DNA of 43,324 nt from Opitutus sp. GAS368. Lineage in GTDB: Bacteria; Verrucomicrobiota; Verrucomicrobiia; Opitutales; UBA953. Location of the stretch: positions 1-43,324 of the forward strand of contig CAMBGQ010000010.1 of NCBI GenBank assembly GCA_945866215.1, read 5' to 3'. The position numbers and the translations under genes are program-made. Shown piece after piece: positions 1 to 43,324 of the stretch. Position 1 is the stretch's first letter. Each line of letters opens with the position of its first letter. The notes beneath the pieces were generated by a model. The model was not told the origin of the DNA and did not search any database. It saw only the letters and a program-made list of their open reading frames with translations.

Positions 1-342
1 GAAATCGGCCAAGGCCGCCGGGGCGTCGGTGTCAATCCAGCGACGGAGATACTTCACCTGGGTCTCGGAGTGCTTCCCGCACTTGCCGTGCTCGGAGCAG
101 AACGACGTGAACGGAGCGAAGAGCAGCACCTTGGCCGGAAACTGCACGCCGCGGGCGCCGGCCTCCATTACGAGGTGCGCACCAAGCGACCACGCGATGA
201 CGGCGTCGCAGTCGGAAAGGTTCTCGGCCGCCCCGACGACGGGCGGGTAGATGAGGTGCTCGGCATCGGGCGCATGGGCCAACGCGATGGCCTTCATCTC
301 TTCGAGCGAGACGCCCCAGCCGCCAATCCAGCCGATCTTCAT
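1..342 (-). CDS. BioG/BioH-like alpha/beta hydrolase (partial, C-terminus missing)
   Basis: Only the first 114 residues are in the window; the gene runs off the left edge. The protein opens with an alpha/beta-hydrolase N-terminus (a WIGGWG oxyanion-type turn). The nucleophile elbow is A-W-S-L-G-A, with Ser52 as the candidate nucleophile, close to the elbow of BioH and BioG. Those enzymes hydrolyse pimeloyl-ACP methyl ester, the last pimelate step before BioF. The ATG overlaps the bioF stop (ATGA), so it is the last visible gene of the biotin operon. That context supports a pimeloyl-ACP methyl ester esterase role. Family level is clear from the elbow; the choice between BioG, BioH or another type is inference. 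Residues 82-91 carry an odd Cys/His pattern: C82, H85, C88, H91. Confidence 0.7.
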   Translation of the reverse strand, partial: MKIGWIGGWGVSLEEMKAIALAHAPDAEHLIYPPVVGAAENLSDCDAVIAWSLGAHLVMEAGARGVQFPAKVLLFAPFTSFCSEHGKCGKHSETQVKYLRRWIDTDAPAALADF

Positions 343-1484
343 GCGGCGACGCCCTTCAAGGCGGAGACAAAGGAGGACAGCACGGCGGGGGAAAGCCCCC
401 TGCGGAGCGAGATGCGGATACGTCCAGTACGCACGGGTACCGTGGGCGGACGAATCGCGGAAACCATGAAGCCGGCGGCGCGCAGCGCGGTGGCGTATTT
501 TAGGGTGACGTCGGAATCGCCGAGGATGATCGGGATGATGGGCGAATCGCCGGAGGGCACCGCGAAGCCGGCTTCGATGAGCCCATCGCGCCAAGCGTGT
601 GAGAGCGCAGGGAGCTTGGCCCGTTCTCCCGACATCCCCTTCACGCGCTCGACCGCGGCGAGGGCGGCGGCGGCACAGGAAGGCGCGAGGTAGGTCGAGT
701 AGACGAACTCGCCGGCAAAATTAATCAGGGCATCGCGGACTTCCGGTGCGTGCGAAAGCACATAGGCGCCCTGCGAGCCGAGGCCCTTGCCAAGCGTGCC
801 GACGACGATGTCCGCGGCGGCGAAAGCACCCTGCTCTTCCTGGAGTCCAGAACCGGTGGCGCCGTACCATCCCGTGGCGTGTGCTTCGTCGAGCACCCAG
901 CAGAAGCCGAAGCGCTTCCTTAACGAAGCCAGTCGCTTCAGATCGGGGCTATCGCCGTCCATGGAGTAGACGCTTTCCGTGACGACGAAGATCACGCCAG
1001 CCAAGGCGGGCTCCTCGTGGAGCATGAGCTCGAGGGCATCGAGGTCATTATGGGCGAAGCGACGCAGGCGGGCGCCCGAGGCCATGATGCCGTCGAGCAT
1101 GCTGGCATGCACAAGGCGGTCGGCGAGGATGAGGTCCCCCTTCTTCGGCAGACCGCCGAGCACCGCGGAGTTGGCCGAGAAGCCGGTATTCATCACGAGC
1201 CCGTGCTCATAGCCCTGCCAAGCGGCGAGGGTGTGCTCGAGCTTCTGGTGAATCTCGGTGTAACCGGTGACGAGCGGCGAAGCGGACGAAGATGCACCCC
1301 ATTCCTGGAGCGCGGCCACGCCAGCAGCGACGACCGCCGGGTCGCGCGAGAGGCCGAGGTAATCGTTATCGGCGAGATTGATGCGGGTATCCGATGAGGC
1401 GCGGGCGCTCAGCTTACGGCGTAGCGACGATCCTTCGCGCTGGGCGAGGGACTGACGCAGGCGCTTCAGCAGGGCTTCGTTCAC
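339..1484 (-). CDS. bioF: 8-amino-7-oxononanoate synthase (KAPA synthase)
   Basis: BioF condenses pimeloyl-ACP with L-alanine, using pyridoxal phosphate, to give 8-amino-7-oxononanoate in the cytoplasm. The 381-residue length matches the family. It has the alpha-oxoamine synthase fold signature: a LDEAHATG segment near residues 198-206 and the PLP lysine motif TLGKGLGSQGA with Lys233. The start is GTG at 1484-1482 and shares a GTGA overlap with the bioD stop. The stop overlaps the ATG of the downstream esterase gene. These overlaps imply translational coupling through bioD-bioF-esterase. The only close alternative is another alpha-oxoamine synthase (Kbl type), which the operon argues against. 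Confidence 0.95.
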   Translation of the reverse strand: MNEALLKRLRQSLAQREGSSLRRKLSARASSDTRINLADNDYLGLSRDPAVVAAGVAALQEWGASSSASPLVTGYTEIHQKLEHTLAAWQGYEHGLVMNTGFSANSAVLGGLPKKGDLILADRLVHASMLDGIMASGARLRRFAHNDLDALELMLHEEPALAGVIFVVTESVYSMDGDSPDLKRLASLRKRFGFCWVLDEAHATGWYGATGSGLQEEQGAFAAADIVVGTLGKGLGSQGAYVLSHAPEVRDALINFAGEFVYSTYLAPSCAAAALAAVERVKGMSGERAKLPALSHAWRDGLIEAGFAVPSGDSPIIPIILGDSDVTLKYATALRAAGFMVSAIRPPTVPVRTGRIRISLRRGLSPAVLSSFVSALKGVAA

Positions 1485-2107
1485 CGCGGCAGGAAATGGA
1501 AGCGGGCAGACTTTTCGCCTTTGCCCGATTCACCGAGCAGCGGAATCCAAGACTCGGCCAGGCCGGCGCGATTCGCCGCCGCGACTTCCTTCGAAGGCTT
1601 CTTGATCGCATTGAGCCAGACGCCGATAGGGCCGTCGTAACGGCGACGCAGGTAAGAGATCGCGAGACGTGCCTGATTGATCGCCCCGAGGCGGTCCTCG
1701 ACGACCACGATCGCGACGGTCGGCTTGATGGCCGCGGCGAAGTCCGCCCAGTCCTTACCCTTTGGGTCGATGGGTACAGCCACACCGCCAGCGCCTTCGA
1801 CGACGCGACACGGCGCCTGCGGGACGGCACGGTAAAGTTTCAGCAGGAGCGCGAGGTCGAGTGGCTTGCGGGCCTTCTTCGCCGCGGCGAGCGGAGCGAT
1901 CGGGGCCGGGAGCGTCAGCAGCGTGTGCGCTTCAGCCCACTTCCCCGCCGCCTTCTTGGCGTCGGCCGGACGACCGGCGCCTGCGCCTGACTCCACCGGC
2001 TTGATGACCTGCGTGAAACCATCACGAGAGAGGCGACGCGCGAGCAGACCGGCGACGTGGGTCTTACCCACGCCAGTGTCGCTGCCGGTGACGAAGATGA
2101 GGGCCAT
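1481..2107 (-). CDS. bioD: Dethiobiotin synthetase
   Basis: BioD closes the ureido ring of dethiobiotin from 7,8-diaminopelargonate, CO2 and ATP. The protein begins MALIFVTGSDTGVGKTH, with the P-loop GSDTGVGKT at residues 8-16, the hallmark of BioD. An E-G-A-G-G segment lies in the middle. At 208 residues it is slightly shorter than the E. coli enzyme (about 225). I placed the start at the ATG at 2107. The frame is open upstream to 2269, but that part lies inside bioB and has no BioD similarity. Only one base separates it from the bioB stop, and its own stop overlaps the bioF GTG. Confidence 0.94.
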   Translation of the reverse strand: MALIFVTGSDTGVGKTHVAGLLARRLSRDGFTQVIKPVESGAGAGRPADAKKAAGKWAEAHTLLTLPAPIAPLAAAKKARKPLDLALLLKLYRAVPQAPCRVVEGAGGVAVPIDPKGKDWADFAAAIKPTVAIVVVEDRLGAINQARLAISYLRRRYDGPIGVWLNAIKKPSKEVAAANRAGLAESWIPLLGESGKGEKSARFHFLPR

Positions 2108-2108
2108 G

Positions 2109-3179
2109 TTATTTGCAGCCGCAACCACCGTTGCCGCAGGATTCTTCCGTTGCGTTGGCGGCGGCGAATTCCGCCACGTTTGGCCATTCGGCCGGCTTGG
2201 CGTCCGCTGGGGCGAGATCGCCGCGATGGATACGACGAGCTTCGTCCGGGTGCATCGGGTGCAGGCCAAGACGCTTCATCAAATTCATGTCCTCTTCGAT
2301 GTCGGGATTACCCGTCGTAAGGAGCTTCTCGCCGAGGAAGATCGAGTTGGCGCCGGCGAGGTAGCAGAGAGCCTGCGTCTCGTCGTTCATGTTGGCACGG
2401 CCAGCGGAGAGGCGGACCATCGCCTTCGGCATCAGGATGCGGGCGACGGCGATCGTGCGGACGAACTCGATCGTATCGACGAACTTGCGGCCCGCGAGCG
2501 GCGTACCTTCGACAGCCACCAGGGCGTTGATCGGCACGGAGTCGGGCTGAGGGTCGAGCTGCGCGAGCTCGACGAGCATCTTCATGCGGTCGTCGACCGT
2601 CTCGCCCATGCCGAGGATGCCGCCGGAACAGACCTCGAGGCCGGCCTTGCGGACGTTCGAGAGCGTCTGGAGACGGTCGTCATAGGTGCGGGTCGTGATG
2701 ATCTTCGAGTAGTGCTCGCGGGAGGTATCGAGGTTGTGGTTATACACGTCGCAACCGGCCTGCTTGAGGCGGGAGGCCTGCGCTTCGCTGACCATCCCGA
2801 GGGTGCAACAGACTTCGAGGCCGAGCTCCTTCACGCCCGAGACTGTGTTCAGCACGCTGTCGAACTGCTTACCGTCGTTCACGCGGCGCCACGCGGCGCC
2901 CATGCAGAAGCGGGTCGCACCGCCGGCCTTGGCCTTGCGGGCATCGGCGAGTATCGCCTGTGTCTCCATCAGGGCTTCGGTCTCGAGGCCGGTCTGATTG
3001 TGAATCGACTGCGGGCAATAGGCGCAGTCTTCGGGGCAGGCTCCCGTCTTGATCGACTTTAGCGTGCAGAGCTGCACGCCGGCCGGATCTTGATTGGCCT
3101 GGTGGACTTGCTGAGCCTTGAAGATCAGCGTGTTGAGCGGCAGGTCGTAGAGCGCTCGGGCTTCGGTGAGGTTAGGCAT
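2109..3179 (-). CDS. bioB: Biotin synthase (radical SAM)
   Basis: BioB inserts sulfur into dethiobiotin by radical SAM chemistry. The radical-SAM cluster motif C-x3-C-x2-C is at Cys48, Cys52 and Cys55 ([12 protein letters not shown]), the exact BioB form. A conserved CCTLGMV segment and the C-terminal half of the TIM barrel follow. At 356 residues it is about 10 longer than E. coli BioB. The extra length is a cysteine- and glycine-rich tail (CGNGGCGCK) with four cysteines in the last 20 residues. It sits 37 bases after bioA and 1 base before bioD, and no Shine-Dalgarno-like purine run precedes the ATG. Identity is secure; the role of the tail is unknown. Confidence 0.97.
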
Positions 3180-3216
3180 ATTGATAGAAGGAGTTAGCGG
3201 TTGGCGGTTAGGAAAG

Positions 3217-4593
3217 TTACTTCAGGTTCGGGAGAACTTCGTCCATAGCGAGGCGGACGGCGCGGACAAGGTGCTTTACTTCGTCGGCTTGGATGGAGAT
3301 CGGCGGGACAAACAGGATCGAGTCGCCGAGCGGGCGGATGACGAGGCCGTGGCGGCGAGCGGCTAGAGCGACTCGATAACCCGCACGGGTGTCAGTCGGC
3401 CAGCGATCCGTTGATGCCGGCTTGAATTCGACGGACCCCGTGAGGCCGAGTTGGCGGAACGTGCGCACATGGGCATGACCAGCGAAGGCGGCTTCCATCT
3501 CGCGACCAAGCAAAGCGGCACGATCCGCGACCTGACCCGAGGCGAGCATCGGCTTGAGCTTACGCAGCGACTCACGGGCGACGGCGCAGCCGAGCGGGTT
3601 GCCGGAGAACGTATGGCCGTGGAAGAAGGTCTTTCCTTCAGAGAACGCGCCAAGGAAGGCCTGGTAGATGTTTTCGGAGGTCATTGTCGCGGCCAGTGGC
3701 AGGTAGCCGGCAGCGAGGCCCTTAGCGAGGCAGAGGAAATCAGGGACAACGCCTTCGAGTTCCGAAACCGTGAGCGCACCCACGCGACCGAAGCCCGTGA
3801 AGACTTCGTCGAGGATGAGGTGCACACCGTGCTGGCGGCAGAGGGCGGCGACAGCCTTCACGAAACCGGCGGGCTGCTGGACCATACCGGCAGCGCCTTG
3901 AACGCGGGGTTCGAGGATCAGGCAGGCCGTCGTGGCGGCGTCGCGTTCGAGAATGGCCTTCAGCGCGGCCAGCGAAGCGGAGGCATCGGAGAGGGCAACC
4001 TTACCAGCGCACTCGGAATGGACCGGGGCGGGGAATGTTTGCGCGGCGAAGAGCCAGGGATTGAAGCGACGGTGGAACTCGGAGCGTTCGCCGACGGCCA
4101 TCGTGCCAAAGGTATCGCCGTGGTAGGCGCCTTCCATCGAGATGACCCCGCGCTTGGCTTCCTGGCCGACGAGTTGCCAATACTGGAACGAAAGTTTCAG
4201 GGCGACCTCGATGGCGTTGCTGCCGTTGTCGGTATAGAAGCAACGCGGCAGGGCGCCGTTGGTCAGACCAGCGAGATCTTCGGCGAGTTCCGTAGCGATC
4301 GGGTGGTTCAGGCCCAGAATTGTCACGTGGGCGACTTTGTCCAACTGCTCGCGCAGGGCGCGATTCAGGTCGGGGTCGTTATGGCCGTGGACGTTCGTCC
4401 AGACCGACGCGTTGCCGTCCAGGTAGCGCTTCCCTTCCCCGTCGATCAGCCAGCTGCCCTCACCTCGGACAAGATGCAGGCGAGGGTTATCCTGATACTC
4501 CCGCATCTGGGTAAACGGGTGCCACCCGAAGCGCCGGTCGGCGGCATCGAGGACGTCCTGGGCGGACGAAGTATCTGCGGGGGCAGTCGGCAC
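3217..4593 (-). CDS. bioA: Adenosylmethionine-8-amino-7-oxononanoate aminotransferase
   Basis: BioA transaminates 8-amino-7-oxononanoate to 7,8-diaminopelargonate using S-adenosylmethionine as amino donor. It is a class III aminotransferase of 458 residues. The cofactor aspartate is in [12 protein letters not shown] (Asp262) and the PLP lysine is Lys291 in [16 protein letters not shown]. The N-terminus has the BioA-type W-H-P-F-T-Q-M segment. It is the first gene of the operon. The start must be GTG at 4593-4591, because an in-frame TAG lies four codons upstream. The only purine run (AAGGGG) ends one base before the GTG, too close for a normal ribosome site; see the promoter entry for a leaderless reading. 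Confidence 0.96.
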
Positions 4594-4599
4594 ACCCCT

Positions 4600-4628
4600 T
4601 ATCTAGGGCCCTCTCGGGCTATTGTTAA
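4600..4628 (-). promoter_or_regulatory. Candidate sigma70-type promoter of the bio operon
   Basis: Read on the minus strand, a -35 box TTAACA (4628-4623, five of six to consensus) is followed by 17 bases and a -10-like TAGATA (4605-4600, only three of six). The -10 ends six bases before the bioA GTG, so the mRNA would start at or next to the start codon (leaderless). The -35 box lies inside the BirA-type operator, which would explain repression. The -10 is weak, so this is a candidate only. Confidence 0.42.
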
Positions 4629-4653
4629 GTCCGAAGTGTGGCTAGGTTTACAA
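4622..4653. promoter_or_regulatory. BirA (biotin repressor) operator
   Basis: The plus strand reads TTGTTAAGT, 14 bases, then GGTTTACAA. The second half is a perfect match to the known biotin operator half-site, and the first matches its inverted partner (TTGTTAACC/TTGTAAACC) at seven of nine positions. Known operators have two such 9-base arms separated by about 14-16 bases. The site lies about 30 bases before bioA, the expected place for biotin-dependent repression by a BirA that carries a DNA-binding domain. That regulator is not in this window. Confidence 0.85.
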
Positions 4654-4697
4654 TGGTCTAAGGGCCCGGAAAGCCCCGTCTTACCCACGCCCTACCC

Positions 4698-5963
4698 TCA
4701 CTTGCCCTTCAGGGCTTCGTTCGTCTTCGCGACGATTGCGTCCGCAATCATCTTATAGGCGGGGGCTGACCAATGGTATTCATCTCCGGCGGCCAGGTCC
4801 AGACGAGCGGCGAGCGGCGTATACATATCGATGACCTCGACACCTTCTTCCTTCATGACCTGCTCGGCGAGGCGGTTGATGCGCAAGACGACCGGATTCT
4901 TGTCCCCCAAGGCCGTGACCGGCTTGCTAGGTTCGGCGCGGCGGGCGGTATGAGGGGTCGTGGCGATCCAGAACAGTTTGGCCCTCGGTGCGCCGGCTTT
5001 AAAGCCGCGCACGATGGCCCGCGTGGTATCGATGATCTGCTGGTCCGTAGCCTTCTCCGGCGTCCAAGAAAGCGAGTGTAGCCCGTTGTTGAAGAAGATC
5101 AGGTCGAAGTCGGCGACGGAGGCCCCTTGCTTGATCAGCGCGTCGACCTTCGGGTTGATGCTACCGACGAAGCCACTCCAATGGTAAGCGTAGACCTTAC
5201 CCTCAAGCATCGGCAAGAGTTGCCCGCGGTAGCCACCCGCAATCGAGTCTCCATAGAAGAGCAGCTTCGGGCGCTTGAGGTCGACGATCGTGGGCGTATC
5301 GACCATCCAACCCTTGCCGGCGATGCCACCGCGGGGCTCGGCGGTCACCTTCTCCTTGGGGGACTTATAAGTGTAGTCAGAGCCGAACACCTTCAGCGCC
5401 GTAATCTTCGCTACGGGGAATGGCTTTTCTCGAGGGAAGAGCTTCTTGCCCACCCACATCGGTTCATCGTTCGGTAGCAGCAGCACGAAATACTGGCCGG
5501 TCGGAGCTTCGTTTAGATAATACGTCGGGCTACCCTTCCGGACCGCGATCGTGAAGGCATAAGGCGTGTTCGGCTGGAGCTTGAGGCGTTTGTCGCCGAT
5601 GTGCATTCCATTAATGATCGGGCGGTGGGCCTGGAACGTCGGGTAATTGAGGAACGTGAGCCCGAGCCCGGTGTCCTCGCCATCTTTCTTCTGCTTGAGC
5701 AGCACATGCATCGTCGTGCCTTCAGTGAGTTCGGGGAAGATGACCGTCACCTGGACGGTGAAGTTCTGCTGGTCAGGGAAAGCCGAGGGCGGAATACCGA
5801 AGTAGTTTTCGCCGCCGACCATCACGCTACCGTCCGACGCCTGGACCGCGCCATGGTTGAGGGCTGCGGGAATCTTGTCCTTCGCCAGATCCCAGAGCGG
5901 GGCCTGCGCCGAGAGCATCGCGGAGAAGCCGGCCAGAAGGAGGGCTGAAAGCAGTCGTTTCAT
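4698..5963 (-). CDS. Secreted SGNH/GDSL-type hydrolase with an N-terminal beta-sandwich-like domain
   Basis: The 421-residue protein has a signal peptide (about residues 1-20, MKRLL then a hydrophobic core, ending near SAQ). Residues about 22-195 look like a LamG- or sugar-binding-type beta-sandwich, rich in alternating hydrophobic strands. The C-terminal half is an SGNH hydrolase: GDS with Ser240, an oxyanion Asn in FFNNGLHS (about 292-293), and the catalytic D-x-x-H at Asp394 and His397 (DEYHW). Such proteins are often carbohydrate esterases acting outside the cytoplasm; the substrate here is unknown. I took the ATG at 5963 because it begins a proper signal peptide; the frame is open further upstream. 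It is a single gene ending just before the bio control region. Confidence 0.85.
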   Translation of the reverse strand: MKRLLSALLLAGFSAMLSAQAPLWDLAKDKIPAALNHGAVQASDGSVMVGGENYFGIPPSAFPDQQNFTVQVTVIFPELTEGTTMHVLLKQKKDGEDTGLGLTFLNYPTFQAHRPIINGMHIGDKRLKLQPNTPYAFTIAVRKGSPTYYLNEAPTGQYFVLLLPNDEPMWVGKKLFPREKPFPVAKITALKVFGSDYTYKSPKEKVTAEPRGGIAGKGWMVDTPTIVDLKRPKLLFYGDSIAGGYRGQLLPMLEGKVYAYHWSGFVGSINPKVDALIKQGASVADFDLIFFNNGLHSLSWTPEKATDQQIIDTTRAIVRGFKAGAPRAKLFWIATTPHTARRAEPSKPVTALGDKNPVVLRINRLAEQVMKEEGVEVIDMYTPLAARLDLAAGDEYHWSAPAYKMIADAIVAKTNEALKGK

Positions 5964-6019
5964 ACCGTTGATACAAAGCCGGAGCCAACCCCTGTCGAAC
6001 CCAACCCGAAACCAAGGCA

Positions 6020-6046
6020 CAAAAAAGGCGCCGGGGTGCGGCGCCT
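6020..6046 (-). terminator. Intrinsic terminator after the Dabb gene
   Basis: A perfect 7-bp stem (AGGCGCC with GGCGCCT) with a 7-base loop. On the minus strand it is followed by a run of six to seven T. It sits about 25 bases after the Dabb stop codon. Confidence 0.8.
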
Positions 6047-6069
6047 GATTTGCGAATGAGCCGGTGGGC

Positions 6070-6369
6070 TTATTCGAAATCGTAAATCTTAACGGAATCC
6101 CAGTAGGCCTTGCAGTCGGCGATGAAGGCCTGGTGAATCGGGTCGATCTGGTAGGCGTCATGGTCGGCGTGATTCTTGAACACGAAGAACTCGGCAAAGT
6201 CGTAGGAGGTGTCGATGATCGGGCGGACGGCGTGGGTGCTCGGGATGCCGACGTAGCCGCTATGGATGGACTTGATGGCGAGCAGGCCGCGGAGCTTGGT
6301 CTCGAATTCCGCACGCTGGGCAGAAGTGATGTCCTTTTTCAGGTAGAAGAAGACGATGTGGTGGAACAT
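6070..6369 (-). CDS. Dabb (stress-responsive alpha/beta barrel) domain protein
   Basis: The 99-residue protein begins MFHHIVFFYLKKD and contains the F-A-E-F-F-V-F-K-N-H-A-D-H-D-A-Y segment typical of the Dabb ferredoxin-like fold. Members form dimeric barrels; some are linked to salt stress or to cyclase-like chemistry, but most have no known reaction. The whole protein is one Dabb domain. It is transcribed away from rsmG (105 bases between starts) and ends at a strong terminator, so it is probably monocistronic. The frame is open far upstream to 7146, but only the part from the ATG at 6369 looks like protein; the rest is antisense to rsmG. Confidence 0.85.
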   Translation of the reverse strand: MFHHIVFFYLKKDITSAQRAEFETKLRGLLAIKSIHSGYVGIPSTHAVRPIIDTSYDFAEFFVFKNHADHDAYQIDPIHQAFIADCKAYWDSVKIYDFE

Positions 6370-6474
6370 AGGACGGCAAGGTTTGGCCAAGTCCCGACCG
6401 AAGGAAACAGCAAAGTGCGCGGGCCAAAGGCGTCCTTGCCTCAGGACGACCTCGGGACACGCTGGCGCCCTCGC

Positions 6475-7149
6475 ATGCAGTCCCTTGTTCCTCTTTTTCC
6501 GGAAGTCACGCCCGCCCAGTGGGAACAGCTGACCGCCATGGCCGCGCTCCATCGCGAGTGGAACGAGAAGATCAACCTGGTCTCGCGTAAGGACATCGAG
6601 AACCTCGAGCGCCACCACTACGCCCCGTGCATCGCCGCGGTGAAGTTCCTCAAACTCATGGACGGCTGCCGCGTCATGGACGTCGGCACCGGCGGCGGCT
6701 TCCCCGGCCTCATCCTCGCCGTCCTCTACCCCAAGGCCCGCTTCACCCTCGTCGACTCGGTCGGCAAGAAGATCACGGTCGTCACGGACATCGCCGAGCG
6801 CCTCGGCCTCAAGAACGTCGACGTCAAGAACGCCCGCGCCGAGACGATGAACCACGAGCACGACTTCGTCACCGGCCGCGCCGTGGCCGACCTCCGCACG
6901 TTCGTCCACAACACCCGCCAGCTCCTGTGCAAGGGGGCGAAGCATTCCCAGCCCAACGGCATCCTCTACTGGCAGGGCGGCGACGCCGCGGTCGAGGCGG
7001 AGCTTTCCTTTTTGAACCCGGTCTTCAGTTTTGAACTCCGCCCGCTCCTCTGGAACGACGAGAAGTTCGAAGGAAAGCGGATCGTGCTCTACCGCAGTCA
7101 GGACCTCCTCCGCTGCAAGAAGCCCGACCTGCCGGGGATGACACAATAG
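6475..7149 (+). CDS. rsmG: 16S rRNA (guanine527-N7)-methyltransferase
   Basis: RsmG (GidB) methylates G527 of 16S rRNA with S-adenosylmethionine. The 224-residue protein has an N-terminal helical part with W-N-E-K-I-N-L-V-S-R, a family signature. The SAM-binding loop DVGTGGGFPG is at about residues 69-78, followed by the acidic LVDSVGKK strand and an R-A-x-A-D-L motif. The ATG at 6475 fits family length; earlier in-frame codons lie in sequence without similarity. No gidA/mnmG or parA neighbour is present, unlike the classical arrangement. The 48 bases to metH may be a short leader. Confidence 0.93.
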   Translation: MQSLVPLFPEVTPAQWEQLTAMAALHREWNEKINLVSRKDIENLERHHYAPCIAAVKFLKLMDGCRVMDVGTGGGFPGLILAVLYPKARFTLVDSVGKKITVVTDIAERLGLKNVDVKNARAETMNHEHDFVTGRAVADLRTFVHNTRQLLCKGAKHSQPNGILYWQGGDAAVEAELSFLNPVFSFELRPLLWNDEKFEGKRIVLYRSQDLLRCKKPDLPGMTQ

Positions 7150-7197
7150 GACTCCCTGTGCCTTGACCCGTGGACGGCAACCCGCACGTTAAAGGCG

Positions 7198-10887
<3,690 letters not shown>

Positions 10888-10889
10888 CC

Positions 10890-11213
10890 ATGCAAGCGGG
10901 CGAACGGGAGAAGCTTGTTGCGATTGTCGGCGCGGAAGATGCCGCCGCGGTCGAACGCTTCCTCGGCGACTGCGCCTTGTGTACGCTCGTCGAAGCCGCC
11001 GACGGCGCCGACAGCGACTGGCCTGAGTGGGCGCGCGCCGCGGCCGTGCTGCAGCGCTGGCTCGAAGCCGCCGGACGGGACGCTGACGCCGAACGCAAAC
11101 TCGGCTACCTGCATTGCACCGTCGACGCCCAGAAAGTCGTGCCGACCGCAATCCGCCCCGCTCTGCCTCAGGCAGTGGCCCGGATGTTGAAAGATCACGG
11201 CTTCGCGGAGTGA
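10890..11213 (+). CDS. Hypothetical protein coupled to metH
   Basis: A 107-residue protein whose ATG lies two bases after the metH stop, so it is probably translated from the same message. I do not recognise the family. It is predicted mostly helical, alanine-rich and acidic, with no signal peptide or membrane segment. It has three cysteines: two in a C-A-L-C pair near residues 30-33 and one in an L-H-C-T segment near residue 76. The codon pattern matches its neighbours, so I take it as a real gene. A role linked to MetH or one-carbon metabolism is suggested only by position. GTAG-headed palindromes begin directly after its stop. Confidence 0.7.
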   Translation: MQAGEREKLVAIVGAEDAAAVERFLGDCALCTLVEAADGADSDWPEWARAAAVLQRWLEAAGRDADAERKLGYLHCTVDAQKVVPTAIRPALPQAVARMLKDHGFAE

Positions 11214-11384
11214 GGTAGGGACGTGATTGCCATCACGTCCGTTCGCGGAAGGACATGCGATGTCACCGAGCCTAGCTAAGGGCCGACGACTTCCTGCTGC
11301 GGACTCGAACGGCGGTGATGGCAATCACCGCCCTACCTGAGGCAGACGAAGGCATAGCGGATGCGATGTCATCGCATCCCTACC
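11214..11384. repeat. Cluster of GTAG-headed REP-like palindromes
   Basis: Three hairpins share one design: a GGTAGGG head whose last two G begin a 9-bp stem closed by a 3-4 base loop. Copy 1 (11214-11240, plus) has stem GGACGTGAT and loop TGCC. Copy 2 (11311-11337, minus) has stem GGCGGTGAT and the same loop. Copy 3 (11359-11384, minus) has stem GGATGCGAT with a 3-base loop. Copies 1 and 2 differ at two stem positions and both are compensated on the other arm. A weaker 5-bp hairpin (11252-11264) lies between copies 1 and 2. The cluster fills the gap between two convergent genes. A GTAG head before a stem is typical of REP elements mobilised by RAYT transposases; no RAYT gene is in this window. 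Confidence 0.8.
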
Positions 11385-11385
11385 T

Positions 11386-12405
11386 CTATTTGCCGGCCAC
11401 TTCGGCGCGGGCCTTGGCGAGGACGTCGGCGAGTTTCACTTCGGCGCCGCCCAGGCGTTTACTTTCGTCGGCGGCTTCCATGAAGGTATAAAGCTCGAGC
11501 GTCTCTTCGGGGCTCACCGGTGCCTTGCCGGTGCGGAACATCTTTACGACCGCTTCGAGCAGGACTTCATAGCCGTCGAACTTGCCGATGTCGGCCTCGC
11601 CTTTGTCGCCGACGGCCTTGCCGCCGTAGGGACCGCCCTTCGCCTTGCGATCGGCTTCACGGAAGATGCCCACGCGGCCGTCGCCCCAGTTACCCGTGAC
11701 CTGGATCTGGCCTTCCGGAGTCATCTCGCGCTTCAGCGAGACGCACCCTGTGCCCATGACGGCATAGAGGCTTTCGCAACCATGGACGCCATACCAGTAA
11801 AGATCTGGGTGATGCGGCTCGAGGCTGGCGGGGCTCGTCGCGGTAGCCGTCTTCACCTTGCCGATTGAACCTCGGGCGACGGCCTGCGTGCCGGCGGCAA
11901 AGCGGAGCGACGACGAGCAGAAGTGAACCACACCCGCCTTCTTGGCCGCTTCCTGGATCCGGATGACGTCGGTGAGCGAGCCCGCAATTGGCTTGTCGAT
12001 GAAGACCGTTTTACCGGCCTTGAGCACCGGGAGGATCTGCTCGAGGTGCACGCGGCCGTCGTTAGATTCCAGTAGCACGAAATCGACCTGTGCGCACAGC
12101 TTCTCGATCGAGTCGACAATCTCGACGCCCATGCCCTTAAGTTTCTCCGTGTATTCCGGGACGCGCGAAGTGCTCCCCGGGATATCCTTACTGCCTTGGG
12201 CGAAGGCGTGCGTCACGCGGAAGCCGGCAAACTTTGCGACGTCGGCCGGATTCTTCGGCCCCTGATTGAGGACCGTCGTGAAGGCCACCACGTGCGACGT
12301 GTCCAGGCCGATGATGCCGACCCTCTTCGGAGTCTCGGCGGCGCAGAGGGATGTGACAAAGGCGGCCGCGCAGGCGGCCTGACGAACGAGACGGGGTAAG
12401 CGCAT
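11386..12405 (-). CDS. Secreted Gfo/Idh/MocA-family oxidoreductase
   Basis: A 339-residue protein with an N-terminal signal peptide (MRLPRLVRQAACAAAF to about residue 23, AAE). The Rossmann NAD(P)-binding region begins VGIIGLDTSHVVAF. The family segment D-K-P-I-A-G-S lies near residues 155-161 (cf. E-K-P in cytoplasmic members), followed by the alpha/beta substrate domain. Such enzymes act on sugars or cyclitols, and exported versions are common in Planctomycetes and Verrucomicrobia. The substrate cannot be told from sequence. The first glycine motif is G-I-I-G-L-D rather than the usual G-x-G-x-x-G/A, so cofactor use is not certain. The ATG at 12405 was chosen because it begins the signal peptide. 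It is the last gene of a minus-strand run, 50 bases after the LysE gene. Confidence 0.8.
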   Translation of the reverse strand: MRLPRLVRQAACAAAFVTSLCAAETPKRVGIIGLDTSHVVAFTTVLNQGPKNPADVAKFAGFRVTHAFAQGSKDIPGSTSRVPEYTEKLKGMGVEIVDSIEKLCAQVDFVLLESNDGRVHLEQILPVLKAGKTVFIDKPIAGSLTDVIRIQEAAKKAGVVHFCSSSLRFAAGTQAVARGSIGKVKTATATSPASLEPHHPDLYWYGVHGCESLYAVMGTGCVSLKREMTPEGQIQVTGNWGDGRVGIFREADRKAKGGPYGGKAVGDKGEADIGKFDGYEVLLEAVVKMFRTGKAPVSPEETLELYTFMEAADESKRLGGAEVKLADVLAKARAEVAGK

Positions 12406-12455
12406 ACCTAGGAGTAATTCCCTGCGACCCGGCTGACAAGCCCCCGGGGCATCGG

Positions 12456-13088
12456 TTAATGCTGACCTTCGAGCGATTGCCAGACCTGCCACGCCATCAG
12501 CAGCCCAAGCATCAACCAGAGTACGCCGGTCACGCGGTCGACGAGCCGAATCGTCGCCGGGTCCTTCAGGCGCACGCGGAGGCGGTCGCCGACCATGGCG
12601 TAGAAACTCATCACCGAGACCTCCGAGCCCAAGGTACAGAGCAGGAACACGCCGGTCGTCGACCAAGTGAACTGGTCCGCCGGCACGTTCGCCGCCTGGA
12701 TGATGACAAGCATCCACGGGATTGTCTTCGGGTTGGAAAAGTTGACCCAAGCTCCGCGCAGGAAAAGCCGCCCCGCGCCGCCCTCGTGGCCGGCCGATAC
12801 CGGCAGGCTTGAGCGCGGGCGGAGCAGGAGCCCGACGCTGAGATAGAAGAAATAAGCCATTCCGGAGACAGCGATGCCCGTCAGCGCGAACGGCACGGTG
12901 CGCGCCAGCCAGAGCGTACCGAAAAGCGCCAGGAAGAGGTGCGGGGTCTCGCCGACGGCGAGCCCCAGCGTATGCCAGAAGGTGCGGCGCTGGCCGTAGC
13001 GGAGCGAGGTCTCAATTGTCGACAGCGCCGCCGGCCCGGGCGAGAGGCTCGCGGTCAGGCAGGAGGCGATGAGCAGCCCGACGTTCAT
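12456..13088 (-). CDS. LysE/RhtB-family amino-acid exporter
   Basis: A 210-residue inner-membrane protein with about six hydrophobic segments. The family signature S-P-G-P-A is near residues 16-20, and the N-F-S-N-P-K-T segment typical of LysE/RhtB lies in the middle (about 116-122). Members export basic amino acids, homoserine, threonine or others. It lies six bases after argH on the same strand. A role in exporting arginine or a related amino acid made by the pathway is plausible but not shown. Start at the ATG at 13088. Confidence 0.88.
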   Translation of the reverse strand: MNVGLLIASCLTASLSPGPAALSTIETSLRYGQRRTFWHTLGLAVGETPHLFLALFGTLWLARTVPFALTGIAVSGMAYFFYLSVGLLLRPRSSLPVSAGHEGGAGRLFLRGAWVNFSNPKTIPWMLVIIQAANVPADQFTWSTTGVFLLCTLGSEVSVMSFYAMVGDRLRVRLKDPATIRLVDRVTGVLWLMLGLLMAWQVWQSLEGQH

Positions 13089-13094
13089 CCGCGC

Positions 13095-14501
13095 TTAGCG
13101 GAGGGACTGCTTCCAACGCGCGATCTCGCGGGCGACGGCCCGGGGGCCGGGCATGCCCGTATTCTCGCGCGCGGCGAAGGCACGCTGGAGGCTGAAAACC
13201 TCGCGCCAGCCCTTCGTGAAGGCCTTGTCGGCGGTCAACGCGGCGACGTCGGAAAGTTTGTCGAGCGGCACACCGGACTTCTCGGCAAGCGCGACGAGAC
13301 GGCCGACCGCGTGGTGGGCGTGGCGGAAAGGCATGCCCTGGCGGACGAGCCAATCGGCGAGGTCGGTAGCGAGGAGCGCCGGGTCGGAAGCGGCCGCGAG
13401 GCAGCGGGCCTTGTGGAACTTCGTGCCCGCGAGCGTGGCGTCGGCGACGGTGACGGACAGGATGAGCTGGTCGGCGGCGTCGAAGAGCGGCGGCTTGTCG
13501 TCCTGCAGGTCGCGGTTATACGTGAGCGGCAGGCCTTTCGTGAGCGTGAGTAGATGCGTGAGCGCGGCTTGGAAGCGCGCGGCCTTGCCCCGGAGGAGCT
13601 CCATCGAATCCGGATTACGCTTCTGCGGCATCAGCGACGAACCCGTCGAGAATTCGTCGGGCAGGCGCGCGAAGCCGAACTCCGCGGAGGACCAGAGCAC
13701 CATGTCCTCGGCCAGGCGCGAGAGGTGGACGCCACAGAGGGCGGCGGCGAAGCAGAACTCCGTGGCCGGATCGCGGTCGGCGACGGCGTCCATGGAATTG
13801 CGGGTGACTTGCGGGCGGCCCTTGGCGTCGACGAAGCCGAGCAGCTTCGCCGTGACTTCGCGGCGGATTGGAAGGGTCGTGCCGGCGATAGCGCCAGAGC
13901 CCAGTGGGCACCAGTTGGCGGAGGCCTTGGCAGCGGCGAGGCGCGTGCGGTCGCGGCCGAACATCTCAGCGTAGGCGAGCAGGTGATGGGCGGCGGAGAC
14001 CGGCTGGGCGCGCTGCAGGTGCGTGTAGCCCGGCAGGATCACGTCGGCGTTGGCCGCCGCAAGTTTCACCAAAGTCTTGAGCAGAGAGACGAGGGCCGCG
14101 TCGGCGGCGTCGCACTGGTCCTTGATCCAAAGACGCACGTCGGTGGCGACCTGGTCGTTGCGGGAGCGGGCCGTGTGCAGCTTGGCGGCGGCCGGGACGC
14201 GCTGCGTGAGCGCGCTCTCGATGTTCATGTGCACGTCCTCGAGGTCGCGGCGCCACTGGAACTTGCCGGCAGCGATCTCCTTGGCGATGGCGTCGAGGCC
14301 GCGCAGGATCGCGTCGCGCTCCCGCTTGGTCAGGATGCCGGCCTGAGTCAGCATCGTGGCGTGGGCCTTCGAGCCGCGGATGTCTTGGGCCCAGAGGCGA
14401 TGGTCGAACGAGACGGACTCGCCGAAACGCAGCATCAGTTCGGCGGGACCGGCGCTGAACCGGCCGCCCCAGGTGGCCTGGGCTTTCTTCCGTGCGGACA
14501 T
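13095..14501 (-). CDS. argH: Argininosuccinate lyase
   Basis: ArgH cleaves argininosuccinate to arginine and fumarate, the last arginine step. The 468-residue length is normal. The fumarase/aspartase-superfamily signature [11 protein letters not shown] is at about 287-297. The N-terminal W-G-G-R-F segment and the H-T-A-R-S-R-N-D-Q motif (about 109-117) are specific to ArgH. The ATG at 14501 ([15 protein letters not shown]) fits; 13 further open codons upstream have no similarity. The exporter gene follows six bases after the stop; other arg genes are not nearby. Confidence 0.97.
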
Positions 14502-14546
14502 GACCAAGGAATGCCCGCAATCAAGCGGACAGGCAAGCAAGGATGC

Positions 14547-14921
14547 TCAGCGGCTGGCCTGGGAAGGTGCCGCGGGCGCCGGTGCGGGCTTCGGCGACAT
14601 GACCATGTTACGTGCGCCATCCATCCGGATTACGATTTCACCCGGCTCGGCGACGCCCATTTTTTCGCGGGCTAGGTCGCGCACGAACTCCAGATCGCGG
14701 CTGGCGCGATCGACGTAGCGCTCGGCCTGACTGCGTTTACGCTCGAGGGAGACGTAAGCCTGCTCCTTCTGCCGTTCGCTGGCGCGCATACCCGCAAGAC
14801 GTTCGGTCTCGTCGACGTAGGTCGACCAGGTGAAGGCGAGCACGGTGCAAAACAGGATGAACGAACCCCAGAGAAAAAGTTTCTCCGTCTGCGGGTGGCG
14901 GGAAGAAGGCTCGCTTTCCAT
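14547..14921 (-). CDS. FtsB/DivIC-like septum formation protein
   Basis: A 124-residue bitopic membrane protein: a short cytoplasmic start, one transmembrane helix (about 15-33), then a periplasmic coiled coil rich in charged residues (about 38-85). The conserved end R-D-L-A-R-E-K-M-G-V-A-E-P-G-E-I matches the FtsB/DivIC signature. FtsB links FtsL and FtsQ in the divisome. A Pro/Ala-rich tail follows. It lies 45 bases before argH and 57 bases after the DUF420 gene; whether these share an mRNA is unknown. The family is clear, but the exact FtsB or DivIC assignment is not. Confidence 0.82.
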   Translation of the reverse strand: MESEPSSRHPQTEKLFLWGSFILFCTVLAFTWSTYVDETERLAGMRASERQKEQAYVSLERKRSQAERYVDRASRDLEFVRDLAREKMGVAEPGEIVIRMDGARNMVMSPKPAPAPAAPSQASR

Positions 14922-14978
14922 GACGACCGCAGGAGTGAAAGCGGAAATCAGATACGGAGCGAGGGGAAAATCATCGGC

Positions 14979-15458
14979 CTACTTAACCGTCGCGGCAACC
15001 GCGGCCAAGGAACCGCTGAACTCCATGAAGGCCCAGACCAGCACCCCGGTGACCGAGACATAGACCCAGACCGGGAAGACCCAGCGCGTAAGACGTTTAT
15101 GGTCTTCAAAGCGGCCCTGCCTGGCCAGCCAGACGGCGCGGACGATGAAAGGCGTGACCACGATTGCCAGGAGGATATGCGGGAACAGGATGACGTAATA
15201 GAGGAGCTTGTCCCACGTCAGCCCGACCTCGGGGCGGTAGAGGATATTGGTCCGGCCGAGAGCGACCCAGAGGTGGACCTTGGAGGCGAGATACAGCGCC
15301 AGGAAAAGAGCGGAGATTAGGACGGCCACGCCCATCGCCTTACCATGGCCGATCTTATCTCCGGCCTTGATGCGCAGGTAGCCCATCAGCAGGAAGACGG
15401 TGGCCAGACCGTTGAGCCCGGCGACAGAGCGAGAAAGGAGTTCGGTGGTGGAGGCCAT
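14979..15458 (-). CDS. DUF420-family membrane protein
   Basis: A 159-residue protein with about four transmembrane helices and conserved histidines near helix ends (K-V-H-L-W, F-P-H-I-L-L-A, D-H-K-R-L-T-R). It ends with V-F-P-V-W-V-Y-V-S-V-T-G-V-L-V-W, which matches the DUF420 family. Members such as Bacillus CtaM act in cytochrome oxidase maturation. No oxidase genes are near, so that role is by family only. I start at the ATG at 15458; the frame is open to 15518, but the extra residues look like leader sequence. It faces away from the YHYH gene, 100 bases apart. Confidence 0.75.
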   Translation of the reverse strand: MASTTELLSRSVAGLNGLATVFLLMGYLRIKAGDKIGHGKAMGVAVLISALFLALYLASKVHLWVALGRTNILYRPEVGLTWDKLLYYVILFPHILLAIVVTPFIVRAVWLARQGRFEDHKRLTRWVFPVWVYVSVTGVLVWAFMEFSGSLAAVAATVK

Positions 15459-15558
15459 GGGGCCGAAGAGAACCACTTCCGCCGGAAAAGCCAACCTTCG
15501 GTCGGCCTTAACCTTCACTTAAGCCAAAATCTGGTATCCTCTATCCCCACACACCCCC

Positions 15559-16545
15559 ATGAACCCGACCCCCTACCTACTCTTCGCCGCCGCCGCACTG
15601 GTGGCTGCCGACGCCCCCAAGGGCCCGCCCCTCAAGGAAGCCGACGCCAAGCCGCCCGGCCAGAACAGGGTCACGATTACCGTGAAGGGCGACAAGCGCG
15701 TCATCGAGTCCAACGGCATCCCGGACCATAAGGTCGCGACCTTCCCGAACCGCGGTAACCCCAACGCCATCTCCGAACAGAAGTATCGGCTCGAGGTGCC
15801 GGTCCGCCCCGCGGCGCGCGAAGGCGCCGGCGGCCGGATGATGTCCGCTTGGGGCGTCGCCCTGAACGGCGTCATCTTCGACCCGGGTACCGCCGAAGTC
15901 TACAACGAGGGCGACCGGAGCAGCCCCTGGCATTACGAGGCGCTGATGAGCAACACCGAGATGGGTACCACGCCGAAGATCAAGGTTGGCCTCGGCCTCG
16001 ACCAGAACCACGGCCACGTCCAACCCAACGGCGCCTACCACTATCATGGACTCCCCACCCTGCTCCTCGAGCGTCTGGCCGGGGGCGAAAAGAAGATGAC
16101 CCACGTCGGCTGGGCGGCGGACGGCTTCCCCGTCTACGCGGTCTACGCCTTCGCCAAATCCGAAGACCCAAAGAGCGAGCTCAAGAAGATGAAGAGCAGC
16201 TACCGCCTCAAGACCGCCGACCGCGGGGGCGACGGCAAGACCACCCCGACCGGCAAACCGGATGGCTCCTTCGGACTTGATTTCGAATATGTGGCCGGCC
16301 ACGGAGACCTCGATGAATTCGGCGGGCGCAGTGGCGTCACCCCAGAATTCCCGAAGGGCACCTATTACTACGTGATGACCGAGGAATACCCGTTCATCCC
16401 GCGCAAGCACCGCGGTTCGCCCGATCCGTCGTTCAGCAAGCAGGCCATGGATCCGCACGCCAACCTCGGGGGCCAAGGCGGCCCGAGTGCGAAGGGCGGC
16501 AAGAAGGGGAAAAAAGGCCCACCGCCCGGCGGCGAACCCAAATAA
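15559..16545 (+). CDS. Secreted YHYH-domain protein
   Basis: A 328-residue protein with a short signal peptide (MNPTPYLLFAAAALVAADA). The YHYH domain occupies about residues 90-270. It shows G-V-A-L-N-G-V, the W-H-Y-E-A segment, D-Q-N-H-G-H-V and the defining Y-H-Y-H at 160-163, then G-W-A-A-D-G-F-P-V-Y. The clustered histidines suggest metal binding, but the reaction of the family is unknown. The tail is very basic (A-K-G-G-K-K-G-K-K-G, then proline/glycine). YHYH proteins are frequent in marine Bacteroidetes, Planctomycetes and Verrucomicrobia. It is a single gene; 210 bases with no feature I can name follow it. Confidence 0.85.
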   Translation: MNPTPYLLFAAAALVAADAPKGPPLKEADAKPPGQNRVTITVKGDKRVIESNGIPDHKVATFPNRGNPNAISEQKYRLEVPVRPAAREGAGGRMMSAWGVALNGVIFDPGTAEVYNEGDRSSPWHYEALMSNTEMGTTPKIKVGLGLDQNHGHVQPNGAYHYHGLPTLLLERLAGGEKKMTHVGWAADGFPVYAVYAFAKSEDPKSELKKMKSSYRLKTADRGGDGKTTPTGKPDGSFGLDFEYVAGHGDLDEFGGRSGVTPEFPKGTYYYVMTEEYPFIPRKHRGSPDPSFSKQAMDPHANLGGQGGPSAKGGKKGKKGPPPGGEPK

Positions 16546-16755
16546 GAACCGCACCAAGAGGCCGCCCAGGTGCGCGGCGTTATACCGTGGCTGGGCTTCG
16601 CAGGCGCGCCCCCGCAGCAGGGGGTCCGTTTCTTCGGATGGCACCGGAAGCACACCATAATGTCACATTTTTGGGCACTTTTTCTCGATGCCGAGAGGGC
16701 CTAAACTCGTCAAAGCAGTTGCGAAAGCCCCCCACCCCTTCTACCTACGGAATAG

Positions 16756-17736
16756 ATGTCCACCCCCTCCACCGAACGACCTGCGGACGGCTTCGCCCGA
16801 TCCCTTATCCGATGGTTCGATGCGGACCACATCCCTGAAGGCGCCGAAGCCTTGCGCAACACGCCCAAGAGGGTGGATTGGCCCCGCTCGATTCCTTTCA
16901 TCATCCTCCACCTGCTCTGTTTCGCCGTAATCTGGGTGGGGGCCAGCCCAATCGCCGTCTGGACTGCCGTCGGCATGTACTTCTTCCGGATGTTCGCGAT
17001 CACCGGCTTCCTGCACCGCTACTTCTCGCACAAGACCTACTCCACCTCGCGCGCTTTCCAGTTCGTCATGGCCGTCTGGGCCGCGCTAGCCGTCCAACGC
17101 GGCGCACTCTGGTGGGCCTGCACGCATCGGCATCACCACAAGCATTCCGACGAAGAGGACGACAAGCACTCCCCGGTCGTAGATGGCTTCTGGTGGTCGC
17201 ACATCGGCTGGATCACCGCGAAACGGAACTTCCCGACCGATTACTCGAAGATCTCCGACCTCGCGAAATACCCCGAGCTCGTCTTCCTCAACCGCTTCGA
17301 CGTTCTCATCCCATTACTCGCCGGCGGCCTGCTCTACGGTATCGGCGCCCTACTCGGCGCCTCTGGCTATGACACCAACGGCCCTCAATTACTCGTGTGG
17401 GGTATCATCTCGACCGTCGTGCTCTTCCATGGCACCGGCTGCATCAATTCCCTGGCCCACGTCTTCGGCACCAAGCGCTTTAACACCACTGGCGACGAGT
17501 CCCGCAATTCGCTCATTCTTACGCTGATCACCCTCGGTGAAGGTTGGCATAATAACCACCACCGCTACCAAGCCACGACGAAGCAGGGCTTCTACTGGTG
17601 GGAGTTCGATCCGACCTATTACGGGCTGAAGATCATGTCGTGGATGGGATTAATTTGGGGCCTCAAGGGCGTGCCGGCTTCGATCTACGAGGAGGCGGAA
17701 CGTACCAAGGCGGAGGCCTCCTCTTCGCGTGCGTGA
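16756..17736 (+). CDS. Membrane fatty-acid desaturase (acyl-CoA/acyl-lipid type)
   Basis: A 326-residue integral membrane di-iron desaturase. It has the three histidine boxes: H-R-Y-F-S-H (His87-His92), H-x2-H-H in H-R-H-H-H-K-H (from His124), and W-H-N-N-H-H (His265, 268, 269). The pattern matches the delta-9 acyl-CoA desaturase branch. It introduces a cis double bond in a fatty acyl chain, the substrate for the methylation enzyme encoded downstream at 21225. Hydrophobic stretches flank the boxes. The stop overlaps the GTG of the FAD oxidoreductase by eight bases, which suggests coupled expression. Confidence 0.93.
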   Translation: MSTPSTERPADGFARSLIRWFDADHIPEGAEALRNTPKRVDWPRSIPFIILHLLCFAVIWVGASPIAVWTAVGMYFFRMFAITGFLHRYFSHKTYSTSRAFQFVMAVWAALAVQRGALWWACTHRHHHKHSDEEDDKHSPVVDGFWWSHIGWITAKRNFPTDYSKISDLAKYPELVFLNRFDVLIPLLAGGLLYGIGALLGASGYDTNGPQLLVWGIISTVVLFHGTGCINSLAHVFGTKRFNTTGDESRNSLILTLITLGEGWHNNHHRYQATTKQGFYWWEFDPTYYGLKIMSWMGLIWGLKGVPASIYEEAERTKAEASSSRA

Positions 17737-19006
17737 ACGGATCGCCATCATCGGCTCGGGGGTGAGCGGTCTCGGCTGCCTCCGCTTCCTGCACGCCCAT
17801 CACGAGGTCACGGTCTTCGACCACGATACCCGGCCCGGCGGCCACGCCCACACGATTGACGTCACCGAACCGGGCACCGGGCGCGCCCTGCCGATGGACA
17901 CGGGCTTCATGGTGTTCAACGAAGTGACCTATCCGCACCTCTGCCGACTCTTCAAGGAACTCGGCGTGAAGATCAAACCTACCTCGATGTCCTTCGCGGT
18001 CCGACACGACCCGACCGGGCTCGAATGGTGCGGCAGCTCTCTGAATCACCTCTTCGCCCAACGGCGTAACCTCTTCAGTCTGCGTTTCTGGAAACTCCTA
18101 CTCCAAATCAACAAGTTCAACAAGCTCGCCAAGACCGAGTGGCGATTCGCCGAGGCCGAGACGACCTCGCTCCGCGATTGGTGCGCCCGCAAGGGCTTCG
18201 GCCAGGATTTCCTCAACCTTTATCTGATCCCCATGTCCGCCGCGGTTTGGTCGACGCCGGCGGAGAAGATGCTCGGCTTCCCAGCGGCGGCGCTCATGCG
18301 CTTCTTCCATAACCACGGCTTCCTCGGGCTCGACACCCAACACCAGTGGCTGACGCTCGAAGGCGGCTCACGGACTTACGTCGAGGCGGTGCTTAAGGCT
18401 TACCCGGCCGATTTTCGTTTCGGCCAAGGCGTCACCGCCGTCCGGCGCGCTGGCGACCAGGTCGTGGTGACGACGGCCAAGGGCGAAGAGCGCTTCGACC
18501 GCGTGATCATGGCCTCGCATGCGGACACAACGCTCAAGCTACTGACCGATGCCGACACCGAGGAACGTCGCCTGCTCGGCGCATTCACCTACAATCAGAA
18601 TGTCGCCATCGTGCACACCGACATGGCGCCTCTGCCGCGGACGGCGAAGGCGCGCTCCTCCTGGAACTACCGCACCTGGGCCAAGGACGGCGGCCTCGTC
18701 ACGTCGACACACTATTGGATGAATTCTTTGCAGGGCCTCACGGATAAAGGCGACTTCGTCGTGACGATCAACCACCCCGAACAAGTCGACCCCGCGAAGG
18801 TTATCCGCACCATCCCGACGGAGCATCCGCTCTTCTCGCTCGAGGCTGTCGCGGCTCAGGCCGAGATTCCCGCGCTCAACGCCCGAACCGGAGCGCGCGT
18901 GCATTTCACTGGAGCTTGGCAGCGTTACGGCTTCCACGAGGATGGCTTCTGGTCGGCCCACCGACTCTGCTCGCAGCTCCTCGGCCGCGACGCCTGGGCG
19001 GCCTGA
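17729..19006 (+). CDS. FAD-dependent amine-oxidase-like oxidoreductase
   Basis: A 425-residue flavoprotein. The N-terminal dinucleotide-binding fold is I-A-I-I-G-S-G-V-S-G-L, and an R-P-G-G-H-A-H-T segment follows, typical of the NAD(P)/FAD amine-oxidase group found beside DUF1365 and cyclopropane synthase genes. A T-G-A-W-Q-R-Y-G-F-H-E-D-G segment near the C-terminus is where FAD contacts are expected. The start is GTG at 17729, eight bases inside the desaturase gene. The reaction is not proven; oxidation or modification of unsaturated acyl lipids is inferred from neighbours. No Shine-Dalgarno is visible. Confidence 0.85.
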   Translation: MRERIAIIGSGVSGLGCLRFLHAHHEVTVFDHDTRPGGHAHTIDVTEPGTGRALPMDTGFMVFNEVTYPHLCRLFKELGVKIKPTSMSFAVRHDPTGLEWCGSSLNHLFAQRRNLFSLRFWKLLLQINKFNKLAKTEWRFAEAETTSLRDWCARKGFGQDFLNLYLIPMSAAVWSTPAEKMLGFPAAALMRFFHNHGFLGLDTQHQWLTLEGGSRTYVEAVLKAYPADFRFGQGVTAVRRAGDQVVVTTAKGEERFDRVIMASHADTTLKLLTDADTEERRLLGAFTYNQNVAIVHTDMAPLPRTAKARSSWNYRTWAKDGGLVTSTHYWMNSLQGLTDKGDFVVTINHPEQVDPAKVIRTIPTEHPLFSLEAVAAQAEIPALNARTGARVHFTGAWQRYGFHEDGFWSAHRLCSQLLGRDAWAA

Positions 19007-20296
19007 TCAGTAGGCGATCTTCTGGGTCTGACGCTCAAAGCCTTCGGCCTGGAAGAGAGGCTCCGGGTTCATCTTCACAATATCAGCCACATACCGGTCC
19101 GGTACGCGCTCGAGGCGGGTGTTATAGAACGTCGCGATATTATTGTGATAGGCCCGGGCCAGCGCGATGCGATCCTCGGTCTCGACGAGATTCTTGTGCA
19201 GTTCGTCGAACGACTCCTGCGCCCGAATATCCGGATACTGTTCGACCACGGCGACCAGCATCGGCGCCACGGCGGAAGTCCGGGCGCCAGCGGCCTGTGC
19301 GCGGAGCGCGGCGACCAGCGTCTGCACGGACGCTTCGTGGGCACGGAAGCCCTGCACGCATCCGAGCAGCGAAGGAATCAGGTCGGCGCGGCGCTTGAGC
19401 TGAATGTCGATGAGCGACTGCGCCTGCCGGACGCGATTGCGCAAGCACGTGATACTGTTGAAGACCATCCAGACCCAGCCAGCGCTGGCCGCAACCAGGT
19501 AGAGGCCGAGGCCAATAAATAGGCCGACCGGCGCGACATCGGGACGGGCCCCGGCCGTAAGAAAAGCGCCGAACCCAACGGCGAAGGCAGCTCCGACCAT
19601 ATGCCACACCACGAAAGCGGAGGCCTTGCTGTCGCTGATGTCCTGGGACTTCCCCGGGGTGATGATGAACATCTCCGCCTTGTCCTCGTGCTTGATCTGG
19701 GCGGCGACGATATCGGGCCGCTCGCTGGCACGGCCACGGACGAAGAGCGGCGTGCCCACGACCAGGCCAACCTCGTGGAAGCTGCGTTCGCCAGTTGAGC
19801 CTTCGACCGCATCGGACGGACCTTTTTCGTAATAGAGAGGATCGTCCTCATCGACGTCGCGGTCGAACATCGTCAGCGTCGTGAGATCAGCGCCCTTGGG
19901 GTTGACCCAGACGTAACCGGTGTCGTCCTGGATGTAGAAGCCGGCCGACTTGCCGCCCTCCGCGACCGTATCGCTGCCCATATCGATCACCGTACGCGTG
20001 CGGGTACGGCCCTTATCATCCGTATAGGTCTCCTCCCGCTGACGTCGCCAATGTTCCTCGACGGACCAACTATAAAGTACGCAAGGCTTCTCGGCCAAGT
20101 AGCTCATGAACGGATCGCGCCGGACGCAGACGCCCTCCACCTCGACCTCGCCGATGAAGACTCCGAGGGCTTTTGAGACCGGCGTGTCGTCAAGCAGGCG
20201 ACGCTTACGGCCAGCGTTCAAGGCAAGGAGCAAGCTCCCGCCAGAGGCGAGGAGAGCGATCAGACCAGCTCCAGGGGCATCTTGGGACACGGGCAT
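19007..20296 (-). CDS. GIDE/BAM-domain and LemA-domain fusion membrane protein
   Basis: A 429-residue protein. Order: a transmembrane helix (about 10-27), a GIDE/BAM-type domain as in the mitochondrial E3 ligase MULAN (about 43-220), two transmembrane helices (about 226-249 and 254-279), then a LemA domain to the end. The LemA part shows I-D-I-Q-L-K-R-R-A-D-L-I-P-S-L and A-R-A-Y-H-N-N-I-A-T-F-Y-N-T-R. No RING finger is present; LemA takes its place. The function of bacterial GIDE proteins is unknown, and LemA proteins are poorly understood membrane proteins. It lies between two lipid genes on the opposite strand, ending next to the FAD oxidoreductase stop. The ATG at 20296 fits. Confidence 0.85.
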   Translation of the reverse strand: MPVSQDAPGAGLIALLASGGSLLLALNAGRKRRLLDDTPVSKALGVFIGEVEVEGVCVRRDPFMSYLAEKPCVLYSWSVEEHWRRQREETYTDDKGRTRTRTVIDMGSDTVAEGGKSAGFYIQDDTGYVWVNPKGADLTTLTMFDRDVDEDDPLYYEKGPSDAVEGSTGERSFHEVGLVVGTPLFVRGRASERPDIVAAQIKHEDKAEMFIITPGKSQDISDSKASAFVVWHMVGAAFAVGFGAFLTAGARPDVAPVGLFIGLGLYLVAASAGWVWMVFNSITCLRNRVRQAQSLIDIQLKRRADLIPSLLGCVQGFRAHEASVQTLVAALRAQAAGARTSAVAPMLVAVVEQYPDIRAQESFDELHKNLVETEDRIALARAYHNNIATFYNTRLERVPDRYVADIVKMNPEPLFQAEGFERQTQKIAY

Positions 20297-20380
20297 CGTT
20301 ATGCCCGAGGCGGATGGTTTAGCAAGGTTTGGGCGAGGGGACGCTTGCGCCTGCCCCCGAACCTTTCACCCTGCGGTCAG

Positions 20381-21232
20381 ATGCCCCGACTGTACGACGC
20401 AGAAGTGATGCACGCCCGGCTCTGGCCGAAGCGCCATGATTTCACGCACGCCGCTTTCGCCTGCGCGGTCGAAGCAGAGAAGGTCAACGCCACCCGCGGC
20501 GGACGATGCATGCTCGGCGGCAAGTTCTCACCCTATTGTTTCCGGGACGCAGACTTCCTGCCGGCGGCCGAGGTCTTCCAGCCGGAGGGCGTCACACAGG
20601 ATTTCGGTCAGCCGGGAGATACGCTGGACGGACGCTTTCGCGCCTTCGTGGCAGCTCAAGGAGAACCGCTACCAACCCGCGCCGAGATCACGCTCATCGC
20701 GATGCCCCGGGCGTTCGGTAAATCTTATAACCCGGTGGTGTTCATGATGGCGACCGTGGATGGCGAACTCGCCTGTGGCATTGCCGAAGTCCATAATACT
20801 TTTGGCGAACGCAAGGCCTGGTTCCTCGGTAAGGCCTGCCTGCAGCGCGACCATGACGGCGACACCTACCTGCAGCTGCGCACACCCAAGCGCTTCTACG
20901 TCTCACCGTTCTCGAAGCTCGATACCGAGTTTGAGTTCACGTTACGACTGCCCGACAGTAAGATGGCCTTCACGGTCGACCATCATGAAGACGGACGGAA
21001 AACGCTGACTAGCGCCTGGACTGGCAAGCAAGTGCCCCTGACCGACCTCCGCCTGCTGTGGCTGACAATCAAGTCGCCCCTACTGATCCTCAAGGTCATC
21101 ACGCTGATTCACCTGCACGCCGCTTGGCTTTGGCTGGTGAAGAAACTTCCCTTTCGCCGAAAAGGGGGCGACATTCCCGACCAGCGAAATCTGCGGCACC
21201 CCACCCCTGAACTTACCGGACGACATGACTAA
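20381..21232 (+). CDS. DUF1365-family protein
   Basis: A 283-residue protein starting M-P-R-L-Y-D-A-E-V-M-H-A-R-L-W-P-K-R-H-D-F, the DUF1365 N-terminal signature (usually Y-x-G-x-V-x-H-x-R). The family is almost always next to an FAD oxidoreductase and a cyclopropane synthase homologue, as here, but its activity is unknown. There is no signal peptide; a hydrophobic stretch near residues 230-255 may contact the membrane. The ATG at 20381 was chosen because the signature starts there; the frame is open to 20282. It overlaps the methyltransferase start by eight bases. Confidence 0.85.
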   Translation: MPRLYDAEVMHARLWPKRHDFTHAAFACAVEAEKVNATRGGRCMLGGKFSPYCFRDADFLPAAEVFQPEGVTQDFGQPGDTLDGRFRAFVAAQGEPLPTRAEITLIAMPRAFGKSYNPVVFMMATVDGELACGIAEVHNTFGERKAWFLGKACLQRDHDGDTYLQLRTPKRFYVSPFSKLDTEFEFTLRLPDSKMAFTVDHHEDGRKTLTSAWTGKQVPLTDLRLLWLTIKSPLLILKVITLIHLHAAWLWLVKKLPFRRKGGDIPDQRNLRHPTPELTGRHD

Positions 21233-22436
21233 ACCTTCCCTCGCCCGTCGCCTCGTCCTCGGGGAACTCGCAAAACTCTCCAAGGGGCGCCTCTCCCTCC
21301 GCCTGCCCGAAGGCACGGAGCTCACGCTCGGCGACCCGCAAGCCCAGGCCGGCGCGCGCATCGAGATCTCGGACGAGAACGCCTTCCGCCGGATCATGCT
21401 CGCAGCCGACATCGGCCTCACCGAAGGCTACATGGAAGGCGAATGGGATTCGCCCGACCTCGCAGCGCTCATCGGCTTCTTCATCGAGAATATCGATAAG
21501 ACCCCGGGCATGTCCGGCTCGGCCCGCAAGGCCATCGGCGTCGGCTTGTTCCGTATCGCCGATCGTATCGGGCACCTGCTTCGCCCGAACGACAAGAAGA
21601 CCGTGCGTCGCAATATCTCGGAGCACTACGACGTCTCCAACGACTTCTTCCGCCTCTTCCTGGATCCGTCGATGATGTATTCCTCGGCGCGCTGGGAGGG
21701 CACGGACTCGCTCGAGCAGGCGCAGGCCAATAAGAACGAGTCGCTCTGCCGCTTCCTCCAGCTCAAGCCCACCGACCACGTCATCGAAATCGGTACCGGC
21801 TGGGGTGGTTGGGCTTTGCACGCCGTCAAGAAGTACGGTTGCCGCGTCACCTCGCTCACTATTTCCCAAGCCCAGCACGACCTCGCTGTCGAGCGCATCC
21901 GAGCCGCGGGGCTCGCCGATCGCATCACCGTGAAGCTCGAGGATTTCCGCGACCATCAAGGACTCTACGACAAGTGCGTCTCCATCGAGATGATGGAAGC
22001 CCTCGGCCACAAGTATCTGCCCGCCTTCTGCGCTTCGATTGGCCGTCTGCTCAAGCCCGACGGCATCGCCGCGTTCCAATACATCACCTGCCCGGACAGC
22101 CGTTACGCCCAGTTCCGCGACGGCGTGGACTTCATCCAGAAGCATATCTTCCCCGGCTCGCTCCTCCTCTCGATCAATCGCGTCGGAGACCTCATGACCC
22201 AGGAGAGCGGTTTCCAGCTGGATCGCGTCGAGGAATTCGGCCGCGACTACGCACGCACGCTCGATGCTTGGTGCCAGGCCTTCGAAGCGAACCTGGATAA
22301 GGTGCGCGGCATGGGCTTCGATGAACGCTTCATCCGCAAGTGGCGCCTTTACTTCCGCTACTGCCAGGCCGCCTTCGAACACCGTAACATCGGCGTCGTC
22401 CAGGCCGTGTACGTCCGCCCGAACCGCAAGGGGTGA
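21225..22436 (+). CDS. Cyclopropane-fatty-acyl-phospholipid synthase-type methyltransferase
   Basis: A 403-residue SAM-dependent methyltransferase of the CFA synthase family. The SAM motif V-I-E-I-G-T-G-W-G-G-W is at about 186-196, with T-S-L-T-I-S-x-x-Q and S-I-E-M-M-E-A-L-G-H behind it. An N-terminal E-G-Y-M-E-G-E-W segment is the usual CFA N-domain mark. It uses SAM to modify double bonds in membrane lipid acyl chains, giving cyclopropane, methyl or related products. With the desaturase, FAD oxidoreductase and DUF1365 genes it forms a lipid-modification region. The exact product cannot be told from sequence. It ends before a bidirectional terminator. Confidence 0.92.
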   Translation: MTKPSLARRLVLGELAKLSKGRLSLRLPEGTELTLGDPQAQAGARIEISDENAFRRIMLAADIGLTEGYMEGEWDSPDLAALIGFFIENIDKTPGMSGSARKAIGVGLFRIADRIGHLLRPNDKKTVRRNISEHYDVSNDFFRLFLDPSMMYSSARWEGTDSLEQAQANKNESLCRFLQLKPTDHVIEIGTGWGGWALHAVKKYGCRVTSLTISQAQHDLAVERIRAAGLADRITVKLEDFRDHQGLYDKCVSIEMMEALGHKYLPAFCASIGRLLKPDGIAAFQYITCPDSRYAQFRDGVDFIQKHIFPGSLLLSINRVGDLMTQESGFQLDRVEEFGRDYARTLDAWCQAFEANLDKVRGMGFDERFIRKWRLYFRYCQAAFEHRNIGVVQAVYVRPNRKG

Positions 22437-22450
22437 ACGCGACGCGAGGG

Positions 22451-22482
22451 GACACGTGGGCAAGTTGACACGTGGACAAGGA
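22451..22482. repeat. 16-base tandem repeat, two copies
   Basis: GACACGTGG and the following bases recur at 22451-22466 and 22467-22482 with only a few differences (the core GACACGTGG is identical, then GCAAG versus ACAAG). A related TTGACCCGTGGAC occurs before metH at 7163-7175. The function is unknown. Confidence 0.6.
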
Positions 22483-22487
22483 TCAAG

Positions 22488-22514
22488 AAAAGCCGCCCAA
22501 CCAGGCGGCTTTTT
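22488..22514. terminator. Bidirectional terminator between the CFA-type gene and proS
   Basis: A 7-bp perfect stem (AGCCGCC with GGCGGCT), extended by three A/T pairs, with a 6-base loop. It is flanked by A on the left and T on the right, so it can stop transcription on both strands, suiting the two convergent genes. Confidence 0.85.
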
Positions 22515-22522
22515 GTCCCCTA

Positions 22523-22578
22523 GGTAGGGCCAAGCATCCCTGCTTGGCCGCGGCCGACCAAGGGTGGTCGGCCCTACC
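22523..22578. repeat. Inverted pair of GTAG-headed REP-like palindromes
   Basis: Copy 1 (22523-22549, plus) has head GGTAGGG, stem GGCCAAGCA and loop TCCC. Copy 2 (22552-22578, minus) has the same head, stem GGCCGACCA and loop CCCT. Both stems are 9 bp and perfect, the heads face outward, and two bases separate the copies. Same family as the cluster at 11214-11384. The pair lies between two convergent genes, after the terminator. Confidence 0.8.
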
Positions 22579-22596
22579 TTAGTGACAGGCAGTAAA

Positions 22597-24126
22597 TCAA
22601 TAAGCCTTCGCCATCACCACGCGGCGGGGGCTGGGCTCGCCGGTGACGACGCACTTGCCGGGCTCGTCCTTAGCATCGAGCGGGATGCAGCGGATGGTGA
22701 CCTTAAGCTCGTCCTTGAGGCGCTTCTCAACGGCTTTGGAGCCGTTCCAGTGGCACATCGCGAAGCCGCCGTGGATTTCCGGACGCTCAGGGGTCTGGGC
22801 GGTGAAGTAGGCTTTCAGTTCTTCAAAGGTATCGATATCGCGGGTATTGGCGGCGCGGTGCGCCTTGGCGCGGGCGAGGAGGTTATCCTGGATGGACTGC
22901 AGGCGCTCGACGACGCTGGCGACGAACTCCGCACGCGGGATGCCGGCCTTCTCGCCGGTGTCGCGACGGGCGACGAAGACGGCGTTGGCCGCGAAATCGC
23001 GCGGGCCGACTTCGACGCGCAGGGGGACGCCCTTCTTGATCCAACCCCAGGCCTTGTCGCCGCCGCGGATGTCGCGGTTGTCGACGGTCACGACAACCTT
23101 GCGGTCATGGAAGCGCTGGGTGGAGAGTTCCTTCTGGAGCGACTGGCAATAGGCGAGGATGTCGGCCTTGGTGGCGTCGTCCTTGTAGATCGGGCAGATC
23201 ACGACGTGCTGCGGGGCGAGGCGGGGCGGCGCCACGAAGCCATCGTCATCGGAGTGGGTCATGATCATGCCGCCGATGAGGCGGGTAGACACGCCCCATG
23301 AGGTCGTGTGCGCGAACTGCTGAGTGCCCTTCTCGTCCTGGAACTGGATGTTGCAGGACTTGGAGAAATTCTGCCCGAGGTAGTGGGACGTGCCGGCCTG
23401 GAGAGCCTTGCGGTCCTGCATCATCGATTCGATGCAGAGCGTGTCGACGGCACCCGGGAAGCGTTCCCCTTCGGTCTTGCGGCCCTTGATGACTGGCATC
23501 GCCATGTGGTTCTCGGCGAAGTCGGCATACACCTCGAGCATCTTGTTGGTCTCCTCGACGGCTTCGGCCTCGGTCGCGTGGACCGTGTGGCCTTCCTGCC
23601 AGAGGAACTCGGCGGTGCGGAGGAAGAGACGCGTGCGCATTTCCCAGCGGACGACATTGGCCCACTGGTTGATGAGGATCGGGAGATCGCGATAGGACTG
23701 GACCCACTTGGAGTAAGTCTCGCCGATGATGGTCTCAGAAGTCGGGCGGACGATGAGCGGCTCCTCGAGCTCGCCAGCGGGGATCAGCTTACCGTCAGGG
23801 CCCATCTCGAGACGCGAGTGAGTGACCACGGCGCATTCCTTGGCGAAGCCATCAACGTGGGCGGCTTCCTTCTGGATATAACTGACCGGGATGAAGAGCG
23901 GGAAGTAAGCGTTCACGTGGCCGGTCTCCTTGAACTTCTCGTCGAGGTCGCGATGGATGTTTTCCCAGAGGGCGTAGCCCCACGGCTTGATCACCATGCA
24001 ACCGCGAACCGGGCTATTCTCGGCCAGGTCAGCATGCTTGATCACCTGCAGATACCATTCCGGATAGTCATCCTGACGGGTCGGGGTGATGGCGGTCTTC
24101 GGTTTGGCGGCAGGCTGCTGGGACAT
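22597..24126 (-). CDS. proS: Prolyl-tRNA synthetase, archaeal/eukaryote type
   Basis: ProRS charges tRNA-Pro. The 509-residue protein lacks the large insertion domain of E. coli-type ProRS and follows the short archaeal/eukaryote-like form. Motif 1 region: the W-G-Y-A-L-W-E-N-I segment. Motif 2: R-P-T-S-E-T and V-V-R-W-E-M-R-T-R. Motif 3: G-V-S-T-R-L-I-G-G. The anticodon-binding domain and a C-terminal zinc-domain-like end follow. It likely lacks the editing domain. The ATG at 24126 gives a short basic N-terminus. The gene is 45 bases downstream of prmC. Confidence 0.95.
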   Translation of the reverse strand: MSQQPAAKPKTAITPTRQDDYPEWYLQVIKHADLAENSPVRGCMVIKPWGYALWENIHRDLDEKFKETGHVNAYFPLFIPVSYIQKEAAHVDGFAKECAVVTHSRLEMGPDGKLIPAGELEEPLIVRPTSETIIGETYSKWVQSYRDLPILINQWANVVRWEMRTRLFLRTAEFLWQEGHTVHATEAEAVEETNKMLEVYADFAENHMAMPVIKGRKTEGERFPGAVDTLCIESMMQDRKALQAGTSHYLGQNFSKSCNIQFQDEKGTQQFAHTTSWGVSTRLIGGMIMTHSDDDGFVAPPRLAPQHVVICPIYKDDATKADILAYCQSLQKELSTQRFHDRKVVVTVDNRDIRGGDKAWGWIKKGVPLRVEVGPRDFAANAVFVARRDTGEKAGIPRAEFVASVVERLQSIQDNLLARAKAHRAANTRDIDTFEELKAYFTAQTPERPEIHGGFAMCHWNGSKAVEKRLKDELKVTIRCIPLDAKDEPGKCVVTGEPSPRRVVMAKAY

Positions 24127-24171
24127 AAGGTAGTAAAGGGGAAAGGAACGCGGAAGGGCAAGAATGGAGGG

Positions 24172-25017
24172 TCAGGCCTTCTTCGCTTTCCAGAAACGCG
24201 GGCGGCCACTCATGTCGGGCAGGCCGGCGGACTCGACGTAACCGAGCTGGGCGGAGAGCTCCGCCAACGCGGCATGCTGGTCGATGCCGGTCTCGCAAAA
24301 AAGCCAGCCGCCGGCGCGCAGGAACTTGGGGGCATCGGTCAGGATGCGACGCAGGTCGGCGAGGCCTTCTTCGGGAGCGATGAGCGCGGACTTCGGGTCG
24401 AACTCGCGGACTTCCGGATCGGCCTCAGCCACTTCGGCCTCGGTCAGGTAAGGTGGGTTCGAGACGATCAGGTCGTAGACATCGGTGACGGCCCCAAACC
24501 AGTCGGACTCCGCGAAGGCGACGCGCTCGGTCAGGTTGCACTGCGCGGCGTTCTCACGGGCGAGCGCAAGGGCGTCGGCCGAACGGTCGACGGCTTCGAC
24601 CTTCCAAAGCGGACGTTCGGAGGCGAGGGCCAGCGCGATGGCACCCGAGCCCGTACCGAGGTCGAGCACGCGGATGGCCTGATCTTCTGGGAACAGGGCG
24701 AGCACCAGATCGATGAGTTCTTCGGTTTCGGGACGTGGGATCAGCGCGCGCTTGTCGGACTTCAGGATGAGGTCGCGGAATTCTACCTTGCCGACGATGT
24801 GCTGGAGCGGCTCGCGATTACCGCGTCGCACCGTGAGGTCACGCAAGCGCCCCACTTCCTCGTCATTGAGCAGACGTTCGAATTGCAGGTAGAGGTCGAG
24901 TCGTTTCAGCCCCAGGCCGGCGGCGAAGAGGTGTTCGGCTTCCACGCGTGGTTTTTCAAGACCTTTGCGGGCGAGGAATTCGGCGGCCTTCTTCAGCGTG
25001 TCGAGCAGGTTCTGCAT
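24172..25017 (-). CDS. prmC: Release factor glutamine methyltransferase
   Basis: PrmC (HemK) methylates the GGQ glutamine of peptide-release factors. The 281-residue protein has an N-terminal helical domain, the SAM loop D-L-G-T-G-S-G (about 119-125) and the catalytic N-P-P-Y at 187-190. Before it is I-P-R-P-E-T-E-E, also diagnostic of PrmC. The ATG at 25017 overlaps the stop of the Sua5 gene (TAATG, one shared base), so both may be co-translated. prfA is not beside it. Confidence 0.95.
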   Translation of the reverse strand: MQNLLDTLKKAAEFLARKGLEKPRVEAEHLFAAGLGLKRLDLYLQFERLLNDEEVGRLRDLTVRRGNREPLQHIVGKVEFRDLILKSDKRALIPRPETEELIDLVLALFPEDQAIRVLDLGTGSGAIALALASERPLWKVEAVDRSADALALARENAAQCNLTERVAFAESDWFGAVTDVYDLIVSNPPYLTEAEVAEADPEVREFDPKSALIAPEEGLADLRRILTDAPKFLRAGGWLFCETGIDQHAALAELSAQLGYVESAGLPDMSGRPRFWKAKKA

Positions 25018-26000
25018 TAGCGGGCAGCGGCGCGGGTCAGGCGATCGTTATAGGCGGCACCGATGCCGGCGGGCGGGGCCAGTTCAGCGTGAATCGCTTC
25101 ATAGCCACGCCCGTCGAGCTGGCGGAGTAGGTCGAAGAGGTTACGCGCGGCTTCTTCGGTGGAACCGCTTTCGGAAAGCAGGAACACGTCGGCACTGCCG
25201 GGCGGCGAGGCGCGGCGGCCGATGAAGAGCACCGCTGAGCGCAGGTTCGCGATGACTGGTAGCGTGCCGTTCGGGAAAAGGGCGACGCGCGTGGCGGGGC
25301 TGTAATGACGCTCCAACATACCCGGCGCGTCCTGCGCGGCCTGCTGGCTCGCGGTGCGCGTGACCACTTCCACTGCTCCGAGCAAGTCGCGCAACGTCTC
25401 CAGCGGAATCGGGCCCGGGCGGAGTAGGCGGGCACGGCCGGGGACGGAAAGGTCGAGGATGGTGGATTCGACGCCGTGGGCGCAGGCCCCGCCATCGACG
25501 ATCCACGGACAGCGTTCACCGAGGGAATCGCGTACGTGGGCGGCCTTGGTCGGGCTGATATAGCCGAAGGGATTGGCGCTCGGCGCGGCCAACGGACGAC
25601 CTGCGAGACGGAGTACCTCTCGGAAAAGCGGGTGGGCGGGAATGCGAACGGCCACGGTATCCTTACCGGCGGTGACGAGATCCGGCACGACGGACTTGCG
25701 ACGCAGCACGACCGTCAACGGGCCGGGCCAGAGGTGGGCGAGCTTCGCGAGACGCGGGTCTGTTTCGGCGACTTCGGCCAGCGCGGCCTGATCAGGCACG
25801 TGGACGATGAGCGGGTCGAGGAGCGGACGTCCCTTAATCGCGAAGACCTGGGCGAGCGCCGCGGGGTTGGTCGCATCGGCCGCGAGGCCATAGACCGTCT
25901 CGGTCGGCAGGGCCACGCAGGCGCCGGCACGCAGGAGCTCGGCCGCGCGAGCGAGGTCAGCGGGAGCGGAGGTCAGGAAACTGGAGGCGGACGGTGACAA
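25017..26000 (-). CDS. L-threonylcarbamoyladenylate synthase (Sua5 type)
   Basis: The protein makes threonylcarbamoyl-AMP from threonine, bicarbonate and ATP for the t6A tRNA modification. The YrdC/TsaC domain is in front (P-T-E-T-V-Y-G-L-A-A-D-A, K-G-R-P, S-A-N-P-F-G). A C-terminal Sua5 domain ends G-I-G-A-A-Y-N-D-R-L-T-R-A-A. So it is the long Sua5 form, not short TsaC. There is no ATG. I use TTG at 26000, which leaves about 15 residues before the conserved domain; a TTG at 26069 would add 23 low-complexity, proline-rich residues. The start is uncertain. It shares one base with prmC. Confidence 0.9.
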   Translation of the reverse strand: MSPSASSFLTSAPADLARAAELLRAGACVALPTETVYGLAADATNPAALAQVFAIKGRPLLDPLIVHVPDQAALAEVAETDPRLAKLAHLWPGPLTVVLRRKSVVPDLVTAGKDTVAVRIPAHPLFREVLRLAGRPLAAPSANPFGYISPTKAAHVRDSLGERCPWIVDGGACAHGVESTILDLSVPGRARLLRPGPIPLETLRDLLGAVEVVTRTASQQAAQDAPGMLERHYSPATRVALFPNGTLPVIANLRSAVLFIGRRASPPGSADVFLLSESGSTEEAARNLFDLLRQLDGRGYEAIHAELAPPAGIGAAYNDRLTRAAAR

Positions 26001-26086
26001 GGGAGACGAGTTTACGGGACGGACAGCGGGAGTCCCGTTCGTTTTACCTCGGGGCGGCGGCGGGGGCAACCTCCCAGACCGACAAC

Positions 26087-26111
26087 AAAAAGGCCGCCTG
26101 AAAAGGCGGCC
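26087..26111 (-). terminator. Intrinsic terminator after rpsR
   Basis: A 7-bp perfect stem (GGCCGCC with GGCGGCC) with a 6-base loop. On the minus strand it is followed by five T. It sits about 25 bases after the rpsR stop, just before the Sua5 gene. Confidence 0.82.
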
Positions 26112-26134
26112 CAGGGGAGTCGTCGCGGGGACGA

Positions 26135-26329
26135 TTACTTCATCGTGATCATATTGCGGGCGCGCTTCACGGCCTTGGCAATATGACGCTGCTGGCGGGC
26201 GGTGAGGCCGGTCAGCTTGCGGGGCAGGATCTTGCCCGTCTCGGTGACGTAGCGCGACAGGGCCTCGGGTTCGGTGAAATCGAAGTCGAGGGGGTTGCGG
26301 GAGCGCTTGAGCTTACCTTCGGTGGTCAT
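26135..26329 (-). CDS. rpsR: 30S ribosomal protein S18
   Basis: A 64-residue basic protein with the S18 core [25 protein letters not shown], which binds the 30S platform beside S6. The family is about 65-80 residues, so this is a short form with a reduced N-terminus. The ATG at 26329 fits. It has its own candidate promoter and a terminator and no rpsF, ssb or rplI beside it, unlike the usual operon. There is no Shine-Dalgarno: the bases before ATG read AAACCTCCC. Confidence 0.95.
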
Positions 26330-26400
26330 GGGAGGTTTGGAAGTAAGGGGACGGAGTGATGGGGCAAGAAAGAAAGAGGGCCTGATCCGCTTTTGGGCAT

Positions 26401-26429
26401 ATTTTATGGAAATAAGGCTGTTTTCGTAA
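26401..26429 (-). promoter_or_regulatory. Candidate promoter of rpsR
   Basis: On the minus strand a -10-like TAAAAT (26406-26401, five of six) lies 17 bases after a weak -35-like TTACGA (26429-26424). The surrounding AT-rich patch stands out from the GC-rich background. The leader would be about 65 bases before the rpsR ATG. Confidence 0.4.
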
Positions 26430-26439
26430 TTTTCCCAAT

Positions 26440-26469
26440 AAAAAGGGCCACCCTTCAAGGCGGCCCTTT
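26440..26469 (-). terminator. Intrinsic terminator after the autotransporter gene
   Basis: An 8-bp perfect stem (AAAGGGCC with GGCCCTTT) with a 12-base loop. On the minus strand it is followed by T-rich sequence (TTTTTATT if the stem tail is counted). It lies about 25 bases after the autotransporter stop and upstream of the rpsR promoter. Confidence 0.75.
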
Positions 26470-26491
26470 CGAGGGAAGCTTTTCGCGAGGC

Positions 26492-28447
26492 TTAGAAGCG
26501 ACGATTCAGGGCCGCACCCAGCACCACATTGCGGTTGAAGTGAGGGTTATCACGAACCTCGCCGGTCAGGTGCAGCGTGAAGGCGCTCGGCAGGCGAACC
26601 CCGAGGCCGATGCCACCGACGGCGGTGTTGCGGCTCTGCGAGGCCGAAGCCGAGAAGCCTGAACCCGTACCACCCGAGAAGTTGGCACCGACGGAGGCCG
26701 CATCGGCAAACTCATGCTCCCAACCCGCCTTGGCCGTCAGGATGGCCGAAGAGGTCAACTGGTAGGCGAGTTTGAGGCCGGCGGTGGATACGAGGCTTTC
26801 GCTCGAGGAGGCCGCGACGGACAGAGGCAGCATGCCGCCCACTTCATCAAACGCAGACGTCTTGGCGCGACCATAGGCCAGGCTGATTTCCGGACCGAAG
26901 CTAAGTGACTCGGAAACGTAGAGGTCAGTGGAGGCGCTGAGTTCGGCGGAGACTGTGCTCATCTTGCGATCAGCAGCCGCAGGGCCATTACGATTCATGT
27001 CGTAGCTGAAGTCACCGAAGGAAACAGCGGCAAGTAGGCCGATGTTGCGGCCACCCACGGACGTCGAACTATCGGCGAGCAGCCCGAACGTGTTGCCGCG
27101 CACCTTGGAGCTGCCACCGGTGGCGTTGGTCTGTCCGTCGGTGTACCCGAAGAACGCGCCTACCTGCCAGGTCGGAGCGACCTGGTAGCGGATGCTGGCG
27201 GTGGAGGAATTGGCCTGCAGGCGATAATTGGTGACGGCATCGCTGCCGCCGAGATAGTCATGCTGCGAACGAGAGTAACCCGCGCCGACGGTCCAATTGC
27301 CTTCCTTCCAGAGGGAGCCGTTGTCCAGTGCTTGGCCAAGCAGGTCGCGACCGACCGTAAGACCGAAGTCGGAAACTGCCAGATAGGCCTCGGGTGACAT
27401 CAGCGCGAGGTCGCGATTGAGATTGTCGGAGGTCAGCACGATAACCGCGGCCTTGCCGGCCAAGGTATCGCTATTGATGAAGCCGGCGGGGTTGGCGTTC
27501 GTGGAGCTGATCGAGGCGGTGACGCTCTGGTTCCAGATCGAGGACAGGAGGGAAGACTGCAAGGGAGCGGTCGCGTAGGCGACGAAGGTCTGATTACCGA
27601 GCAGGCCAGTACCATAGAGATTACCTAGAGTGTGCGCCGAGACCTGGTTATCATAAAGCATCCAGGTAGTGAAATTCGACTGTCCGACTTGTGTTATGGC
27701 GGTGCCGGTGGCGATGTCGTTGAAGGTGCCGGTGATGCCACTGTTGGCGCGGAGGATCGAGAATACATCGCGCCGCGCGGCGGTGAACGCGGTGACCCCG
27801 TCGGCTTTCAGCCAGCTCTTGACGTCCAAGAGAACGCCTCCAGCAGCCGTATCCAAGGACAGGCTGCCCGCCTGCACGAAGTACTGGTCATGGAAGCCGT
27901 TGCCGTTGCCGGCGGTCGTACCCCCGAGTTCAGCAACGAAGGTCGATCCTCCGGCGAGGGTAGCGTTGCCTGACGCCTGGGTTTGGATACCAGGCGAGTT
28001 GCCGGGAGCAAGGGTGGCGCCCGACAGGAAGACAGTATTACCTCTGATTGAACCGGAGCCAGCAAAGATGTTTCCGGCTGCGACAGTGATATCACCAATG
28101 AGCGTGCCATTGATCTTATGTATTCCACCGCCGTTAAGTGTTATGGTTTGTCCCTGCACGCTTTCGCCCGTCGCGACTGTGTTCCCAGTCACGCCGCCCC
28201 CGCTCAAAACAATGGCACCTTGATACACGACTGCGATACCGGCAGCAACAATGAGGGTTCCCCCGTTAACAGAGTTGGTGTAGGTCGCACTACCGCCCAA
28301 GTTCAAGGTACGGGTCCAGGTCCCAGCGAGAAAAAGAGTAGTGGGCCCGCTGGGCGGGGGCATGATTACCTGAGCAAAAGCCGAAGGGGCCGCCATGAGG
28401 GCGGCAGCGAGAAGAGTACAGAGAGACAACAATCTAGGGGCGGTCAT
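26492..28447 (-). CDS. Autotransporter-type outer-membrane protein
   Basis: A 651-residue protein with a clear signal peptide (MTAPRLLSL to A-F-A, about residues 1-26). The passenger (about 30-330) is Gly/Thr/Ser-rich with beta-helix-like repeats (L-x-G-G, I-N-G-T-L-I-G-D, A-G-S-G-S-I-R-G) and the P-G-N-S-P-G segment common in autotransporter repeats. The last about 270 residues form a beta-barrel with alternating strands that ends in A-L-N-R-R-F; a terminal aromatic residue is the outer-membrane assembly signal. The passenger's target is unknown. Start at 28447 by signal peptide; ATGs at 28468 and 28477 are also in frame. It is less GC-rich than its neighbours. Confidence 0.85.
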   Translation of the reverse strand: MTAPRLLSLCTLLAAALMAAPSAFAQVIMPPPSGPTTLFLAGTWTRTLNLGGSATYTNSVNGGTLIVAAGIAVVYQGAIVLSGGGVTGNTVATGESVQGQTITLNGGGIHKINGTLIGDITVAAGNIFAGSGSIRGNTVFLSGATLAPGNSPGIQTQASGNATLAGGSTFVAELGGTTAGNGNGFHDQYFVQAGSLSLDTAAGGVLLDVKSWLKADGVTAFTAARRDVFSILRANSGITGTFNDIATGTAITQVGQSNFTTWMLYDNQVSAHTLGNLYGTGLLGNQTFVAYATAPLQSSLLSSIWNQSVTASISSTNANPAGFINSDTLAGKAAVIVLTSDNLNRDLALMSPEAYLAVSDFGLTVGRDLLGQALDNGSLWKEGNWTVGAGYSRSQHDYLGGSDAVTNYRLQANSSTASIRYQVAPTWQVGAFFGYTDGQTNATGGSSKVRGNTFGLLADSSTSVGGRNIGLLAAVSFGDFSYDMNRNGPAAADRKMSTVSAELSASTDLYVSESLSFGPEISLAYGRAKTSAFDEVGGMLPLSVAASSSESLVSTAGLKLAYQLTSSAILTAKAGWEHEFADAASVGANFSGGTGSGFSASASQSRNTAVGGIGLGVRLPSAFTLHLTGEVRDNPHFNRNVVLGAALNRRF

Positions 28448-28462
28448 ATGATGGAACTCAAT

Positions 28463-28491
28463 CATATAAATCATGGGTATGTAAAGCACAA
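28463..28491 (-). promoter_or_regulatory. Candidate promoter of the autotransporter gene
   Basis: On the minus strand TTGTGC (28491-28486) and TATATG (28468-28463) are separated by 17 bases in an AT-rich patch. The boxes match consensus only partly (three and four of six). If used, the transcript would begin about 10 bases before the ATG at 28447, supporting that start. Confidence 0.3.
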
Positions 28492-28515
28492 CCCATTCAG
28501 GGTCTTTACCCCATC

Positions 28516-29271
28516 TTAGCCCCTTTTGACCGCGATCAGGAACTCTTTGTTACCATCCCGGCCTTCAATCGGAGAGGGAATCACGCCGAGGACCTGGGCG
28601 CCGGGCAGCGACTGAATGGAGGCGGTCAGGCCATCGACCACGCGGGCATGGATGACCGGGTCCTTGATGATCCCCTGCGCCTTGTCGGCCTCGGCCCGCG
28701 TCGCCTCGAACTGCGGCTTGATGAGCGCGATCAGATGCCCGCCCTTCCCCGTCCGCTCCCAGGCGGCCGGCAGCACCAGCCTCAAAGAAATGAACGAGAG
28801 ATCCATGACCACGATGCCGTAGGTCCGGTGCGGTAGCTCGACGGTGTTGATCTCGCGCGCGTTGAACTTCTCGAGGTTCTTGATGCGCGGGTCATTGCGC
28901 AGCTTGGAATGAAGTTGAGCCGTACCGACGTCGACGCACGTCATACTGACGACGCCACGCTGCAGAAGACAATCCGTGAAGCCGCCGGTCGACGCACCGA
29001 CGTCGAGCCCGTAGAGGCCTTCGACGGGAATCTTGAAATGGTCGAGGGCGCCTTCGAGCTTCTCGCCACCGCGCGAGACGAAGCGCGGAGGCTGATCGAC
29101 GATCAGCACCGCATCTTCGGGAAAAGACTGCGAGGGCTTGCTGACGACCGCGTCAGGGCCGGAGCGGACCTTGCCGGCGAGGATGAGGGCTTGGGCGACT
29201 GAGCGGGTCGGGGCGAGCGAAAGCTTCAGCAGCAATTCGTCCGCGCGCATCCTGCCGGGCTTGGCGGCCAT
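28516..29271 (-). CDS. tlyA: TlyA-family rRNA methyltransferase (S4 plus FtsJ-like domains)
   Basis: A 251-residue protein. An N-terminal S4 RNA-binding domain ([19 protein letters not shown]) is followed by a Rossmann methyltransferase with the [15 protein letters not shown] motif of TlyA. TlyA 2'-O-methylates 16S and/or 23S rRNA with SAM; the name hemolysin A is historical. M1 at 29271 or M8 at 29250 could be the start. It follows thiG by three bases, so it may ride on the thiamine transcript, although its function is unrelated. Confidence 0.92.
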
Positions 29272-29274
29272 CGG

Positions 29275-30042
29275 TCAGTCGAGGAAACCCGTGAGGGGCG
29301 AGGTCGGTTCGGCCTTATCAGAACCGACACCCAAGCCCGCCTCGCGAGCAGAGCGACCAGCTTCGACCGCCAGGCGGAAGGCGCGGGCCATCGCGATGGG
29401 ATCGCCCGAGGAAGCGATCGCGGTGTTCACCAAGACGGCATCCGCGCCCATCTCGAGGGCTTCGGCGGCGTGCGAAGGCGCGCCCAAGCCGGCGTCGACG
29501 ATGACTGGCACGCGGGCCTGTTCGATAATGATGCGGAGGAAATCACGCGACAGCAGCCCGCGGTTCGAGCCAATCGGCGCGCCCAGCGGCATGACCGCGG
29601 CGGCACCGACTTCTTCGAGGCGTTTGGCGAGGACCGGGTCGGCGTGAATATAGGGCAGGACCGTGAAACCCTTCTTCACCAGCTCGCGACAAGCCTCAAG
29701 GGTCTCGATCGGATCGGGCATCAGATACTTCGGATCCGGATGGATCTCGAGCTTCAGCCAGGAAGTGCCGAGGGCTTCGCGGGCGAGTTCAGCGGCGAAG
29801 ATCGCCTCCTTGGCCGTGCGCACCCCGGAGGTGTTGGGCAGGATGAGGTGCTTCTTCGGATCCAGCGCAGACAGGATGCCATCATCCGCCGCGCCGAAGC
29901 GCACGCGCTTGATGGCCATCGTGACGACCTCGGCGCCACAGGCGTCGAGCACCGCACGGAGCTGCGCGGCGGAAGCGTACTTGCCCGTGCCGGTGAAGAG
30001 GCGCGAAGCGAAGGTACGGTCGGCGATACGGAGCGAGGACAT
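29275..30042 (-). CDS. thiG: Thiazole synthase
   Basis: ThiG builds the thiazole phosphate of thiamine from 1-deoxy-xylulose-5-phosphate, dehydroglycine and sulfur from ThiS thiocarboxylate. The 255-residue TIM barrel has the Schiff-base lysine in T-S-W-L-K-L-E-I (about Lys97). Later come [10 protein letters not shown] and [11 protein letters not shown], both ThiG signatures. The ATG at 30042 matches family length; the frame is open further upstream, antisense-like. Neighbours are thiE, a TenI-like gene and thiS upstream and tlyA downstream. thiH/thiO and thiF are not in the window. Confidence 0.96.
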
Positions 30043-30097
30043 CGTTACTTGCACAATCCGAACCGAGGCGGGCTTGTCCAGCCCTCGCATCCGAAAC

Positions 30098-30712
30098 CTA
30101 GGCAGACACCGCTTCGACCAACGTTTTCGCGGCGGAAATCGGGTCGGCGGCCAAGGCGATGGCGCCGCTGACGGCGATCCCGTGAGCGCCGAGGGCGCGG
30201 AGCTCTGGCCAATCGGCGGCGGTGACGCCGCCGATCGCGAAGCACGGCGACGGCGCGGCGGCCGCGATGAGGGCCGCGAGGGATTCGGGCGTGTGGATTG
30301 CCGCGAGCTTCTGCTTGCTGGCAGTATGCCGAAAAGGACCGACGCCGGCGTAGTCGATGCGCACGCCGGCAAAGCGGGCGACGTGGGTCGGCTCGTTGAG
30401 CGTCACGCCCACAATCGCGGATTCGCCGAGCAGGGCGCGGGCGGCGGCCGGTGAGGCGTCGGCGCCGCCGAGGTGGACGCCGTCGGCCTCAGCGCGGAGC
30501 GCCACCTGTGGCGAATCGTTCACGACGAAGAGCGCCCCGAAGTCGCGACAGAGTTCGGCGATGGCCACGGCCTCGGCGATCCAAACGTCTTCGGGGAGAT
30601 GCTTCGTACGGAGTTGAATCCAACGCACACCCCCTTCGAGGGCTGCGAGGGCCTGTGCCCGGTGCGTGAGCGGCGAGGCATCGAGCGTCAGGAACTGCAG
30701 GCGAGGGAGCAC
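30098..30712 (-). CDS. thiE: Thiamine phosphate synthase
   Basis: ThiE joins HMP pyrophosphate with thiazole phosphate to thiamine phosphate. The 204-residue TIM barrel has [20 protein letters not shown] and a phosphate-binding [11 protein letters not shown], as in ThiE. The C-terminal A-I-G-G-V and G-I-A-V-S-G-A-I follow. The start is GTG at 30712, three bases after the TenI-like stop. ThiE and TenI share the fold; the pattern and thiG proximity favour ThiE here, and the neighbour at 30716 is more divergent. Confidence 0.9.
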
Positions 30713-30715
30713 GGC

Positions 30716-31393
30716 CTAATACTTGCGCTTCAGCTTGCGCGCATCCTTGCCGCACCAGGCGCGCTCGAGGTCGAGGAACGCGCGGACGGGGTCAGGCTGC
30801 TTCCAGACCGACCCGATGAAGGCGATACCGTCGAAGCCCATCGCGCGGGCCTGCCCGGCGTTCTTCGGCGTGATGCCGCCGAGGGCGTACACGGGGGCAC
30901 CGCCTTCGGACTTCCAGCGCTGCAGGATGACTTCGTATTCGCGCAGCGTGCGGCGGGGGCGATGGTCCTTCTTGGAGACCGACTCAAAGATCGGCGTCAG
31001 GAAGACATATCCACAGCCCTTGTCGGTCGAGCGGAGTTCGTCGTAATCATGACACTTCGCGCTCACGACGGCTTGCTTGGGCCAGCGGCGCGGGATGCGT
31101 TCGCCGGGGTGCATCTGGAAGCCGCCGAGACCATGAGCCTCGACGAGTTCCGGTTCCTCGCCCAGGACGATGCGCGGCCAGAATACTTCGGGAATCGCGC
31201 GAAGGAACTGCTCGTAATGGCGCCGCTCCCAATCCTTGCGGACTTGGACATGGAGCCGGCCGAGGCCGGCGTCAAAGAGCCGCCGGACCTGTTTGGGGTC
31301 CCAGCTGCCATCGTTGGGCGTGAAGAGCACGAGGTTCGCCGGGGCCGGAGCTTCCGGCTCGCTGACGAAGAGTCCTTTGATGAATTTGAACAT
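30716..31393 (-). CDS. TenI/ThiE-like TIM-barrel protein, probable thiazole tautomerase
   Basis: A 225-residue protein of the thiamine phosphate synthase/TenI fold. It has an unusual N-terminus (M-F-K-F-I-K-G-L-F-V-S-E) and the segments F-L-T-P-I-F-E-S-V-S-K-K-D-H, Y-A-L-G-G-I-T and G-I-A-F-I-G-S-V-W. The F-L-T-P-I-F-E-S-x-S-K-K part aligns with the TenI/ThiE phosphate loop but is more divergent than in the thiE gene just downstream. The two adjacent TMP-TENI genes suggest one is ThiE and this one is TenI (aromatises the thiazole). This is inference; it may be a second synthase. It starts six bases after thiS and ends three bases before thiE. Confidence 0.75.
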   Translation of the reverse strand: MFKFIKGLFVSEPEAPAPANLVLFTPNDGSWDPKQVRRLFDAGLGRLHVQVRKDWERRHYEQFLRAIPEVFWPRIVLGEEPELVEAHGLGGFQMHPGERIPRRWPKQAVVSAKCHDYDELRSTDKGCGYVFLTPIFESVSKKDHRPRRTLREYEVILQRWKSEGGAPVYALGGITPKNAGQARAMGFDGIAFIGSVWKQPDPVRAFLDLERAWCGKDARKLKRKY

Positions 31394-31399
31394 GAGAGA

Positions 31400-31600
31400 T
31401 CAGCCGCCTTGGGCGGCGCGGATGACAAGGATGCGGGCACCCTCGGCGAGGGGGTGGGCGGACCACCGGGAACGGGGCACCACCTGTTCGTCGACCGCGG
31501 CGGCGACGGCCGGCTCCTGGGCGACGCCCAGTTCGGCGAGCAGATCCGCTAGGGTCCGGGCGGCGGTCTCCTTAGGCTCATCGTTGACGGTCAGGTGCAT
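31400..31600 (-). CDS. thiS: Sulfur carrier protein ThiS
   Basis: A 66-residue ubiquitin-like protein ending in Gly-Gly (A-A-Q-G-G). That end is activated by ThiF adenylylation and carries sulfur as thiocarboxylate to ThiG. The family's T-L-A-D-L-L-A-E-L-G segment is present. The ATG at 31600 matches the length of ThiS. It is the first gene of the thi run. No TPP riboswitch motif (C-T-G-A-G-A with a downstream A-C-C-T-G-A-T type segment) is visible in the 88 bases before it. Confidence 0.93.
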   Translation of the reverse strand: MHLTVNDEPKETAARTLADLLAELGVAQEPAVAAAVDEQVVPRSRWSAHPLAEGARILVIRAAQGG

Positions 31601-31688
31601 GTGGAGAGCGAACCTGTCCCGCGACGGGGGGGCTGGCAAGCGGAGGTTTGAGATTGCGGGGACGGGCGGGGTGTTTTGGCATAAAGCC

Positions 31689-32276
31689 ATGAAGACCCTC
31701 TCCCTCTGCCTGCTGGCCGTCATGGTCGCCCTGCCCCTTTTCTCCAACAACAACCAAGTTCAAATGAAAGACCCCGTCGCCGGCACCCCTCGTGCTATCA
31801 TCCACACCAATTACGGAGACATGACCGTCGAGTTCTGGCCCGACGTCGCCCCGCGCACCGTGGAAAATTTCCTGAAGCTCTCCCGCGAGAACTTCTACAA
31901 CGGCACGGCGTTCCACCGCATCATCAAGGGCTTCATGATCCAAGGCGGCTGCCCGAATTCCAAGATTGGCGCCCGCGGTGCCCCTGGTACCGGCGGCCCG
32001 GGCTACCAGGTCAAGGCTGAGTTCAACAACCGAAAGCACGAGAAAGGCGTGCTGTCGATGGCCCGCTCGAGCGACCCGGATAGTGCCGGCAGCCAGTTCT
32101 TCGTCTGCCACGGCGACGCCGACTTCTTGAATAATAAATACACCGCCTTCGGCAAGCTCGTCGCCGGCGAGGAGACGCTGAACAAAATCGCCGGCATCGC
32201 CTGCGTCGGCCAAGAGCGTTCCACCCCCACCGAACGCGTGGAAATCACCAGCATCGAGCTGATTCCCGCCAAATAA
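31689..32276 (+). CDS. Exported cyclophilin-type peptidyl-prolyl isomerase
   Basis: A 195-residue protein with an N-terminal hydrophobic segment (MKTLSLCLLAVMVALPLF), likely a signal peptide, and a cyclophilin domain from about residue 36. The active-site segments F-H-R-I-I-K-G-F-M-I-Q-G-G and G-S-Q-F-F-V-C are typical. It catalyses cis-trans isomerisation of Xaa-Pro bonds, probably in the periplasm. It is transcribed divergently from thiS, 88 bases away. The ATG at 31689 was chosen; the frame is open to 31236, but that part is antisense to thiS and the TenI-like gene. Confidence 0.92.
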   Translation: MKTLSLCLLAVMVALPLFSNNNQVQMKDPVAGTPRAIIHTNYGDMTVEFWPDVAPRTVENFLKLSRENFYNGTAFHRIIKGFMIQGGCPNSKIGARGAPGTGGPGYQVKAEFNNRKHEKGVLSMARSSDPDSAGSQFFVCHGDADFLNNKYTAFGKLVAGEETLNKIAGIACVGQERSTPTERVEITSIELIPAK

Positions 32277-32326
32277 GCATTACCCCTTTACAGCCCACCC
32301 CCGCCGCCTAGAGTAACCCTCCCCCC

Positions 32327-32833
32327 ATGAAAACCCTCAGCACCCTCGCCCTCCTCACCGCGGCTACCGCCGCCCAGGCTTACACCCTGGACATCAACGT
32401 CGGCACCTCCCGATTCCAGAATTCCTACGACGACTCCAATATCGTCGGGGTCGGTATCGGCGGCCAGCTCAACAACGAGTACCACCTCGGCCTCAACCTC
32501 GCGCGCAAGAACCTGTTCGAGGCGACGAACGTCGATGCCCGGGCCCTCAGCGCCACCCTGGACCTGACCTACAACCTCTCCCCCCAAGGCGGTATCCGCC
32601 CGTTCATCGGGGCCGGTATCGGTGCCGCTCGCTTCGAAGGCGCCAGCATCCACACCAAAGACGCCCTCGCCACGAAACTCTTCGCCGGTATCGCCATCCC
32701 GGTCTCCCCGGATATCGAGTTCACGCTGACCGCCCAGAACTCCCGGCTCCATGGCGTCCAGGAACTCGCCGGCGGCCCCAAGGCGACGATCACCAGCTGG
32801 GACGCGGTCGCCGGACTTCGCTTCAACTTCTAA
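32327..32833 (+). CDS. Small outer-membrane beta-barrel protein
   Basis: A 168-residue protein with a signal peptide (MKTLSTLALLTAATAAQA). The rest alternates hydrophobic and polar residues in eight or so strands and ends G-L-R-F-N-F, with the C-terminal Phe of outer-membrane barrels. It resembles OmpW/OmpX/opacity-type small barrels (G-G-I-R-P-F-I-G-A-G-I-G-A). A specific role cannot be given. A strong terminator follows. Confidence 0.8.
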   Translation: MKTLSTLALLTAATAAQAYTLDINVGTSRFQNSYDDSNIVGVGIGGQLNNEYHLGLNLARKNLFEATNVDARALSATLDLTYNLSPQGGIRPFIGAGIGAARFEGASIHTKDALATKLFAGIAIPVSPDIEFTLTAQNSRLHGVQELAGGPKATITSWDAVAGLRFNF

Positions 32834-32846
32834 GCGTCAGCCGAGC

Positions 32847-32879
32847 AAAAAGTAAGCCGCCCACCCGGGCGGCTTTTTT
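32847..32879. terminator. Intrinsic terminator after the outer-membrane barrel gene
   Basis: A 9-bp perfect stem (AAGCCGCCC with GGGCGGCTT) and a 4-base loop, followed by six T on the plus strand and preceded by an A run. It can act in both directions, between convergent genes. Confidence 0.88.
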
Positions 32880-32899
32880 GTGCCTACCTAAGCCGCAGC

Positions 32900-33757
32900 T
32901 CAGGGCACCAACAACCCTTGGTCCTTCAGCCACTCGCCGAGAAGGTCGGTCCAGCGAAGCGCGGCGAGGCAGCGATTCGAAGCGCCCCAGCCGTGACCGC
33001 CCTTGGCCCAGACGTGGACTTCGGCGGAGCCCCCCATCGACTTGAGCGTCTTGGCTAGCGCCATCGAGCCTTCGGCGGGGTATTTATCATCCGCGCTATG
33101 GGCGAAGAACGCCGGCACGGGCTTACCGGAGCCCGGCGGCGGAATCACGCCATCCAATCCATCGCGCAGGGTGCTCGCAGGCTCATCCTTCACGAAGAGA
33201 TAGGCCGGGTAAACCAAGACAGCGAAATTAGGCCGAGCCGCACCCTCTTCGGCGGGCGAGTAGGCGACGCGGGCGGCCAAGTTGCCACCCGCTGAAAACC
33301 CGAGAATGCCGACCTTAGCCGGGTTACCGTTCCACTCGGCGGCGCGAGCGCGGACAATCTCGACCGTCTGGCGCGCATCCATCACGGGCACGATCCAAGG
33401 TTTCTCTGGGTCGCGACGCGGCACGCGGTATTTAAGCACCACAGCGGCGCAACCGAGGGCATTGAGCCTTTCGGCGACCGTGACGCCCTCGTGCTGTTCA
33501 GCGAGTCCGCCATAACCGCCACCCGGACAAATAATGACAATCGGGGAATTCGGCTTCGCGGCCGGCCAGGGCACAAACTCCGGCGTAAAGACATCGGTGC
33601 GTCCCAAAGTCTTAGGATTGATCGTACCCTTAGGGTCGGAGCCAGGCTTGAGCTTCAAGGTTTCGGCCGGCGGAGTGCCATGCCAGACTGCCACCGGGGC
33701 AAGCGGTTCGGCGGCGAGCGCGACAAACAAGAGACTGGCGAGGAGCGTTGGTTTCAT
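32900..33757 (-). CDS. Secreted alpha/beta hydrolase (esterase, acetylxylan-esterase-like)
   Basis: A 285-residue protein with a signal peptide (M-K-P-T-L-L-A-S to A-L-A-A-E). The oxyanion motif P-G-G-G-Y-G-G is at about 78-84, the nucleophile elbow G-F-S-A-G-G has Ser155, and later Asp/His segments are D-D-K-Y-P-A and K-G-G-H-G-W-G. The arrangement matches the BD-FAE/acetylxylan esterase-like group often exported by carbohydrate-degrading bacteria. The substrate is not known. It lies ten bases downstream of the ABC permease gene, so it may be the last gene of the efflux operon. Confidence 0.87.
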   Translation of the reverse strand: MKPTLLASLLFVALAAEPLAPVAVWHGTPPAETLKLKPGSDPKGTINPKTLGRTDVFTPEFVPWPAAKPNSPIVIICPGGGYGGLAEQHEGVTVAERLNALGCAAVVLKYRVPRRDPEKPWIVPVMDARQTVEIVRARAAEWNGNPAKVGILGFSAGGNLAARVAYSPAEEGAARPNFAVLVYPAYLFVKDEPASTLRDGLDGVIPPPGSGKPVPAFFAHSADDKYPAEGSMALAKTLKSMGGSAEVHVWAKGGHGWGASNRCLAALRWTDLLGEWLKDQGLLVP

Positions 33758-33767
33758 CGGGGGAAAA

Positions 33768-35054
33768 TTATTCGTGACGTAGAGCCTCGATCGGGTCGAG
33801 CGAAGCGGCGCGGAGGGCGGGATAGACGCCGGCGACGAGCCCCACGACGACGGAGAAACCGAGACCCTGGGCCATGATTGCCCAATCCAAGGTGGCGACG
33901 GCGCCGGTCGGAAGCGCCTGCATGAGGATATAGTTCATCAAGGCGACAATCCCCATCGAGACCACCAGGCCGATGATGCCCCCGACGACGGAGATCACCG
34001 CGGCTTCGGCCAGGAACTGCAGGAAGAGGTCGGAACCGCGGGCGCCGACGGCCTTGCGCACGCCGATCTCGCGGATGCGCTCGTTGATGGAGGCCAGCAT
34101 GACGTTCATGATGCCGATGCCGCCCACGAACAAGGAGATGCCGGCGACGCCGCCCAACGAAAGCTTGAACGCTACCTCCGTCTTACGGAAATCCTCGAGG
34201 ACCTGCTCGTTGGTCGAGATCGCGAAATCGCGGAGGCCCTTGTGGGCCGTGAGGAGCGTGCGCTCGGTCTGCTCGACGGCGTCCTGCAGCTGCAAGGGGT
34301 TGCGGATACGCAGGCCGAGGCCGCTGAGACGGTCATTGCCAAGGAATTTCACCTGCGCGGTCAGGACAGGGATGAAGGCCCCGCTATTGCGCCAGCGCCA
34401 AGAGTTGCCGGAGCTGCGCGAGTTGGCCGAACGAATCTGCATGCCTGTCCCCTCGATGTTATTGAGTACGCCGATGACCGTGAATCGGCGGCCGCGCAGC
34501 TTCACCACCTGGCCGATCGGGTCCTGGTTGGGGCTGAAAAGTTCGGGCACGACGGCGGAGCCGAGTACGATGACGTCGTTCATGTTCAGCCCGTCGAGGT
34601 CGCTGATGAAGCGACCAAAGCCGGGGTCCACCCAGCGCTTGGCGACCGGCAGGTAATCGGCCGAGACACCGGTGACATAAGTGCTCGTCTCCCGTCCCTC
34701 GACGACCAGACGCTCGTAGCCGACACGGGCTTCGGGAGAAATATTCTCGACCAGCGGCACCGTCCGACGGAGACGCTCGACATCCCGCAGGGTGATGCCC
34801 TCAGAAAGTTCGGCTAGGTGCTCCTGCTCCTTGGGAAGCTGTTCGCGCGTGACGGTGATCTTCTCGATGCCGCCCAAGGCATCGACGAACTGCCGAAAAT
34901 TACCGACCATCCCCTGGACGACGGTGACCATCGCCACCAACGAGGCGACGCCGAGGATGATACCCGACATCGACAACAGAGACCGGACCTTGTTGGCCTG
35001 GAGCTCGCGCAGGCCGTTGACGACCGCGGGACGAAGCCGGGTATAGAGCTTCAT
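33768..35054 (-). CDS. MacB/FtsX-type ABC transporter permease
   Basis: A 428-residue permease. The N-terminal transmembrane helix (about 21-48, R-S-L-L-S-M-S-G-I-I-L-G) is followed by a periplasmic MacB_PCD domain (about 50-300) and three C-terminal helices with the FtsX domain: L-F-V-G-G-I-G-I-M-N-V-M, A-V-I-S-V-V-G-G-I-I-G, V-V-G-L-V-A-G-V-Y-P-A. The end A-S-L-D-P-I-E-A-L-R-H-E is typical of MacB. It pairs with the ATPase gene just upstream (ATGA overlap). The substrate of such systems is a macrolide, peptide or lipid; it cannot be deduced. Confidence 0.94.
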   Translation of the reverse strand: MKLYTRLRPAVVNGLRELQANKVRSLLSMSGIILGVASLVAMVTVVQGMVGNFRQFVDALGGIEKITVTREQLPKEQEHLAELSEGITLRDVERLRRTVPLVENISPEARVGYERLVVEGRETSTYVTGVSADYLPVAKRWVDPGFGRFISDLDGLNMNDVIVLGSAVVPELFSPNQDPIGQVVKLRGRRFTVIGVLNNIEGTGMQIRSANSRSSGNSWRWRNSGAFIPVLTAQVKFLGNDRLSGLGLRIRNPLQLQDAVEQTERTLLTAHKGLRDFAISTNEQVLEDFRKTEVAFKLSLGGVAGISLFVGGIGIMNVMLASINERIREIGVRKAVGARGSDLFLQFLAEAAVISVVGGIIGLVVSMGIVALMNYILMQALPTGAVATLDWAIMAQGLGFSVVVGLVAGVYPALRAASLDPIEALRHE

Positions 35055-35737
35055 CGGGAGCGGTCCTCGTGGACGAGGCCGGCGCGCATCGAGATGACGC
35101 GGTGGGCCTTCTCGGCGACGGAAAGGTCGTGCGTGACGAGCACCACCGTGATGCCCTCCTTGATTAGCGACCCCAGCAGATCGAGGATGCGGTCGATGTT
35201 CTTCACGTCGAGGTTACCCGTCGGCTCGTCGGCGAAGATGATCGAAGGCGACCCCACGATGGCGCGGGCGATGGCGACGCGCTGGCGTTCGCCGCCGGAA
35301 AGCTGGCTAGGGAGATGGTCGAGCCGGTGCGACATCCCGACGCGCTCGAGCGCCGCCCGGGCAGCGATCAGATTGGCCGCCGGGACGGAGCCCTCGCGAT
35401 AGAGGAGCGGGAGCGCCACGTTCTCCTCAACCGTCAGGCGAGGGAGGAGATTGAAGGACTGAAAGACAAAGCCCACCCGGTTGGAACGATACCAGGCCCG
35501 CAGGTCCGGCGCGAGCACGGCGACCTCCCGGCCGTCGAACACGATGCTGCCCTCGGAGGGGGTGTCCATGAAGCCAAGGATGTGCATCAACGTGGACTTG
35601 CCGGAACCCGACGGCCCGAGGATGGCCACGAATTCACCAGCCTGGAAGTCGAGGTCGACACCCGCGAGCGCGTGGATGTTCTCGTCCCCCATTAGGTAGG
35701 TCTTGCGGAGGCCGCGGATGGCGATGAGCGGGGTCAT
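35051..35737 (-). CDS. ABC transporter ATP-binding protein (MacB/LolD type)
   Basis: A 228-residue ATPase. Walker A G-P-S-G-S-G-K-S-T is at 41-49, the signature L-S-G-G-E at 146-150, and Walker B I-I-F-A-D-E-P-T-G-N-L-D ends with Glu171. These and the size match the MacB/LolD/FtsE-like group that works with FtsX-type permeases. It overlaps the permease start (ATGA) and begins one base after the adaptor stop. It powers the efflux machine encoded around it. Confidence 0.95.
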   Translation of the reverse strand: MTPLIAIRGLRKTYLMGDENIHALAGVDLDFQAGEFVAILGPSGSGKSTLMHILGFMDTPSEGSIVFDGREVAVLAPDLRAWYRSNRVGFVFQSFNLLPRLTVEENVALPLLYREGSVPAANLIAARAALERVGMSHRLDHLPSQLSGGERQRVAIARAIVGSPSIIFADEPTGNLDVKNIDRILDLLGSLIKEGITVVLVTHDLSVAEKAHRVISMRAGLVHEDRSR

Positions 35738-35738
35738 C

Positions 35739-36815
35739 TCAGCGGTTCACGGCGGGCCGGATTAGGCTGACCACATCGCCGGGCGTGACCCCTTCCCTGA
35801 CCTGCGTCCAGCCGGCGTCGCTGAGGCCGAGCCTCACCTTGCGGGCCGCCCACTCGCCGCCACCGTCGCGCACATAGATGACGCGGTCGGCGCCGTCGAC
35901 GAAAACCGCGGACAGCGGCACAGCGACGCAGTCCTTGACGCTGTCGACGGTGACGGTGACGTTGGCGCTGATGCCGGGACGGACGCCGTCGCCGGCCGCA
36001 AAAGAGACCTGCGTTGGGAAGATGCGGAGGTCGGGCACCTTCGCGTCGGGAGTGCCAAACGGGGTCATGAAGGTGATCTTGCCAGACTTACGGAGGCTGG
36101 GGATCGAGTCGAAGGTGACGAGCGCGTCCTTGCCGACCTCGACACGCGTGGCGGCGAACTCGTTGAGGCTGACATCGACGCGCAGGACAGAAGTGTCCGA
36201 GACCGTCATGATGAGCGTACCGCTGTTGATGGATTGGGCGCCGATGACGATCTGGCCTTCGACGATCACGCAGTCGGAGACCTGGCCGTCGTGCGGGGCG
36301 CGGATGACCGTCCGGCTGACATTCTCCGTGGCCTTGTCGAGGCGCGACTGAGCGATCTCGCCCTGCAGCTTGGCGACTTCATAGGCGGTACGCGCATCGA
36401 GCATTTCACGTTCCGAGACGAAACCCTTCTCGCGCAAGGTTTCGGAACGACGCAGGTCGCGGGTGATCCGCTCGAGGGTGAACCGCTGAAGCTGCACGTT
36501 ACGGCGGGCCTCGTCTTCATCCGCCTTGGCCAAGACTGGATCAAGTTCGGCGAGGATCTGGTCCCGCTTCACCATGTCGCCAGTGGCGACGTAGAGCTTC
36601 TGGAGTTTGCCACTGACCTCGGCGCGGACGTTACTGTAGATGACCGCGCGCACGAAACCGGCGGCCTCGACCGTCTCGCGGATATCACGCTTCTCGGCCT
36701 TGGCCTCGAAATTTAATTTGCCGGTCATGCGGCCCTTATCCTTCGGAACGGGCCAAAAGGCGAAAGCGAGTCCGCCGATAGCGGCGAGAAGGACGAGGGG
36801 CTTAAGGAATTTCAT
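35739..36815 (-). CDS. MacA/HlyD-type periplasmic adaptor
   Basis: A 358-residue membrane fusion protein. The N-terminal anchor is M-K-F-L-K-P-L-V-L-L-A-A-I-G-G-L-A-F-A-F, then a lipoyl-like barrel half, a coiled-coil hairpin (about 85-165, with L-R-R-S-E-T-L-R-E-K-G and E-M-L-D-A-R-T-A-Y-E), and a beta-barrel domain with R-A-P-H-D-G-Q-V-S-D. It links the inner-membrane ABC pump to the TolC channel. Its ATG overlaps the TolC stop by four bases (ATGA), and the ATPase gene follows after one base. Confidence 0.93.
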   Translation of the reverse strand: MKFLKPLVLLAAIGGLAFAFWPVPKDKGRMTGKLNFEAKAEKRDIRETVEAAGFVRAVIYSNVRAEVSGKLQKLYVATGDMVKRDQILAELDPVLAKADEDEARRNVQLQRFTLERITRDLRRSETLREKGFVSEREMLDARTAYEVAKLQGEIAQSRLDKATENVSRTVIRAPHDGQVSDCVIVEGQIVIGAQSINSGTLIMTVSDTSVLRVDVSLNEFAATRVEVGKDALVTFDSIPSLRKSGKITFMTPFGTPDAKVPDLRIFPTQVSFAAGDGVRPGISANVTVTVDSVKDCVAVPLSAVFVDGADRVIYVRDGGGEWAARKVRLGLSDAGWTQVREGVTPGDVVSLIRPAVNR

Positions 36816-38377
36816 GGGACAAGAGGCGGGGGGAGTGGGTCCTCGGCGCCGAGGCCGGCGCCGATCTTCTGTTCGATGGCGTCCATCGTGAACCCGTGGC
36901 GTCCGAGGAGAGAGCCGTCGAGGCGGGCGACTTTGGCGGAGGCTCCGCGCGCGTCGAGCAGCGCCTGCACCCAGTTGAGCTGGGCGGAATCCAGCGCGGC
37001 CTGAGCCTGCAGGACCCGAAGGACGTCGGACTGGCCGGCGTCATAACGGGCGCGTTCGCCTTCGTAGGCCTTGCGCTGGAGTTCGAGCGAGGACGTGGCG
37101 GCTTCGACGCGGGCCCGGGCCGCTTCGAGTTCGCGCCAAGAAGCGCGGGCGGTGAAGACGAGATTCTGGCGCACGTCGGCTAGGCGGAGCTCGGCCTGGC
37201 GGCGAGCGCGCTGAGCGGAACGTAGGGTCGCCTCGGACTCGCGGAAGCCGAGCGGGAAGCTCAGCCTCAGTTCGGCGTAATTATTCCAGCCGGGTTGCAG
37301 GCGATAATTATCGTAGCCGCCGCCGACACCGGCGCCGACGCCGCCCGCTGCACCATAGCGCGTGCTGCCGACGGAGAGATCGAGGCTTGGCTGGTCGTTC
37401 TGCTCGGCCTGCGCGACGCTGGCTTCCGCCTGCGCGATGTTGGAAAGCTGGATGGCGGCGCCAAAATCGAAATCGGCGACCGTGCGGATCCACGCAGCGA
37501 AAGCGGGGGCCGGCGTGACCGCTCCCGTGGGTAGCTCGTCGACCAACAAAGTTTGTTCGACCGCGGCGGCATCGCCTTGGCCGAGAAGCCGGCGCAGGTT
37601 CATCTCGGCGCCGTCGAGGGACTGCCGGGCGTTGAGGACGGAGACGCGTTGGCTGGAGACATCGGCTTCGGCCTGCAGCTCTTCGAGCACCGTGGCATCG
37701 CCGAGCGAACGCTTGGCGCGAATCAGTGCGAGCAAAGATTCGGCGGAGCGCAGGCTGGTTTCACGCAGGGCGACGAGGGTGCGGGCACCGGCGAGAGACC
37801 AGTAAGCGACCTCGGTGTCGCGGATCAGGTCGAGCGAAGCCGCGCGCAGGGAGAGCCGGCTGCGAGCGGCCGCCTGGCGCGCGGAGATGAGCGCGCTGAG
37901 GTTCACCGCGCGCCAACCTCCGGCGAGGAGCGGCTGCGTGTAGGCGATGTTCGTGCCGAGATCGAAGCGGGAGGCGGTCGCGAGGCCGCCCGAATCGTCC
38001 CAGCTCCGCATGAGACCAGCGCCGACGGAAAGGGTGCCGCCCCAGGAGAATCGCTGATTGAGCGCCAGATCGGTGTCTTGCAGACGGGCGGCCGGGTCGC
38101 CATTGGCGACATCGAGCGGGGAACGGCTGCCGCTGAGGCGGGTGGTCGAGGAAAGATTCAGGTCAAAGATCCCAGCGGAGACCTCGACTGCGTCCAACGA
38201 GCGCAGGACGTCGAGGCGCGTGACGGTCAGGCCGAGGTTATGGAGGAGGGTCCGATCGATGGCGTTGCCCAGCGAAAGCGGGCGGGCGGGCACGGTCGCT
38301 GCAGACACCGGCGCAGCCGGCTCGGCGCCGGGAAGCGACGCCGCGGTCAGAAACGCCAGTGTGAGGACATAACGCAT
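36812..38377 (-). CDS. TolC-family outer-membrane efflux protein
   Basis: A 521-residue protein with a signal peptide (M-R-Y-V-L-T-L-A-F-L-T-A-A-S-L-P-G-A). Two OEP-type repeats follow, with the long helical, Ala/Gln/Arg-rich segments expected of TolC coiled coils (A-R-Q-A-A-A-R-S-R-L-S, A-Q-R-A-R-R-Q-A-E-L-R, L-E-A-A-R-A-R-V-E-A). It forms the outer-membrane channel for the MacA/MacB-type pump encoded downstream. Starts at 38428 or 38398 are possible, but the ATG at 38377 gives the clean signal peptide. It is the first gene of the efflux operon. Confidence 0.92.
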   Translation of the reverse strand: MRYVLTLAFLTAASLPGAEPAAPVSAATVPARPLSLGNAIDRTLLHNLGLTVTRLDVLRSLDAVEVSAGIFDLNLSSTTRLSGSRSPLDVANGDPAARLQDTDLALNQRFSWGGTLSVGAGLMRSWDDSGGLATASRFDLGTNIAYTQPLLAGGWRAVNLSALISARQAAARSRLSLRAASLDLIRDTEVAYWSLAGARTLVALRETSLRSAESLLALIRAKRSLGDATVLEELQAEADVSSQRVSVLNARQSLDGAEMNLRRLLGQGDAAAVEQTLLVDELPTGAVTPAPAFAAWIRTVADFDFGAAIQLSNIAQAEASVAQAEQNDQPSLDLSVGSTRYGAAGGVGAGVGGGYDNYRLQPGWNNYAELRLSFPLGFRESEATLRSAQRARRQAELRLADVRQNLVFTARASWRELEAARARVEAATSSLELQRKAYEGERARYDAGQSDVLRVLQAQAALDSAQLNWVQALLDARGASAKVARLDGSLLGRHGFTMDAIEQKIGAGLGAEDPLPPPLVP

Positions 38378-38429
38378 GAACAAAGGTAAGTCATTCATAG
38401 CAGGGTGTTTGTTCCCACTGCAAAGCAAA

Positions 38430-38453
38430 GCGGCGCACCTTGTGGTGCGCCGC
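38430..38453 (-). terminator. Terminator-like hairpin after the FKBP gene
   Basis: A 10-bp perfect stem (GCGGCGCACC with GGTGCGCCGC) and a 4-base loop. The following bases on the minus strand are only moderately T-rich (TTTGCTTTG), so it is a weaker intrinsic terminator. Confidence 0.7.
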
Positions 38454-38476
38454 GCATTAAGGACTGGAAACCGCCC

Positions 38477-39217
38477 TTACTTGTCCTTGGAAATCTCGAC
38501 GAGCTCGACCTCGAACTCGAGGGTCGACTTGCCAGGAATCGGGCCCTGGCCCTGGTCGCCGTAGGCGATAGCGGCCGGGCAATAGAGGACGATTTTGCCA
38601 CCGACGCCGATGAGCTGGACCCCTTCGGTCCAGGCCGGAATGACGCCGCTAAGGGGGAACTCCGAGGGCTCATTGTTACGGGTCTTGGTCGAATCGAAGA
38701 CTTTACCGTCAACGAGTTTACCTTCGTAGCGGCACTTCACCGTGGAAGCCGCGGTCGGCTTAACGGCGGAACCCGGGGCGAGAATCTTGTAGCGGAGACC
38801 GGAGGCGGTCTTCGTCACCGACTTATCGGCATCAATCTTGGCGAGGAACTCGTCGTTCTGCTTGCCCCACTTACCGGCCTTGGCGTTGACGCGGTCTTGG
38901 AACATGGCGTCGGCTCCTTCGCCGATCTCGGCGGGGTCGAATTTCGGCTTATCGCCGCGGATCGCCTGACGCACGCCGGCGAGGAAGAGTTCGATCTCCT
39001 CGTCGGTGAGCTCGAGCTGAGAGTTCACTTGCGGCATGGGGGACTGGCTGGCGATGGAGTAGCCAAGCATAGTCCAAGCCAGTTTGACTTGATCGGGGGT
39101 GAGCGGTTTCACGATTTTTGCGGGGGGAGGAGGGGCGACGGCGGCGGGCTTCGCCTCTTCGGCGGCATGGAGGGACGCGACGGCGACTGCCAACGCGGCG
39201 AGGACGGGGTATTTCAT
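38477..39217 (-). CDS. Exported FKBP-type peptidyl-prolyl isomerase
   Basis: A 246-residue protein. Signal peptide (M-K-Y-P-V-L-A-A-L-A-V-A-V-A-S-L-H-A-A), a Pro/Ala linker, an N-terminal FkpA/Mip-like helical domain (about 40-135) and a C-terminal FKBP domain. The FKBP part shows Y-E-G-K-L-V-D-G-K-V-F-D-S-T, W-T-E-G-V-Q-L, and a P-A-A-I-A-Y-G-D-Q-G pocket. It folds periplasmic or outer-membrane proteins. It lies 22 bases downstream of carB on the same strand, so it may share its transcript. Confidence 0.93.
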   Translation of the reverse strand: MKYPVLAALAVAVASLHAAEEAKPAAVAPPPPAKIVKPLTPDQVKLAWTMLGYSIASQSPMPQVNSQLELTDEEIELFLAGVRQAIRGDKPKFDPAEIGEGADAMFQDRVNAKAGKWGKQNDEFLAKIDADKSVTKTASGLRYKILAPGSAVKPTAASTVKCRYEGKLVDGKVFDSTKTRNNEPSEFPLSGVIPAWTEGVQLIGVGGKIVLYCPAAIAYGDQGQGPIPGKSTLEFEVELVEISKDK

Positions 39218-39239
39218 GGGAAGGGTGAGTCTGGCTGAA

Positions 39240-42482
<3,243 letters not shown>

Positions 42483-42599
42483 AGTCTTCCGCCGACTCAA
42501 TGGCGGCGGGAAGGGTGGTCAAGTGGGGACTTCTCACATTTGCGGGCGCCCCACGGGAAGGCGCTTGCAGGGTTGTCCCGAGCGGGCCTTCATCAGGGC

Positions 42600-42962
42600 G
42601 TGGACATCATCAGAATCTCTGGCATCAAGTCATTCGGGCACCATGGCGCGCTCCCCGAAGAGAAGCGTCTGGGCCAGCGTTTCACCGTCTCCGTGGACCT
42701 GGAAATCGACACCCGTCCGGCCGCCGCGGCCGATAACCTCAAGCTGACCGTCAATTACGCCGACGTGATCCGCGAGGTCGAGGGGCAGCTGACCGGCAAG
42801 CCGGTCTACCTCATCGAGACCTTGGCCCAGCAAATCGCCGCGCGAATTCTGGGCACTTTCATGGTGGTCAAGGCCGTCACCGTCGAGGTCAACAAACCCT
42901 TCGCTCCGGTGGCCGCCGAATTCGACTCCATTTCGGTCAAGATACGCCGCGAGCGGGTGTGA
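42600..42962 (+). CDS. folB: Dihydroneopterin aldolase
   Basis: FolB converts dihydroneopterin to 6-hydroxymethyl-dihydropterin and glycolaldehyde in folate synthesis. The 120-residue protein starts V-D-I-I-R-I-S-G-I-K-S-F-G-H-H-G-A-L-P-E-E-K-R-L, with the G-x-H-G segment and Q-R-F-T-V as in FolB. Later come N-Y-A-D-V and Y-L-I-E-T-L-A (the catalytic-site region) and V-E-V-N-K-P. GTG at 42600 is my start; an ATG at 42540 would add 20 residues with no similarity. It shares a GTGA overlap with folK and is divergent from carB. Confidence 0.92.
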   Translation: MDIIRISGIKSFGHHGALPEEKRLGQRFTVSVDLEIDTRPAAAADNLKLTVNYADVIREVEGQLTGKPVYLIETLAQQIAARILGTFMVVKAVTVEVNKPFAPVAAEFDSISVKIRRERV

Positions 42963-43324
42963 GCAGGACTCCCCTCCAATATATCCTCGGCTTAGGCAGC
43001 AACCTCGGCGACCGGTCCGCTCTGCTCGGGCGGGCAATCTCCCAGCTGCGCGAGCTGCCCGGCGTGCGAGTCATGGCCATTTCCGAAGCCATCGATACCG
43101 ACCCGGTGGGCTATGCCGACCAACCAAATTTCCTAAACCTCTGTTTAGCAATTATTTGTGATTTAAACCCAGACGAATTACTGACCGAAACTGCGAAAAT
43201 CGAGGAGGGCCTTGGTCGGCAACGATCCGTGAACCGCAATGGCCCCCGGACCTTGGACATCGACCTGCTCTTCTATGAAGGAGGGGTTTGGAATAGCCCG
43301 ATGGTCACCCTGCCCCACCCGAGG
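42959..43324 (+). CDS. folK: HPPK, 6-hydroxymethyl-7,8-dihydropterin pyrophosphokinase (partial, 3' end missing)
   Basis: FolK transfers pyrophosphate from ATP to 6-hydroxymethyl-dihydropterin. The first 122 residues are present and the gene runs off the right edge. It shows Y-I-L-G-L-G-S-N-L-G-D-R at the N-terminus, the N-R-N-G-P-R-T-L-D-I-D-L-L-F-Y active-site segment, and L-P-H-P-R at the end of the window. Start GTG at 42959, which overlaps the folB stop (GTGA). It is the second gene of a small folate operon. The codons around 43130-43190 are unusually AT-rich (TTA, ATT, AAT) compared with the rest. Confidence 0.93.
   Translation, partial: MSRTPLQYILGLGSNLGDRSALLGRAISQLRELPGVRVMAISEAIDTDPVGYADQPNFLNLCLAIICDLNPDELLTETAKIEEGLGRQRSVNRNGPRTLDIDLLFYEGGVWNSPMVTLPHPR

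Follow-up and report, generated by a model that had tools for sequence, protein, structure and literature searches.

The BAM/GIDE domain is that of mitochondrial and chloroplast ubiquitin ligases, among them MULAN (also called MAPL or MUL1) and plant SP1, another BAM–RING E3 ligase. MAPL spans its membrane with two helices, so that BAM lies in the intermembrane space while RING and both termini lie in the cytosol; in published trees the prokaryotic BAM domains form a clade apart from the eukaryotic ones, and what conserved function BAM serves in MULAN has been called an open question (PMC4457424). The LemA family is similarly sparse in functional information. When PMC4902198 was written, MamQ was its only member tied to a cellular process: MamQ affects magnetosome membrane formation, has been proposed to act as a hub in the cytoplasmic membrane, and carries conserved acidic and aromatic residues that are essential (PMC4902198). 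Here we describe a bacterial gene whose product joins these two known, poorly understood membrane-protein families in one chain. The fusion architecture is widespread and visible to Pfam, yet we found no description of a GIDE–LemA fusion in the literature searched, the coverage of which did not extend to subscription journals.

A single gene joins a GIDE/BAM domain to a LemA domain

The window analysed here is a stretch of 43,324 nucleotides from an Opitutus sp. GAS368 contig. A single intact ORF of 429 codons on its minus strand fills positions 19007–20296, and the encoded protein is organized as follows.

19007..20296, minus strand: GIDE/BAM–LemA fusion gene, 429 aa, coordinates including the stop codon
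20213..20269, minus strand: TM1, residues ~10–28, followed by GRKRR, a strong positive-inside signal
19649..20182, minus strand: BAM/GIDE domain, residues 39–216, predicted OB-fold-like barrel with a large insert
19583..20032, minus strand: Pfam GIDE match, residues 89–238, from the profile search
19559..19648, minus strand: TM2, model helix at residues 217–246, C-terminal in the BAM unit
19451..19540, minus strand: TM3, residues ~253–282, counterpart of LemA's own N-terminal membrane helix
19016..19420, minus strand: LemA domain, residues 293–427, helical, with an E-x-Y-P motif (E352, Y354, P355)

Membership of a Pfam family is defined by a score over the curated gathering cut-off, and both domains scored above it. 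The N-terminal part, for which the first-pass annotation had named a missing GIDE/BAM profile match as the refuting outcome, matched GIDE (PF12483) over residues 89–238 at 42.1 bits (cut-off 23.6; E 7.9e-11), and the C-terminal part matched LemA (PF04011) over residues 293–427 with 111.6 bits against 26.2 (E 4e-32), in agreement with the domain assignment made in that annotation. Its proposed order of helix, BAM, hairpin and LemA was borne out by membrane-segment peaks at residues ~10–28, 228–246 and 254–272 and by a structure model with a helix at 7–37, an all-beta domain at 49–213, and two further helices at 217–246 and 252–337. The hairpin is a composite, its first helix being part of the BAM unit and its second being LemA's N-terminal helix. 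This membrane helix stands directly before the LemA domain, and the sequence VFNSITCLRNR that follows TM3 matches the canonical LemA sequence YNSLVxLRN.

RING, which had been noted as absent, was indeed not detected: Pfam searches gave no RING match in the fusion protein, and its four cysteines are scattered and form no pairs. Two of 106 fused proteins carried one CxxC motif, and none of the 106 carried two. The protein therefore shows no sign of ubiquitin-ligase chemistry, and the Pfam description of PF12483, 'E3 Ubiquitin ligase', can mislead the annotation of bacterial proteins.

Among known LemA proteins, that of Thermotoga maritima (PDB 2etd; match E 1.4e-18) resembles the fusion in having a full LemA domain and its own N-terminal membrane helix, but it lacks the TM–BAM–TM unit that precedes LemA in the fusion. 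The E-x-Y-P motif was invariant in an alignment of 15 fusions and is also present in 2etd; judged by the spacing, it may be the counterpart of E179 and Y181 of MamQ. MamQ likewise has the LemA domain in common with the fusion. However, the fusion scored 69.3 bits against the MamQ model (NCBIfam NF040966), far below the cut-off of 250 bits, and the neighbours examined included no magnetosome genes.

Three close orthologues of the fusion gene are intact. The codon differences between the gene and these orthologues lie mostly at third positions, with synonymous/non-synonymous counts of 111/64, 126/61 and 124/76, and the fusion gene is therefore under purifying selection. Profile searches of the window's genome detected no GIDE match beyond the fusion gene and two further, ordinary LemA matches. 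Two near-identical canonical lemA genes are found at contig ends in G000 (contigs C12 and C59; L001 and L002), and these are either true copies or an assembly duplicate.

Predicted topology and fold

One membrane helix precedes BAM and two lie between BAM and LemA in 100 of 103 distinct fusions. Across the 103 fusions, the fraction of lysine plus arginine was 0.05 before TM1, 0.40 just after TM1, 0.07 in the TM2–TM3 loop and 0.10 after TM3. By the positive-inside rule this pattern places the N-terminus outside and both BAM and LemA in the cytoplasm. We infer that the two domains share the cytoplasmic side of the membrane and that TM2 and TM3 form a hairpin.

The fold of BAM was examined with predicted structures, for which pLDDT was 82 in the full-length model and 92 in a model of BAM alone. 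VIA-align gave the predicted BAM model a best Z of 9.0, a modest value, with an rmsd of 2.2 over 78 residues. All 50 VIA rows listed were OB-fold proteins as judged by their titles, including replication protein A, anticodon domains of aspartyl-tRNA synthetase and N-terminal domains of MCM. Foldseek searches with the full model and with BAM alone returned nothing under E 0.001, and a PDB sequence search with BAM returned nothing but a chance hit at E 0.57. We read the predicted BAM structure as an OB-like barrel that accommodates an insert of some 100 residues, and a description of BAM as an OB fold was likewise not found in the literature searched, from which subscription journals were again excluded. 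In a comparison of 59 BAM domains, invariance was confined to D95, G98, E146 and G159 of A2.

Distribution and origin of the fusion

A search across bacterial and archaeal genomes yielded 208 relatives. The best 80 of the 208 came from freshwater Opitutae and other Verrucomicrobiota, from Planctomycetota and from Chloroflexota (Dehalococcoidales), and a single record carried a Proteobacteria label. When 177 genomes of the order were searched, each of the seven sampled from the window's genus encoded the full-length fusion, as did members of several other families; it also occurs in other Opitutales, in Planctomycetota and in Dehalococcoidales, and is present in at least three bacterial phyla, Verrucomicrobiota, Planctomycetota and Chloroflexota. 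Surveys with PF12483 revealed GIDE in 11 of 241 genomes of Verrucomicrobiota, 34 of 251 of Chloroflexota and 20 of 246 of Planctomycetota. Caulobacter, the alphaproteobacterial control genome, gave no GIDE match. In an enlarged sample of the window's genus, several small genomes, G903, G913, G917 and G931, were without the fusion. Given this absence and the patchy distribution, the fusion is dispensable. A plasmid search returned matches to the LemA part only and no full-length fusion, and PADLOC gave no match.

The proteins show three architectures: standalone TM–BAM–TM proteins, mostly of 250–330 aa and mostly from Chloroflexota; BAM–LemA fusions, mostly of 420–480 aa; and proteins of 805–1,115 aa in which two GIDE regions are followed by LemA. 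Standalone bacterial GIDE proteins such as those at L140, L141 and L168 have the TM–BAM–TM unit in common with the fusion but end after TM2 and lack LemA. Most standalone TM–BAM–TM chains, of about 250–300 aa, stop right after TM2, and canonical LemA proteins begin with a membrane helix followed by YNSLVxLRNR, the motif that also follows TM3 in the fusions. On these boundaries, the simplest reading of the architecture is that two complete proteins, a TM–BAM–TM protein and a LemA protein, were fused end to end.

In an unrooted tree of BAM domains, 52 fused domains formed one side of a branch with a support of 100/100, versus nine standalone domains. This tree left out long-branch rows, cut-off rows and the multi-GIDE set; in an earlier BAM tree that retained all three, the support for the fused branch was 82. 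The fused-BAM branch is compatible with a single origin of the fusion, as read from an unrooted tree, and the multi-GIDE proteins may represent a second fusion event. A tree of LemA domains gave a less clear picture: it did not hold the fused domains together, and their placements were weakly supported. The proteins with two GIDE regions and LemA are encoded at L190:4286-7633, L191:4321-7530, L192:4482-7667 and L193:6356-8773. The three longest two-GIDE proteins start with a Cys/His-rich stretch (for example YICSKCHRKIPREEIRVHLETSCPG), and in one of these three this stretch matches zf_UBZ below the cut-off (E 9e-4).

GIDE and LemA as possible partners

The two families also occur as separate neighbouring genes. 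In the planctomycete G758 (L186), a standalone GIDE gene is followed by lemA on the same strand at a distance of 15 bp, and both match their Pfam families. At three further loci (L170, L173 and L122), the gene immediately upstream of the fusion gene is a canonical lemA. Proteins that are fused in one lineage and encoded side by side in another usually work together, and a working partnership may thus exist between GIDE and LemA, although the split arrangement is a single case. Together, the fusion and the split two-gene case tie the two families to each other and offer a bacterial system that can be tested. The split genes occupy 237–713 and 729–1484 of L186 on the minus strand. The lemA frame stops at a TAA inside the domain, and LemA-like sequence continues beyond it, so this gene may be truncated or misread.

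Our tentative but plausible reading is that the fusion protein is an adaptor or organiser anchored in the membrane on its cytoplasmic side, acting as proposed for MamQ. The OB-like barrel of BAM would be held against the inner membrane and, going by its fold, could bind a protein or a small ligand, and LemA, to judge from MamQ, the fusion and the split operon, would be a helical scaffold that recruits or organises proteins in a membrane patch. BAM would then grip a partner at the membrane surface while LemA organises the patch. We also consider it possible, with some doubt, that BAM/GIDE and LemA are functional partners in bacteria even where they are encoded by separate genes, BAM being an inner-membrane, cytoplasm-facing OB-fold module scaffolded by LemA. 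If the partnership holds, a BAM module of this kind implies that the original role of BAM was not related to ubiquitin.

Genomic setting and alternative explanations

The fusion gene of the window lies among genes of lipid metabolism, which are all on the opposite strand.

16756..17736, plus strand: fatty-acid desaturase, a neighbour
17729..19006, plus strand: FAD amine-oxidase-like protein, its stop abutting the stop of the fusion gene
20381..21232, plus strand: DUF1365 (UfaO-like) protein, encoded divergently from the fusion gene; start probably ATG at 20381, mechanical ORF from TTG at 20282
21225..22436, plus strand: cyclopropane-fatty-acid-synthase family methyltransferase, a neighbour

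Rhodobacter requires UfaO, a protein with DUF1365, for its furan fatty acids (PMC7380195). Nearly always in the window's genus, the fusion gene has the FAD oxidase gene on one side and the DUF1365 gene on the other, and from this place in a lipid cluster the first-pass annotation had derived a suggestion of function. A part in the surrounding unsaturated, cyclopropane or furan fatty-acid pathway, or a sensor for it, would account for this near-constant slot, and several genomes of the genus (G903, G913, G917 and G927) lack the lipid gene and the fusion alike, although this co-absence may reflect the loss of one block. However, the fusion gene is on the opposite strand, and the surrounding region is syntenic as a whole in the genus. 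The slot is specific to the genus, in that relatives at ~50% identity or less are mostly without these lipid neighbours, and 38 distant fusion loci had no widely shared neighbour family that would hint at a pathway or partner; the commonest neighbours there, by sequence reading, were a BirA-like ligase, a CoaX-like kinase, LeuRS and a sulfatase, at 5–6 loci each. In the sister genus g3, trmO fills the slot exactly (L223:583-1407 and L221:2428-3252), and in G146 and in G931, a member of the window's genus, the gene for the FAD oxidase directly adjoins that for DUF1365, with nothing between them; no fusion was found anywhere in the G146 assembly or in that of G931, which is 82% complete. Neither the lipid operon nor the fusion needs the other, and a role of the protein in the lipid pathway is quite improbable. 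A general association of the fusion with lipid clusters was rejected on the synteny inside and outside the genus.

Other explanations concern the protein itself. It had been described as mirroring MULAN and as possibly ancestral to a stress protein of organelles. One such explanation makes it a bacterial counterpart or ancestor of MULAN with a similar organelle-type stress task. The GIDE domain, above its cut-off in the fusion and lying beside the membrane in both proteins, and the membrane anchoring are indeed common to the two. However, the fusion has no RING, has three predicted helices rather than two, and carries BAM and LemA on what is predicted to be one side of the membrane, whereas the domains of MULAN are on opposite sides (PMC4457424); the resemblance therefore lies in the domain and not in the predicted layout. 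The ancestral claim fares no better, since prokaryotic and eukaryotic BAM domains are separate in the published trees (PMC4457424), the RING-less standalone TM–BAM–TM proteins are closer to MULAN than the fusion is, and the fusion occurs in Verrucomicrobiota, Planctomycetota, Chloroflexota and one record labelled Proteobacteria, with no GIDE match in Caulobacter. We give this relationship almost no credence. An inverse topology, in which the LemA domain is periplasmic and serves envelope maintenance, is unlikely. A magnetosome paper predicts the LemA domain outside the cytoplasm (PMC3905215), and when sppA is mutated in Flavobacterium, lemA rises along with genes of envelope stress (PMC13236525), but the charge bias across 103 fusions speaks against such an orientation, and the same trend, though weaker, in standalone GIDE and canonical LemA proteins also counts against it. 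Binding of RNA or single-stranded DNA at the membrane by the BAM barrel, with LemA as a mere anchor, would agree with the RPA, SSB and anticodon-binding OB folds among the structural neighbours of BAM. However, the OB fold serves many ligands and proteins, the Z scores of BAM are modest, and the invariant residues of the 59 BAM domains are acids and glycines rather than a basic or aromatic patch, which makes this function very unlikely.

The fusion gene is tandemly duplicated in the same slot at L045, L046, L047 and L057, and G128 has a further, diverged copy elsewhere (G128:C3:80699-81994). In one assembly (L073; BGOI01000032.1), the reading frames of three genes, encoding the fusion, the FAD oxidase and DUF1365, are each broken, which resembles sequencing error.
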